DNA from: Cephalotus follicularis | Taxonomy: Eukaryota > Streptophyta > Magnoliopsida > Oxalidales > Cephalotaceae | DNA: 64,000 nucleotides | Direction of reading: 5' to 3' | Assembly (NCBI GenBank): GCA_001972305.1 | Contig: BDDD01000998.1 | Coordinates: 489,462-553,461 of the forward strand | Part shown: positions 1 to 64,000 of the stretch, one piece after another | Position numbering within the stretch: position 1 is the stretch's first letter | Layout of the letters: every line of letters begins with the position of its first letter | Position numbers and translations under genes: made by a program | Notes under the pieces: model-generated | The model's input: only the letters and a program-made list of their open reading frames with translations | What the model was told of the DNA's origin: nothing | The model's database searches: none

Positions 1-73
1 CTTGGATAAGTTTCTCGGCAATTAATGTAACGTTTCCTGATGATTCTTTAAATCATTCCTTATAGGAGACAGA

Positions 74-268
74 ATGGACGGAAGGGGAAGAAATGTGAGG
101 TCCCGAACCATTGCGGATATCATTCCCCAAGGAGTGAATGAAGGAAGAGATCTGGTGGACCGCATAAACGAATATTTCCAACAGCAGATAGCTGCCAGCA
201 CGATTCATTTGCAAGAGATGAAGTGGTCATACATGGATCGTATTGCTGAATATTTCCAGCAACAGATA
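74..268 (+). pseudogene. Gag N-terminal part of element A
   Basis: The ATG at 74 follows the leader and is placed like the gag start of B. About 65 codons are readable, containing two similar segments ending in EYFQQQI (around residues 33-39 and 58-64), so a short internal duplication is likely. The frame is cut by element T at 269 and resumes in the same frame at 4218-4223, across the AGATA target duplication. Gag would form the virus-like particle. The continuation of the open frame into T (to 409) is not coding sequence of this gene. Confidence 0.7.
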
Positions 269-1228
269 TGTAATATCCCATTTTTCAGTATAGAATTTTC
301 GGGCTTTCCGATCTGTTTCGTATGGGCTGTCGATTTTTTTTCGGTTTGTGGACTGCCCATTTTTCGATTTGTTTTGCTTTTGTCTAGGCTTAGCAGGTTT
401 TGGAAATAGCCTAGTGGGTTTTGATATTAAGTCCATGAATAAATAAAATAATTTTTGGCTTTTTGTTTATTTGTTAAAACCCTTTTTCAGCACTTTTAAG
501 CAATTAAAAACCCTAACTTTACATTAAAAATTGTTTCTCTCTCTCTCTCCTGGCCAACTTCCCTCTCTCTCGTTCTCTCTCCCCTCTCACCCTCGATCGT
601 CGGCGTTGGTGCCGATATGGCGCCGGCGAAGGCACCGGTCGAACCCCCACGACCTCCTGAGTCCACTGGACCCAACCTCTACGCCGGACAACGGCACAAT
701 CAGCGTGCGCGACGTCTTCTCCCCTCGCCACTGTTGAACGCCATAGATCTGTCTCTGGTGATCGTCACGACATGCCAAGGACATATTCGGCATCCTGGCG
801 TCGAGAGGAAGCGAACCTGACCAGCCCCGACCATTGGAGACGCCGAAAAAGCAGAACGGCACAAAGTCAAGTCGCGGTCAAAAGCGATCATTCCGGCCAA
901 AGGAGGCGACGCCGTGGAAAATGCGCCATGGATATGTGATCACCGGCCTCAAACGCTCTAGACCGGCCCCTTTCAGCGTCTGACCGGTGAGGCGTGACAG
1001 ACACTCGCTGGCCAGCGGCGGCGCGTGAGCCCATGCGCGACTGTCTCTAGCGACATTTTTTTGGACAGTTTCCGACTCCGTTCTTCGCATAGGTGTGATC
1101 TGTTCCAGTTCCGCGATGTGATTATGGCTCTGTGCTCTGTTTTGACTGTTTTCGGTAAACTCTGAACCCTACTCCGTTAAATTCTAATTTCGGTTGAATT
1201 ATGTATTTATGTAATCGTTTTACGAGTT
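269..1228 (+). repeat. Truncated 5' LTR of element T
   Basis: Aligns by eye with the 3' LTR from 1724. It holds an extra stretch of about 430 bp (roughly 510-940: a CT-rich run and a GC-rich block) that the 3' LTR lacks. Similarity stops abruptly at about 1228, where the 3' LTR continues for about 2 kb more. A deletion therefore fused this LTR to sequence near the polypurine tract. Small open frames here (519-1090) are in GC-rich LTR sequence and look like no known protein. Confidence 0.75.
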
Positions 1229-1723
1229 TTCTTTACAGGGGGCATATGTCCGATAAACGAATACTACATGCCCAATTTTCAGGAGATTATAAGAGTTAGA
1301 ATGTACTCAATTGATTATTCCATTGACATGGATGCTTATGATATTATTGGATATGATTAAGCTCATCTTTGAGAGTATTGAAAGGATTGTTCTTCGCGTG
1401 CAAATGGTATATTTGATTTAGTTGTGATGTAGTTTGGTGTGGGCTGAGTCCTAGCATATAGATTGTGATGAGATATGAGAGTTAATCACCAAACATATAA
1501 ACCGTGGTCTATCAGGTGGCATGGAGTCCAATAAACGAATATGTCATGCCCGATTTTTGGGAAATCCTAAGAGTATGATTTTTAATGGTTATCCATACTG
1601 TTTTTAGATATTGTTTGAGGTTTTTGCTAATACGATATGGTGTGTTCCGTTGGGATAATCTGTTTGCTTCATGTTAGTAGTTGTTTAGATTTCGGGAAGA
1701 AATCTTTTTAAGGGGGGTGGAAA
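1229..1723 (+). other. Internal remnant and polypurine tract of element T
   Basis: About 500 bp without coding sequence. Two related blocks (around 1237-1285 and 1508-1550) share the core AAACGAATA followed by an ATGCCC-containing motif. The same block recurs inside the CACTA element at about 44300-44345 and 47696-47742. The segment ends in a purine tract (about 1710-1723, AAGGGGGGTGGAAA) immediately before the 3' LTR, where plus-strand DNA synthesis would be primed. Confidence 0.7.
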
Positions 1724-4217
1724 TGTAATATCCTGTTTTTCAGTATAGAATTTTTGGGCTTTTCGATCTGTTTCGTATGGGCTGTCGATTTTTTTTCGGT
1801 TCGTGGACTGCCAATTTTTCGATTTGTTTTGCTTTTGGCTAGGCTAAGCAGGTTTTGGCCTTAGCCTAGTGGGTTTTGATATTAAGTCCATGAATAAATA
1901 AAATAATTTTTGGCTTTTTCTTTACTTGTTAAAACCCCTTTTCAGCACTTTTAAGCAATTAAAAACCCTTTTCACCGGCCTCAAACTCTCAAAATCGGCC
2001 TTTTCAGCGTCTGACCGGCGACGCGTGATAGACGCGCGCCGGCCAGCGGCGGCACGTGATCCCACGCACTGCTGTCTCTGGCGACATTTTTTTGGACAGT
2101 TTATGACTCCGTTCTTCGCATAGGTGTGATCCGTTCCAGTTCCGCGATGTGATTATGGCTCTGTGCTCTATTTTGACTATTTTTTGTAAACTCTGAACCC
2201 TACTCCGTTAAATTCTATTTTCGGTTGAATTATGTATTTATGTAATCGTTTTACGATATTATGAGCTGAACTAGTATTATGATTCGAAATTGGATGAATT
2301 GGACAAATTGGACTTACCTTAGCGAATTGGAAATTATGTTTAGATGAGACTTCTGCGAATTGGACGTATTAAACCTATTATTATCTTATATGGTTATGAT
2401 CAGTGTACAATGACCCATGAGTTGAGGTCTGATTTTATTTCAAGTCCTTATGAGAACGATTTCATTTCTGTTAGATGTTTGCAACAACCGATGAGCGGTG
2501 TAGAGAAGTCTCGATTTATAATCTTAAGGTTATTTTTGTATTGCATGAGGTACGGATGTCCTTCTTTCTTGGCTATCCTTCTGATTTCTTTGAAATAATT
2601 TCAGATCCTATATTGGGTATGGATTTCCTTTCCTTGGTTACTCTATTAGTTTTATTGAAATGAATTCAGTTTTACTGTTACGAATGTGGTACGGATTTTC
2701 TGCTCTTTGGCTATCTGTTTTTATTGGGACTATCCCGTTTGACCTTTATGAATAATGTACGAATGTTTCGTTCCTTGATACCCTCCTACTGTTTTTATGG
2801 TAAAAAGATAGCTTTACTTTATGAATATGTCCCTTCGATTTTATGAACTCCGTTATGCTCCGTATTTTGATATGTTTAGAAATAAAATCGGTAAGATATT
2901 TTTGAGAAAATAAATATTTTTTGACTTTATGTTTTGGCTCTGAAATGTTTACGAAATGTTATGCAGCCTTGGATATTTCATAAAATCTGTTTTACTAATA
3001 AAGTTTAATACTACCGGTTTTACAAACTAAGTATGACTTTCACATACGAAAGTATACGGATTTTGGATTTGATAAGGAACATGACTTCTACTATCGAAGT
3101 TTATTAAACGAACATGACTTTCATATTAGGAAGTATGTTAACTTTGGATAAGGATATACAGAGATATTTCCCACCTATGGGGTGTACCAAAGGCATGTCG
3201 TAGGCCTAGCACGGGGACATGACACTTCCGTAGCGGTGTGATTAGTCTACGACATCTCTCTATGTTTTGAATAAGTCCCATGAGGTGGACTTACGGATCC
3301 GCTATGTGATAGAGGCGTATGGACCAATCCTAGGATATATTAAGGATTTGGATTTTGGGGATTGATTGTGTAGTGTTGTACACGTCTTTCCGTCGGAGCA
3401 TGTGGTCCTTGCAAACCCCTTGCACTTATGTATATGTACTTTGGATCTCTATTATGAGATTTCGGAATCGGATAAGTCTCTGTTATATGTTTTGGATCTC
3501 TTTGATGAGATTTTGGAATCGAATAAATTTTGTTTTGCAACCCTTTTTAACTCGGACAATGTTAAAGAGATTTTGACTATCATTTTGAATATCGTTTTGG
3601 GATTTTGATTTGCATTTGAAAATTGAATTATGCTTTGAAAATCAGATTTTGGTTCCAGATATCGTTTTTGAACTTTGTTAACGTTTTGAAATTTGGATAT
3701 TTGTTTTGAATTGATAGAACTGTTTATAATTATTTTTATACATGTGTCGTATGATATTTCAAGGTTCAGGTATTTTCTATCCTTTAAATTATCGTTTTAT
3801 GTTTTATGATTCTATATCCGTACTGAGGTTTGCTCAGCCGCGTTTTTGTTTCCATGCGGCAGGTTTTTAGGGACAGCATGGGCAAGTGTGATGAGAGAGT
3901 TACCCTATGTCAGAGGATCATCTAAGAGTTTGATCTGGTTATGTTTTTAGTAGTGATATGGTCGTGTATAGGCCAGTTATCTAAACAGTATTGTGATTTT
4001 TGGATTATGACATTTTGGTCTATGATAAAGTTTTTAGATTATGTTTCAGATTCAGTTTATGTTTCATGATTATACATGTTTTCAGATTTTTAGAACCACC
4101 ACGTATTGATGATGATTAATACTAAGATTAAGATCTTTGATATGTTTTAGTTCAGTTTTGTGTGACACACCGATCCCGAATCGGGAGTGATCCCGGTTCT
4201 GAATCGGGGGTGTTACA
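1724..4217 (+). repeat. 3' LTR of element T (2494 bp)
   Basis: Complete LTR with TG...CA ends, directly preceded by a polypurine tract. It has a CTGAG-loop-CTCAG block at 3823-3837, about 380 bp before the 3' end; the same block is in G at 24901-24923. The long AT-rich middle (2250-4200) has only short spurious frames. No genes. Confidence 0.85.
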
Positions 4218-4855
4218 AGATAGCTGCTAATACAGCTCACTTAGAGGAAATACGACAGTTGTGTGTTCTAACTCAACAAGTTAAGCGGACTAGACCAGCT
4301 CCGTCAGAATGGCAAGATGGTGGCTCTTCAACCAAGTCATCAAAGAACAGTTCTCAGCAAACGGCCGCTAAGGGAACTCCGAGTCAAGAAGATGATATAA
4401 GGCCTGGGTCTTGCTTCTACTGCGGTCGTGAAGGCCATCAAGTGAAAGACTGTTGGTTGAAGAATAAGTTATGCATGAGATGTGGGGCGACTGGTCATGT
4501 GATGAAGAATTGTACAGGGGATCCATCTCAACAAACTGCTAACTGTGGAACTCCTGATCAAGGGAGTAATATGGGAATTGGAGCTTGTTATCACTGTGGT
4601 CGTAAGGGTCACTTACAAAAAGATTGCTGGAGGATGAATGGACTGTGTTTGAGGTGTGGGGCATCTGGCCATTCCGTGAAGGACTGTCCAAAGAGTCCTG
4701 CTACGGCGCCTATGGGGCCTATGAGCAATAGCGATGCCGTAACTGGACCTTCGCAACGGGGAAACAAGGGCAAGGGCATCATGAGAGGTACGATTTTCAC
4801 TCTCACTTGCATCATACTTGATCATAATGCCTTTAATTGGTTGACTATATTATAG
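4218..4855 (+). pseudogene. Gag nucleocapsid part of element A with four CCHC zinc knuckles
   Basis: Continues gag after T. About 14 codons of the N-terminal region are followed directly by a Ser/Lys-rich linker, so the usual central gag domain is missing. Four CX2CX4HX4C knuckles are visible: CFYCGREGHQVKDC, CMRCGATGHVMKNC, CYHCGRKGHLQKDC and CLRCGASGHSVKDC. They form two similar pairs, pointing to an internal duplication; element B has only one pair. The knuckles would bind RNA in the particle. The frame ends at a stop at 4853-4855, before any protease. Confidence 0.8.
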
Positions 4856-5040
4856 CCATAGTTAAGTGGATGTTAAGTTGGACGTTTGGGACCAACTAAT
4901 GAGTAAGGGAATGATGATTCTCAGTACCATGTTAAGGGATGGTTATACATATGCGTAGACTAGTATGGGTCCACACACATACTTAGTGGACTTCTAGGAC
5001 CCGGATAACGTAACCAAAGATTATGAATCGTATAGTGAGT
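4856..5040 (+). other. Degraded gag-pol junction of element A
   Basis: About 185 bp with no readable domain. Protease and the first part of reverse transcriptase, normally about 1.3 kb here (compare B), are absent, so a large deletion lies in this stretch. Confidence 0.5.
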
Positions 5041-5663
5041 CGAGGGCGTTCTCCAAGCTCGATTTGGGATCAGATATCACCAATTGAGGGTGAGGGAAGG
5101 AGATATTGAGAAGACTGCTTTTCGAATAAGGTACGGTCACTACAAGTCCTTGTGATGCCTTTTGGGTGTTACCAATGCACCGGCTGCGTTCATGTCATTA
5201 ATGAACGATGTGTTTCGACCGTACCTGGATCAGTTTGTTGTTGTGTTTATTGACGACGTACTAGTATACTCAAGAGTGAGGAAGAGCATGCTAGCCACCT
5301 GAGGTTGGCTTTGCAGATTCTCTGAGAATAGTAGCTGTATGCCAATTCAGTAAGTGTGAATTTTTGCTTGACCGTGTGATCTTTCTTGGTCACATTGTAT
5401 CTGGAGAAGGTTTGGCGGTGGACCTGTCAAAGACAGAGGTGGTACGAGATTGGCCACAGCCGAAGAATGAGACGGAGGTTCACAATTTTCTTGACTTGGC
5501 GGGATATTACAGGAGGTTTATCCAGAACTTTTCAAGGATAGCCAAGCCCTTGACTAGACTGACCCAGAAGACCACCTTGTTTGTCTGGGATGAAGATTGT
5601 GAAGCCAGTTTCCTTGAACTGAAGGATCGGTTGGTTTCCACTCCTATCCTGGCATTACCCTAG
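5041..5663 (+). pseudogene. Reverse transcriptase C-terminal part of element A (broken)
   Basis: Ty3 reverse transcriptase from the FSKLDL region on, in several frames. A copy of the catalytic motif (FIDDV) is seen near 5250 but the frame around it is shifted. From 5364 a 99-codon open frame covers the end of the polymerase and the connection: FLGHIVSGEGL, the DWPQPK motif and the GYYRRFI motif. It ends at a TAG (5661-5663) where an intact element would read on into RNase H. Not functional. Confidence 0.8.
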
Positions 5664-6629
5664 GGTAATGAGTGCTTTGCAGTCTATAGCGATGCATCGG
5701 GTAAGGGCTTGGGTTGCGTGTTGATGCAACGAGGAAGAGTGATCGCTTATGCTTCGCAGAAGCTAAAGCGTTACGAAGGGAATTACCCGACTCATGATCT
5801 TGAACTGGCAGCTATTATCTTTGCTCTTCAGAAATGGAGACACTACTTGTATGGAACTCTGTTTGAGATCTTTACCGATCATAGGAGTTTGGGGTACCTG
5901 TTTTGTCAGGACACACTGAACATGAGACAGCGTAGGTGGGTAGAGTTCTTTAATGATTATGACTACAGTATCCAGTACCACCTGGGGAAAGCGAATGTAG
6001 TCGCTGATGCCTTGAGCCGCAAGGCTATAATTGCCAGTATGATGGTGTCGCAATGGAAGATGTTAGAAGACTTCCAAGAATGGTCTCCATTCAACCAGTC
6101 ACCGGGGATCTTTCTAGCCGACATGCGAGTACAGCCTGTGTTACTTGATCACATCTGGGATGCACAACCACACGATCCAAAGTTGCAACGGATTCGGGAG
6201 AACCTGGATTCGGAATCCGATTTTCAAGTGCATGCTGATGGTATTTTGAGATATCGGGGACGCGTGTGTCTTCGTAACGAACCAAGACTGAAGGATGAGT
6301 TACTCTGCGGGACTCATAAATTTCTGTACAGTATTCATCCTAGTAGCACCAAGATGTACCAAGATATGAAGAAGACTTACTGGTGGCACGGCATGAAGCG
6401 CGAATTCGCAGAATATGTTGCGAAGTATTTGACTTGCCTGAGGGTCAAGGCCGAACACCAGAGACCGGCAAGACTGTTGCAGTCATTACCAGTGGCAGAG
6501 TGGAAATGGGAACACATCACGATGGACTTTGTTTTTGGATTTCCACCGACTAGGCATCGTCATAATGCAGTGTGGGTTATTGTTGATAGACTCACCAAAT
6601 CAACACTTCTTGCCTACACACGTCACTGA
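5664..6629 (+). pseudogene. RNase H and integrase N-terminal part of element A
   Basis: Resumes just past the TAG. RNase H motifs are [27 protein letters not shown] and ADALSR. Then comes the linker and the integrase HHCC zinc region (HKF...HPSSTKMYQD, CLRVKAEHQ; the first Cys of the usual CLTCQRVK is shifted to CLRV), followed by MDFVFGFP with the first catalytic Asp. The open frame 5709-6629 then shifts, and the core continues in another frame from about 6590. Confidence 0.8.
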
Positions 6630-7043
6630 TTCAGCGAGCAAGTTGGCTCGATTATATGTGAAGGAGATTGTGAGACTGCACGGTGTTCCGGTGAGCATCG
6701 TTTGTGATAGGGATTTGATCTTCACTTCCAACTTATGGAAGAGATTCCAGACTGCATTCGGAACAAGATTGAATCTCAGTACTGCTTTTCACCCTCAAAC
6801 CGATGGACAGTCTGAGCGTGCCATCTAGACCTTGGAGGATATGCTACGGGCTTGCATTATTGATTTTGCTGGTACTTGGGAGGATCACATTCCTTTGATA
6901 GAGTTCTCTTATAATAACAGCTATCATTCCAGTATCGGCATGGCACCATTTGAGGCGATGTATGGGAGGAAGTGCAGATCTCCTGTGTGTTGGGACGAGG
7001 TTGGGGAACGACCATTGCTTGGGTCGGATTTGGTGGAGGAGAC
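6590..7043 (+). pseudogene. Integrase catalytic core of element A, cut by solo LTR S
   Basis: Holds CDRDLIFTS with the second catalytic Asp and the FHPQTDGQSER motif with the catalytic Glu, then a TAG at 6826-6828, then the MAPFEAMYGRKC region. At 7043 the frame is interrupted by S and resumes at 8355 within the next domain. Integrase would join the element ends to target DNA. Confidence 0.85.
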
Positions 7044-8354
7044 TGTTTAGCATAAAAATGTGTTATTTTTAATGAGATATTTGTGATATTTTTATGCTTG
7101 GAATAGACTACTTTGGTTGTGTTATATTGATTTTCAGGTACAAGTGCAAAATGACCAAAGTGCAAGAATACTACCCAAAAGTGTGCAAATTGGAGCTTAA
7201 AAGTGTAAAGATTGAAGAATTGACAAATTCGGTAGAAACATAGTGAAAAACATCGATGTTTATCATACGGATCGATGTCTTTTCTGGGCTTACATCAAAC
7301 ACGTCGACGTTTTTTTTAGGATCGACGTCTTTTCTGGAAAATGCAACTGACCTTCAAGAGCTATGAGGAAGGGATCGACGTCTATCATCATAGGGATCGA
7401 CGTCTTTGAGCAAAATCTACCTGTAACTTTTGGAACAAAAGACATCGACGTCTTTCATCATAGGAGTCGACGTCTTTCGTGCGCATCTCAGCAAAACGCG
7501 ACTTTTACAAGAAGACATCGACGTCTTTCAAAAGCAGTCGACGCCTTCCTCTGCAGCAGAAATAGAAAGTTAGATTTTTTGCCATATTTTGTAACTAGGA
7601 TTGCTTTATTTCCATTTTTGATCAATTTTGTAGTATAAAAACAACGTAATGCCGGCCAAATTAGTAGAGTGTGTGGAAGTAGCCACCTCCCTCCTTCTTT
7701 TCTTTTTACTTTAGTTTTCTTAATGTTTTGTAGCTAGTTTTTCAAGGTTTTTGGTTAGAACAAAGCCTACGTTATTATTGTTTCAATTCCATCAATAAAA
7801 ATCCTTGAATATTTTATTTGTTCTTCAATTTTTATGCCTTCATACACACTTTGTCTGTCTGATTAAAATCCACAAACATCTTGTCGGTGAAGCTGAAAGT
7901 TGGTGAATAAATGGTGCTTAAATCAACGGAGTCTACTCATATGATTTGTCGCAACAAACACACTTCATATAGACCTAGCATGTCTACTCATACGTCTTGT
8001 CTTATTAAAATCCACAGTTCGTATAGACCTAGCATGTCTACTCATACGTCTTGTCATCACCGCCGCACTCCATATTGACCTAGCTGCCGCTGATTATCAA
8101 GGTATGATCGGTCAATTAAATGGAATTGTTCAATACAATCTATGGTGAGTTTCTATACCCTAAAACCCCTTTTTAATTATATATTTTCTCTTAGCTTATA
8201 TTCATTAGTTTTTAATAGTTTATCTCAAAATTGGTATACTTCGCCTAGGTTGGATAGATTATAACTAGTTTATCGTTTCCCTGCGTTCGACCCGTTACTG
8301 CATGATCCGTGCACTTGCGGCTATAAATTTTAAAACATTCTTTTTACGTGAACA
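7044..8354 (+). mobile_element. Solo LTR S (Athila-type, 1311 bp) in element A integrase
   Basis: Starts TGTTTAGC and ends GTGAACA, flanked by the perfect 5 bp duplication GAGAC (7039-7043 and 8355-8359). The same LTR occurs in two pieces, on the minus strand, at the ends of Athila element D. A TATA-like box lies at about 7634 (TATAAAAA), followed by a pyrimidine-rich stretch typical of a transcript start. About ten GTCGAC/ATCGACG-type motifs lie at 7249-7560, just upstream of the TATA. No internal region is present, so it formed by LTR-LTR recombination. Confidence 0.92.
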
Positions 8355-8885
8355 GAGACTTCAGAGAAAGTCAAGTTCATCAAAGAGAAGTTGCTAGTAG
8401 CACAGAGTCGGCAGAAGAGCTATGTCGATAATGTGAAGAGAAGGCCTTTAACCTTCAATGTTGGGGATCACGTGTTTTTGAAGGTATCTCTGTGGAAGGG
8501 GGTACAAAGATTCGGGAAGAAGGGCAAGTTAGCGCCACGCTATATTGGTCCTTTTGAGATTCTAGAGAGGGTTGGGGAGGTATCTTATCAGCTAGCCTTG
8601 TCTCCTACATTGTCGAGTATACATGATGTCTTCCATGTATCGATGCTACGAGGGTATATCCGAGATCCATCACATGTCCTGGATTATGACTCGGTTACGG
8701 TGAGGGATGATCTTTCTTGCGAGGAGTCACCCGTGAGAATCTTGGATTAGAAGACACAGGTGTTGAGGAACCGGTCCATTCCGATGGTAAAGGTTCAGTG
8801 AAAATTTCATCGGCCGGATGAAGCGACTTGGGAACGTGAGGATGACATCCGAGAACGTTACCCACATTTATTTTAGTATTGTGTT
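8355..8885 (+). pseudogene. Integrase C-terminal domain and chromodomain-like tail of element A
   Basis: Open from 8391 to 8750: RQKSYVD, VGDHVFLKVS, KGKLAPRYIGPFEIL, the VFHVSML motif and DPSHVLDYD. A stop at 8748-8750 and another near 8800 interrupt the tail, which ends with the ATWEREDDIRERYPHLF motif typical of the chromodomain end of Tekay-type chromoviruses. That domain would steer integration to heterochromatin. Not functional here. Confidence 0.85.
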
Positions 8886-8906
8886 AATTTGGAGGACGAA
8901 AATTCT

Positions 8907-8921
8907 TGAAGGAGGGGTGGA
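8907..8921 (+). promoter_or_regulatory. Polypurine tract of element A
   Basis: Purine-rich GAAGGAGGGGTGGA directly before the TGTAACGCCC start of the 3' LTR; plus-strand primer site in the family. Confidence 0.8.
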
Positions 8922-11560
8922 TGTAACGCCCGGTATTTTTGTTTTGTAATATTTCATCCTAAGATAAAATCTTATGTTGAATTAATGAAAATGTTGGAGA
9001 TTTAGACCTCAATAATGCTTCCAAACCCTAATTATTGTTTTGGGAAAAGAAATGTGCATGATAAACCAAAAACGGTGTAGTTTTGGGAAAACGCGTCGAT
9101 GTCTTTGGAAAGACGTCGACGCCTATTGAGTAAAGGCGTACGTGAATGCATGTACATGCACGTCGATGTAGGCAAAGACATCGACCCCCACGTATGAAAA
9201 GGAAAAAGACATCGACGTCTATGGAAGACGTCGACGTCTTTTGAAAGAACATCTGTCATGATTAACACTGACAGAATAACATGCAATGGGCAATTTTTGA
9301 GGCATCATCCAGGCACCTTGACATGCACAATGCGACGTGTTGATCATGCTGGTGTATTGCTAGGCATGCTCAAAACGTGCCCCTCACCTGGTGCATGCAA
9401 GAGGATATACCATCTTCATCTGCAACCTGCAGAAGGGAAAAAGAGAAAAGGGCCAAAACCAGAGGAGGGTGAGCACGTGAGGGTGTGGTTATCTGTAAAG
9501 CAAGAGAGAAGGGGAGGGTTTCTGCCACAATAAAACACCTCTTCCTTCCTCTCTCTCTCAGCTAAAAACAGTGAGAAAGGGAAACAGTGAGTGTGAGAAA
9601 GAGACAGCCACCATTGTTGAGCTTGATTGGAGCTAGAGACTTGGAGCTCGTGGATAGCAGTTGTTGGGAGGATCTTGGAGCTGCTATGGCAGGGGAAAGT
9701 GATGATCTTATATATGCATTTTGGGTTTTAATTTAATGAATACCATTGATGATTTGCATGTTAATGGGTGAATTGTGATTCTGGACTAGTTGTGATGACT
9801 ACTATGATGTACGGAGTTAACATGCATGTGTAAATTACATGAATATTGAAATGGGTTGTGTATGGATGATTTTGATAATGGCTTGCTATGTTAAAAGTAT
9901 GTAGAAAACGTTATGGGTTGGATAAACGTCGACGTCTACCTGAAGACATCGATGTCTTCGTGTTCGTATGAAAAAGACATCGATGTTTGAGTAAAAGCAT
10001 CGGCGCCGTTTCTGGGTAATCATAGAACTGTAATGTTTATTGCAGATAGCAATGTAGCCACTTGGGATTACATGTTTGGTTACGAATTAACGTTATGGTT
10101 ACATACTATGATAACTAGTAGCTTTTCTTACGCCTTGAGAGGTTAAGTTTCACTTAGATGAGGATTTAGGGGCTGAATTCTTCCCTCCAGAATCCAGACT
10201 CCCGAACTGATACCTTCTGGTATCATAAAGACATCGATGTCTTTAGAAAGGCATCGACGTCTTTGATCCAAAAATGTCTGGGAATAACTGTACATAGGAT
10301 CGATGCCTTAGGGTAAAGACGTCGACGTCTTAGGGATAGACATCGACGCCTATCTCCCTGTTTAATGGAATTTCACTTGAATGGGACCCGCTAGATCCGA
10401 AACGATCCTAGGAACGATCCTAGATGCATTCTGAGTATATGTTTGCATTATTACTGTGATTTGCATTATGGTTGATTTCTAAAAGTGTTAACCATTTTGA
10501 AAGGCTTTCATGATTACTAAAATCATTACTGTACGAAAATGTATATTTGTCAACATATGATTTTATATATTTTCGAAATGATTGGGGAAGTATTTCCAAA
10601 CACGGAGAAATGTTTTAAAGGATTGGTTACACAATCAAATGTCTTGTTTTAAGTTTCATAACTTATCACAACTTGTGAATGGAGTAATATATTGTAAACA
10701 AATATATTTGATCAAGTAATTATATTTTATTGCTTGACTTGTACTGTCCAATGCTTGTGCCTGTTGATTATTAGCCACTGTGCTAATAACCTGTTGATTA
10801 TTTAGCCACTGTGCTAGTAACCTGCTGTTCGTTTAGCCTCCGTGGTAAACAACATACGGAGGACTTGCTCCAAGCCATTTGCAAACGGGGATGGGGTAAG
10901 AGTGCATGACGTTGGGGCCAGGAGGTGGCGACGGTTATGACGACTTGCTTGTCTGGTTCCTTATGGGACATATTTGCTGCTTGTATTGATATAACTTATG
11001 AGGTTATACCTGTGCTATAATTTTATATGTATATACGAAGATAAAATTACTGTGAAAATTACATGTCATACTGCATCATAATGCATTCATTCATGATACT
11101 CATTATCATATGACTCGAACTGTATTTATGAGTCTTTTCACTTAGCCGAGTGAGGACAGAGGCTAACCCCTACTGTAACAGATTGACGGAGTGGATATGA
11201 TATGGAGCATGCATGGAGACTTAAAGAGAAGACTGAGTTGTTTCTCTTATTTCTTGTACTGGGTTAATGGACATTGGTCATGTTATTTGGATTATTGTAA
11301 CAAAGGTTATTTTGTTATCTCGTACTGTATTTTCACGCTCCGTTTTTGGGCGATCAACAATGGTGTTGGGTTTTATATTAAATTGTTGGGTATCGCATAG
11401 TATGGGATGCGTGATACATGTTTTGATTCAGCTTATATCATGTTATTGCTTCCGCTACTGAAGATTTTTGTTTACACGTTTATCGCATGAGCTGAATTAT
11501 ATTGTGTTCATTGCCTTACCGCTTTAACATTGACCTCTTGTGAAAGAACGGGGCGTGACA
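8922..11560 (+). repeat. 3' LTR of element A (2639 bp)
   Basis: Runs from TGTAACGCCC to GGGGCGTGACA. A TATA-like ATAAAACA lies at about 9530, followed by CT repeats as in a transcript leader. Two clusters of GTCGAC/ATCGAC motifs flank the promoter: about 9087-9245 upstream and 9925-10345 downstream. The conserved TTAGCC...GGCTAA block is at 11142-11166. No coding sequence; the small open frames inside are repeats read as protein. Confidence 0.85.
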
Positions 11561-12985
11561 GTTCTTGACATGTTTTTGAACCTATGACATGTATAATATG
11601 TTGTGATGGTCAATACTTGATTGCATGTAGAATTGAACTGAATTGGGTTGATTATGTGTATTCCCCTGTTTTGAAATTGCTCCTGGAATTCGTATGAATG
11701 CCAGAACCGCCGACACTTACACAGACACGGTCGACGCTTTGGTACGATAATGGAATATTAAAGCCTAGAAGGTCGATGCTCAAGTGTGTAGTGTCAACGC
11801 TTAGGCTCAAACCGTCGACGCTTACACAAAAACTGTCGACGCTTTAGAACAGTAGGAATAGAATTCTTAGGATTGATCGATTGATTTAATTGTGGATGCA
11901 ATGACCCTTGATTTGCTATATTGTAGCTATTATCACTGTTATTCAACGAATTTTTCTACTGTTATGAATACATATTCAAGGATTTTACGAACCTAATGCT
12001 TTAAGCATAAATAATGATTTTTAACGGTTTTCTAACGGAAAATCTTATTATCCTACAATTGTATTTTCCTCTCAATAGAGGCACTGCTACTGTTAGTTCT
12101 CACAAGAGAACCACTGACTGAATTGATATGTTTTCTACAAATGAAAACTACTGTATATTGCATAATATACCTTTATGTAATATTATCGCTGGATTGAATG
12201 AATTGATTGTCTATATTATTGCCGATTAGTCGAGTGATGGCAGATGTCACTGGCTAACGGAGGTGGTCCTATGTGCCAGGAGTTGTCTAGAGTACACACC
12301 AAAAACTGCCTGCAATGCAGAGCTTGATTGTTAAACTGCCCGCTAATGTCTATAGTAAATGTTACCTTATCTATAATCTTCGGAGTGTAGGGTGATAGAT
12401 AGGTGGTGCACAGTTGGTGCTAGGAGTTAGCGACATGTGACACCCAAACCACTGTACTGATTGATTATACCCTTGTGCGGTATTCTTGCATTGTATTGTC
12501 TATGGCCACTTGGCATGATTTCGTTTATATTGGAGTACTATATATATATATATATGTTATTTCATATTAACTGTCATGCATATTTACAATTATAGATTCA
12601 ATTAGATGATTTATCTTCCTACTTAGCCAAGTGAGGACAACGGCTAACCCCTACAATTTCAGATTAAGTGAAGGCATTCGAGGAGTTGCTGCTAAAGCGT
12701 GGAAAGCTTCTTTCTATCTTAAGGTTGTTATTATTTATGATGTACTGTATCTTGTAACGAACGGTTCACACTCTGTTATTGTTGTACTTTCCTTATGTAA
12801 AAGGATATTGTTGGTTTGTACCCGCACGTAGTATGGGCTGCGTGTCGATGACTTATGTTTTATAATCCAGATATTAATGCTTCCGCTTATTTTATGAAAT
12901 GTTTAATGAAATGCTGGATTATATGTATTTCTGATATCACCATATGTGCTTGTCCCCAATTGCAATTGAAAGGCGGGGTGTGACA
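11561..12985 (+). repeat. LTR X, 3' part only (host of element A)
   Basis: The 3' portion of a Tekay-like LTR whose 5' portion must lie left of the window, on the far side of A. It matches the reverse complement of LTR Z (for example 11561-11860 against about 18400-18770). It contains GTCGACGC motifs at about 11712-11860, the TTAGCC...GGCTAA block at 12623-12647, a TA dinucleotide run at 12539-12556, and ends GGGGTGTGACA at 12985. Confidence 0.75.
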
Positions 12986-14892
12986 ATTGGAATAAACCAG
13001 GGAGCATTCAAGACGTAGTTGTGAGTTCAAAAGGGACTGTTGGATACTAAAAGCAGTGGACTTTCAGCTTCTAACTTGAGGCCAGAGGTAGGGGAAGCCA
13101 TAATTGCAATTTTGAGCTCAATATTCATGCCTGGACAGTGATTTTTGTGCATAGTTTTCATGGTTAATTGAACTATTTTTTATCACTGGATCAATGCCAT
13201 GTTATGCTGGGCACGTGATATGTGTTTGAATGTCAGTTTTCTGGCCTGATTAGATGTTTTCCTGCATGTATATGGACTGTGTTGGTTACTGTTTGTCACG
13301 TTGTGAGGAAGAAGATGACTGATGCTTGAAAAACGTCGATGCCTTTTGGAAACATCGATGCCTTTGGGTTGTTTGCATGGATACTGACGTATTATACGTC
13401 GACACCTAAGGTTCCTACCTTAGCGCGTCGACGCCTTAAGCAATACGCTGGCGTTTAAGGTTCCATACCTTGAGCGTCGATGCGTATAAGTTGGACATCG
13501 ACGTCTTCGGAACAATGGAAAGCGCTGACACTAAGAATTTGAGCGTCAATGCTTATGGGACAAAAACATCGACGCCTAAGGTAGACGTCGACGTCTTCAT
13601 GTACTTTTTTGGATATTCTCACTTAATGATAGGAAACAATCCAGATTCCTGTTAGGGTGCATTTGAGCATTTGTATGCATTACATATGTACTGCTTACTG
13701 CTTATTTAATAACCGTTTATGAACTGTTATGATTTCTAAATTGTTATATTAATTTAGAAATGCATATATGAGTTTGAAAACCACTGTGTTTGAGTACGAA
13801 AATATATAATGGATATTGACATATTTTTGAACATACTGGGAAAGCGATTTCCACTACTGAACTGTTTAAAGTATTTCCTACTTACTGAAAATACACATTT
13901 CAAGTGTTTATGACTTTTAAAAATGTCTTGAAATGAACTGCCCTTTTACTGATGAAGCGATCATTTTATAAAATGATTTGAACTGCTACTACACTGTTAC
14001 TACACTATTTATTGTGACTGCTTTGTTCTTGGTTTGTGGTTGTATTTGCGCTGTACTAGTTGCGTGGCAGGGACTGCCAGCGTTGACTAGTGGCAGGGAT
14101 GACTTAGGGGCTAGGAGTTGGTTGGGTAACTCACTGTACTGTACTGTTGACTTGGTTGGTTGTCTGGAGACAGGACCGAAGCGAGAGTGCAACGTGGGGC
14201 CAGGAGTTGGCGGTGTTGTACATACTGACTGCCTATTTTTTGGCCCCTTTGTGGACTTACTGTTTACTGTATACTGGTCCTATGCGGACTCTGCTGTGCC
14301 TGTTTGATGTAATCCTGGCCGGGTTACTACTGTACTGATGATGCATATATATTTTCATATATATATATATCTCCACTGTTATTATAACTGTACTGCAGCA
14401 CTACGCATACATCTCATGACATGCATGTAATGTTAATCCCGACTTACTCTTATGACTTAGCCGAGTGAGGACAAAGGCTAACCCCCTACTTTACAGATTG
14501 ATGCAGTGGACCGGCTTTGGGGAACCAGCATGGTTGAAGTACAAGTTTTAGTAAATTTTTACTTGGGGTTATGTCCTCTTGGATTTTGTTAAGCTGGTTA
14601 TGTATTTGTTGGGTGTTGTGTACCGTACTTCCGGTTTACTTGTTTTATAATGTTGCTGGATAATGTATTTTGGATCACACTCTATTTTGTGGGCTTTTAA
14701 CTATGATAGACATGTATTTGGTAACGTGTAGTATGGGATGCACGCTACGTTCTTTTCTGCTTATGGGTTTTAATGCTTCCGCAACTGATATCATGTTTGA
14801 AAAGTTTAAATTTGATGGTATTTGCATAAGCTGAATCTTAAATGTTAATTACCTTTACCATATCTCTTGTTTACGGAAAACGGGGTGTGACA
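12986..14892 (+). repeat. LTR Y, 3' part only (host of LTR X)
   Basis: A second Tekay-like LTR piece, less similar to the others. It has a cluster of about ten GTCGAC/ATCGACG motifs at 13333-13600, the TTAGCC...GGCTAA block at 14457-14481 and the end CGGGGTGTGACA at 14892. Immediately after it a copia integrase frame begins mid-domain, so Y is inserted in element P; the other side lies left of the window. Confidence 0.75.
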
Positions 14893-15130
14893 ATTACGGT
14901 GTATTTGAATGGAGGAATCGGACCTTGATGAATATGGTTCGGTCCATGATGTCTTTCGCGGATCTCCCTATCTCATTATGTGGTTATGCAATGTTTTCGA
15001 CAGCGCATATCCTAAACATAATTCCTTTGAAATCCGTCCTCTCAACTCCTTACGGGTGTTTAAAGGGAGGAAATCTAGCCTAAACCATTTGATGGTTTGG
15101 GGCATTCAAACTTATGTTAGGAGGTAGGAG
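14893..15130 (+). pseudogene. Integrase fragment of copia element P
   Basis: Begins at the GVSERRNRTL motif (here GVFEWRNRTL; the catalytic Glu region is altered), continues through MNMVRSMMSFADLPI and the LCGYA motif, then shifts frame into SLNHLMVWGIQTYVRR. A stop and the frameshift make it non-functional. It starts exactly where LTR Y ends. Confidence 0.8.
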
Positions 15131-15846
15131 CCTTCCATGCTGGAGGCATGATCGGATCGTTGTCAGTTTGTGGGGTATCCTAAGGAAACCAGAGAATTCT
15201 ACTTTCACCATCCTAGTGATCAAAAGGTATTTGTTTTATGTACTGCTAAATTCCTAGAGAAGGAATACTTGCTTGCGGGGAGCAGTGGAGCAAGGTGGAA
15301 CCAGGAGAGTTATCACATGGTGAAAGCCCACACGATGAGGAGCAATTAGAGGTTCAACCCTCTAGAGACACCGTTGGGGAAGGATCCCAACCTGAGAGGG
15401 AATCTTAGCAAGGTGCTCCCCTATTGAGGAGATTAGGCAGAGTTTCGATAATGCCTGAGAGATATGGTTTTCTCATTGAGGACACTGACAAACTCAATGA
15501 CATCGATGATGATGAGTCTGTTAGCTACGAGGAGGCAGTGAAGATCCCTGAATCCGGGGCATGGCTAGAAGCCATGAAATCTGAGATGGACTCCATGTAC
15601 GCTAACCAAGTATGGAACATGGTAGATGCACCTTAGGGTATTAACCCTATTTGTTTCAAATGGATCTACAAGTGGAAGATTGGCACAGATGGTAAGATAG
15701 AGACTTATAAAGTGCGATTGGTTGCGAAAGGGTATAGACAAAGATATGGAGTCGATTATACTGAAACTTTCTAACTAGTCACAATGCTTAAGTCCATCGG
15801 GATATTGCTTACTATTGCCGCTCATTACGATTATGAGATATGGTAA
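15131..15846 (+). pseudogene. Integrase-RT linker and RT N-terminus of copia element P
   Basis: Readable pieces are QFVGYPKETREFYFHHPSD, KFLEKEYLLAG, PERYGFLIEDTD, then the AVKIPESGAWLEAMKSEMDS block that opens the copia reverse transcriptase domain, and KVRLVAKGYRQRYGVDY. Stops at 15634-15636, about 15772 and 15842 break it. Confidence 0.75.
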
Positions 15847-16577
15847 ATGGATGTCAGGATAGCCTTCTTGAATGGTTTTCTTGAAGAGGACATTTATATG
15901 TCCCAACCTGAGGAGTTTACATCCGAGGAGCATCAACAAATAGTGTGTAAGCTCCAAAGGTCTATCTACAGCCTTAAGCAAGCATCCCGTAGCTGGAACA
16001 TCCATTTTGACAAGACCGTTAAGACTTTCAGTTTCATCAAAAACTTGATGAGCCTTGTGCCTACCGAAAATAGGATGGCCCAAACATCACTTTCTTGGTA
16101 CTATACGTGGATGACATACTAATCATAGGGAATGATGTGGGTATGTTACAGTCCATTAAAGTATGGTTATCCAAGAACTTCTCCATGAAGGATTTGGGAG
16201 AGGCTTCATATATATCGGGTATAAATATGTATAGAGACAGATCTAATAGGTTGTTGGGACTCTCCCAAAGCCAGTACATCAGCAAGGTGCTGAAATAGTG
16301 TGGCCTTAAGAATTCCAAGTGTGGCCTACTACCAATTGGCCAAGGAATTCACCTCTCCAAGCAGATGTCTCCATAGACAAATGAGGAGAGGGCTCGCATG
16401 AGTAGGCAGCCATATGCTTCGGCTATTGGCTCCATCATGTACGCCATGCTATGTACTAGGCTTGATGTCGCACATGCCTTGGGTATGGCTAGTCGATTTC
16501 AGTCTGATCCCGGTGAGAAACACTAAGAAATAGTCAAGGGGGATCTTAAATACCTGAGAAGGACTCAGAATGTCTTC
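15847..16577 (+). pseudogene. Reverse transcriptase core of copia element P
   Basis: MDVRIAFLNGFLEEDIYMSQP and QRSIYSLKQASRSWN lie in one frame (15847-16122). The catalytic LYVDDILIIGND follows in another frame (16095 on), then SMKDLGEASYISGI and LGLSQSQYISKVLK before a stop. Further pieces (SAIGSIMYAMLCTRLD) follow to 16577. At least two frameshifts and three stops. Confidence 0.85.
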
Positions 16578-17072
16578 TTGGTTTATGGAGGAGATAGTGT
16601 GTTGAGACTAGTGGGCTATACATACTCAAGTTTCAATTGTGATCCGGATGATCACAAATCCGTATCGGGATATGTTTTTGTCCTGAACGCTGGTGCTATG
16701 ATCTGGAGGAGTTCGAAACAGGAAACTACTGCGGACTCCACTACAGAAGCAGAATATGTTGCAGCCTTAGATGCCGCAGAGGAAGCAGTTTGGATGCAAA
16801 AGTTCATTGTTGAACTTGATGTGGTTCCAACCATTGCACGTCTTGTTCTGGTGTACTATGACAACAATGGGGCCGTTGCACAAGGAAAAGAACCGATGTC
16901 TCATCATCGCTACAAACATATACTACGACGGTATCACTTGATTAGAGAGATCATCGATATAGGAGACATTACCCTTGAGAGAGTCCCCACAGTGGAATAT
17001 TTAGCAGACCCACTGACCAAGGCTTTGAGCAGCACTGTACTAGAGAGACACAGAAGTGCCATGAGCTTAGGT
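16578..17072 (+). pseudogene. RNase H end of copia element P, cut by solo LTR Z
   Basis: Open for about 165 codons: GYTYSSFNCDPDDHKSVSGY, WRSSKQETTADSTTEAEY, the DNNGAVAQGKEP region, HILRRYHLIREI and LADPLTKALSS. The last real codons are before 17073, where LTR Z begins; the open frame beyond that (to 17156) is LTR sequence. The C-terminus resumes at 22030. Confidence 0.85.
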
Positions 17073-19162
17073 TGTCACACCCCGTTTTCAAATTTACATA
17101 ACATACATGGTTATCAATGTATAATCCAGCATTCAACAAAAACCAAAACTCATTAACCATTTGAGGAAGCATTTCATAACCGGATTATTATAATTATCCA
17201 CAAGCAGCCCATACTACGTGCTTACAGGTACAAACATAAGTTATAAATTGCATCTCTGAAATGTAAATATAACAAATGGAATATGATCATTATTACAAGA
17301 TTCACTCACTTTAACAATAATTAAAATAGAAGCCTCCAAGTATGGCTTCAACTGCACTTGCCCAAATACCTTCGTTAATCTGAAATTGTAGGGGTTAGCC
17401 TTTGTCCTCACTCGTCTAAGTAGGAATAATGCATAAGAATTAATATATATATGTAAACATGCATGACAGTTTATTTTGAAAACAATATATATATATGTAT
17501 GTATGTATGTATATATTCCAATATATAAAATCAATCATGCCAAGTGGCTACAATCATTTCAATTATCAAGAATACGGCACAAGGGTAAAATCAATCAATA
17601 CAATGGTTGGGTGACACATGTCGCTAACTCCTAGCACCAACTGCGCACTACCTAACTATCACCCTACACTCCGAAGATGATAGGTCAGGTAACAATTACT
17701 GTCGGCATTTAGCGGGCAGTTTAACATTCAAGAGCTACATTGCAGATAAGTTTGGTGGAAGCTCTAGCCAACTCCTGGTACCTATGACCACCTCCGTAGC
17801 CAGTGATGTCTCCTATCACTCTACTTCAGAAACAAGGATGGACAATCAATACAATTCGTACGGCAATATTGCATATATATGTAATATGTAATATGGCAGT
17901 AGTTCTCTTTTAGAAAACATTAACAATTCAATAACTGTGCCTCTCATTTGGAGGAGACAGTAACATATAACAATGGTTCTCTTGGAACTAAACAATAACA
18001 GTAGCAATAATCCTAACCCTAATCGGAGGAAAATAGTGATTACATAAACTTTAGGATTTCTTTTAGAAAATTTTTGTTGAATCATTATTTGTGCTCAAAG
18101 CACTCCAATGGTATAACCCTTGAATTTTATATAGACAGTAGTAAATTGGAAATCATTTGATAGATACCAATATCAATAACAGTAGCAATATTAACTGCAT
18201 AGTATGAACAGTACTATTACAAGGATTAAAAATACAATAACAAGGTAATCCATAATCATTTATGCAATCAACTACTAGTATACAAGTTGTTAAATCCTTA
18301 TAATACAATCAGACATGGCAGAGGTTGATTTCGGAAATCATCCCCATGGAAGCCAGTGTAATTCTCACGAATTTAACCCAAACAACGACCTAAGCGTCGA
18401 CAGTTCAAGTGAAAGCATCGACAATTTCTAGTCTAAGCGCCATTCATGCAGCCCTAAGCGTCGATGTGTAAGCCATTAGTACTACCACATTTTACATATT
18501 AAGCGTCGACGCTTTACCTTAAGCGTCGACGGTTCCTTCATTAAATGTTGCCTTAAGCGTCGATGTATAAGAACAAAAGACACGCCATTTTAAGCCTAAA
18601 GCGTCGACAGTTGGAAATTAAGCGTCAGCACTTCTGGCGTTCATGCAATTTTCAGGAGCAACACTCAAATAGAACATGTTTAAATCCATTCGAATCTCAG
18701 TTCAACTCAACATGCAACATATATAAACCATAACTACACATTATACATGTTATATGTTCAGGAACATGTCAAAAACCCCTACCTTAATTGCTATCCCAAA
18801 ATCAATTTGAATTGATTTCTCTCTTTAAGTTCCCAAGTCCTTCAACTACAACAATCTCCAATTCCATAAATTTAAAGCTATAGATGCACGTTCGACAGTA
18901 GGTATACATCCAAATAAGTATGTTTACATGGTTGTCTAACCATAACAACATCAAGTGAGCTCGGATTAGTGACTTACCAGGAAAAATCATGCTTCAAACA
19001 CACATTGAACTATCTAGCTCCAACATGCAAGTCTAGAATCACCAGCAAGATTTCCGCTTTCTCAGTGTTTCTAACACCTAAAGCACTCCCTCTAATACTG
19101 ATATAAAGGGTTCAATGCCTAGGAAATCGTCAGATTCCATTAACTTCAATCCCCAGCATTTT

Positions 19163-20277
19163 TGTCACACCCCGTCCTATTATCATAGCATTAAAGCGGT
19201 AAAGGCAATCAATGTAATGCTATCCAGCTTATACAAAATACAATAAATTTAAAAACTTCAATTCCATTCACATGTGCGGAAGCATTTAATAACAAGCTAG
19301 ATAAACAAACTGAATCATGCGTCCCATACCACATGATTCCCACATTTAACATAATTGAGCCATCGTCGAATGCACATGAACGGGGCGTGATCAAAAGTCG
19401 ATCTACACCATTAATATATTAATCCAAAATAATACGGGTCTCAATACATTGTTAAAACATTTATTTAAACAATAAAACTCCATCTCCCCACAGATTCGTC
19501 GTGTACGGTTGAACTCCACATCACTGCATCAATCTGCAATAGTAGGGGGTTAGCCTTTGTCCTCACTCGGCTAAATTATAAGTGTAATTCAAGGTCAGTG
19601 ATAATGAATGTCATGAAATGAATGCACTCATGATGAAATATATAATATATTGCCACACGTACATATACATATGTATATACATATATGCCAATAGGTGCAA
19701 CCATGCCAAGTGGCTACAACCATCAAATCATCAATCATGTCTCAAAGGACAAAATCAATCCAATAAACGGTACGAAGAGCGCCGCCATCTCCTGGCCCCG
19801 ACGTCGTACTCTTACTCCAGCCCCCGACTCCCGGGTCACGAAGCAAGTCAAATCAATCAACTCATGATGCTCGCACTCTGTGTTTAGCAATCATAGTAAC
19901 CCATGTTACTCGCACTATGTGTCAGGTATCATTGTACTTGGGCGTCCCTAGCCATCTCCTGGCACCTAGGAGAACATCCCCGCCACCAGCCATCAGTGAC
20001 ACTCGGTCACCCCAGCCAGTACGGCATCAATCACAATCAACAAATCGATTCAATTCAAATCGTTTCCAAGTAGTTTATAAAGTACTCGACATAATACATT
20101 TATATCAAAATGTATTGCATATTTGAAACTATGTTTCAATCCATTGAAAACATACATTTATTAAAAGATATATTTTCATATCAAATAACGATTTGTGTAA
20201 AATCATGTACACATTTCTAAAATGAATAAAAACACTTTAGAATCAATGACATTCCAATCACCAATTCATTTCATATC
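19163..20277 (-). repeat. Left arm of palindrome Q
   Basis: Antisense half-LTR starting TGTCACACCCCGTCC. It pairs with 20293-21407 with only scattered differences by eye. Confidence 0.9.
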
Positions 20278-20292
20278 TTTGCATTGCATTGT

Positions 20293-21407
20293 GATATCAA
20301 ATGAATTGGTGATTGGAATGTGATTGATTCTAAAGTGTTTTTAGTCATTTTAGAAATGTGTACATGATTTTACACAAATCATTATTTGATATGAAAATAT
20401 ATATTTTGATAAATGTATGTTTTCAACGGATTGAAACATGGTTTTAAACATGCAATACATTTTGATATAAATGTACTATTTCCAGTACTATATAAACTAC
20501 TTGGAAAAGATTTGAATTGAATCGATTTGTTGATTGTGATTGATGTCGTACTGGCTGGGGTGACGGAGTGTCACTGATGGCTAGTGGCGGGGATGTTCTC
20601 CTAGGTGCCAGGAGATGGCTAGGGACGCCCAAGTACAATGTTACCTGACACATAGTGCGAGTAACACGGGTTACCATGATTGCTGAACACAGAGTGCGGG
20701 CATCATGAGTTAATTGATTTGACTTGCTTCATGACCCGGGAGTCGGGGGCTGGAGTAAGAGTACGATGTTGGGGCCAGGAGATGGCGGCGCTCTTCGTAC
20801 CGTTGATTGGATTGATTTTGTCCTTTGAGACATGATTGATGATTTGATGGTTGTAGCCACTTGGCATGGTTACACTTATTGGCATATATGTATATACGTA
20901 TGTATATGTACGTGTGGCGATATATTATATATTGCGTCATGAGTGCATTCATTTCATGACATTCATTATCACTGACCTTTAATTACACTTACGATTTAGC
21001 TGAGTGAGGACAAAGGCTAACCCCTTACTATTGCATATTGATGCAGTGATGTGGATGTCGACCGTACGCGGCAAATCTATGGGGGGATGGAGTTTTATTG
21101 TTTAAATAAATGTTTTAACAATGTATTGAGACCCGTATTATTTTGGATTAATATATTAATGGTGTAGATCGACTTTTGATCACTCCCCGTTTATGGGCAA
21201 TCGACGATGGCTCAATTATGTTAAATGTGGGAATCATGTTGTATGGGACGCATGATTTGGTTTGTTTATCTAGCTTGTTATTAAATGCTTCCGCACATGT
21301 GAATGGAATTGAAGTTTTTAAATTTATTGTATTTTGTATAAGCTGGATAGCGTTACATTGATTGCCTTTACCGCTTTAATGCTGTCATAACGGGACGGGA
21401 TGTGACA
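20293..21407 (+). repeat. Right arm of palindrome Q
   Basis: Sense half-LTR ending GGACGGGATGTGACA. The arm begins GATATCAAATGAATTGGTG next to the loop. Confidence 0.9.
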
Positions 21408-22054
21408 ATTTTCCTTTCTCTCTCCCTAATGCATGTTTTCTTCCTCTTTTCTTTTCACATGTTTTTCTCTCCTCTGAACTTTTGTAGGTTGCATGTTACA
21501 AGGGGAATAGAACACATGCAAGACACCACTCTTGCATGTTACACAGCTGGTGACACGTCTCAGCCCGGCATGACACATTTTAGGACACTTGTCTATGTTA
21601 AAACCTATTAATATGCCACAGTTCTGCTGAAATCACGCGTAGCCCATTTCTAGCCGCGTTCAAAGCGTCGCCGCTTTGCATTTGGCATCGACGATTTGGC
21701 CATTGCTTTGACCTGTCCACAAACACTAACGGTTGACACATATCACTACATTTTTGGACTCAAAGTGTCAACTGTGTATTCAAGGCACCATCGGTTCGGC
21801 GTTTTCAAAGCGCCAATGGTTAGGCATTAGGCGTCGACAGTTTGGATAGTTTGGCGCCTTAACCATTGATTCAATTTCTTTATTTAACAATTTCTCAATT
21901 TCATTCAATTCAAACCCCAAAAATTCTATAATCATAATTCAAAAGATAATAGAGCACATAATCTCAATAAAATGTATATTTATTAAACAAGGGTGCAATA
22001 TACATTAATTGAAATTTGCGGTTGTTACATAGGCTATAGGTCATTGTGGCTTGA

Positions 22055-22069
22055 GGTCCAATGGGAGAT
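22055..22069 (+). promoter_or_regulatory. Polypurine tract of copia element P
   Basis: The stretch GGTCCAATGGGAGAT lies directly before TGTTAGGATAGG. A GGGAGATTGTT junction is common at copia 3' LTR starts. Confidence 0.65.
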
Positions 22070-24388
22070 TGTTAGGATAGGGGTGTCCCTGTATGCCACG
22101 ATATGGCTCATTGTTTGTATATATACACTCTTGATTTATACAATTATGAATTCCATTCATGTTTTATGTGCATATTTAATTTTATTGGCATGGCTATATG
22201 TCTCATCCTATCATACCAAAAGGAACAGAATAATTATTTATAATTAACTATATGCCATATAGCGCCCTGCCACTCGAAAGGGTTGGATCTCATGCCTGGA
22301 GGTTATGAGAATGAGATCCTTAGTCCCTGTGGCAAAACTGTTCCAAGTCATAGGTTCACTTTCTTAGGGCAATTAATGAACCGCGAAGACTTGCCACATT
22401 ATGCTTGCTCCCGGGATTAACTAAGGGAGGATGGATCATGTCATTGCCATTTGGGTTTACCCTAAAGCTGATGCGGGGTACATGCTAAGAGTATGACACT
22501 GAACATACCCACCAATAGGAAACCTATTTGGATAGTCAATACCCAATGTCAAAAGGATTCATATGGTCTCGGTAGTGTATAGTCTATGGTGACTAGTAGG
22601 TCTATAGCATGCGCTGTCTCCTTTGGCCTGACTGGCTAGCATGCATTGTGTAGTAACCACCTAACTTTGATTTTCGCCTTCCTCAGCACTAGCCATGTGC
22701 TGGCATAAAGGTTGTCTTTGGGTCTTGTGAGATCTGCATTGAGATGTATGGGCGAGTGCGCAATAAGGGATCATCACACCAGGGCTGAGGGTGATTGGCT
22801 ATATATATCTATGTACGTTGTAGACTTAAAAGTCCTGATCAGGCATAGGTGAACTAGGAACCAGAGGTTCCCTTGGGAAGTATGCCGATAGTCTCATTGC
22901 GACCATAGATTTGTAGTTATTGCAAAAAATCTATGGGTGACATTTATCCAAACCCTATCGGAGCCAAGTTTGACGAGGGAAACATGACACATATACCAAT
23001 GAATGAGTAAAGCACTGGATATTTTGACCATGATAGATAGATGTTGTAATACACGGATCTGGGGGTTGACTGGAGATCAAACCGAGGCTATTTGAATAGT
23101 CGGAGACTATTAAAGTAGTCGTACCAGAAAATGGGATGTTTTGGGAATTTATCGTCGTACCAGAGAGTGACCGGGCTTTCGGGTCCTGCCTGACTTTGAA
23201 CAGGTTGACATGTGTATGGGACACATGTCGTTTAGTGAAAGGTTGACATTGGGGAGATGTTACTTTACTGGTGAATATTTTATTTGCTGGATAAGGGTCT
23301 AAGCAATGCCATGATAAAATATTCCAAGTGAAGGGTTGATATGTTTTTATAATGAGTGAATTGGGCACTTATTGTTAATGAGAGAATTTTGGGCTAATTT
23401 GGACTTGGGATTAACTACCCAAATGTAGGCTTGGTTTTGGGCCTTGGGTTGGCTACATCTTGGCCCAATTTTGGGCTTAATGATGCCTTGCATTAGTAGG
23501 CCCAAATCATGCCCAAATTGTTGTCCATTGTAGCATGACATTGTTGACCGAGTCAACATTGTTTCCTACCCATTTGTGTTGCACGGGTTAGGCCATTTTG
23601 AGGATGATTTGGACGGCCAAAAGAGAGGGAAATGAAGTGCATAGAGGAGGCTAAATAGTGGACTCAATGTGCATTTAATGTGAGAAGACAAAAGGACATG
23701 TGGTGGGACATGGTTGTCTAACCAAGAAACACTTTGTAAAATTTTGAATAAACTCTCTTTGGTCACTTACTTCATCACCCGTGCAAATGCTCTATCCTCT
23801 CTTCTTCTCCCATTTCTCACCGTCACTCTCATTGTTCAAAAGATAGAAATACACGGCATTTGAAGACTTGAAGAAGGACTCAAATATCAATCACCTTTCA
23901 CCACTCAAATGTCATTTTAGGTGCAGATAAAATTGTGCCTTGCAATTTCATCTTTACTTAGATTGATTTAGTTTAGTTAAACACAAAGCCTTCATCCATC
24001 TTTGACGTCTCCTTACACTTGGGATAGCGAGGAGCTTGGATCTTGGAACAAAGTGTGAGAGGGAGCTTGACTTGAAGGAAGGAGAAAAGGCTTTTGGTAA
24101 ACTTCTTTTTTCCTTTGTTTATTTTATGTTATGTGGCTTGGTGACTTACGTTTTTGGCAAGGGTTGGTGGATACCCTAGTAAACCTTTAGGGTTTAGGGT
24201 TGCTAGCTTTTGGTTTTGTGGGAATATAGTATTAGGGTTTATGTGTTTTTCTTAATGTAAGTTTTTTGGTGCCCAAATAACTAGGGTTTATGGCAACCCT
24301 TGTGTCAAACCCGAATTCCCCATGCTTGGATTGTCTTTGTGTTTGATTGGAATGTTAATAAGGGTTCCTTCCTTAGACATTATATTGG
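22070..24388 (+). repeat. 3' LTR of copia element P (right end approximate)
   Basis: Starts TGTTAGGATAGGGG. A TATA-like ATAAACT near 23747 is followed by a pyrimidine-rich leader-like stretch. Several telomere-like AAACCCTA/TAGGGTTT motifs occur at about 24170-24250. The 3' boundary is uncertain: I place it near GGGACA at about 24388, before the antisense copia C sequence. About 2.3 kb, with no genes; the minus-strand frame at 22955-23368 shows no recognisable domain. Confidence 0.55.
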
Positions 24389-24389
24389 G

Positions 24390-24560
24390 ACAATTTGGAC
24401 ATTGATTTTAGGTTATCCCATTTCTTGGGGATTGAATAATTGGATGAATTTAAAATTAATCACCCTAAACCATAAAGTTCCAATTGAAAATTCCACATTG
24501 AGCCATTCCCAAAAGAGAGATGACGCTCAAAGACTTCTTGCGGCAAAGCTTTGGTTAGAG
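24390..24560 (-). pseudogene. C-terminal end of copia C pol
   Basis: The antisense sequence next to G reads LTKALPQEVFERH, the usual end of a copia RNase H domain, continuing the VDP at the other side of G (27006 on). It then runs to a stop; further left is probably 3' untranslated sequence of C. Confidence 0.7.
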
Positions 24561-27005
24561 TGTAACACCCCCGGACGGTGGGAGTCGTCATAGGGTCATA
24601 TCATAACATAACTCAACTTAACAAATCATAAGTTTGCTTTATTAGCCAAAAACAGCCAGAAAACGTGGCAGTCTTATCAAAACATTAAAACTTAACATTT
24701 AACATATTAAGTAGTTGCGGAAAAATTCAAAACATAAATCAGTTCCAATTTAAAGCATAAAACATAAAAATCCATGTATTAGACCACTAGACATAGCATA
24801 GGGATCACTCTCCTAAGGATCCGACACATAGGGTGGTCATCACTCAATCACACTTTCCCCCGCTGCTCCAGAAAACCTGCCGCATGGAAAATAAAAACAC
24901 GGCTGAGCAAACCTCAGTACGGATAAGGGAAATAAAACAGTAAACGGTAATTTAAAAACGTTAATATTTCAATAATAACGTAACAGAAATCTTTAACAAA
25001 TAAAATAGTTTAATCATATTCAAATGACAGTTGCATAATTTTTGAAACAATTACGAAACATTGAAATCATAATTGTTTAAAACATACTGAGCCATATTCA
25101 TATCACATATCATAAATTTTGGCAAGGGAGGCGCTAATTCCACATGCCCACTAGAATTGAAGTGTACGGCACTACACATTTAAATTAAAATAATTGATTT
25201 ATCAAAATCAACTTAAATCACATAAATATGTTTTCACACAACATATTCAAAAACTGCTCACAACAGTATTATAAGATATTATATCATAACATATCGTATC
25301 CTAACATATCGTACCATAACATATCGTATAGATAAAGTCGGAATCAATTAACATGTCAAACCAACTTTTAAATTTGAAACATATCAAAATCATGAAAAAT
25401 CGTTGATTTCATAAACGAAGATGTTTATCAAAACAGTTTCAGTTTGAATGTCAGATAGCCAAGGAACAGAAAATCCGTACCTTATGCGCTTGCAAAGTAC
25501 TTACGAATAGGCGATCAGAAACAATTTCTCCTTTGAAGTACACAATCTATAAATATATTTAAAATCATATGTATAGGAGTCTAAAACACATCAGAAGCAT
25601 TAAACAGACTCACAACAGTGTTTGGAAAAGATTCGGATCGATTCGGGGATCAAACGAATCAAAACAGTTGAAAACAGCACATTCCAGGGCATAACAGTCG
25701 ACTAGAACAGGGGTCCAGTCGACTGGGGAGGCTTGGCAGTCGACTGGACCATATGAACAGTCGACTACTCAATCAAAAATGCAGGTAGTCGACTGTGTTC
25801 TTCCCTCCAGTCGACTACACAACCATTCCAGTCGACTGTCCACACAGACAGCCGACTGTTTTGGGCGACAGAACAGTTGGAAATGCCACGATTTGCTACT
25901 GAAAATGGTTCAAATGGTTTCTACATTAAACTAGAGACATATGGACATAAACATATGATTATATATGACTTGTGGGTGACATACAAACATAAATTTGACA
26001 AGAAAACGACATGTCAAAGATTTAACTTGCAAAAGGAAGCAAGAAAACATTGCATGAACATGTCCAGATTTTGTTTCTAATTGATTACAGAAGTTGTAAA
26101 CTCAGTTTGTGACATATATAGGTGCATAAAATGTGCATATAACATTACTAACGCAATCACAACTTGTTTAGGCAAGAATCAATGACCCAAAGACTCCAAG
26201 AGCATAAAAACTCAAAGTAAGCCATTGAAACAAAAACATAATTAAATAGGACGAATGCACTGACCTTTAATGATGTTAGATGACCCAAAAAACAGTAGGA
26301 GGAACACAAACACAAACACACAATCTGCTATGACAAAAACAGGGACCAAAAGAAACCAAAATAAAGAGAAGCTTCGCAAACCCAATGAATTCAACTTGAA
26401 GAACAACTAAGGATCGAATTTACCTCTACGAATTTGATGAATGAATTACACAGTATCTTGTTACACACTAACAAGGTAGAATTTGCAGTAGCTTGCAAGA
26501 ATGATGAAGGTAACATTTAAAATGGCAAGATACTCTATAATGGAGAAAGGAGGAGACAAGATTTGACAAAAGGGAGAAGAAAGGGGAACTTTTCTGGATT
26601 TCGTAATGGAAAAGGAAGCTTTGCATGTGAATTAGATGGTGGGAATTGCTGGAAAGAAGGAAGAAGGTGGGAGGAAGTAGGAGAAAAGAAGAAGAAAATG
26701 GTAAAATAGGAAAAAGGGAATTAAAAGAAATAATAATAAAAGAAATTAATAATAAAAGGAAATAAGGAATATTAAAATAAAAGATAAATAATTTGTTTTT
26801 AATAAAATAAGTTTTGGATTAAAATAAGAATTTATAAATCCCAACATAGCATCACATACCCAAATTTTCGGACCGGTAACAGTCTGCACAATTCACATAA
26901 ACCCAAATCGTAGGGCAACCGGACTTTTAAAATTAAACGAAATTAAAAGTCCGAAAACACAGATAAAATTCGTAAAATATATTTACAAACGAACAGGGTA
27001 TTACA
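24561..27005 (-). mobile_element. Solo LTR G (family of element T, 2445 bp)
   Basis: Reverse-strand ends are TGTAATACCC and GGGGGTGTTACA, as in T. It splits the copia C motif DPLTK. The flanks (in copia sense CTATG and CTCTA) fit a decayed 5 bp duplication. It carries about eight CAGTCGACTG-type palindromes at 25688-25860 and the CTGAG/CTCAG hairpin block at 24901-24923. Open frames such as 25877-26080 resemble nothing known. Confidence 0.85.
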
Positions 27006-28178
27006 CATAGGGTCTACTATATTATCTTCCCCTGGAACTCACTCCATCTTTATATCTCCTCTTTCTACGATTTCTCATTTTAGATGAAAGCGCCGCAGAA
27101 TATGTTTAGATCTAGCGTGTGACCTTGGTTCTTTGGCCTAAGCTATGGCTCCGTTGTTGTCACAGTATATAGGTATCGGATCCTCAATGGAAGGAATGAC
27201 ACTAAGATCAGAGATGAATTTCTTCCTCCAAACACCTTCTTTAGCCGCTTCAGATGCCGTTATGTATTCAGCCTCCGTGACTGAATCCACAGTGGTTGAT
27301 TGCTTGGAACTCTTCCAGCTCACTGCTCCACCACTTAAGGTGAACACAAACTCTGAGGTTGACTTTGAGTCATCCATATCTGTTTGAAAATTAGAGTCAG
27401 TAAAACCCTGAATATTCAAAACTTGTCCTCCATACACTAGAAATAAATCCTTAGTCCTGTTAAGATACTTTAGGATATCTTTGACAGCTTTCCAGTGACC
27501 CTCACCTGGATTTGACTGATATCTACTAGTAAAACTTGCAGCATAAGCAATATCAGGCCTAGTGCATAGCATAGCATACATGATGCTTCCTATTTCTGAG
27601 GCATAAGGATTGTGCATCATTCTTTGTTGTTCTTCAAATTTCTTAGGAGACATCTGTTTAGAGAGGGAAGTTCCATGACATAATGGTATATAACATCTCT
27701 TGGAGTTCTCCATGCTAAACCTTTTTAGTACTTTATCAATATATAAAGATTGGGACAATCCAAGCATCCTATTCGGTCTATCTCTATAGATTATTATTCC
27801 CAGTATATAGGAAGCTTCTTCCAAATCTTTCATGGAGAATACTATGGATAACCATGCCTTTACGTCCAAGAGCATATCTACATCATTCCCAATGAGTAAT
27901 ATGTCATCGACGTACAAGACTACAAATGTCACTGAGCTCCCACTTGTTTTCTTGTATACACAAGATTCATCCTGATTCTTTGTGAAATCAAACTCTTTGA
28001 TTGCTTCATCGAATCGGATGTTCCATCTCCTCGATGCTTGCTTTAGTCCATAAATGGACCTTTGTGGCTTGCACACTTTGTGGTCTTCACCACTGGATAT
28101 GAAACACTAAGGCTGGGTCATATAGATGTCTTCATCTATGTTTCCAGTAAGGAAAGCAGTCTTGACATCCATCTGCTG
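27006..28178 (-). pseudogene. Reverse transcriptase C-terminal part and RNase H of copia C
   Basis: The open frame 27138-28076 (312 codons) holds RSIYGLKQASRRWNIRFDE, LYVDDILLIGNDV with the catalytic Asp pair, FSMKDLEEASYILGI, SEIGSIMYAMLCTRPDIAY, GFTDSNFQTDMDDSKSTSE, WKSSKQSTTVDSVTEAEY and IYCDNNGAIA. Stops precede it (near 28110) and follow it (AIA then TAG). The 5' piece of the domain is at 51739-51931, beyond element B. Confidence 0.88.
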
Positions 28179-30982
28179 TGTCACACCCCGTTTTCCAATC
28201 ACGTTAGACAAGCATATGTGGTGATATCAGTAATCGAATATATTCCAGGATTCATTTAACGAATCATAAAATAATATGCGGAAGCATTCAATAAGCCAGA
28301 ATATAACATAAGTCATCTGCACGCATCCCATACTACGTGCGGTTACAATTCAAATAAATTATCCTTACAAGCGGAAGTACAACATTAACGAGGTACGAAC
28401 CGTTTAATACAAAACAATACAACATCATGAAAATAACAACTTTAAAACGAAAGCAGAAGCTTTCCAAGCTTCAGCAGCAATCTTCAACGTCTTCGCTTAA
28501 TCTGAAATTGTAGGGGTTAGTCGTTGTCCTCACTTGGCTAAGTAGGAAGATAAAGTATGCTAAGGATTATGTGAATGCAACATGCATGACAGTTTATCTC
28601 AAAATAACATTTAAATGAGCCAAAATATATAGCAATCATGCCCAGTGGCCATAAACAATCCATATGCAAGAATACCGCACAAGGGTACAATCAATTCATC
28701 CATCAAATTGGGTGTCACATGCCGCTATCTCCTAGCTCTGACTGTGCACTACCTAACTATCTCCTGCACTCTGAGGATGATAGAACAGGTAACATTTACT
28801 ACCGGCATTGGCGGGTAGTTTAACAGATAAGATCTGCCATGTAGATAAGTTTTGGAGATCTCCTGGCCAACTCTTGGCTCCCAAGATCCCTACCGTAGTC
28901 GGTGACCACAGCCATCACTCGACTACCGGCAACAAGCATAAACAATACAAGCATTCAATAATAATATTACATATATCAGCAATATGCAATATAAAAGTGG
29001 TTTTCTTTAGAAACATATAACAAGTCATTTATCGTACATCTCTTCGGAGGAAAACGATATCAATACAATAATGGTTTCCAGTATGGGAAACAAAACAGAT
29101 GGTATCTCTCTTGGGAGAAAATTAATAATTTCTTTTAAACAATAGGTTCCATTGAAAATGATAGTTGATATCATAATTTGGGTACATAGCCCATAGTTGG
29201 TTTCAATTATTGAAATACACGTGGTATTGGTGTTAAATGACACCAAACAATATATACTAATATGACAGTAGCATATTCAGTAGCAATAACACAAATCAGC
29301 AGCAATGCAAGGCTTCACAAGGAATAGCATTACATAGTCAATTCATATGCAACTCTCACAAGGGGTGCGTACATTGTTTAGTTTTGGAATGTAATTGTAT
29401 ATGAGGCCAGGATTAACTGTTCTAGTCATCCAAATGGAGGCCAGGTTCATTACATTCAAAATTGAGGCCTTAACATGACTTATATCAGTAATTTTACCCA
29501 GGACAGTCGGTTGCTTGAAGAATAGCCGGCTGCCATGGTCGAGTAGTCGACTGCTTTGCCTTGGCAGACGACTGGACAGGGTTGAGTATTCGACTGCCAT
29601 GAAGAGCAGTCGACTGCTTCTGCCCAGAAAATGCAGGTAGTAGCAGTTTGTATATTTCACAATCCAAATTCAATATAATCAAAGCATGCAACAATGCAGA
29701 AAGATAACATACATGATATGCATGATCATATCTTCCATAACATATCGTTACCCCTACCTTAAATCACTATCCCAAGATCAATTGGAATGATCTTTCTCTT
29801 TGAGTTTCCAAAGTCTTCACCAACAATCTTTTAATTCCAGCAGGTTCAATCTATATCATGCATGTTTATGGAGACATGCATTAGCACCAGTAGGTTTCAC
29901 TAGATTATCCAGCTACAATTACTACTTCAACAGTAGTTTATTACCAATCCTTTAAGTCTCAAGCTTTTATCTTACAATTTCCTTTTGAACTCTATGTCAA
30001 ACACCATTTAATTTTGGATTCTTGATCCTAATGAGTTGACAGAAGGAATACATGTGTACTTAGGGGAATCAGTAGGCATAATACAACTAACCAAAAATTA
30101 CAATTCGAATTAGAATTATTAAAATTCCATAAGCTTCATATTTCTTACTCCTCTTTCATACTATTTCTAATTCCATCCTAGAATTTGCTAATCTTAACCA
30201 TTTAGCAGGAGATATTAGCATTCCTCGTCACATTCTAGACAGATTACAATAACAGCAGGAAGCTCGAATTGGAACTTACCAGGAGAAGTCTAAGGCTCCC
30301 CAAGTCTTTGAGTTCCACTCCAAATCCCCAATGCAAGCTTTCAATAATCCTCTAGCAACTCTCCTCAATTTTCAGTGTTTCTAACACTCACTCTCAGCTC
30401 ATGCACAGCTGATATAGAGGTCAGGGACTTGAATTCACCAGATTCTTTAACTCTTCCTTCTCTCATCACATGCACTTCTTTCTCTCTTCTCTCTATCTCT
30501 TTCTCACCTTTCTCTCTTTGATTTTGCAGGTTACAGGTCTGCAACTTGCAGGTGGAATAGTGGGCATGCAAGCATGCCTTTTTGCATGCTCTGGCAGCTC
30601 CTGTCTCGTGTGACACCTGCCCACCATGCAATCCTTCTTTGATTCAGACACACAGGCATGCAAAGACACCTGTTCTATACCGATCCAGTTGACTGGATGC
30701 ATTGGCCAGTCGACTGTCCACAACACGCATCAGGCAGTCGACTGCTCCCCTGTGATAGTCGGCTGCCCTTTCATAAACCAGGAAGTCGACTGCCCCATGT
30801 GGCAGTCGGCTGTCAATGGCTGTTTTAGGGTTTCTTAAGTCTGATTTTCATAAATTTGCATCTCCATTCATCCAGATCAATTACCAATCACAATTTATGA
30901 TAATTGGACATTAAATTCAAATGAGTGCACATTTTATTAATCAATATTACAATGTACACGAATTGAATTTGCGGTTATTACA
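28179..30982 (-). repeat. 3' LTR of element B (2804 bp)
   Basis: In element sense, TGTAATAACCGC...CGGGGTGTGACA. CAGTCGACTG-type clusters lie at 30680-30815 and 29505-29625, on either side of a CTATATCAG promoter-like site near 30410. The conserved hairpin block is at 28517-28542. Small open frames are shared with the other LTR and look non-coding. Confidence 0.9.
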
Positions 30983-30996
30983 TTCCTCCCTCCTTA
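30983..30996 (-). promoter_or_regulatory. Polypurine tract of element B
   Basis: On the minus strand AAGGAGGGAGGAA directly precedes the TGTAATAACC start of the 3' LTR. Confidence 0.8.
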
Positions 30997-30999
30997 ATG

Positions 31000-31576
31000 A
31001 AAATCCATCCTCGAATTTAGCCCTTACATTACATTCCGAATAGGTGGGGAAATGTCTCCCTCATTTCGTCCTCACGCTCCCACGTAGCTTCCTCCGCTCC
31101 GTGAAAACGCCACAACACTTTGACCATAGGAATGGTCTTGTTCCTCAAACCTTTTCTGTGCGATCCACAATCCTCTTCGGCCTTTCTTCATAAGTCAATC
31201 TAGGGCTAATGAATCCAGGGTCGTAGCTCAATATGTGAGATGGGTCAGGTACGTATTTCTGTAACATGGAGACATGAAATACGTTATGCACGCCTGACAA
31301 GCTAGGCGGTAGTGAAATCTTGTGTGCTACCTCCCCCACTCTCTCCAGTATCTCGTAAGGTCCAATATATCTTGGAGCTAACTTCCCTTTGAGGCCAAAA
31401 CGGTGTATCCCTTTCGAAGGCGAGATCTTCAGGAATACATGGTCTCCCTTCTCAAATTCTAGCTTCCTTCTCTTGATATCGACATAACTCTTCTGCCGAC
31501 TTTGCGCAGCTAGCAGTATCTTCTTGATCATCTCCAATTTATCAGTCGTTTCTTGTACCAAGTCTGGTCCAAGCAC
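31000..31576 (-). pseudogene. Integrase C-terminus and chromodomain-like tail of element B
   Basis: The 143-codon frame 31145-31576 reads RQKSYVDIKRRKLEFEKGDHVFLKIS, RFGLKGKLAPRYIGPYEIL, the VFHVSML motif, DPSHILSYDPG and TYEERPKRIVDR. A frameshift then moves the chromodomain tail (IPMVKVLW...WERE-like sequence) into another frame towards 31020. A stop at about 31577 separates it from the integrase core. The order matches A. Confidence 0.85.
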
Positions 31577-32500
31577 TTAGCTCTCACCTACTTCGTCGCA
31601 GCAAATAGGTGACCTGCACTTTCTCCCATACAAGGCTTCATACGGAGCCATACCAATGCTGGTGTGAAAACTGTTGTTGTAAGAGAACTCAATCAATGCC
31701 AGATGATCCTCCCAACTCCCAGAAAAATCAATCATAGAAGCCCGTAGCATATCCTCTAGGTTCCGAATCGTACGCTCGGACTGTCCGTCAGTCTGTGGGT
31801 CAAATGCAGTGCTAAAGTTCAAGGTTGTTCCCATAGCTGCTTGGAACTTCTTCCAGAACCTTGAAGTAAATCTAGCATCTCGGTCACAAGCAATACTGAC
31901 TGGCACCCCATGCAATCTCACTATCTCCCGAATATACAATCGAGCAAGCTTCTCGATAGAATATGTCATGTTCATCGGAAGAAAGTATGCTGACTTAGTA
32001 AGTCTGTCCACAAATACCCACACTGCTTCATGCTGATTTCGTGACCTCGGTAATCCTGACACGAAGTCCATGGTCACATGCTCCCATTTCCATTCGACCA
32101 TTGGTAGCGATTGTAGCAGTCCCGCAGGTTTCTGATGTTCAGCCTTCACTCTCTGACAGGTCAGACATCTCGCTACATATTCCGTAATTTCTCGTTTCAT
32201 ACCACTCCACCAGTAGTTTTTCTTTAGGTCGTGCCACATCTTGGAACTTCCTGGGTGAACAGTGTACCTTGATTTGTGAGCTTGTTGTAGTAGCTCGTCT
32301 CTGATGCTCTCATCATCCGGAACACATATCCTCCCTCGGAACCTCAATATGCCATCAGCATGAATGGAGAACTCAGAATTAGCGTCTAGGTTCTCACGAA
32401 TACTCAACAACTCAGAATCACTATACTGAGCCGTCTGAATACGCTCCAGAAGTTCCGGTTGTGCTCTCATACTTGCCACAATAACTCCTCGGGTAACCAT
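31577..32500 (-). CDS. Integrase core of element B
   Basis: 307 open codons. The HHCC zinc region shows HKSRYTVHPG and CLTCQRVKAEHQ. The catalytic triad is visible as MDFVSG (Asp), ACDRDARFTS (Asp) and DPQTDGQSER (Glu), followed by SYNNSFHTSIGMAPYEALYGRKC. It would insert the cDNA into the host chromosome. The core looks intact in sequence, but it is bounded by stops on both sides and so is separated from RT and from its C-terminal domain. The first residues belong to the RNase H-integrase linker. Confidence 0.88.
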   Translation of the reverse strand: MVTRGVIVASMRAQPELLERIQTAQYSDSELLSIRENLDANSEFSIHADGILRFRGRICVPDDESIRDELLQQAHKSRYTVHPGSSKMWHDLKKNYWWSGMKREITEYVARCLTCQRVKAEHQKPAGLLQSLPMVEWKWEHVTMDFVSGLPRSRNQHEAVWVFVDRLTKSAYFLPMNMTYSIEKLARLYIREIVRLHGVPVSIACDRDARFTSRFWKKFQAAMGTTLNFSTAFDPQTDGQSERTIRNLEDMLRASMIDFSGSWEDHLALIEFSYNNSFHTSIGMAPYEALYGRKCRSPICCDEVGES

Positions 32501-32975
32501 GAACGGATTCCATCTCTAAAATTCCTCCAATAGATTCCACTGTGAAACCATTGCTCCAGTAATCATTGCCTTGTGACTTAGCGCATCAGCCACTACATTC
32601 GCTTTTCCCGGGTGGTATTGAATATTGCAGTTATAGTCATTGAAGAATTCCACCCATCGCCTCTGTCTCATGTTGAGCTCCTTCTGGGAAAACAAAATAT
32701 TTCAAGCTCTTATGGTCGGTGAAGATCTCAAACTGAGCCCCATAGAGATAGTGCCTCGATTTCTGCAATGCAAACACTATGGCTGCCAACTCAAGATCGT
32801 GTACGGGATAATTTTCCTCGTACGGTTTCAACTTCCTCAATGCGTATGCAATCACCCTACCATGTTGCATCAGAACGCATCCCAACCCTTTCCCAGAAGC
32901 ATATGTGTAGACAGTAAATCCCTCATTACCCTCTGCTAATGCCAATACTGGAGCCGAAATCAACCGACTCTTCAA
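32501..32975 (-). pseudogene. RNase H of element B
   Basis: The 112-codon frame 32637-32975 has [40 protein letters not shown] (the usual first Asp of YSDASG is lost: YTYASG), [12 protein letters not shown] and [11 protein letters not shown] frameshift near 32640 moves the end ([12 protein letters not shown]) into another frame, down to 32501. Confidence 0.8.
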
Positions 32976-33724
32976 CTATTGGAAACTTGCCTCGCAGGAG
33001 TCATCCCACACAAAATTGGACTTCTTCTGAGTCAACTGTGTCAGTGGTGTAGCAAGTTTCAAAAATCCTTTAATGAATCTTTGGTAATAGCCAGCCAATC
33101 CCAAGAAACTACGAACCTCCGTAACGTTCCGCGGTTGGGGCCAATCAACAATACTCTCAATCTTCGAAGGATCCGCTGACAATCCTTCACTCGACACAAT
33201 GTGACCTAGGAACGTCACATGATCTAGCCAAAACTCGCACTTGCTGAATTTGGCGTACAGCTGTTCCCTCTGTAGTGTCTGCAGTACAATCCTCAAATGC
33301 TGCATGTGTTCCTCAATGATCTTTAAGTAAATCAGGATGTCATCTAGGAATATAACAACAAACTGCTCAAGATAGGGTTGGAACACTCTGTTCATCAAAC
33401 ACATAAAGGTTGCAGGAGCATTCGTCAAACCAAACGGCAGTATCAGAAACTCGTAGTGCCCATATCTGGTTCGAAATGCAGTCTTCTCAACTGATGATAG
33501 CCTATTCTTAGGTGAAGCTTGGAGAACACAGTTGAGCCTTGCAATTGATCGAACAATTCCTCAATATGTGGCAGAGGATACGAGTTCTTTACCGTCACCT
33601 GATTCAGCAGCCTGTAATCAATGCATAGCCGCATCGATCCATCCTTCTTCTTCACAAATAGAACCGGAGCTCCCCACGGTGACACACTTGGTCTGATGAA
33701 ACCCTTGTCAAGATAATCCTGCAA
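32976..33724 (-). pseudogene. Reverse transcriptase of element B
   Basis: Two adjacent frames. 33443-33724 holds [39 protein letters not shown] and TVFSKLHLR. 32976-33428 holds [27 protein letters not shown] (catalytic Asp pair), [19 protein letters not shown] and [13 protein letters not shown]. The frame breaks at about 33430 and there is a stop at 32973-32975. Confidence 0.88.
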
Positions 33725-33736
33725 TTGAACTTTCAG

Positions 33737-34330
33737 CTATTTCAGTTCGGCAGGAGCCATTCGGTACGGTGCCCTGGATATAGGAGCAGTTCCAGGCAAT
33801 AGTTCAATACTGAACTCTATATCCCTCTCCGGTGGCAACGAAGTGAGTTCATCAGGAAACACATCAGGAAAATCACATACAACAGGCACTTGGTCAATAC
33901 CAGGCATACCTTTCGTATGATCAATCACATACGCCAAATAGCCTTCACATCTTTGCTTGAGATATTTCTGTGCTCGTGTATATGAAATAATCGGAGCGGT
34001 AACATTCTTTTCCCCGATAAACTTGCATTCAGTCCCATCTTGCAGATAAAATGTCATCATCTTGTTGTAGCAATCAACACAAGCATGATGAGCATACAGC
34101 CAGTCCATCCCAAAGATTACATCAAAATCTCGGATAGGTAAAACTATCAGGACAGCAGATAATTCAATTCCCGCTACCATGATCTCGCAATCTTTCATAA
34201 CAGTATCCGATAGAAGACAAGTACCCGTAGGAGTACTCACCTCCAATACATAAGGAAATCTAGAAGTAATGCCATGCAAATTGCGAGAAAATTAAGATGC
34301 AATGAATGAATGAGTCACACCAGGGTCAAT
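33737..34330 (-). pseudogene. Aspartic protease and RT leader of element B
   Basis: Just upstream of the 180-codon frame (33737-34279), the protease active-site segment reads LIDPGVTHSFIAS and then a stop. The family form is LIDSGATHSFI, so the catalytic Asp-Ser-Gly has become Asp-Pro-Gly. The frame continues with FDVIFGMDWLYAHHACVDC, the flap-side region typical of this protease, then CDFPDVFPDELTSLPPERDIEF and APISRAPYRMAPAELK, which lead into reverse transcriptase. A stop at 33734-33736 separates it from RT. Confidence 0.82.
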
Positions 34331-34894
34331 CAATACATGAGCTAATATGCAAGATATATAGATAGTACCTCCTACAACTGTAGTAGATTCTGGCACATCA
34401 TCTTTAGATAAGGTATAGACCCTACCTTTAACAATCCCCTTTCCGGTGTCTCTTCGCGGTAGAGCCGCTGTAATACTTCCACTAGCACAAGCACTTCCCT
34501 ATTGGCCGCATGCTTGATCCCTCATCTTTGGACAACTGTTCATTACGTGATCCTGCGAACCACACCTCATGCATTTCCCCAACTTCTTCCAGCAATCAGT
34601 CTCATCATGGTTCTCACGACCGCAAAAAGTACATCCACCGGTATTCTGTTGATTATTTATGCCCGGAGTCCTTGATCGTGTGCGTCGAGAACCTCCTTGC
34701 CCTCTGTTGTCAGATCTGGTTGACTTAGCAGGATTATTGCTTCCCTACCCCTGTGACTGTACGGCCCTCAATTGATTAGTACGAGTCCGTTCTGCCCTTC
34801 TCTCATTAGCATCAGCTTCCAAAATCATCGCTCTCTCAGCAACTTCAACAAACGAGGTTAGCTGCAACATCAACAATTTAGACCTGATGTCTGG
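34331..34894 (-). pseudogene. Gag nucleocapsid part of element B (two zinc knuckles)
   Basis: Continues gag in shifted frames: an AERAMILEADANERRAER-like segment, a basic Ser/Arg-rich stretch, then two CX2CX4HX4C knuckles, CTFCGRENHDETDC and CMRCGSQDHVMNSC, around 34540-34640. Stops occur at about 34745 and 34500. The spacing of the pair equals one of the two pairs in A. Confidence 0.78.
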
Positions 34895-35590
34895 TCAAAG
34901 GCCTTTCAGGAACCTCCGGATCATCCGTGACTTACCCTCCATAAGATAAGTCCTGTGTCTGGCCAGCTCCACAAATCTGGTCTGGTACTGAGCTACCGTC
35001 ATATATCCTTGACGTAACTCCATCAACTCTATCTCCCATCGATCACGCTCAATCTGTGGCACATAAGCATCAAGAAACTCGGACTGAAATCTGTCCCAAG
35101 TCCTGTCAAGTCCACGGGCTTCCCATTTTGATTCAATCCTTTCCCACCAGTAAGTTGCCTCGCCCCACAAGCGGTACACAGTAAAATTAAGCTTCTGGTC
35201 ATCAGTACATTCCAGAACAGCAAATATTTTCTCCAAGTCTCTTATCCACTGCTGGTAAACAGTAGCATTCAGTTCACCATTGAAGGTCGGAGGATTCTGT
35301 CTCATGAACCGCTCCATATCTCGGCCAAATCCACCAGCATCACAAGCATCGGGTGATTGCTGATATGCCCGGTTCGCCTTGTACATTTGTCGAATATGTT
35401 CCATGTTTGCTACATTCGCTTGCATCTGCTGCCAGAAAAGATCAGCCAGGTGGTCAAAATTACTCCTCTCATCATGCGCTGGAGGAACATCCACTCCTTC
35501 ATCCATTGGTGGAACATTTTCAGGTACTGGCAGAGCATTGATTCCCTCGTTGGCTCTACGCCTTCCCCTCCTTCCCCTTCGTAGGTCCAT
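34895..35590 (-). CDS. Gag of element B
   Basis: About 232 codons from the ATG at 35590, which begins MDLRRGRRGRRRANEG and follows the leader as gag does in A. The open frame extends 8 codons further upstream, but that Met lies in the leader. It holds the Ty3 gag region: FGRDMERFMRQNPPTFNGE, DLEKIFAVLECTDDQK and FLDAYVPQIERDRWEIELM, ending in RRFLKGL before a stop. It forms the particle shell. Confidence 0.85.
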   Translation of the reverse strand: MDLRRGRRGRRRANEGINALPVPENVPPMDEGVDVPPAHDERSNFDHLADLFWQQMQANVANMEHIRQMYKANRAYQQSPDACDAGGFGRDMERFMRQNPPTFNGELNATVYQQWIRDLEKIFAVLECTDDQKLNFTVYRLWGEATYWWERIESKWEARGLDRTWDRFQSEFLDAYVPQIERDRWEIELMELRQGYMTVAQYQTRFVELARHRTYLMEGKSRMIRRFLKGL

Positions 35591-35678
35591 TCTGTTTCCT
35601 ATATGGAATGACAAAAACCATTAGGAATAATTCATTTAATTTTTGAGAAACTTATCCCAGCTTAGCATATATGGAATA

Positions 35679-35691
35679 TGCTCTCATACCA
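35679..35691 (-). promoter_or_regulatory. Primer binding site of element B
   Basis: On the minus strand TGGTATGAGAGCA lies 3 nt after the LTR end. It differs by one base from the initiator-Met tRNA complement TGGTATCAGAGC that plant LTR elements use. Confidence 0.75.
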
Positions 35692-35694
35692 TGC

Positions 35695-35841
35695 TGTCAC
35701 ACCCCGTTTTCCAATCACGTTAGACAAGCATATGTGGTGATATCAGTAATCGAATATATTCCAGCACTCATTTAACGAATCATAAAATAATATGCGAAAG
35801 CATTCAATAAGCCAGAATATAACATAAGTCATCCGCACGCA
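35695..35841 (-). repeat. 5' LTR of element B, inner piece
   Basis: Matches 28179-28325 closely; interrupted at 35842 by CACTA element F and continued at 49087. Confidence 0.9.
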
Positions 35842-35857
35842 CACTACTAGAAAAAGC
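35842..35857 (+). repeat. Left terminal inverted repeat of CACTA F
   Basis: CACTACTAGAAAAAGC; 15 bp match the right end at 49072-49086. Confidence 0.95.
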
Positions 35858-36060
35858 ATATTTCCCGATCGCCTTTTTCACCGACCGCTATCCCGACCGC
35901 TTTAGCGGTTGGCAATTGTCCTCAAGTAAAATCTTGTTGCTTCCCCATCGACAACCGCAACATTTATGAATTGCCGACCGCCAAAGCGGTCGGAAATTCC
36001 AAAATAAACAATATTATTATGTATTTCATTTTAGCAACCGCATTTAACTTCTAGCGGTCA
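35858..36060 (+). repeat. Left subterminal motif array of CACTA F
   Basis: Several copies of CCGACCGC and its complement GCGGTCGG, often as inverted pairs (for example around 35898-35912 and 35983-35997). In CACTA elements such arrays are bound by the TNPA-type protein. Confidence 0.85.
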
Positions 36061-36673
36061 GTATTTTTCTTATTTCGAATTTATGCAGATATGTTCCTCT
36101 AACACGGGTTCGGTCCTTTTTTTTAATAAAACTGCAATCTCTCTTGTCTCTCTCTTCCACCTGACCTAGCCCCCAATCTCTCTCTCTCTCACCTCGATCC
36201 ACAGCTCTCTTCATCACCGGCGACATCGGAGGTAGAAAAAAACTTTACTGTACTCTTCATCTACAGCGACATCGGAGGCAGAAAAAAACTTTACACGGCT
36301 TGGTTGATTGGTTGGGCACTAATTGGTGGTTCGATGACAGCACGTGGCATAACCCAAAATCTGGTATGTTAGATTTTCTCTTACTTATGCTCTGAATCAT
36401 TGTCACTAGTCATTATCTGCTTCGTTTAATTTTTACGCATTATTTAGAATTTTATTCCACCTAAGTCTCTATACCTCTTTTTTTTAAGTAATAAAATCGG
36501 TGAAATTGCGCAAGATGTTTAGGAAGTTCAAAAATTCAACACCAACGAGATTAAGGAAACTGATGTTTCTCAGCAACTTGCTCGTCATACAATATGTATG
36601 CATAACGCTAAATAAGACCCAAGAAACCAGGTTTTTGGTACTTCAATATATATGCTGCTAGCATAAATAAAAC
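36061..36673. other. Spacer with short direct repeat in CACTA F
   Basis: A CT-rich stretch (36140-36195) is followed by a direct repeat of about 33 bp (CGACATCGGAGG...AAAAAAACTTTAC; about 36220-36250 and 36268-36292). No protein is recognised. Part of it may be captured 3' untranslated sequence of the PABP piece. Confidence 0.5.
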
Positions 36674-37330
36674 TCAAGAAACCAGGTTGTCGGTTAGCGA
36701 CAACGAGGCCATCCTGTCCGTTGGGCTGTTCCCCTCCTGCTGCTGAGCAACATTCCTTAAAACTTCCATAGCCTCTGCCACCTTTGCTTTCAAGGCTTCC
36801 GGTGACTCTAGCAAGTGCAAAACCTCAGTCTGGTCCATCTCTAGAAGCATGCATATCACCTTTGCTGCATTATCATGCTCCAATGCATCCACGAGTGGGT
36901 ATAGATTTTCTCCCAGAAGTGTTCTCTGTTGTGCAGGAGTTGAATTCGCAAGCGCAGTAGCCAAAGCCACAGCTTGCATAGGCTTTGAAAATGTGGCATC
37001 TCTGAATGGCATTCCACCCATGTCGTAAGGAACAGGAAGCATGCCTCCAGGAACACCAACGATGGGACCATCAGGCATACTATGACCAGGAGGGTAACGA
37101 TAGACACACCCCCTGGGAAGCATCTGTGACTGCATTAGTTGAAGTGGTTGCTGCATTTGTTGCACAGGTCCAGCTCCAGATCGTCTGCCTCCTGGATGCT
37201 AGTTCTGCTATCCTGGTTGGACCATTGGCACAAAAAAGTTTGGCCTCATTCCAGGAACAAGTTGTTGCTGATGGTATAGTTGTTACTAGTACATCTACGA
37301 ATGCCTTAGGTGATGATGTCGTGGTGGTCA
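36674..37330 (-). pseudogene. Captured C-terminal fragment of poly(A)-binding protein
   Basis: The 163-codon frame 36674-37165 reads QMLPRGCVYRYPPGHSMPDG and GGMLPVPYDMGG, then an MLLE (PABC) domain: QRTLLGENLYPLVDALEHD, AAKVICMLLEMDQTEVLHLL and SPEALKAKVAEAMEVL. It ends ...LSLTDNLVS at a natural stop. Upstream, in a neighbouring frame, VPGMRPNFFVPMVQPG and then a stop can be read to about 37330. The MLLE domain binds PAM2 peptides in mRNA regulators. The RNA-recognition domains are absent. It is antisense to the transposase and evidently captured by the transposon. Confidence 0.9.
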
Positions 37331-39054
37331 GTACACCTTCTAGTAGAGGGAATGGATTAGTCATTTTATTAGTGTTTAGAAATTGGGCATTTTTTTTATT
37401 ATGGTTTAGAAACTGGGAATTTTTTAATTCTTGTTCGACAGTTATGAATTTTGGTGCTTTCTTGATTGACCATATATAGTAACCATATTTCTTTTGACTC
37501 CCACCGTACATAATTGCAATCGATGAGCTTAAAAGAACCGTTTGCTCTTCTGCAAAACGACCAAGTAAACAAATAGTTTGTGTCTGATATATATTTCGTG
37601 AAATAAGTGACCACTTTTTTTCTTCCCATGCATTGAGATTTTAGTTTATCTTCATATATGACAAGTAAGAACTATTGTAAGCGAGCACTTTTTTTCTTCC
37701 CATGCGTTGAATCAAAGTAATAGAACGTACGTAACTGGAGGTTTTGTTCGGTAATCATTTAGAACTTTTGTACATACAAGAACATATAATCTTTTGTTTC
37801 ACATCATAACTTTAAAAGAAAAAAAGATAGTTGAGGCTCTTCATATGATGTAATGATGGTAAAAGAATTCTAACCTAGCTCGGAGCATGGTGCATATAAT
37901 GAAAGACTGCAGGTTAGCTCTTCTTGTATGTGAGTGAAGAATGCAATAGAAATTCCCATATATATAATTAAGGATCTAGTTATTATGAATATTAGACCTT
38001 AGATAACAAACTCATATCAGCCTTTAATTATAAGGTGACCATAGAAATTCTCCAACTCACCTAGTACTATATATGGATGATTATACCATGAGATGTTTGA
38101 TAACTAATTAATTCTATGGATTTATACAACAGTACTGATTTTACTTGCATGTTATTTAAGAAAGTTAATTTGTCGGATTGTATTGTAATCTTAACACCTC
38201 CTGCTGATGATCTCCTTCAAAGATGGATGTTAGTTATGATTTTAAAGAGATTGAGATATCTAGCATTGAATTGTTACACTTCTGTCTGATCAGTTCTGGG
38301 ACCGGCGTGTGTCCGAGCTGCTGCATTCCAGAGATGTTGGTTTAATTAAACTTGATGAAATCTCAATTATGTCTTATATTTCTTTAATTATATGTCATTT
38401 TAGTTGATTCTTGCACAAAACCATAGCAATCATGTCCACTATTAATTTAAGACAATCCAGATTTTAAACAAATATGCATATAAGGCTTTGGGGGGGGCAG
38501 AGGCTACCCATCTCAATGGTCTTATGTACAGATTTGCATATGGTAGTGAATAAGAACAATAATAAAGCAAAACAAGCATTAACATGTACTCTTACTCTGC
38601 TAGATTAGTAGTGACTGAGCATGTATACTTGCTTGCTTTCTCTTCCTTAATATGCGATCTAGTAGGACAGGAAACATCCAATTACTGCAGAAATTATAGC
38701 TGTAGGGTCTCCTAGGATTGCAGAGACAATGTGACGAGCTGCACCACCAGCTATTTGAATATTAAATGTAAGCAAATCTATATACCTTTATACATAAGAA
38801 TATACTTTCTTATCTCATCTATATAGTGGGTTATCAATATGCTCAATATAGAACTCCTCCTTTGTTTTAAAACTGAACATAACTCATTCTTTGTTTGAAA
38901 TAATACCTACGGTTCTTCTATTGCTAATGACATTTCAAAAGAAAAAGAAGAAAAGGGGACAGAAATCAAAAGGAAAACACAAATATTCATTGTCCATTCG
39001 GTGAAATAGATGTAATAATATACAGAACATGTCACGGATGTAAGTTGCATACTT
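37331..39054. other. Non-coding stretch upstream of the transposase in CACTA F
   Basis: About 1.7 kb, AT-rich, with only short frames that resemble nothing. It probably includes the transposase promoter region. A fragment near 38288-38345 (GTGTCCGAGCTGCTGCATTCC) is richer in GC but too short to assign. Confidence 0.5.
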
Positions 39055-39594
39055 GTGTCTGAATCAACTCTATTTTTTGTGACATGTCCAGTGACACGCG
39101 TAGGGAATATGTCAGGCAATCAGAGTTGGATGCGGAGACGGGTTTTGAATCACAAATTGAATCCTGAATTTGTAGAGGGTGTGAACGAGTTTTTACAGTT
39201 TGCCTTTGCAAATGAGCAGTTTGTTTACGAGGGCAAAATAAAATGCCCTTGCAATAAATGCAAGCTATTGAAGTTTGGGACTAAGGAAGAAGTTAAGTAC
39301 CATCTGTTCAGTAAAGGGTTTACCCTTGAATATACAAGGTGGGACCAACATGGAGAAATGTCTCAGAATCATAGAGTTAATAGAAACGTCATGTATGAAA
39401 GGTCTGGTCCGAGTAATCCTTGGAGGGATTTTGTTACCAATGCAGGAGATTTTCAGTATGATCTTAATCAAGAGGATACAAGGCCTGAATATCCTAATCC
39501 TGCTGCACAGAAATTTTATAGTCTTATGCGGGAGGCAGAAGAACCATTACTTGGTGGTAGTGAAAAAATGACTAAGTTATCCACCATGATGTGA
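39055..39594 (+). CDS. Transposase-associated N-terminal part (tnp2-type)
   Basis: About 160-179 codons; MSGNQSWMRRRVL at 39109 is a plausible real start. It matches the N-terminal zinc-binding segment of plant CACTA transposases: CPCNKCKLLKFG, KYHLFSKGFTLEYTRW and HGE. It ends at a TGA at 39592, and the transposase core continues in a new frame from about 39610, so the join may be an intron or a frameshift. Confidence 0.82.
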   Translation: MSESTLFFVTCPVTRVGNMSGNQSWMRRRVLNHKLNPEFVEGVNEFLQFAFANEQFVYEGKIKCPCNKCKLLKFGTKEEVKYHLFSKGFTLEYTRWDQHGEMSQNHRVNRNVMYERSGPSNPWRDFVTNAGDFQYDLNQEDTRPEYPNPAAQKFYSLMREAEEPLLGGSEKMTKLSTMM

Positions 39595-39618
39595 ATACTG
39601 AATTTAAAGTCCAGATTT

Positions 39619-40731
39619 ATGATTCCAGAGGCAGGAACAACAGAGATATTACGAATAGTGAATAGTGTCTTACCAGAGGGTACGGTGCTTCCAAAAAATT
39701 ATTACCATTTGAAGCAACATATGAAGGCCTTGGGATTAGGTTATGAAAAAATTGATGCATGTTTGAATGATTGTGTGCTATATTACGGGGAGCACAGGTC
39801 GTTGCATGAATGTCCGACGTGTAATCATCCAAGGTATAAATCATCACGTAAAAACCTTGTACCCTATAAGGTGTTGCGTTACTTTCCTCTTACACCGAGA
39901 TTACAGAGACTATTTTACTCAAACAAAACTGCTGAATATATGCGATGGCATGCAAGTAGAGTCCATAATGAGATGGAGGAGGAACGTGTGATGGTGCACC
40001 CTGCTGACGATGTAGCTTGGAAGCACTTTGATCGTACCTTTCCAGAATTTACTGCGGAAGGTTGGAATGTCAGACTGGGTTTGGCTACATATGGGTTTAG
40101 TCCATTTGGGGTTAGCAGTAAGACCTACTCTTGTTGGCCAGTCTTTGTGTTTCTGTACAATATCCCGCCTTGGATGTGTATGACGAAACCTTTCATGTTT
40201 TTGACATTGATCATAGAGGGCCCAAGAGGCCCTGGGAAGGATATTGATGTGTATTTACGGCCACTCATTGACGAGTTACAGATGTTATGGGAAAATGGGG
40301 TTAAGACATATGATGCATCACGTAAGAAAAACTTTAATATGAAAGCAGCATTACTGTGGACAATTAACGACTTCCCGGCATACGGGATGTTGTCTGGATG
40401 GAGCACACACGGTGGTTTTGCTTTCCCTTGTTGCAAGCAAGGCACGAAGGGTTTTTGGTTGAGTAATGGAGGAAAACATTCATGGTTTGACTGTCATCGT
40501 AAGTTCTTGCCTCTAGATCATCCATTCAGGGGTGACAAGAAAGGGTTCTTGAAGGGGAGAAGTGAAAGAAATGTTGGTGTGGAACGGTTGCAGGGTGATC
40601 AAATTGCATCCCAATTGTCACAGTTTCATCAAGTTCAATTTGGCAAAGGCGTAGATTCGCAGAAGTTGCCTGGATATGGAACTCATCACAACTGGACAAG
40701 GGTGTATGTGTCGATCATTGGAGAGAGGTAG
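39619..40731 (+). CDS. CACTA transposase core (tnp2 / Transposase_21 family), C-terminus missing
   Basis: 370 codons. Visible motifs are LPKNYYHLKQHMKALGL, YEKIDACLNDCVLYY, CPTCNHPRYK, the GLATYGFSPFG region, YNIPPWMCM, IIEGPRGPGKDIDVYLRPL, NFNMKAALLWTINDFPAYGM and HSWFDCHRKFLPLDHPFRGD. Transposase cuts the element ends and inserts the element elsewhere. After HHNW the frame diverges and stops; the family normally continues with several hundred residues, including the DVMHIEKNV segment, not found here. It is therefore probably non-functional or needs a helper. Confidence 0.88.
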   Translation: MIPEAGTTEILRIVNSVLPEGTVLPKNYYHLKQHMKALGLGYEKIDACLNDCVLYYGEHRSLHECPTCNHPRYKSSRKNLVPYKVLRYFPLTPRLQRLFYSNKTAEYMRWHASRVHNEMEEERVMVHPADDVAWKHFDRTFPEFTAEGWNVRLGLATYGFSPFGVSSKTYSCWPVFVFLYNIPPWMCMTKPFMFLTLIIEGPRGPGKDIDVYLRPLIDELQMLWENGVKTYDASRKKNFNMKAALLWTINDFPAYGMLSGWSTHGGFAFPCCKQGTKGFWLSNGGKHSWFDCHRKFLPLDHPFRGDKKGFLKGRSERNVGVERLQGDQIASQLSQFHQVQFGKGVDSQKLPGYGTHHNWTRVYVSIIGER

Positions 40732-40816
40732 CTATACATATGGATTTAAAATTATTCTAACGACGATGAATCTTATGTGTATATATTCACCATAATTTTT
40801 TGATTTGGTTTTGCAG

Positions 40817-42256
40817 TAACTTTCCGGTCCCTGAAGTTAAATCGAAGATCGGCGCTTTGTTTAGAAGTAGGTTGCTACAACCCTGGCACAAACACAGTTC
40901 GTGGCCTCAGGAAGAGCGTGATCAGCTGTGGGAGAAGTTATGTGTAAGTCAATTGTTTAACATTTCAGTTTGTCACGATGTATACATTTATTATTCAATT
41001 GTTTGTCTCGCATTCATAGTTTGCTAACAACTTTAAATGATTTTGTATTTGTAGGAGTTTTTTTTTATTTTGATTCCCCAGGCAAAGCTCGAGCAATGTT
41101 TGACCAGTACTGCAAAATTATTTACAAAAAGTGAATGTGCGATTTGAGAAATGAGTCGAAGATGCTTGCAAAAGTAAATGACCTCACAGAGGCCTGCAGG
41201 CAGTTCCCCCAAGAACCGTTCCCCCACCAATTTGGGAGCAACTAATGGATATGTGGTTGGATCCTGGTTGGCAGGTCACCTCTTCAAGGCGTAAGAACAA
41301 TAGGTCTAGTGCATGTCATCTTCCCTACACTGGAGGAAATCGTAGTATGAGCCAGCGGCTTAAGGAGGCGGTACATAACCGAGAACTTAATCTTTATTAA
41401 CCATTTATTTCTTACTTGTTATCCATTAACTTGTATTGTTTTTTTTATTTCTTGTATTTAGTAGAAAAAAAATGAAGACTTGGCAGATATTTTTATGGTT
41501 TATCACACTCCCAAAAACGCAACTGAGCCTCGTGAAGAAGTTGCTGCTTGCTTTGTAAGTTATACTGACAGTGAATTTAGTATCAAGTGAATATGATTCC
41601 ATCTGTGATTAAAATCTTGAGGAATAACATACATAATTTTTTTAATTGTTTCTATGCAGAATACATACAAAAAGCTGAAGGCGGATGCTACAGTGAGAGG
41701 AGGTGGAGAAGGGGAGGCGGGGGCATCATCAAAACCACCTGGGCAGGTGGTTGACTTGGACATGTGGTTGGAGACAGTGGGAAAGCCGAAGAAGGGGTTA
41801 ATTCGTGGCTTTGGAAATTTTATCAATGCTAAAAAGGCAAAGAAGAAGTATCAATCGAGCTCATCATCATGCCATGTAGACAGCGGAGCTTCAGTTCATG
41901 GTGGTCCTGATCTTACTTCTAGTGTGCCTAATGCGTGCATGGAGGAGATGGTTCAACGACATATTGGAGGACTGCGTGAGGAACTTATGGCAGCCATGAG
42001 CGTGCAACTTGCAACTATACAGGACATGCTTGGAACGCATATGAGAGGGTCATATCCTGCAGCGTCGCACGATACCCCAAATGCGACTACACACTTTGAT
42101 CCTGGTGATGGTCCTCCACATCAGGTTACTCACCCAGCAGCTCCTCCAGCGCAATTTGGTCAGCCTACCCCTTCTCGGCAGCGTGCTTATCATGACCCAC
42201 CTTCTCCGTACCCAGATGTTCATATGTATCGGTCACAGCATGATGATGATGATTAG
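40817..42256 (+). pseudogene. Second CACTA gene (TNPA / Transposase_24-like), four exons
   Basis: Exons with good splice sites: 40817-40943 (RSRLLQPWHKHSSWPQEERD), 41055 to about 41370 (FDSPGKARAMFDQYCKIIYKK, then an in-frame TGA at about 41133, then IWEQLMDMWLDPGWQVTSSRR), 41463-41553 (NEDLADIFMVYHTPKNATEP) and 41661-42256 (NTYKKLKADATVRGG, a Lys-rich segment, an amphipathic stretch, then a Pro/His-rich tail ending in four Asp). The layout fits the DNA-binding second protein of plant CACTA elements, which binds subterminal motifs. The TGA breaks it. Confidence 0.78.
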
Positions 42257-42660
42257 ATATGATTGGCGTCAAAGTTTCTCTAGGTAATAAGTTGTTTCTA
42301 TTTGCATATGTATTCTTAACTATACATTTATGTACACATTGCTCTTAGAAGGAGTGATCTTGAATTGATAGGTTATTATGTGTTTTACAGGTCTTCTATG
42401 TCACGATTGGCATTTAGGTTGGGTTATGTGATTAGTATCAAACTTGAATATATAGTTCCGGCTGATGCTCGTCTTGTGACTCTTGTCTTGTGTAACTTTA
42501 GAATAGCAAAGAGTTATTGACTCACCACCAGTTTGTATTTACTACACTGTTACTGTTATAGAGCCAGATAACTTTAGATTCTGATTGCAGGTTATTGATC
42601 AGTTTTGTGCTTTAAACATTAGGGCTTTTGTTTTAAATCTTTAATAATTCTTATGTGTAC
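42257..42660. other. 3' flank of the TNPA-like gene
   Basis: About 400 bp of AT-rich sequence without a recognisable gene, between the TNPA-like gene and the first captured fragment. Confidence 0.45.
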
Positions 42661-42925
42661 TATGCGGAGCCAAAGATAACTGGTGAAACTGTTGGAGAGG
42701 TAAGGCCACTACCAGACATGCATCAAAGAAAGGCAGAAATGGCCCGCCACTCTGATTGTTTTATTGCTTTGCCAAGTCTCATCTCACTCTACATGAATCA
42801 ATATTGTAAACAGAATCCACACTTTTACCCCTTTTGTCCCAAAAAATATAAATGTGTTTGGATCTCTATCTAATATTTTATGGTTTCAGGTGGGTATGGT
42901 ACTTTGGAGGAGCTATTGGAAGGCT
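42661..42925 (+). pseudogene. Captured fragment of LOG cytokinin riboside 5'-monophosphate phosphoribohydrolase
   Basis: One exon piece (about 42670-42773) reads [20 protein letters not shown] and [13 protein letters not shown]. After an intron of about 115 bp, an AG at 42888-42889 opens GGYGTLEELLE (42890-42925), the glycine-rich PGGxGTxxE site of the family. This is the LOG family that releases active cytokinin bases from nucleotides. Only the central part is present; it then runs into unrelated sequence. The retained intron shows capture from genomic DNA rather than from mRNA. Confidence 0.88.
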
Positions 42926-43070
42926 GCTCACCCAGATGATTCCACTAACCAAGTTATTGAGGGTTTGTTCTTTGTTCTCTTACCTGAAACACCTGCTCTT
43001 GTATTGTGCGTGGTTGTTTTAATAATTAAGTTATATGTATTCACTTATATATGGTATCATGCCTTTGCAG
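42926..43070 (+). other. Unassigned captured-like segment
   Basis: The sequence reads AAHPDDSTNQVIEG in one frame and ends in a GT that could be a splice donor (about 42963), like the exons around it. I cannot name the source gene. Confidence 0.35.
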
Positions 43071-43167
43071 ATTATGGAGCTGGTGCTGATGATCATGGAT
43101 CTACCATCGTCACCAAAGGTGCGGGCTCTATCATTCGCAAAGGCACCGGCGGTCGATCTTCTGTTAG
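43071..43167 (+). pseudogene. Captured exon of NDUFA9-like complex I subunit (first piece)
   Basis: The exon follows a clear TTTGCAG acceptor and ends before GTATAC. It reads DDHGSTIVTKGAGSIIRKGT and GGRSSVR, matching the N-terminal part of plant mitochondrial complex I 39 kDa (NDUFA9-like) proteins, just before their nucleotide-binding fold. The fold itself is missing. The next NDUFA9-like piece is at 43924, with ERV46-like exons between. Confidence 0.8.
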
Positions 43168-43174
43168 GTATACC

Positions 43175-43175
<1 letters not shown>

Positions 43176-43207
<32 letters not shown>
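43176..43207 (+). repeat. (CA)n microsatellite
   Basis: About 16 CA units just after the splice donor of the NDUFA9-like exon. Confidence 0.95.
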
Positions 43208-43209
<2 letters not shown>

Positions 43210-43316
43210 ATGCGTGTTGTAGCGGAATATAAAAGGATTTTAAACCCCTTCCATATAAACTCCCTGTAATGCTTTCTCATATAATCACCTACTTATTTGT
43301 GTAATATATGTTACAG

Positions 43317-43839
43317 ATAAGTCACAAGATCAATAGGTTAGCTTTTGGTGATTATTTTCCTTGTGTAGTGAATCCTCTTGACGGGTAATCTTTCTTCTTT
43401 TCCCAATAGTCCCTTTTTAATTGACATGCAGTGTGTGCTTGAGCTTGAATTCTCATACCGTTGCTATTAATGACATTGTAAATATTGATCCGAATTATTT
43501 TTTAATTTTCCCGCCTCAAAATCAGCGTGCAATGGATACAAGAAACACCCAGTGGGATGTATCAATATTTTATTAAGGTGAGTGGTCTGGAAGTCAAATG
43601 TTGTGTCCTGAACTATCTTCATTTAACAACTAATACATTTTCGTTTTCCTACTGATTGTGGCCTCTGAAGTGTGAGACAAAAGTATAAAAGAAGTAGTAT
43701 CATTTCCTTTGTGAACACATGAGTTTACTGAGTAATCCAGTCACTTGATATTTGCAACAATTACCGAGTGATTCCTTAATTTGCAGGTTGTACATATTGT
43801 CTATACTGATGTTAGTGGGCACACTATCCAGCAAATCAG
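43317..43839 (+). pseudogene. Captured exons of ERV46/ERGIC3-like cargo receptor
   Basis: Three exons with consistent splice sites and phase: 43317-43384 (ISHKINRLAFGDYFPCVVNP), 43526-43577 (VQWIQETPSGMYQYFIK) and 43787-43839 (VVHIVYTDVSGHTIQQI). They match the lumenal domain of the ER-Golgi intermediate compartment protein ERV46/ERGIC3. The transmembrane segments and the rest are absent. The intact exon order shows that a contiguous genomic piece was taken. Confidence 0.85.
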
Positions 43840-43923
43840 GTGTGTTTAGACTCACTGAATTCATCTCTTTTTCTTCTTTTAGCTTCGATTTCATTTTAAC
43901 CATCAATTTATTTATTTATTTAG

Positions 43924-44009
43924 CTAAAGTGGGAACTCAAGTGTTGGTTCCCTTCCGAGGTTGTGTGGATTCCACTCGCCATCTCAAGTTGATGGGCGAT
44001 TTGGGACAG
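43924..44009 (+). pseudogene. Captured exon of NDUFA9-like complex I subunit (second piece)
   Basis: Reads AKVGTQVLVPFRGCVDSTRH and LKLMGDLGQ, the segment after the GATGFLGR nucleotide-binding loop in the family, then a GT donor. The loop exon is not present between 43167 and 43924, so either it was lost or the ERV46 piece replaced it. Confidence 0.82.
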
Positions 44010-44219
44010 GTTGATATATAGATCTATAGATACCTATTTGTTTATAATATAATATTTATACACTATGGAATGGCTCAACAACTTGCAATGGTATCTATAG
44101 CCCTGAAAGTTTCATTTTGGTTTACACTTTTTTTTATAGTTGACATTGAGTTTTTATGATGATACTTTGCATCATTTTATTATAAAAAAGTGGAGAAAAA
44201 ATATTAAATACTTCTTGAC

Positions 44220-44540
44220 AGGTGATTAGAATGATATGATTTAGATTTAGGTGTGGTCTGATGAGGGCTGAGCCCAAATATACCAACTGTGTTTTTCTTT
44301 ACAGGGGGCATAGTCCGATAAACGAATACATCATGCCCGATTTTTGGTAGAATTTAAGAGTTAGAATTTATTTGAGTTGATCTTTCTGCATGCTTGACTT
44401 TGCTTTACCATACCGTTAATTATTTTATTGTAGCTTGTGTTAGAGCAATTGCAAGTTGAGCTTCTCTTTTATCGTGGTAATGCTGGAGCACCATTTTATA
44501 ATCTACTTGTATATATGCACGTTTAATTTTTTCAGTTTAT
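44220..44540 (+). repeat. Duplicated segment with kinesin-4 exon and retroelement-like block, copy 1
   Basis: Shares about 320 bp with 47590-47935 at high identity by eye; part of the left side also matches 46440-46520. It includes the AAACGAATA block known from element T (about 44300-44345) and a kinesin-4-like exon (44434 to about 44497: LVLEQLQVELLFYRGNAGAP). After about 44530 the copies diverge. Confidence 0.75.
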
Positions 44541-44658
44541 GTGCTGCTGATACATTTGGGACTGCGATCTTTAAAAAAAAATTAAAATTGGTATCCTTAC
44601 CAAATTATTGATGTCTGAACTTTTTATCAAGTTTTATATGATACAAATGGCTTTCTAG

Positions 44659-45673
44659 AAAAGAACCGAGATCCGTTGCACTCTGATTTCATCGAACTAC
44701 TATCATCATGCAGTTGCCCACTTCCAAACTTATTTGCATCCAAAATGCTTAACCAATCCCAGAGACCAGGGAGTTCGCCATGCCGAATTGGCACAGTTGA
44801 CACCCCAAAGCAAAGTGTAGGTACAAAGTTCAAGGTAAATTTGCTTGTTCCATACATTTGATATTAGCTCATACATTTTAATGTACTTCAAATTAGTCAA
44901 TGAAACTAAACAAATTATATCACATTATATACTAATCAGTCACTGAAACTAAACTATATATATCACACTAGTTTCTAGAATAAAAACTGTACCATATTTT
45001 CTGGTACTTTGAAGAAAATTTCAATGTAATGAAATTTCGGTGTCTAGTGTTCTTGATTGAATGATATTGGGTGAATATTTTGAGGATATATCTTTTGTTT
45101 CAATTTAAAAATTACTGATGTGCTAGCTTCTTCGGTGTGCCTGTATGCTGAAAATATGCTTGTTGCTAAAATTATTTTTGACTTTGGCTAAAAAAAGAGG
45201 AATCATATCTAGCAAATTACAAGACTTTCTTGCATGCTTCTAGGGTCAACTCTTTAAACTAATGAACCAGTTGGAGAATACCACACCTCACTTCATTCGT
45301 TGCATAAAATCAAATAGCAAGCAGCTTCCTAGCATGTATGAAGAGGCCCTTGTCTAACAATAGCTCAGGTGCTGTGGAGTTCTGGAGGTTGTTAGAATCT
45401 CGAGATCTGGATATCCTACTAGAATGACACATCAAGAATTTGCTGGAAGGTAGAGAATGGAATCCTTCTTTAGTCTTTTAGTAATTGGTTGAACTATTTC
45501 TCTGCTCATTCATCTCACGTAAATGTTTATGTTTTAGGTATGGGTTCCTTCTTTTGGATAACAGTGTACCTCAGGATCCCTTAAGTATATCAATTGCCAT
45601 TTTGCAACAATTTAATGTGCTCCCAGAAATGTATCAAGTTGGTTATACTAAATTGTATCTCCGAACAGGCCAG
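44659..45673 (+). pseudogene. Captured exons of class VIII myosin motor domain
   Basis: Three exons with AG/GT borders: 44659-44834 (NRDPLHSDFIELLSSCSCPL, ending QSVGTKFK), 45244-45449 (GQLFKLMNQLENTTPHF, then two in-frame stops, then SGYPTRMTHQEFAGR) and 45538-45673 (YGFLLLDNSVPQDPLS, LPEMYQVGYTKLYLRTGQ). They correspond to the end of the plant myosin VIII (ATM1-type) motor head, just before the IQ motifs. The stops show that no motor is made. Confidence 0.88.
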
Positions 45674-46520
45674 GTATGATCCCATGATTTTCAAATGTTA
45701 CTAATTATTTTGGTGTTGATCATTGTCATTTAGGCTAATGGTTTTGTTGTGGATGACAAAACCATGATAATGTGTGCCTCGCTGTTTATTCCAAGAATTT
45801 AGGTGCGCATAAAGATTCAGCTACTGAAGGACCTTTTTGAACTTTTTCAATACATATATGATATATTCCCTGAGAAACGTAGGTAATAGTATCTAAATGT
45901 GATAAACATATATTCTCACGGGTCCACTATTCAAATCTTCATCTACACAATAGTCAGCTCTCAGCACTTGTTGCACATAGCATAACCTTCCAAATGTTCC
46001 CCTTTTTGTCTTAGTTTACATTATATAAGACTAAGTAATAAAATAACTTTTTTATGCACTTTGTAATTGTGCTTCTGTGCTAGATTGGCTGTTTCCTTTA
46101 TATTCAGTTGTTTTGTGTGAAGGGTGTGACTCTGACGTGGAGGTTGAAAGAAAAAAATGTAGAAAGAAATCCTTTTTGCTATCTTATGTCAATTCACACA
46201 TATTAATTCCGTTTGTCACGATTTTATGATAATAGTGCTGTAAATAGAAGTGTGTGATAATGCTCCAGGTTGAAGTTCATAAGTACTTTCTGTTTATCCA
46301 TACGTAACAATCATATGGAACCACTTCTCCTTGATATTTATGTGCAGATGATACCAATTTTAATTTCGTATCTATAGCCCTGATGGTACTTGTGAACTTT
46401 CCTAGTTTTTTTAGGTGTATAATAAAGTGGAGAAAAAATATTAGATACTTCTTGACAGGTGATTAGAATGATATGATTTAGATTTAGGTGTGGTCTGCTG
46501 AGGGCTGAGCCCAAATATAC
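45365..46520 (+). repeat. Tandem duplication unit 1 (1156 bp) in CACTA F
   Basis: Starts TCAGGTGCTGTGG and ends GAGCCCAAATATAC. It contains the end of myosin exon 2, exon 3, the following intron and part of the kinesin-side spacer. Unit 2 looks identical throughout by eye. Confidence 0.92.
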
Positions 46521-47676
46521 TCAGGTGCTGTGGAGTTCTGGAGGTTGTTAGAATCTCGAGATCTGGATATCCTACTAGAATGACACATCAAGAATTTGCT
46601 GGAAGGTAGAGAATGGAATCCTTCTTTAGTCTTTTAGTAATTGGTTGAACTATTTCTCTGCTCATTCATCTCACGTAAATGTTTATGTTTTAGGTATGGG
46701 TTCCTTCTTTTGGATAACAGTGTACCTCAGGATCCCTTAAGTATATCAATTGCCATTTTGCAACAATTTAATGTGCTCCCAGAAATGTATCAAGTTGGTT
46801 ATACTAAATTGTATCTCCGAACAGGCCAGGTATGATCCCATGATTTTCAAATGTTACTAATTATTTTGGTGTTGATCATTGTCATTTAGGCTAATGGTTT
46901 TGTTGTGGATGACAAAACCATGATAATGTGTGCCTCGCTGTTTATTCCAAGAATTTAGGTGCGCATAAAGATTCAGCTACTGAAGGACCTTTTTGAACTT
47001 TTTCAATACATATATGATATATTCCCTGAGAAACGTAGGTAATAGTATCTAAATGTGATAAACATATATTCTCACGGGTCCACTATTCAAATCTTCATCT
47101 ACACAATAGTCAGCTCTCAGCACTTGTTGCACATAGCATAACCTTCCAAATGTTCCCCTTTTTGTCTTAGTTTACATTATATAAGACTAAGTAATAAAAT
47201 AACTTTTTTATGCACTTTGTAATTGTGCTTCTGTGCTAGATTGGCTGTTTCCTTTATATTCAGTTGTTTTGTGTGAAGGGTGTGACTCTGACGTGGAGGT
47301 TGAAAGAAAAAAATGTAGAAAGAAATCCTTTTTGCTATCTTATGTCAATTCACACATATTAATTCCGTTTGTCACGATTTTATGATAATAGTGCTGTAAA
47401 TAGAAGTGTGTGATAATGCTCCAGGTTGAAGTTCATAAGTACTTTCTGTTTATCCATACGTAACAATCATATGGAACCACTTCTCCTTGATATTTATGTG
47501 CAGATGATACCAATTTTAATTTCGTATCTATAGCCCTGATGGTACTTGTGAACTTTCCTAGTTTTTTTAGGTGTATAATAAAGTGGAGAAAAAATATTAG
47601 ATACTTCTTGACAGGTGATTAGAATGATATGATTTAGATTTAGGTGTGGTCTGCTGAGGGCTGAGCCCAAATATAC
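46521..47676 (+). repeat. Tandem duplication unit 2 (1156 bp) in CACTA F
   Basis: Exact offset of 1156 bp from unit 1, including a second copy of myosin exon 3 (46694-46829) and the end of exon 2 (46521-46605). The near-identity implies a recent event, after capture. Confidence 0.92.
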
Positions 47677-47826
47677 CAACTGTGTTTTTCTTTACAGGGG
47701 GCATAGTCCAATAAACGAATACATCATGCCCGATTTTTGGTAGAATTTAAGAGTTAGAATTAATTTGATTTGAACTTTCTGCATGCTTGACTTTGCTTTA
47801 CCATACCGTTAATTATTTTATTGTAG

Positions 47827-48040
47827 CTTGTGTTAGAGCAATTGCAAGCTGAGCTTCTTTTTTATCGTGGTAATGCTGGAGCACCATTTTATAATCTACT
47901 TGTATATATGCATGTTTAATTTTTTCAGTTCATGTGCATATGATATTGAAGATGAGAAAAGGGAGCTAGAACATTCTTCTCTTCAAGAAACATTGGATAT
48001 GGAGATCAAAGAGCTGGATAAGAGACTTGAACAAAAGGAG
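47827..48040 (+). pseudogene. Captured exons of kinesin-4 (FRA1/KIF4-like)
   Basis: Exon 47827 to about 47890 reads LVLEQLQAELLFYRGNAGAP. After a short intron, exon 47929-48040 reads YDIEDEKRELEHSSLQETLD and KELDKRLEQKE, ending at a GT donor. Both match the region just after the motor and early coiled coil of plant kinesin-4 (FRA1-type) proteins. The first exon also occurs, slightly diverged, at 44434, where the second exon is missing. Confidence 0.82.
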
Positions 48041-48382
48041 GTTAATTACTGTCTAGATTGCAATTGCTAGTGTCATGTATATATTACAGCCTAATTGTAC
48101 ACAAATTGCTATAAGCCTGTTGACCATATATTTTTCTAATGAATTGGCAATTTTTCTTTTATACTGTTGCTCGCGTAGTAATATTTGGATCAGCACATCG
48201 GAATGAAAGAAAATGTTAATTGTAAATCATCGTAGTGGTTGCTTTTCCACCAAACAATCTAATTTATAATAGACCAAAAGTGATTGGTCATAACATCCAC
48301 GGTAACAAAATTTATATAATTCTCACAAACCGTAATCTTATAAAATTAATTTTATTTAAAAAATTAAAATTATTGTTAATTG
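48041..48382. other. Spacer before the right subterminal array of CACTA F
   Basis: AT-rich, about 340 bp, nothing recognised. Confidence 0.4.
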
Positions 48383-49070
48383 ACGGCGGTCGGGAAATTT
48401 ATAAAACAATTTATTTTATTTAAAATTTTAAGTTAGCCGACCGCTCCAAGATTTTCCAACCGCGAAGGGTGATCGGAAAACCGTTATAAATTAATCTAAT
48501 TTAAAAAATTCTTGTTAATTCCCGACCGCTTTTTGATTTACCGACCGCTAAAAGCGGTTCGCAAAAGCTCATCAATTTAATTTAAATTCAAATTTTTTGC
48601 TAATCACCGACCGCCTTACGATTTACAGACCGCTAAAAGCGGTCCGTGAACATGCATCAATTTAATTTAAATTCAAATTTTTGGCTAATCGCTGATTGCC
48701 TTTTTTATTTACCAACCGCTAAAAGTGGTCGGCAAATACTCATCAATTTAATTTAATTTCAAATTTTTTGATAATCACCGACCGCGTTTTCATTTACCGA
48801 CCGCTAAAATCGGTCTGCGAATACCCATCAATTTAATTTAATTTCAAATCTTTTGCTAATTGCCGACCGCTTTTATATTTGCCGACCATCAAAGGGGTCG
48901 GGCAAACCATTATAAATTTAATTTAATTTCGAAATTTCCTTCCATTCCCCGACCGCTCTTGGTATTCGTCGACCGCCTTTGCGGTCGGCAAAACCCTCTC
49001 AAAAAATTATTCTAGCCAACGTCAACAGCAACCGCTTTTCCATGCCGACCGTTTGGCGGTCGGGAATTCC
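48383..49070 (+). repeat. Right subterminal array of CACTA F
   Basis: About six units of 80-90 bp. Each has an inverted pair of CCGACCGC / GCGGTCGG around a short AAA centre (for example about 48540, 48630, 48712, 48796, 48880 and 48970) and an AT-rich spacer with CATCAATTTAATTTAA. It is much longer than the left array. Such arrays are the expected TNPA-type binding region and could form hairpins. Confidence 0.9.
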
Positions 49071-49071
49071 C

Positions 49072-49086
49072 CTTTTTCTAGTAGTG
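49072..49086 (-). repeat. Right terminal inverted repeat of CACTA F
   Basis: CTTTTTCTAGTAGTG, the exact complement of the left 15 bp. Confidence 0.95.
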
Positions 49087-51738
49087 GCATCCCATACTAC
49101 GTGCGGTTACAATTCAAATAAATTATCCTTACAAGCGGAAGTACAACATTAACGAGGTATGAACCGTTCAATACAAAACAGTACAACATCATGAAGATAA
49201 CAACCTTAAAACGAAAGTAGAAGCTTTCCAAGCTTCAGCAGCAATCTTCAACGACTTCGCTTAATCTGAAATTGTAGAGGTTAGCCGTTGTCCTCACTTG
49301 GCTAAGTAGGAAGATAAAGTATGCTAAGGATTATGTGAATGCAACATGTATGACATTTTATCTCAAAATAACATTTAGATGAGCCAAAATATATAGCAAT
49401 CATGCCAAGTGACCATAAACAACCCATATGCAAGAATACTGCATAAGGGTACAATCAATTCATCCATCAAATTGGGTGTCACATGCCGCTATCTCCTAGC
49501 TCCGACTGTGCACTACCTAACTATCTCCTGCGCTCCGAGGATGATAGAACCGGTAACATTTACTACCGGCATTGGTGGGTAGTTTAACAAATACGATCTG
49601 CCATGCAGATAAGTTTTGGAGATCTCCTAGCCAACTCCTGGCTCCCAGGATCCCTACCGTAGTCGGTGACCACAGCCATCACTCGACTACCGGCAACAAG
49701 CACAAACAATACAAGCATTCAATAATAATATTACATATATCAGCAATATGCAATATAAAAGTGGTTTTCTTTAGAAACATATAACAAGTCATTTATCGTA
49801 CATCTCTTCGGAGGAAAACGATATCAATACAATAATGGTTTCCAGTATGGGAAACAAAACAGATGGTATCTCTCTTAGGAGAAAATCAATAATTTCTTTT
49901 AAACAATAGGTTCCATTGAAAATGATAGTTGATATCATAATTTGGGTACATAGCCCATAGTTGGTTTCAATTATTGAAATACACGTGGTATTGGTGTTAA
50001 ATGACACCAAACCGTATATACTAATATGACAGTAGCATATTCAATAGCAATAACACAAATCAGTAGCAATGCAAGGCTTCACAAAGAATAGCATTACATA
50101 GTCAATTCATATGCAACTCTCACAAGGGGTGCGTACATTGTTTAGTTTTGGAATGTAATTGTATATGAGGCCAGGATTAACTGTTCTAGTCATCCAAATG
50201 GAGGCCAGGTTCATTACATTCAAAATTGAGGCCTTAACAAGACTTATATCAGTAATTTTACCCAGGACAGTCGGCTGCCTTGAAGAATAGCCGGCTGCCT
50301 TGGTCGAGTAGTCGACTGCTTTGCCTTGGCAGTCGACTGGATAGGGTTGAGTAGTCAACTGCCATGAAGAGCAGTCGACTGCTTCTGCCCAGAAAATGCA
50401 GGCAGTAGCAGTTTGTATATTTCACAATCCAAATTCAATATAATCAAAGCATGCAACAATGCAGAAAGATAACATACATGATATGCATGATCGTATCTTC
50501 CGTAACATATCGTTACCCCTACCTTAAATCGCTATCCCAAGATCAATTGGAATGATCTTTCTCTTGAGTTTCCAAAGTCTTCACCAAAAATCTTTTAATT
50601 CCAGCAGGTTCATTCTATATCATGCATGTTTATGGACACATGCATTAGCACCAGTAGGTTTCACTAGATTATCCAGCTACAATTACTACTTCAACAGTAG
50701 TTTATTACCAATCCTTTAAGTCTCAAGCTTTTATCTTACAATTTCCTTTTGAACTCTATGTCAAACACCATTTAATTTCGGATTCTTGATCCTAATGAGT
50801 TGACAGAAGGTATACATGTGTACATAGGGGAATCAGTAGGCATAATACAACTAACCAAATTCGAATTAGAATTATTAAAATTCTCTAAGCTTCATATTTC
50901 TTACTCCCCTTTCATACTATTTCTAATTCCATCCTAGAATTTGCTAATCTTAACCATTTAGCAGGAGATATTAGCATTCCTAGTCACATTCTAGACAGAT
51001 TACAATAACAGCAGGAAGCTCGAATTGGAACTTACCAGGAGAAGTCTAAGGCTCCCCAAGTCTTTGAGTTCCACTCCAAATCCCCAATGCAAGCTTTCAA
51101 GAATCCTCTAGAACCTCTCCTCAATTTTCAGTGTTTCTAACACTCACTCTTAGCTCATGAACAGCTGATATAGAGGTCAGGGACTTGAATTCGCCAGATT
51201 CTTTAACTCTTCCTTCTCTCATCACATGCACTTCTTTATCTCTTCTCTCTATCTCTTTCTCACCTTTCTCTCTTTGATTTTGCAGGTTACAGGTCTGCAA
51301 CTTGCAGGTGGAATAGAGGGCATGCAAGCATGCCTTTTTGCATGCTCTGGCAGCTCCTGTCTCGTGTGACACCTGTCCACCATGCAATACTCCTTTGATT
51401 CAGTCACACAGGCATGCACAGACACCTGTTCTGTACCGATCCAGTCGACTGGATGCATTGGCCCGTCGACTGTCCATAACACGCATCAGGCAGTCGACTG
51501 CTCCCCTTTGACAGTCGGCTGCCCTTTCATAAACCAGGAAGTTGACTGCCTCATGTGACAGTCAGCTGTCGATGGCTATTTTAGGGTTTCTTAAGTTTGA
51601 GTTTCATAAATTTGCATCTCCATTCATCCCGATCAATTACAAATCACAATTTATGATAATTGGACATTAAATTCAAATGAGTGCACATTTTATTAATCAA
51701 TATTACAATGTACACGAATTGAATTTGCGGTTATTACA
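49087..51738 (-). repeat. 5' LTR of element B, outer piece
   Basis: Continues the LTR after CACTA F and ends (in element sense, starts) at TGTAATAACCGC. It differs from 28326-30982 by scattered substitutions and small indels. GTCGAC-type clusters lie at 50270-50390 and 51440-51570, and the hairpin block at 49281-49305. Confidence 0.9.
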
Positions 51739-51931
51739 ACCGTATCTCATAATCATAGTGTGCAGCTATGGCAAGCAGAATCCTAATGGATTTAAGCATG
51801 GCTACAGAAGAGAATGTTTCCTCATAATATATTCTCTCCCTTTGATTGTAGCCTTTGGCAACTAACCTTGCTTTGAATGTCTTTAACTTCCCATCATCTC
51901 CAATTTTATTTTGAAAATCCACTTGCACCAT
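51739..51931 (-). pseudogene. Reverse transcriptase N-terminal part of copia C
   Basis: Open frame reading VKTFKARLVAKGYNQ, then RERIYYEETFSSVAMLKSIR and AAHYDYEI, cut at 51738 by element B. The antisense sequence at 28178 resumes with MDVKTAFLTGN in the expected place. Confidence 0.88.
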
Positions 51932-51972
51932 AAGGGCTTGACCCCTTCAGGTGCATCTGTCAACTTCCAAAC

Positions 51973-52422
51973 CTAATTGGAGTACATGGATTCCATTTCA
52001 TATTCCATAGCAATTAGCCATTTTTCAGAGTCCCTATCTGATATTGCTTCTTGGTAGGTTAATGGGTCATCTTCCATAAGATTTACCTGTTGAGTGTCCT
52101 CAATGAGGAAGCTACCATCATATCTTTCAGGCTCTCGAACAATTCGGCCTGATTTTCGAGGAGGTTCTTCTATCATTGTGGGTTGAGTTGTATGGGGTTC
52201 AACAACTTGGCTTGGTCCAGGTAGATCATCAATTTGTGCTGCTTTAGACTCTTCATCAAGCTCTACTTGGCTCCCACTATTTTCTTCTAAAAGGAATTCC
52301 TTCTCAAGGAACGCAGCATGTCTTGACACGAAGACATTACCTTTGGGAGGATTGTAGAAATAATACCATTTTGTTTCTTTAGGGTATCCCACAAATTTGC
52401 ATTTTATGGATATAGATTGCAA
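51973..52422 (-). pseudogene. Integrase-RT linker of copia C
   Basis: 149 codons: KCKFVGYPKETKWYYFYNPP, FLEKEFLLEE, then an acidic variable linker, then PERYDGSFLIEDTQQ and QEAISDRDSEKWLIAMEYEM, the start of the RT domain. Separated by a stop from integrase (52438) and by a frameshift from the next RT piece. Confidence 0.85.
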
Positions 52423-52437
52423 CTTTTCTGCATTTGT

Positions 52438-53087
52438 CTACTTCACATAAGCATAACAACCCCAAATCTTAAACAAACCAAAGCAAGTTTTCTTGTTTGT
52501 CCATATCTCATATGGTGTTTTGGGTGCAGACTTTGTTGGCACCAAGTTTAGGGTATGGACTATTGTTTGCAGAGCATATCCCCAAAAAGATAGTGGAAGA
52601 TCAGTATGACTCATCATACTGCTTACCATGTCTAACAAGGTATGGTTTCTCCTTTCAGATACACCTTTATATTGTGGTGTCCCTGGAGGTGTCCACTGTG
52701 AGACAGTTCCATTGTCTTTGAGATAATCTAAAAATTCTCTGGAGAGATATTCTCCACCACGTTCTGATCGTAGAATTTTGAGACTTTTACCAGTATGTTT
52801 CTCTACTTCCAATATGTAGTCTTTCAGCTTTTCAAAAGTTTCAGATTTGTACCCCTTAGGTATAGATAACCATACTGCGAATGATCGTCAGTAAAGGTTG
52901 TAAAGTAGGGATAACTTCCTCTTACTGGAATTGTCATAGGTCCACATACATCTGTATGTACGAGTCCTAAGAGTTCTCTATATCTTTCATCCTTTCCAGT
53001 AAAGGGCAATTTGGTCTTTAAGCAGGGTTCACAGGTTGAATAATTTTCATAATTTGTGATATCAAAATATCCCTCATCAACCAACAT
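52438..53087 (-). pseudogene. Integrase of copia C
   Basis: Two frames. 52824-53087 holds the zinc-side CEPCLKTKLPFTGK, the VHTDVCGPM catalytic Asp and [10 protein letters not shown]. 52438-52812 holds [27 protein letters not shown] and [10 protein letters not shown]. The family motif is RSDRGGEY, so the second catalytic Asp is changed to Glu here. The frameshift near 52820 inactivates it anyway. Confidence 0.87.
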
Positions 53088-53580
53088 GTGAACTCTCGTT
53101 TCGCCTACATGACCTAATTTGCAATGCCATAGGTAGGTTCTATTAATATCATCTTTTTTTTTTTGTTGAAGTCTTTTACTATGTTATAAACAATCTCATG
53201 TTTATCTAATATGTATAAGCCATAATTGAGAAAACAATGTGCATATATCAAATTATCAAACATAATAGTACACCAATTGTTCTTTATGTTTATAACAAAA
53301 CCATCGGCATCAAGTGCCGGAATAGATATAATGTTTCTCAAAATTTTAGGAGCATATATAGAATGTTTAAGTTCTAAACTTAAGCCCGAAGGCAACATTA
53401 TAGAAATAGTTCCTACAGCTATAGCTTCAACTATTGAGCCATCTTCTAGGTGTAGGTTTTCTTCCCTTTGCTTAAGTTCTCTTCTTTCCTACAGTGCCTG
53501 CATATTAGATCATATGTGAGTACCAGAACAACTGTCTAATATCCAGGAAGAAGAATCAGGCAAATACATATTAAATTCAA
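53088..53580 (-). pseudogene. Protease to pre-integrase region of copia C (degraded)
   Basis: The frame 53114-53398 contains LELKHSIYAPKILRNIISI, typical of the stretch after the copia protease, and YILDKHE. The WHCRLGH-like zinc part is near 53120. The protease active-site region (about 53500-53560) is readable only in scraps (SSWILDSCS-like). Confidence 0.7.
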
Positions 53581-54494
53581 TAAAAGGCAAGTATCTCATA
53601 CCTTTTCCTATCGTTTTCAGATAAAGAGGACAATTCTTCTTCCAATTCCTCATCTACCCACAATGGAAGTAAGTCCCCTTTCAGGGTTCTTGGTTGTAGA
53701 GGTGGAAGCCTCTGTATTTTTCAATGGTTGTACTGCAACTCTTTGTTTCAGTCTCTTTCCTGGTCTGGCTCTCTTTTTCTTGAAAGCTGCCAGTTTATGT
53801 AGCAACGCCCCTTTTTTTCCCTTCCCCTTTTCAAGGGTAGACTTGTCCTTTCCCTTGGGCCTAGAGGATTGTCCCACTGCCATAACGTTCGCTTTGCTTA
53901 TTTCATATTCACCTCCGCTTCTCTTAACATGTTTAAGAGATCAGCCTTAGTGGCCTTAATCCTATTCATATTGAAATTCGTAATGAATCCAGAATAGGAA
54001 GGCGGGGGTGAATGCAAAATTAGATCTGTGCTTAACTCCGCATCTTGAATGATGTCAAGGGCTGTGAGAAGTTCAATCGCATTGATGATTCTCAGCACAT
54101 GATCGTTAATTGATGTCCCATCTGCCATTTTGCTGCCAAATAGTCCATCAGTTAATTGGAAGCGAGCATTCCTGCTGTTTTCCCCGTAAAGCTCACGAAG
54201 ATGCAACAAGATGGCTCTAGCATCTCGCATTGTATCATGCTGCAGTTGGAGGGCATTAGACATACATTCCATCATATAGCATCTAATATTTTTATCATCC
54301 TCCAGCCATTTCTTGTAAATGGCTTGTACCTCAAGTGAAGCATCTTTTGTAGGTAATGAAGGTATAGGGGATTCAAGAACATAATCTATGTTCTCCGAAT
54401 CAAGAACGATTCTCAGATTTCTGAGCTAGTCCTTAAAGTTGGGACCAGTGACCACATTCTTCTCAAGAACGATGGATAATGGCTTTGTCATCAC
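53581..54494 (-). pseudogene. Gag of copia C
   Basis: Starts near 54490 with a MTKPLSIVLE-like segment. The frame 53898-54275 reads MECMSNALQLQHDTMRDARA, LRELYGENSRNARFQLTDGL and ILHSPPPSYSGFITNFNMN. 53650-53883 is a Lys-rich linker. A remnant of the CCHC knuckle with NCPLYLK follows near 53620 in another frame. Typical copia gag; several stops. Confidence 0.82.
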
Positions 54495-56418
54495 GGAATC
54501 TACATATATAAAAAGAAAATAATTAATAAAGCAGAATTATAATAAAAGTATAAGCAAAAAGTTTTGGTCTTTAAACTTTATAACACCTCCCACTATTTTT
54601 CAAGAATCCCATAACCCTCAAAGTATGGGAGACTAGAAATAGCAATCCATCTTATGGACTCTAATTATGAGTGGGTGATCGATGTCCTGCAACCTTATTA
54701 TCATATCCTTGAGTGTGCTCAACAAGTTATGATAAGCTTTGTAGTTAGGCAAAGCTCTTTGTAGATTGTGCAACACTTTGCACAACCCTCGATCTTTTCT
54801 TTTTCCTCCAAATGCAAATTGGCCTTCAGTGTGCTCAAAAAGTCAAATGCACCCTAGTCAAGCATGACCCTCCATCATTACACATGTGAATAAGTGATAA
54901 GACCCTTGGGTGTGGCCCAAATCGAATCCGATCACTAATCCACTTGTATGCACATCTTATGTTCTATTGATGTGAATATCGTGTTGGAATGCAAACATTG
55001 ACTATGCTCAACAAGTTCACATCCCACTAAATCATCCACATTAATAGTAATGGACGAAGGCGATGACCTAATACTTTTTAGTTTCGTCATATGCTTGATA
55101 TTTGTTGTTTGAGGGTTTGTTAGGCCGCTTTTTAATTATTAGGCCAAACCTTTATTAATCATATTAGAGGTATGTGCCATATTAATGAGAGGCCGTTGGA
55201 ACCTCTAGCATAATGTAGGCATGCATGTCATACATTCTAACACCGTAATGATAACTCACGGACTCCCACTACTGTGACTTGCTTGAGCTCAAAGCAAGCC
55301 ACCGGTCTTATCCCTAGGTGTGACTATTACAACAAGCATTCATATCCTATGCATGCCATGGGTCTTGTAATATTCTTTATTCTTCATTCTTCTCGACCTT
55401 TTGCTTCGGCTACAACTCTCGTTCATAAATTTCAATTTGCTAGTTATAACTAAAGAAACCTTAATTCTTAATCAAGGGGAGTTACAAGGAGAAAGAAAGA
55501 ATTTACAAATACAAATTAAAGACAGAGAAGAGGCATGCAAGCCCCAATTAAAAAATATTACATACATTCCTATATTTGTAAAATAATCACACGATTCAAC
55601 ATTTGAGAAATAAAAACCCTAAACTAGGACAAGTTCGTGAAATATCATCATGTATATTAATTCAGTCTCATGAAGTAACATAAAATGTGATCTATTTGCT
55701 ACTATCATCATAGTATATTGATTGAGTAATATTATACGTTCAAAACCATACCCCAAGGGTTAGAAAACCCCAAGGATTAGGGTTTCTAAAACCCTAAAAC
55801 TTCTTCTTTAACTTAGGGTTTCTAAACCCTAAAGCTTATTTCTTGGATTAGGGTTTCTAAAACCCTAAAACTTTTTCTTTGAATTAGGGTATCTAAAACC
55901 CAAAAAGTATATGCCTAGGATTGGATACCCTAAGGGTTAGGGTTTGAGAAAACCCGTTTAGGATTTCTAAAACCCTAAAATAGTAACCCTAAGTCATACC
56001 CTAATGCCACATGTCATCACATGACACTTCCACCACATCAAATGTCAAACCCTAGCCATCTTTCTTGACCATAAAATGGCAAAAATTCTTGTCCCCAAAA
56101 GCAAGATATTTAGAGACAAATAATTCAACTTTTATCCATATGGTCAAATATTACATTATAATGAGCTTTTATAAATTCATGACCTAATCATCTCATGATG
56201 AAGTCATCTTCCTTGATCAAACATGAGAGGTTGACATCTCCATTAACGGATTCGACCATGGAGGTGGAGATCGTGGCCGGAGGTGGTGGTGGAAAAAAAT
56301 TCCAAGACAAAAAATGATCCATTTAATTTTCTAAGGACTTTTGATAAAACAAGTTTTTATATAATCAACCCTAGCACCACCTTTAACCACCAACTAACCC
56401 AAAATTTCAAGAGATCAT
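54495..56418 (-). other. Leader region of copia C, inner part
   Basis: About 1.9 kb between gag and the insertion of element D, with no recognisable protein. With 62309-62542 the leader totals about 2.1 kb, long for a copia element; an unrecognised insertion or a lost frame is possible. It contains the telomere-like repeat block at 55755-55985. Confidence 0.5.
55755..55985. repeat. Telomere-like (AAACCCTA) inverted repeat block
   Basis: Several copies of TTAGGGTTTCTAAAACCCTAA, each a TAGGGTTT/AAACCCTA inverted pair, spaced by 15-20 bp of T-rich spacer. Confidence 0.85.
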
Positions 56419-56972
56419 TGTTCACGTAAAAAGAATGTTTTAAAATTTATAGCCGCAAGTGCATGGATCATGCAGTAACGGGTCAAACGCAGGAAAATGA
56501 TAAACTAGTTGTAACCTATCCAACCTAGGCGAAGTATACCAAATTTGAAATAAACTATAAAAAACTACTCCTAATTATGCAAAATAAACTAAATAATCAA
56601 AACAGGAAATTAAGAATTCGATAATTAAAAACACTGAATTCAAAATACCAAGAAATAAAGCATCCAATTTTAAAACTAATCAAAACAACTAATAAAAGTG
56701 AAGAAAATATATAATCAAGAAACAGTTTTAGGGTATAGAAACTCACCGTAGATTGTATTGAACAATTCCATTTAATTCAACGATCATGCCTTGATAAACA
56801 ACGGCAGCTAGGTCGATACGGAGTGCGGCGGTGATGACAAGACGTATGAGTAGACATGCTAGGTCTATACGAAGTACGGCAACGACGGCAAGACGTATGA
56901 GTAGACATGCTAGGTCTATACGAAGTGTGTTCGTTGCGATAAATCGTATGAGTAGACTCCGTTGAATCAAAA
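56419..56972 (-). repeat. 3' LTR fragment of element D
   Basis: In element sense it matches S from about 7925 to 8354 (with a small deletion in S) and ends GTGAACA. Its 5' side runs directly into integrase codons, so part of the frame 56777-57253 is LTR sequence. Confidence 0.85.
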
Positions 56973-57450
56973 TTGAATTGCTTAATAGCCCAAAATGCTC
57001 GATGTTCTAACTCTACAGGAAGATGACAAGCTTTACCATACATAAGACGGTAGGGAGATTGACCAAGGTCAGTTTTGAAAGCGGTTCGATAAGCCCATAA
57101 AGCATCCACAAGTCGCGTGGACCAATCCTTTCTATTGGGGTTGACTGTTTTTTCGAGAATTTGCTTGATTTGGCGATTAGATACCTCAACTTGCCCACTT
57201 GTTTGGGGATGATATGGTGTGGCGAGCTTGTGAGTGATCCCATATCTTTTCATAAGTGCTTCAAAATAACGATTGCAAAAATGAGTACCTCTATCACTGA
57301 TAATGGAACGTGGGGTGCCAAAACGAGAAAAAATATGCCCCTTGAGAAATTTAACAACAACGGAGTTGTCATTGGTTCGACAAGGAATCGCCTCAATCCA
57401 CTTGGAAACGGACCCATAAAATCAATACCCCAAACATCAAAGGCCTCGAC
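56973..57450 (-). pseudogene. Integrase core of element D, cut by LTR fusion
   Basis: Reads [77 protein letters not shown] and WAIKQFNFD before the LTR junction. The upstream half of the core (57250-57450) is in the preceding frame, shifted. The catalytic Glu lies in GQVEVSNR. Confidence 0.88.
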
Positions 57451-59178
57451 CATCAAAATCGATGTCAAAGGCATCATATTTCGTTTCGTCACACGGCCTA
57501 AAGCTTGACACGAAGCACAAGCCTTACAGTACTGAAATGCATCTTTAAAAATAGTCGGCCAATAAAAACCACATTGTAAAACCGTAGCCGCTGTCTTTGT
57601 CGGGCCGAAATGACTTCCACATGCTTGATCATGACAAAAAGTTAGAACCGAGCGATGCTCATGATCAGGAACACATCGTCGCAAACTTAAATCCGGACAT
57701 GCTTTGAAAAGATAAGGATCATCCCAATAAAAATGTTTTGCTTGCGATAGGAACCTATGCCTAACTTGAGCGGACCAATCTGAGGGTACACTTCCCGTAA
57801 CAAGATAATTCACTATGTCCGCATACCATGGTTCGCTCTCAACACGCATAATTTGCTCATCAGGAAAACTCTCATTAATCAGACCATGGACCTTGGGTGT
57901 ATTGGAAAGTCGGGATAGATGGTCGGCTACCAAATTCTCAATTCCTTTCTTGTCTCGAATTTCAACGTCAAACTCTTGAAGGAGCAGAACCCAACGGATG
58001 AGACGCGCTTTTGCATCCTTTTTACTCATGAGATGCCGAATCGCAGCATGATCATTATACACGATGACATGTGATCCTAAAAGATATGAACGAAATTTCT
58101 CAAGAGCAAAGACCACAGGTAAGAATTCCTTCTCAGTGGTAGTGTAATTCAATTGCGCATCAGAAAGGGTCCTACTGGCACAATAGATGACGTGAGGTAG
58201 TTTATTCATTCTTTGCCCGAGAACAGCTCCAATGGCACTATCGGAAGCATCGCACATGATCTCAAAAGGCTCAGTCCAAATGGGTGCCTGAATGATAAGT
58301 GCGGAAGTGAGATCCTTCTTTAAGCGGTTAAATGCTACAAGGCACTCATCAGAGAAAACAAAATCTTGATCTTTCGCTAGGAGCGAAGTCAAGGGGCGTG
58401 CTACCTTGCTAAAATCCTTGATGAACCTTCGATAAAAACCAGCATGTCCGAGGAATGCTCGGATATCTTTCACATTACGAGGTGGAGGCAAATGCTTGAT
58501 GCCTTCAATTTTTGCTTTATCTACTTGAATTCCTTCTTTTGACACTACATGTCCAAGAACGACCACCTTCTTCACCATAAAGTTACACTTTTCCCAATTT
58601 AACACCAAATTCTTCTCTCTACTTCTTTCAAGCACTAATTTTAGGTGATGAAGGCATTCAAAAAATGAGGAACCATGCATAGAAAAGTCATCCATAAAAA
58701 CTTCAAGAAAGTCTTCCACCATGTCAGAGAAAATGCTCATCATGCACCTTTGGCAGGTAGCGGGGGCATTGCAAAGGCCAAACGGCATGCGTCGGTAAGC
58801 AAATGTTCCGAAAGGGCATGTGAACGTGGTTTTTTCTTGATCTTGCGGAGTGATGGGAATTTGATTGTATCCGGAGTACCCATCGAGAAAACAATAATAC
58901 TCATGACCAACTAACCTATCTAGCATTTGATCGATAAACGGAAGTTGAAAATGATCCTTCCAGGTTGCTGTATTCAACTTTTGGTAGTCAATGCACACCC
59001 TCCATCCGGTTTGGATTTTTGTAGGAAGTAAATCATTAGTGGAGGATTGTACTACCGTTACTCCGGATTTCTTTGGGACAACGTGGACGGGACTCACCCA
59101 TTGACTATCTGAAATGGGATAGATGATCCCATTGTCCAGCCACTTCAAGATTTCTTTTTGTATGGCTTCTTTCATCAA
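57250..59178 (-). CDS. Reverse transcriptase, RNase H and integrase N-terminus of element D (Athila-type pol)
   Basis: 642 codons. [42 protein letters not shown] (catalytic Asp pair) and [14 protein letters not shown]. RNase [60 protein letters not shown] and ADHLSRL. Integrase: the HHCC zinc region with [11 protein letters not shown], and [11 protein letters not shown] with the first catalytic Asp. The PISDS(K/Q)WVSPV motif is characteristic of the Athila lineage. A frameshift near 57450 scrambles the last 60 codons. The first Met is not the real start: the same frame continues upstream past one TGA. Confidence 0.92.
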
Positions 59179-59190
59179 GGGATTTGCTCT

Positions 59191-60435
59191 TCACTGAGGT
59201 TCTCTAGAAGGTTTGGATCCTTCTATGAGATTTATGCGATGCTCGCAAATAGAAGGGCTAATTCCTTTGATGTCAGCCATCGTCCAACCAACTGACTCTT
59301 TATTTTCTTTGAGTAGGTAAATAACCTCCTCTTCCTGACTGGGAGTAAGATCATATGAAATGATAATAGGAAGAGTTTGGTTGTCACCTAGAAATGAGTA
59401 TTTCAATGTAGAGGGCAATTCTTTGAGTTCAAGTTTCAGAGGCTCCTCAATTGATGGTTTAGGCAAAGATGTGGACAAGGGGCCCACTGGCTCAAATGGC
59501 TGCATACTAAACACATCAACGAAATCACCTCCATCGACATCCTCTAAATCCCACATGCAATCATTAAAATTTCCATCAAAATCAATGTCGAAGTGTGTCT
59601 CAATATAATCGAGAAATGCATAGAGTGCGTTCAATTCATCAAAATCAGCGGAATGCTTACCCAATCGGAAAACATTAAAATCCACGGACGTATTTCCGAA
59701 GCTTAATCTCATCAGACCATTTTGACAATTGATTAACGCATTGCTTGTAGCGAGGAAAGGTCTGCCAAGGATAACTGGAATTTGATCATTTAAGTTTGCA
59801 ACAGGCTGGGTGTCTAAGACGACGAAGTCGACAGGAGAGAAAAACTCTCCAACCTTTATCAACACATCCTCGATTTTCCCTCGCAGCACCTTCACAAACC
59901 TATCCACTAATTGCAATGTCATCGTGGTTGGTCTTAACTCTCCTAATCCAAGCTTCTCATAAACCGACGACGGCAAAAAATTCACACTGGCTCCTAAATC
60001 GAGCAAGGCATGCTCAAATTTCGTGTTTCCAATAACACAAGAGATTGTCGGGCAGCCAGGATCTTTATATTTTCGTATTGGGGGTTGCGAAAATAGTGCA
60101 CTAATGTTGGCTGCCAAGAAACCCTTTTTCGGTGTCTGAAGGATCCTCTTTTTAGTGCATAAGTCTTTAAGGACTTTTGCGTAAGAGGGCACCTGCTCAA
60201 TGGCTTCAAGCAATGGAATATTGATTTGGACTTGCCTAAATGTTTCGTCGATCTTCTCCATTGTTGGGGTTTTCCTGCTTTGCAATCTTTTTGGAAATGG
60301 AGCTGGTGGGTCAAACGAACATTTTAGTGCCTCGACCGGTTGGTTCTTCTTCTCATCCTCTTTCTCCTTCCTCAATTCATCGTGCGCATTTAATTGTATT
60401 GATTGCTCCGATGGGTCAATCAATAATTCTGGCAA
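59191..60435 (-). CDS. Aspartic protease region of element D
   Basis: 414 codons. The active site is ALLDLGASVNFLPSSVYEKL (Asp-Leu-Gly instead of Asp-Ser-Gly, as usual in Athila), preceded by KYKDPGCPTISCVIGNTKF and followed by VILGRPFLATSNALINCQNG. The C-terminal linker leads to HRINLIEGSKPSREPQ and a TGA (59188-59190). The next frame, 59178 downwards, is in phase, so a single stop, likely CGA to TGA, splits a frame of about 1060 codons. Confidence 0.9.
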   Translation of the reverse strand: MPELLIDPSEQSIQLNAHDELRKEKEDEKKNQPVEALKCSFDPPAPFPKRLQSRKTPTMEKIDETFRQVQINIPLLEAIEQVPSYAKVLKDLCTKKRILQTPKKGFLAANISALFSQPPIRKYKDPGCPTISCVIGNTKFEHALLDLGASVNFLPSSVYEKLGLGELRPTTMTLQLVDRFVKVLRGKIEDVLIKVGEFFSPVDFVVLDTQPVANLNDQIPVILGRPFLATSNALINCQNGLMRLSFGNTSVDFNVFRLGKHSADFDELNALYAFLDYIETHFDIDFDGNFNDCMWDLEDVDGGDFVDVFSMQPFEPVGPLSTSLPKPSIEEPLKLELKELPSTLKYSFLGDNQTLPIIISYDLTPSQEEEVIYLLKENKESVGWTMADIKGISPSICEHRINLIEGSKPSREPQ

Positions 60436-60441
60436 ATTTTC

Positions 60442-61775
60442 TTACGCCAAGGATTCTTCCATTTTCTCGCTCACGCTCTCCGTTTGATCCGATGGATGGT
60501 ATTCATTTCCACTCCTTAGGGCAAAAACTTGTTTTGATGGACCAGAGGAGGAAGCTGAATTTTGCGAATTTACAGGTTGGTGGATTTGAGCGGAATGGTT
60601 TAAGGCAGTCCTAGGATTCGGGCCAGGTTGTGAGGGCACTTTTCCTTTTTCTCTTTCGTGCAGAGCGGATGCTAGTTGTGAAATTTATTTTTCCATGTTA
60701 TGCTGACTAGTCATCATAGTGCTCATTAGAAGTTCTATGCTCTTTTCTAGCGACGAAATCCTAGATGTATCATCCCTTTGGTTTGGCAAACTTGATGTCT
60801 GTTGACTTGAGAATTGATTTTGTGGTGGGAAGGATGGTCAAATAGTGTTCGAATTTTGGGAGAACCTTGTAAATGTCTGATGTGGTATAGACTGGCTAGG
60901 GAAGCTCGAAGGTTGTCCCAAAAAGTGTGATGGTGGGGCACCAACGCTAGAAGGCTTCCCCGAAAAGCTGGATTGTCCCCGCATGTTTTGTCCTTGACTC
61001 CATGAGAAATTTGGAGGATTTCGCCAACCCGGATTGTAAGTGTTACTATACGGGTTGTATTGGTTCATAGCAGACACATTCTCAGGAGCATATTGGTTAT
61101 CAATATAGATTTGGCATTCTTCAAAAACATGGTTTGGGGACTGGCACCAAGAACACATAGGGGTGCTTTGTTCGATTTGATTTACTTGTGTGGAACCCCT
61201 AATAAGTGATTCTAGTCTAGTCACGAGACTGTCTAGCTGTGCCTCTTTAACAACTGCTCCTTCTACAAAATACCCTTTATTTGGCAATGCTCTCTCAAAA
61301 ACTTGAGCTGACTCCCACTCTCTAGTTCACTCACCTAAATCTAAAAGGGAATTACATGCCTCGTTTTCATCAGTGTACGAGGTGAACCCATCGGGACACA
61401 TAGATTCGACCAATTGCTTGGTCTGGTAGTCGATCCCTTCGTAGATGATGTGGCATAAATGCCACGTGTTCAAACCATGATGAGGACACTCTAAGAGAAG
61501 ATCCTTGAAACGTTCCATACACCTAGAAAATTATTCATTGGGTTTTTGACGAAACTGGAGAATGTCGTTCCTAAGTTTATTGGTTTTATGAAGTGGAAAG
61601 AATTTCTTAAGGAACGAGACAGTGAACTGATCCCAAGTGGAGATGGAATTAGTTGGGAGACTGTAGATCCACTTCTTAGCTCCATCTTTAAGAGCAAAAT
61701 TGATGAATCGTAACTTGATATCATTGTCAGATAGTTGCTGAAGTTTCATGAGGGAACATACCTCCTCGAACAAAA
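60442..61775 (-). pseudogene. Gag of element D (Athila-type), N-terminus lost
   Basis: Pieces: 61531-61773 (LRFINFALKDGAKKWIYSLP, TVSFLKKFFPLHKTNKLRND), 61327-61518 (MERFKDLLLECPHHGLNTWH, IIYEGIDYQTKQLVESMC), 60838-61287 (LVTRLESLIRG, a CSWCQSPNHVFEEC zinc knuckle, then an Asn/Pro/Ser-rich tail) and 60442-60639. At least three stops interrupt it. The true N-terminus is missing where the LTR fragment joins at about 61775. Confidence 0.88.
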
Positions 61776-62308
61776 ATTAACTTTCTATTTCTGCTGCAGA
61801 GGAAGAGGTCGGCCCTTATCAAAAGACGTCGATGTCTTCAGGTAAAAATTGTGTTTTGCTGAGATGCCCGTGAAAGACGTCGATCCCTATGATAAAAGTC
61901 GTCGATGTCTTTTTCTCCAAAACTTACAGGTCGATCTTGCACAAAGACGTCGATGTGTTTGATGAAAGACGTCGATGTCTTTCTCATAGCTCTTGAAGAT
62001 AAGTTGCATTTTCCAGAAAAGACGTCGATCCTAAACAAAAGACGTCAACACGTTTAATGTGAACCCAGAAAAGACATCGATCTGTATGAAAGGCGTCGAC
62101 GCTTTTTACTCTGTTTCTGCCGAATTCATCAATTCTTCAATCTTTAATCTTTCAAGCTCCAATTTGCACAACTTTGGGTAGTATTCTTGCACTTTGTTCC
62201 TTTTTCTCTTGTACCTGAAAATCAATATAACACAACCAAAGTAGTCTATTCCAAGCATAAAAATATCGCAAATAGATCTTTAAAAACAACACATTTGTAT
62301 GCTAAACA
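61776..62308 (-). repeat. 5' LTR fragment of element D
   Basis: In element sense it starts TGTTTAGCATA at 62308 and matches S 7044 to about 7597, including the cluster of GACGTCGATGTC-type motifs at 61800-62110. It stops before the TATA box. The open frame 61838-62038 is this repeat read as protein. Confidence 0.88.
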
Positions 62309-62542
62309 ATCATAGGGAGGAGATTTTATGGTTTTATGATCAAACTTCAATAACATAAAATGATCACCACTTTCTACTCATTACAACCATGGCATCAAAA
62401 TCAAATTTCAAACAACTTTGAACAATAAATTTTTCCATAGTTTCCATGTAACCCAAAGATCAAATTCAGCCCACAAACACAATAAAAAATCAATCAATAC
62501 AAGCCAATAAGATTACTAAAACAACTTACAAGCAACAATTAA

Positions 62543-62554
62543 GCTCTGATACCA
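62543..62554 (-). promoter_or_regulatory. Primer binding site of copia C
   Basis: Minus-strand TGGTATCAGAGC, the perfect 12 nt complement of plant initiator-Met tRNA, 2 nt from the LTR end CCAATTCCAACA. Confidence 0.9.
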
Positions 62555-62556
62555 TT

Positions 62557-63430
62557 TGTTGGAATTGGTTGCAAAGAAACCCTAAACTAGAAATCGGCTA
62601 GCATGCTATATGGGTTTAAAAAATTTTCTATGTAATTCCAATCCTCCCCCAAGGATCTTTGATGCTTAAATAAGTTATTAACAAGCATTATAATCAATTT
62701 CTAACAATAGAGAAAGATTAGGACTCACATGATGGTGCCACTCCTTGCTTCAAGTTCCTTTCGTATCCAAGGTAGCGTGCAAGTGTAGGATGGCCTCTAA
62801 GATGATCCACACCAAGATATCTCCTTATTTGTCTCCTTTCTCCAAGCCTTAGGAAGCCAGAGAAACTAGTTTTGTTTCTCTCCAAGAGCCGGCCAAATTT
62901 GGAGAAGTGAAGTCCAAGTGTCCTAATGACTTATGCTATTAAGTATATATTAGGATTAATGACTTAAGGAAAATATCTAAGTCTTTTTACTTAACCATTA
63001 AGCAAATGACTTGGTCAAGGCCCTATCATTCAATGGCCAAAATTTCCCTATTAATAAATCATCTTATGGTTTAATAAGTGTGCAATTCTAATTCACACCA
63101 TGTTGGATGAGATCGTCACTTGTATTGTGTGTGACACTTTAGGTTCACTATTAGGCTGGCCGTAGAATAAAATTGTGATTCCTATAATCAATCAATTAAA
63201 CATTTTTCATCACATGAAAAACACTTTAATTGACATTCCTAACTAAAAACTCTTTTAATTCTTTTTCATCCGAGATAGGTTATTAGGCTACCTCGGCCAT
63301 TCTACTTATCAGCATCGACATCTAGCAATGCATACTGACCCCCAAGTAATATGAATTTTCCTTGAACCATAAAATGTAGTTTCATGCATGTTTAATCCTT
63401 CCACCGTCAATGCTTTAGTTAAACCTAGAG
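62557..63430 (-). repeat. 5' LTR of copia C, 3' part
   Basis: In element sense it ends CCAATTCCAACA next to the primer site. About 870 bp are visible before element E interrupts it at 63431. A TATATACTTAA sequence near 62945 could be the promoter. No gene. Confidence 0.75.
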
Positions 63431-64000
63431 TGTAACACCCCGTGTTAATTTTGGACAAATTAATGCCTTAGACCTTGAGAAATTTTTCTTTTCTTGCTAA
63501 GTATTGGACTTGTCATGTTAGTAAGGCCCAAAGTGGAGTAAAAGGGAGATATTTTGTATGATGTATTGGGACACATGAAGCTTCTTGAGGAAGTTTGGCA
63601 GTTGGTGTACTTTTGGGTTGAGGCAGGTGGTAGTTGTCCATTCTGTTTATTGCGTTGGAAAGGTGTTTTTGCTTGAGTGCTTTCCCTTTCTTCTCCGTTC
63701 TTCCTTGAAGAATTTTCCATTGAAGCGGAGGATTTGGAATGTCTTGCCGTCTAAGCGTTCAGCACTGTAAGTGCTCTTCTTCTTGGGCTGGTATAGCTGT
63801 TCATCGTGCTATATCTTTCATGGTAGCTTCGAGGCAGAGTGATGGTTTGTGAAGGCCGGATGGGCTTTGTCTTGGTTTTATGCATATGGGTGTTCATGCA
63901 TGATGTTCGGTCCTGTGTGAGGACAGTGTATGCTAAGTTGGTTGTGTGCGTGTGTTGACCTTGTAGAAGAAGATCCGAGCTTGGAGTCCGCGTACCAAGG
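63431..64000 (+). mobile_element. Element E: start of an LTR element, cut by the window edge
   Basis: TGTAACACCCCGTG at 63431 is a typical plant Ty3 LTR start and it interrupts the LTR of copia C. The remaining 570 bp show no coding sequence. The orientation is assumed plus from the terminus type; the second boundary is outside the window. Confidence 0.6.

Follow-up and report, generated by a model that had tools for sequence, protein, structure and literature searches.

We analysed a window of 64,000 nucleotides from Cephalotus follicularis (contig BDDD01000998.1, positions 489,462 to 553,461), and found a palindrome of 2245 bp inserted into an LTR of the Ty3 type. The palindrome (19163-21407) consists of two 1115-nt arms around a 15-nt loop, and the features of the locus are as follows.

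17073-22029, minus strand: host of the palindrome, a related Ty3-type LTR, interrupted, with its U3 start TGTAACAACCGC at 22029 and its U5 end at 17073
19158-19162: left TSD copy, ATTTT, read directly (exact 5-bp TSDs also occur in 10 of 28 ordinary copies of the LTR)
19163-20277, minus strand: arm 1, the 3' half of an LTR in antisense, with the U5 terminus TGTCACACCCCG outermost
20272-20277: left half of the hinge stem, CATATC, the identical 6 nt being found here in ordinary LTRs
20278-20292, plus strand: loop of 15 nt, TTTGCATTGCATTGT, which in ordinary LTRs is mostly TTTGCATTGCATTTT
20293-20298: right half of the hinge stem, now GATATC, where most ordinary copies, as well as arm 1 when read in sense, have GATATG
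20293-21407, plus strand: arm 2, the 3' half of an LTR in sense, with the U5 terminus GGGATGTGACA outermost
21408-21412: right TSD copy, ATTTT, read directly

The arm-versus-arm alignment revealed that the arms are 94.5% complementary, with 61 substitutions and no indels. The first-pass annotation had described the two 1115 bp U5-ended arms, the 15 nt loop and the exact ATTTT duplication, and direct reading, the arm alignment and the comparison with ordinary copies (below) confirmed all of them. It had also called the palindrome "perfect-style", a loose term, as the arms differ at 5.5% of sites. The two ATTTT copies directly abut TGTCACA on the left and TGTGACA on the right (border sequences TGTCACACC and GGATGTGACA), and the chance of a 5-nt flank match at set positions is expected to be about 0.001 for a base composition of 39% GC. 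Both U5 termini end in CA. We thus found the exact LTR termini and the 5-bp TSD of an integrase insertion, whereas the one U3 end and one U5 end of a solo LTR are replaced by a U5 end on both sides. The host LTR is flanked by GCCTA and ACCTA.

To characterize the source of the arms, we searched the genome (1.577 Gb, 9746 contigs), and 41 arm-like matches, including the palindrome's own two arms, were obtained from the best 40 of 8673 candidates scored. The source family consists of ordinary Ty3-type LTRs of about 2.28 kb with many copies in the genome. A U3 start similar to TGTAACGCCCGGGA (at most 2 substitutions) was present in 24 of the 28 ordinary copies fetched first, and neither end of the palindrome resembles it. 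The LTR length was 2235-2316 bp in 22 of 24 measured copies, the shortened ones being L003 and L023. Besides the exact 5-bp TSDs in 10 of 28 copies, three more have a TSD with one mismatch. The primer site TGGTATCAGAGC, which presumably fits initiator tRNA-Met, lies four bases past TGTGACA in exact form in 5 of 28 copies and with one change in L003 and L008, and the polypurine tract AAGGAGGGG precedes U3 in five of the 24 copies with a U3 start (L003, L015, L020, L024, L027). The family therefore has the TG...CA ends, the polypurine tract followed by U3, and the U5 followed by a tRNA primer site that define a Ty3-type LTR. Since the arm corresponds to the 3' half of the LTR in ordinary copies, both outer termini of the palindrome are, by sequence comparison, U5 ends. 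In all 7 ordinary copies that carry a primer site, four nucleotides, RCAG, separate this site from CA; both ends of the palindrome lack them, which matches the expectation for trimming by integrase.

A complete, related element in the window (28179-51738, minus strand) confirms the orientation of the LTR: in it, a polypurine tract is followed by TGTAATAACCGC, and the other end reads GGGGTGTGACA. Among the Pfam domains, which were sought within the window, gag, RVP_2 (protease), RVT_1 (RT) and H2C2 (integrase zinc finger) occur in this order in the element, with the integrase core rve under the cut-off. Its LTRs of about 2.8 kb are 96.4% identical (2661 columns, 86 mismatches, 3 gap openings). 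The element sits inside a copia element, pieces of which were found at 51739-52021 and 27034-28172, and itself carries nested insertions, its 5' LTR being broken near 49087. Within this transposon nest, an open frame at 36677-37195 (minus strand) encodes an MLLE domain (E 2.7e-25), and a Transposase_21 (tnp2) gene lies nearby at 39598-40728 (plus strand). Poly(A)-binding protein carries an MLLE domain at its C-terminus, and the frame is possibly a captured piece of a host gene. We also observed an exact tandem duplication at 45364-47676 (1157 bp, 100% identity), which is either very recent or an assembly effect.

We then compared the hinge of the palindrome with the same region of ordinary LTRs. 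Ordinary copies typically read GCACTTGAG CATATC TTTGCATTGCATTTT GATATG AAATGAATTGG, and the palindrome reads AATTCATTT CATATC TTTGCATTGCATTGT GATATC AAATGAATTGG. Arm 2, the loop and the left stem are collinear with ordinary LTRs, and the sequence to the left of the left stem is replaced by an inverted copy of the sequence to the right of the right stem. A 215-bp query spanning the hinge, for which the best 40 of 2188 candidates were scored, matched end to end at its own locus only; in all 39 other places scored, collinearity starts at query positions 94-98, no more than 3 nt from the first base of the stem (95). Both stem halves were exact and at a fixed position in 28 of 39 copies covering the hinge, and a larger set had both halves in 47 of 57. 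Judged from these copies, the 6-bp inverted repeat CATATC/GATATG with its 15-nt loop predates the palindrome and sits exactly at its hinge. The new observation here is that a fold-back seed at the hinge already exists in ordinary LTRs.

The probability of a stem of at least 6 bp at a random hinge was 0.00098 (position pairs 4-30 nt apart, five copies). Stems of at least 6 bp are common across the roughly 2.2 kb of the LTR, with 50 counted in L004 and 43 in L012; many exceed the hinge stem in length, and L012 does not have the CATATC/GATATG hinge stem. Folding of the 27-nt cDNA stretch gave the hinge hairpin as the minimum-energy structure, but it is weak (-2.5 kcal/mol), and as DNA it is no stabler than shuffled sequences (z -0.49).

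Next, we examined whether the arms share a source. Polarisation of the 61 arm differences assigned 30 derived changes to each arm and left one undecided. Of the 60 derived states, 57 are missing from a set of 41 other copies (three partial) or occur in no more than 10% of them, and 31 are C>T or G>A changes. This balance and this share of C>T or G>A changes are as expected from decay after the birth of the palindrome. The family is star-like, with ordinary pairs differing by a median of 5.3% and the arms by 5.5%, so that the arm divergence and the 30/30 private changes also fit two unrelated copies. More discriminating are the states that two sequences hold exclusively, counted among copies that had been chosen for their similarity to arm 2 or to the hinge. 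With 40 rows, at least three exclusive states were found in 4 of 780 pairs, namely L030/L044 (7), the arms (4), L020/L026 (4) and L003/L007 (3). With 53 rows, a set from which 11 partial copies and 7 duplicates of places already represented had been removed, the pairs were 3 of 1378: L030/L044 (7), L020/L026 (4) and the arms (3, in none of the 51 others). L003/L007 was dropped as a sharing pair, its three states falling to 1 or 0.

L020 and L026 are the 5' and 3' LTR of one element, and L020/L026 and L030/L044 are, as judged from their flanks, identical by descent. The L030/L044 locus (G000:C468) holds the same LTR insertion with its left flank twice, about 11 kb apart; one is a solo LTR with a TSD and the other has a primer site after the LTR, so the pair reads as a duplicated locus with two fates. 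L003 and L007 (G000:C870) are LTRs about 6 kb apart with a primer site after both and a polypurine tract before one, and probably belong to a complex element that contains at least three LTRs. Because the arms have exclusive states in common in the way seen for copies identical by descent, both arms likely come from one source and, like the two LTRs of one insertion, would have been the same at birth and decayed afterwards. The exclusive states common to both arms also disfavour RNAs of different elements as their origin, and two RNAs of one element are a possible source.

A looser count does not set the arms apart. When states present in at most two other copies were allowed, the arms shared 5 with 40 rows, the same as L021/L041, and 4 with 53 rows, where L072/L033 (12) and L049/L033 (10) shared more and L021/L041 again equalled or exceeded the arms. 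The tree pairs both arms with low support (66/28; 72% of 200 bootstrap trees). We had considered selection or conversion as the reason for the indel-free arms and dropped this idea: since the neighbouring LTR pair in the window has only 3 gap openings with its 86 mismatches, no indels with 61 is not unusual. At a substitution rate of 1.3e-8 changes per site per year, the palindrome is about 2 million years old.

To find further palindromes, a 35-nt hinge pattern was searched genome-wide with up to 3 mismatches. It matched its own locus and L032 and L033, both in the ordinary arrangement, and no second palindrome at the same hinge. No palindrome hinged at the arm's longest other stem (9 bp, +161) was found genome-wide with up to 3 mismatches, and in 69 other fetched loci (62 places, each taken with some 1.5 kb to the left and right of its match) the arm was never present in the two orientations at once over 100 bp. 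The annotation had suggested a genome search for further palindromic units with two TGTCA...TGACA ends; no second palindrome was found in these limited searches, which covered the hinge pattern and the 215-bp hinge query, one other hinge and the 69 loci. A foldback or MITE family is recognised by many copies with their own TSDs; here the palindromic hinge was seen once, and older copies or copies with another hinge could escape. The palindrome is a single case so far.

Taken together, these data suggest that the palindrome is a partial minus-strand cDNA of a Ty3-type element that turned round at the hinge repeat before integration and was then inserted by integrase, a reading to which we assign a probability of about 0.7. 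The minus-strand cDNA would start at the tRNA primer beside U5, copy U5 and then R, and stop or be trimmed about 1.14 kb on, just beyond the 6-bp inverted repeat. Its 3' GATATG would anneal to CATATC, located either 15 nt inside its own molecule or on a sister cDNA from the same element and particle, and the annealed 3' end would be extended back to the U5 end. With two molecules, a duplex that ends in U5 on both sides would result directly; with one, the product would be a hairpin, and second-strand synthesis would be needed for a linear U5-U5 duplex. Integrase would then trim both U5 ends to CA and insert the duplex into another element's LTR, generating the 5-bp TSD. We infer in this way the formation before integration, the cause of the cDNA stop, the self-priming as the synthesis step and the origin of the second end.

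Fold-back by self-priming had been proposed in the first-pass annotation. The hinge seed that it predicts, a hairpin in the unfolded parent sequence, is present in 47 of the 57 ordinary copies and lends the proposed route independent support from sequences that the annotation did not have. A lone hairpin has one integrable end, and the one-molecule form thus requires an extra step to reach two U5 ends. Both forms are realistic, because a yeast experiment, as described in excerpts of the study (PMC11724301), yielded inverted insertions from 69-nt ssDNA whose inverted 8-nt microhomologies were separated by a spacer of 18 nt, of which 16% of 342 had identical barcodes, indicating intramolecular events, and the rest by implication came from two molecules.

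We also considered where the cDNA might have stopped. The TATA-like site TATAAATAC lies 747 nt upstream of the hinge in one of 28 copies (L013), and a weaker TATAAA was found at -313 to -404 from the hinge in 18 of 28. These candidate sites fit the annotation's remark that the TATA of related LTRs sits further upstream, and led us to drop a strong-stop end exactly at the hinge. Because they lie upstream of the hinge, the cDNA looks like a partial product whose stop seems to fall within R-U5. With the stop apparently inside R-U5, no natural RNA end accounts for it. In two copies compared with mononucleotide shuffles, RNA folding is stronger in the 400 nt preceding the hinge than in the AU-rich sequence that follows, but z-scores elsewhere are as good or better, and RNA structure as the cause of the stop is suggestive only and not decisive.

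Among other explanations, conversion in place keeps the most ground, and we consider it unlikely. A solo LTR with its TSD would have existed first, and soon after, a strand switch during repair or replication at CATATC/GATATG would have copied the U5 half backwards over the U3 half, with a return to the first strand at the TGT that both LTR ends share. The annotation had argued that an inversion in place would not create the TSD; this is incomplete, since a solo LTR already has one. The hinge repeat suits such a conversion equally well, the imperfect inverted LTR ends TGTAACGCCC / TGTCACACCC offer a landing site, and the 2245 bp of the palindrome are close to the length of an ordinary LTR. Fold-back at break sites employs such microhomologies, but the local fold-back insertions given in excerpts of PMC11724301 are mostly about 5-34 bp and at most "over 150 bp", against 1.1 kb here. 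Two switches are required, the second exactly inside a 3-nt terminus. Moreover, the arms have 5-6 rare states in common against 30 derived on each, so that, assuming a steady clock, the conversion would have to date from roughly the first sixth of the time since insertion.

Slightly less probable again is the co-insertion, by one integrase complex, of two U5-ended partial cDNAs of one element whose inner ends were joined through the CATATC microhomology. Retroviral integrases do carry out bimolecular concerted integration in vitro, the 6 nt of CATATC are also usable as a joining microhomology, and two U5 ends with a TSD would arise without a second-strand step. Such an event needs two truncated double-stranded cDNAs plus a repair join, and the junction has neither gained nor lost bases and shows a single loop substitution only.

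An assembly artefact, for instance from overlooking a hairpin adaptor or collapsing a repeat, is very improbable. Palindromes tend to misassemble, but a missed adaptor gives identical arms and mirrored flanks, whereas here about 30 changes are private to each arm and the mirroring ends at LTR termini with a TSD. We give the least credence to two unrelated LTR fragments lying head to head or to a multicopy foldback (MITE-like) family: the source family has many members (8673 candidates at first look, of which 40 were scored) and its copies diverge as much as the arms do, but the TSD, the equal arms, the hinge at a pre-existing repeat and the private states common to the arms argue against both, and the palindromic hinge, found once in the hinge pattern search and among the 40 of 2188 candidates scored, against a family.

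If the reading as a cDNA that turned round before integration is true, a self-primed product can integrate, and integrase needs two good ends rather than one U3 and one U5 end. LTR sequence could also be turned into long inverted repeats in this way, and structures of this kind can trigger silencing of a transposon family, as Mu killer does in maize. We tentatively propose, as a conjecture that may well fail, that the integrase of a plant LTR retrotransposon accepts self-primed U5-U5 palindromes made from one cDNA or two sisters, that errors of reverse transcription could thus seed 2-kb chromosomal inverted repeats of LTRs, and that such palindromes might be ready hairpin-RNA loci able to silence their own family. 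The signature of two U5 ends, a 5-bp TSD and a hinge at a short inverted repeat is searchable in long-read plant genomes. In the titles and abstract openings of the open-licence literature searched, no integrated U5-U5 palindrome is named.

The palindrome resembles several known products. Like a solo LTR, it is of comparable length, consists of LTR sequence, has a 5-bp TSD and contains no internal region; unlike a solo LTR, it has no U3 half, and an inverted U5 half stands in its place. With the fold-back insertions at double-strand breaks, as excerpts of PMC11724301 describe them, it has in common a short inverted microhomology, a short spacer and an origin from one or two ssDNA molecules. 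Those insertions, in contrast, are captured by end joining, are mostly tens of bp long, and in these excerpts have no integrase ends or TSD. The complex LTR insertions of Sabot and Schulman 2007 (PMC1950507), in the part of that paper considered here, similarly go back to an error of reverse transcription before integration and are marked by a 5-bp TSD and similar outer LTRs. Their three-LTR elements are attributed to switching between two RNAs, whereas the palindrome turns round and has two U5 ends.

The closest parallel is the self-priming of HIV-1 minus-strand strong-stop DNA, which, according to excerpts of PMC4668388, depends on TAR and is lowered by nucleocapsid. In both cases, a minus-strand R-U5 cDNA would fold near its 3' end and prime itself. 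On the evidence of the same excerpts, self-priming was a suppressed side reaction with heterogeneous or abortive products (PMC4668388), in our view a dead end; here, by contrast, the product would be that of a cellular retrotransposon, would derive from a partial cDNA, and would be integrated with a TSD.
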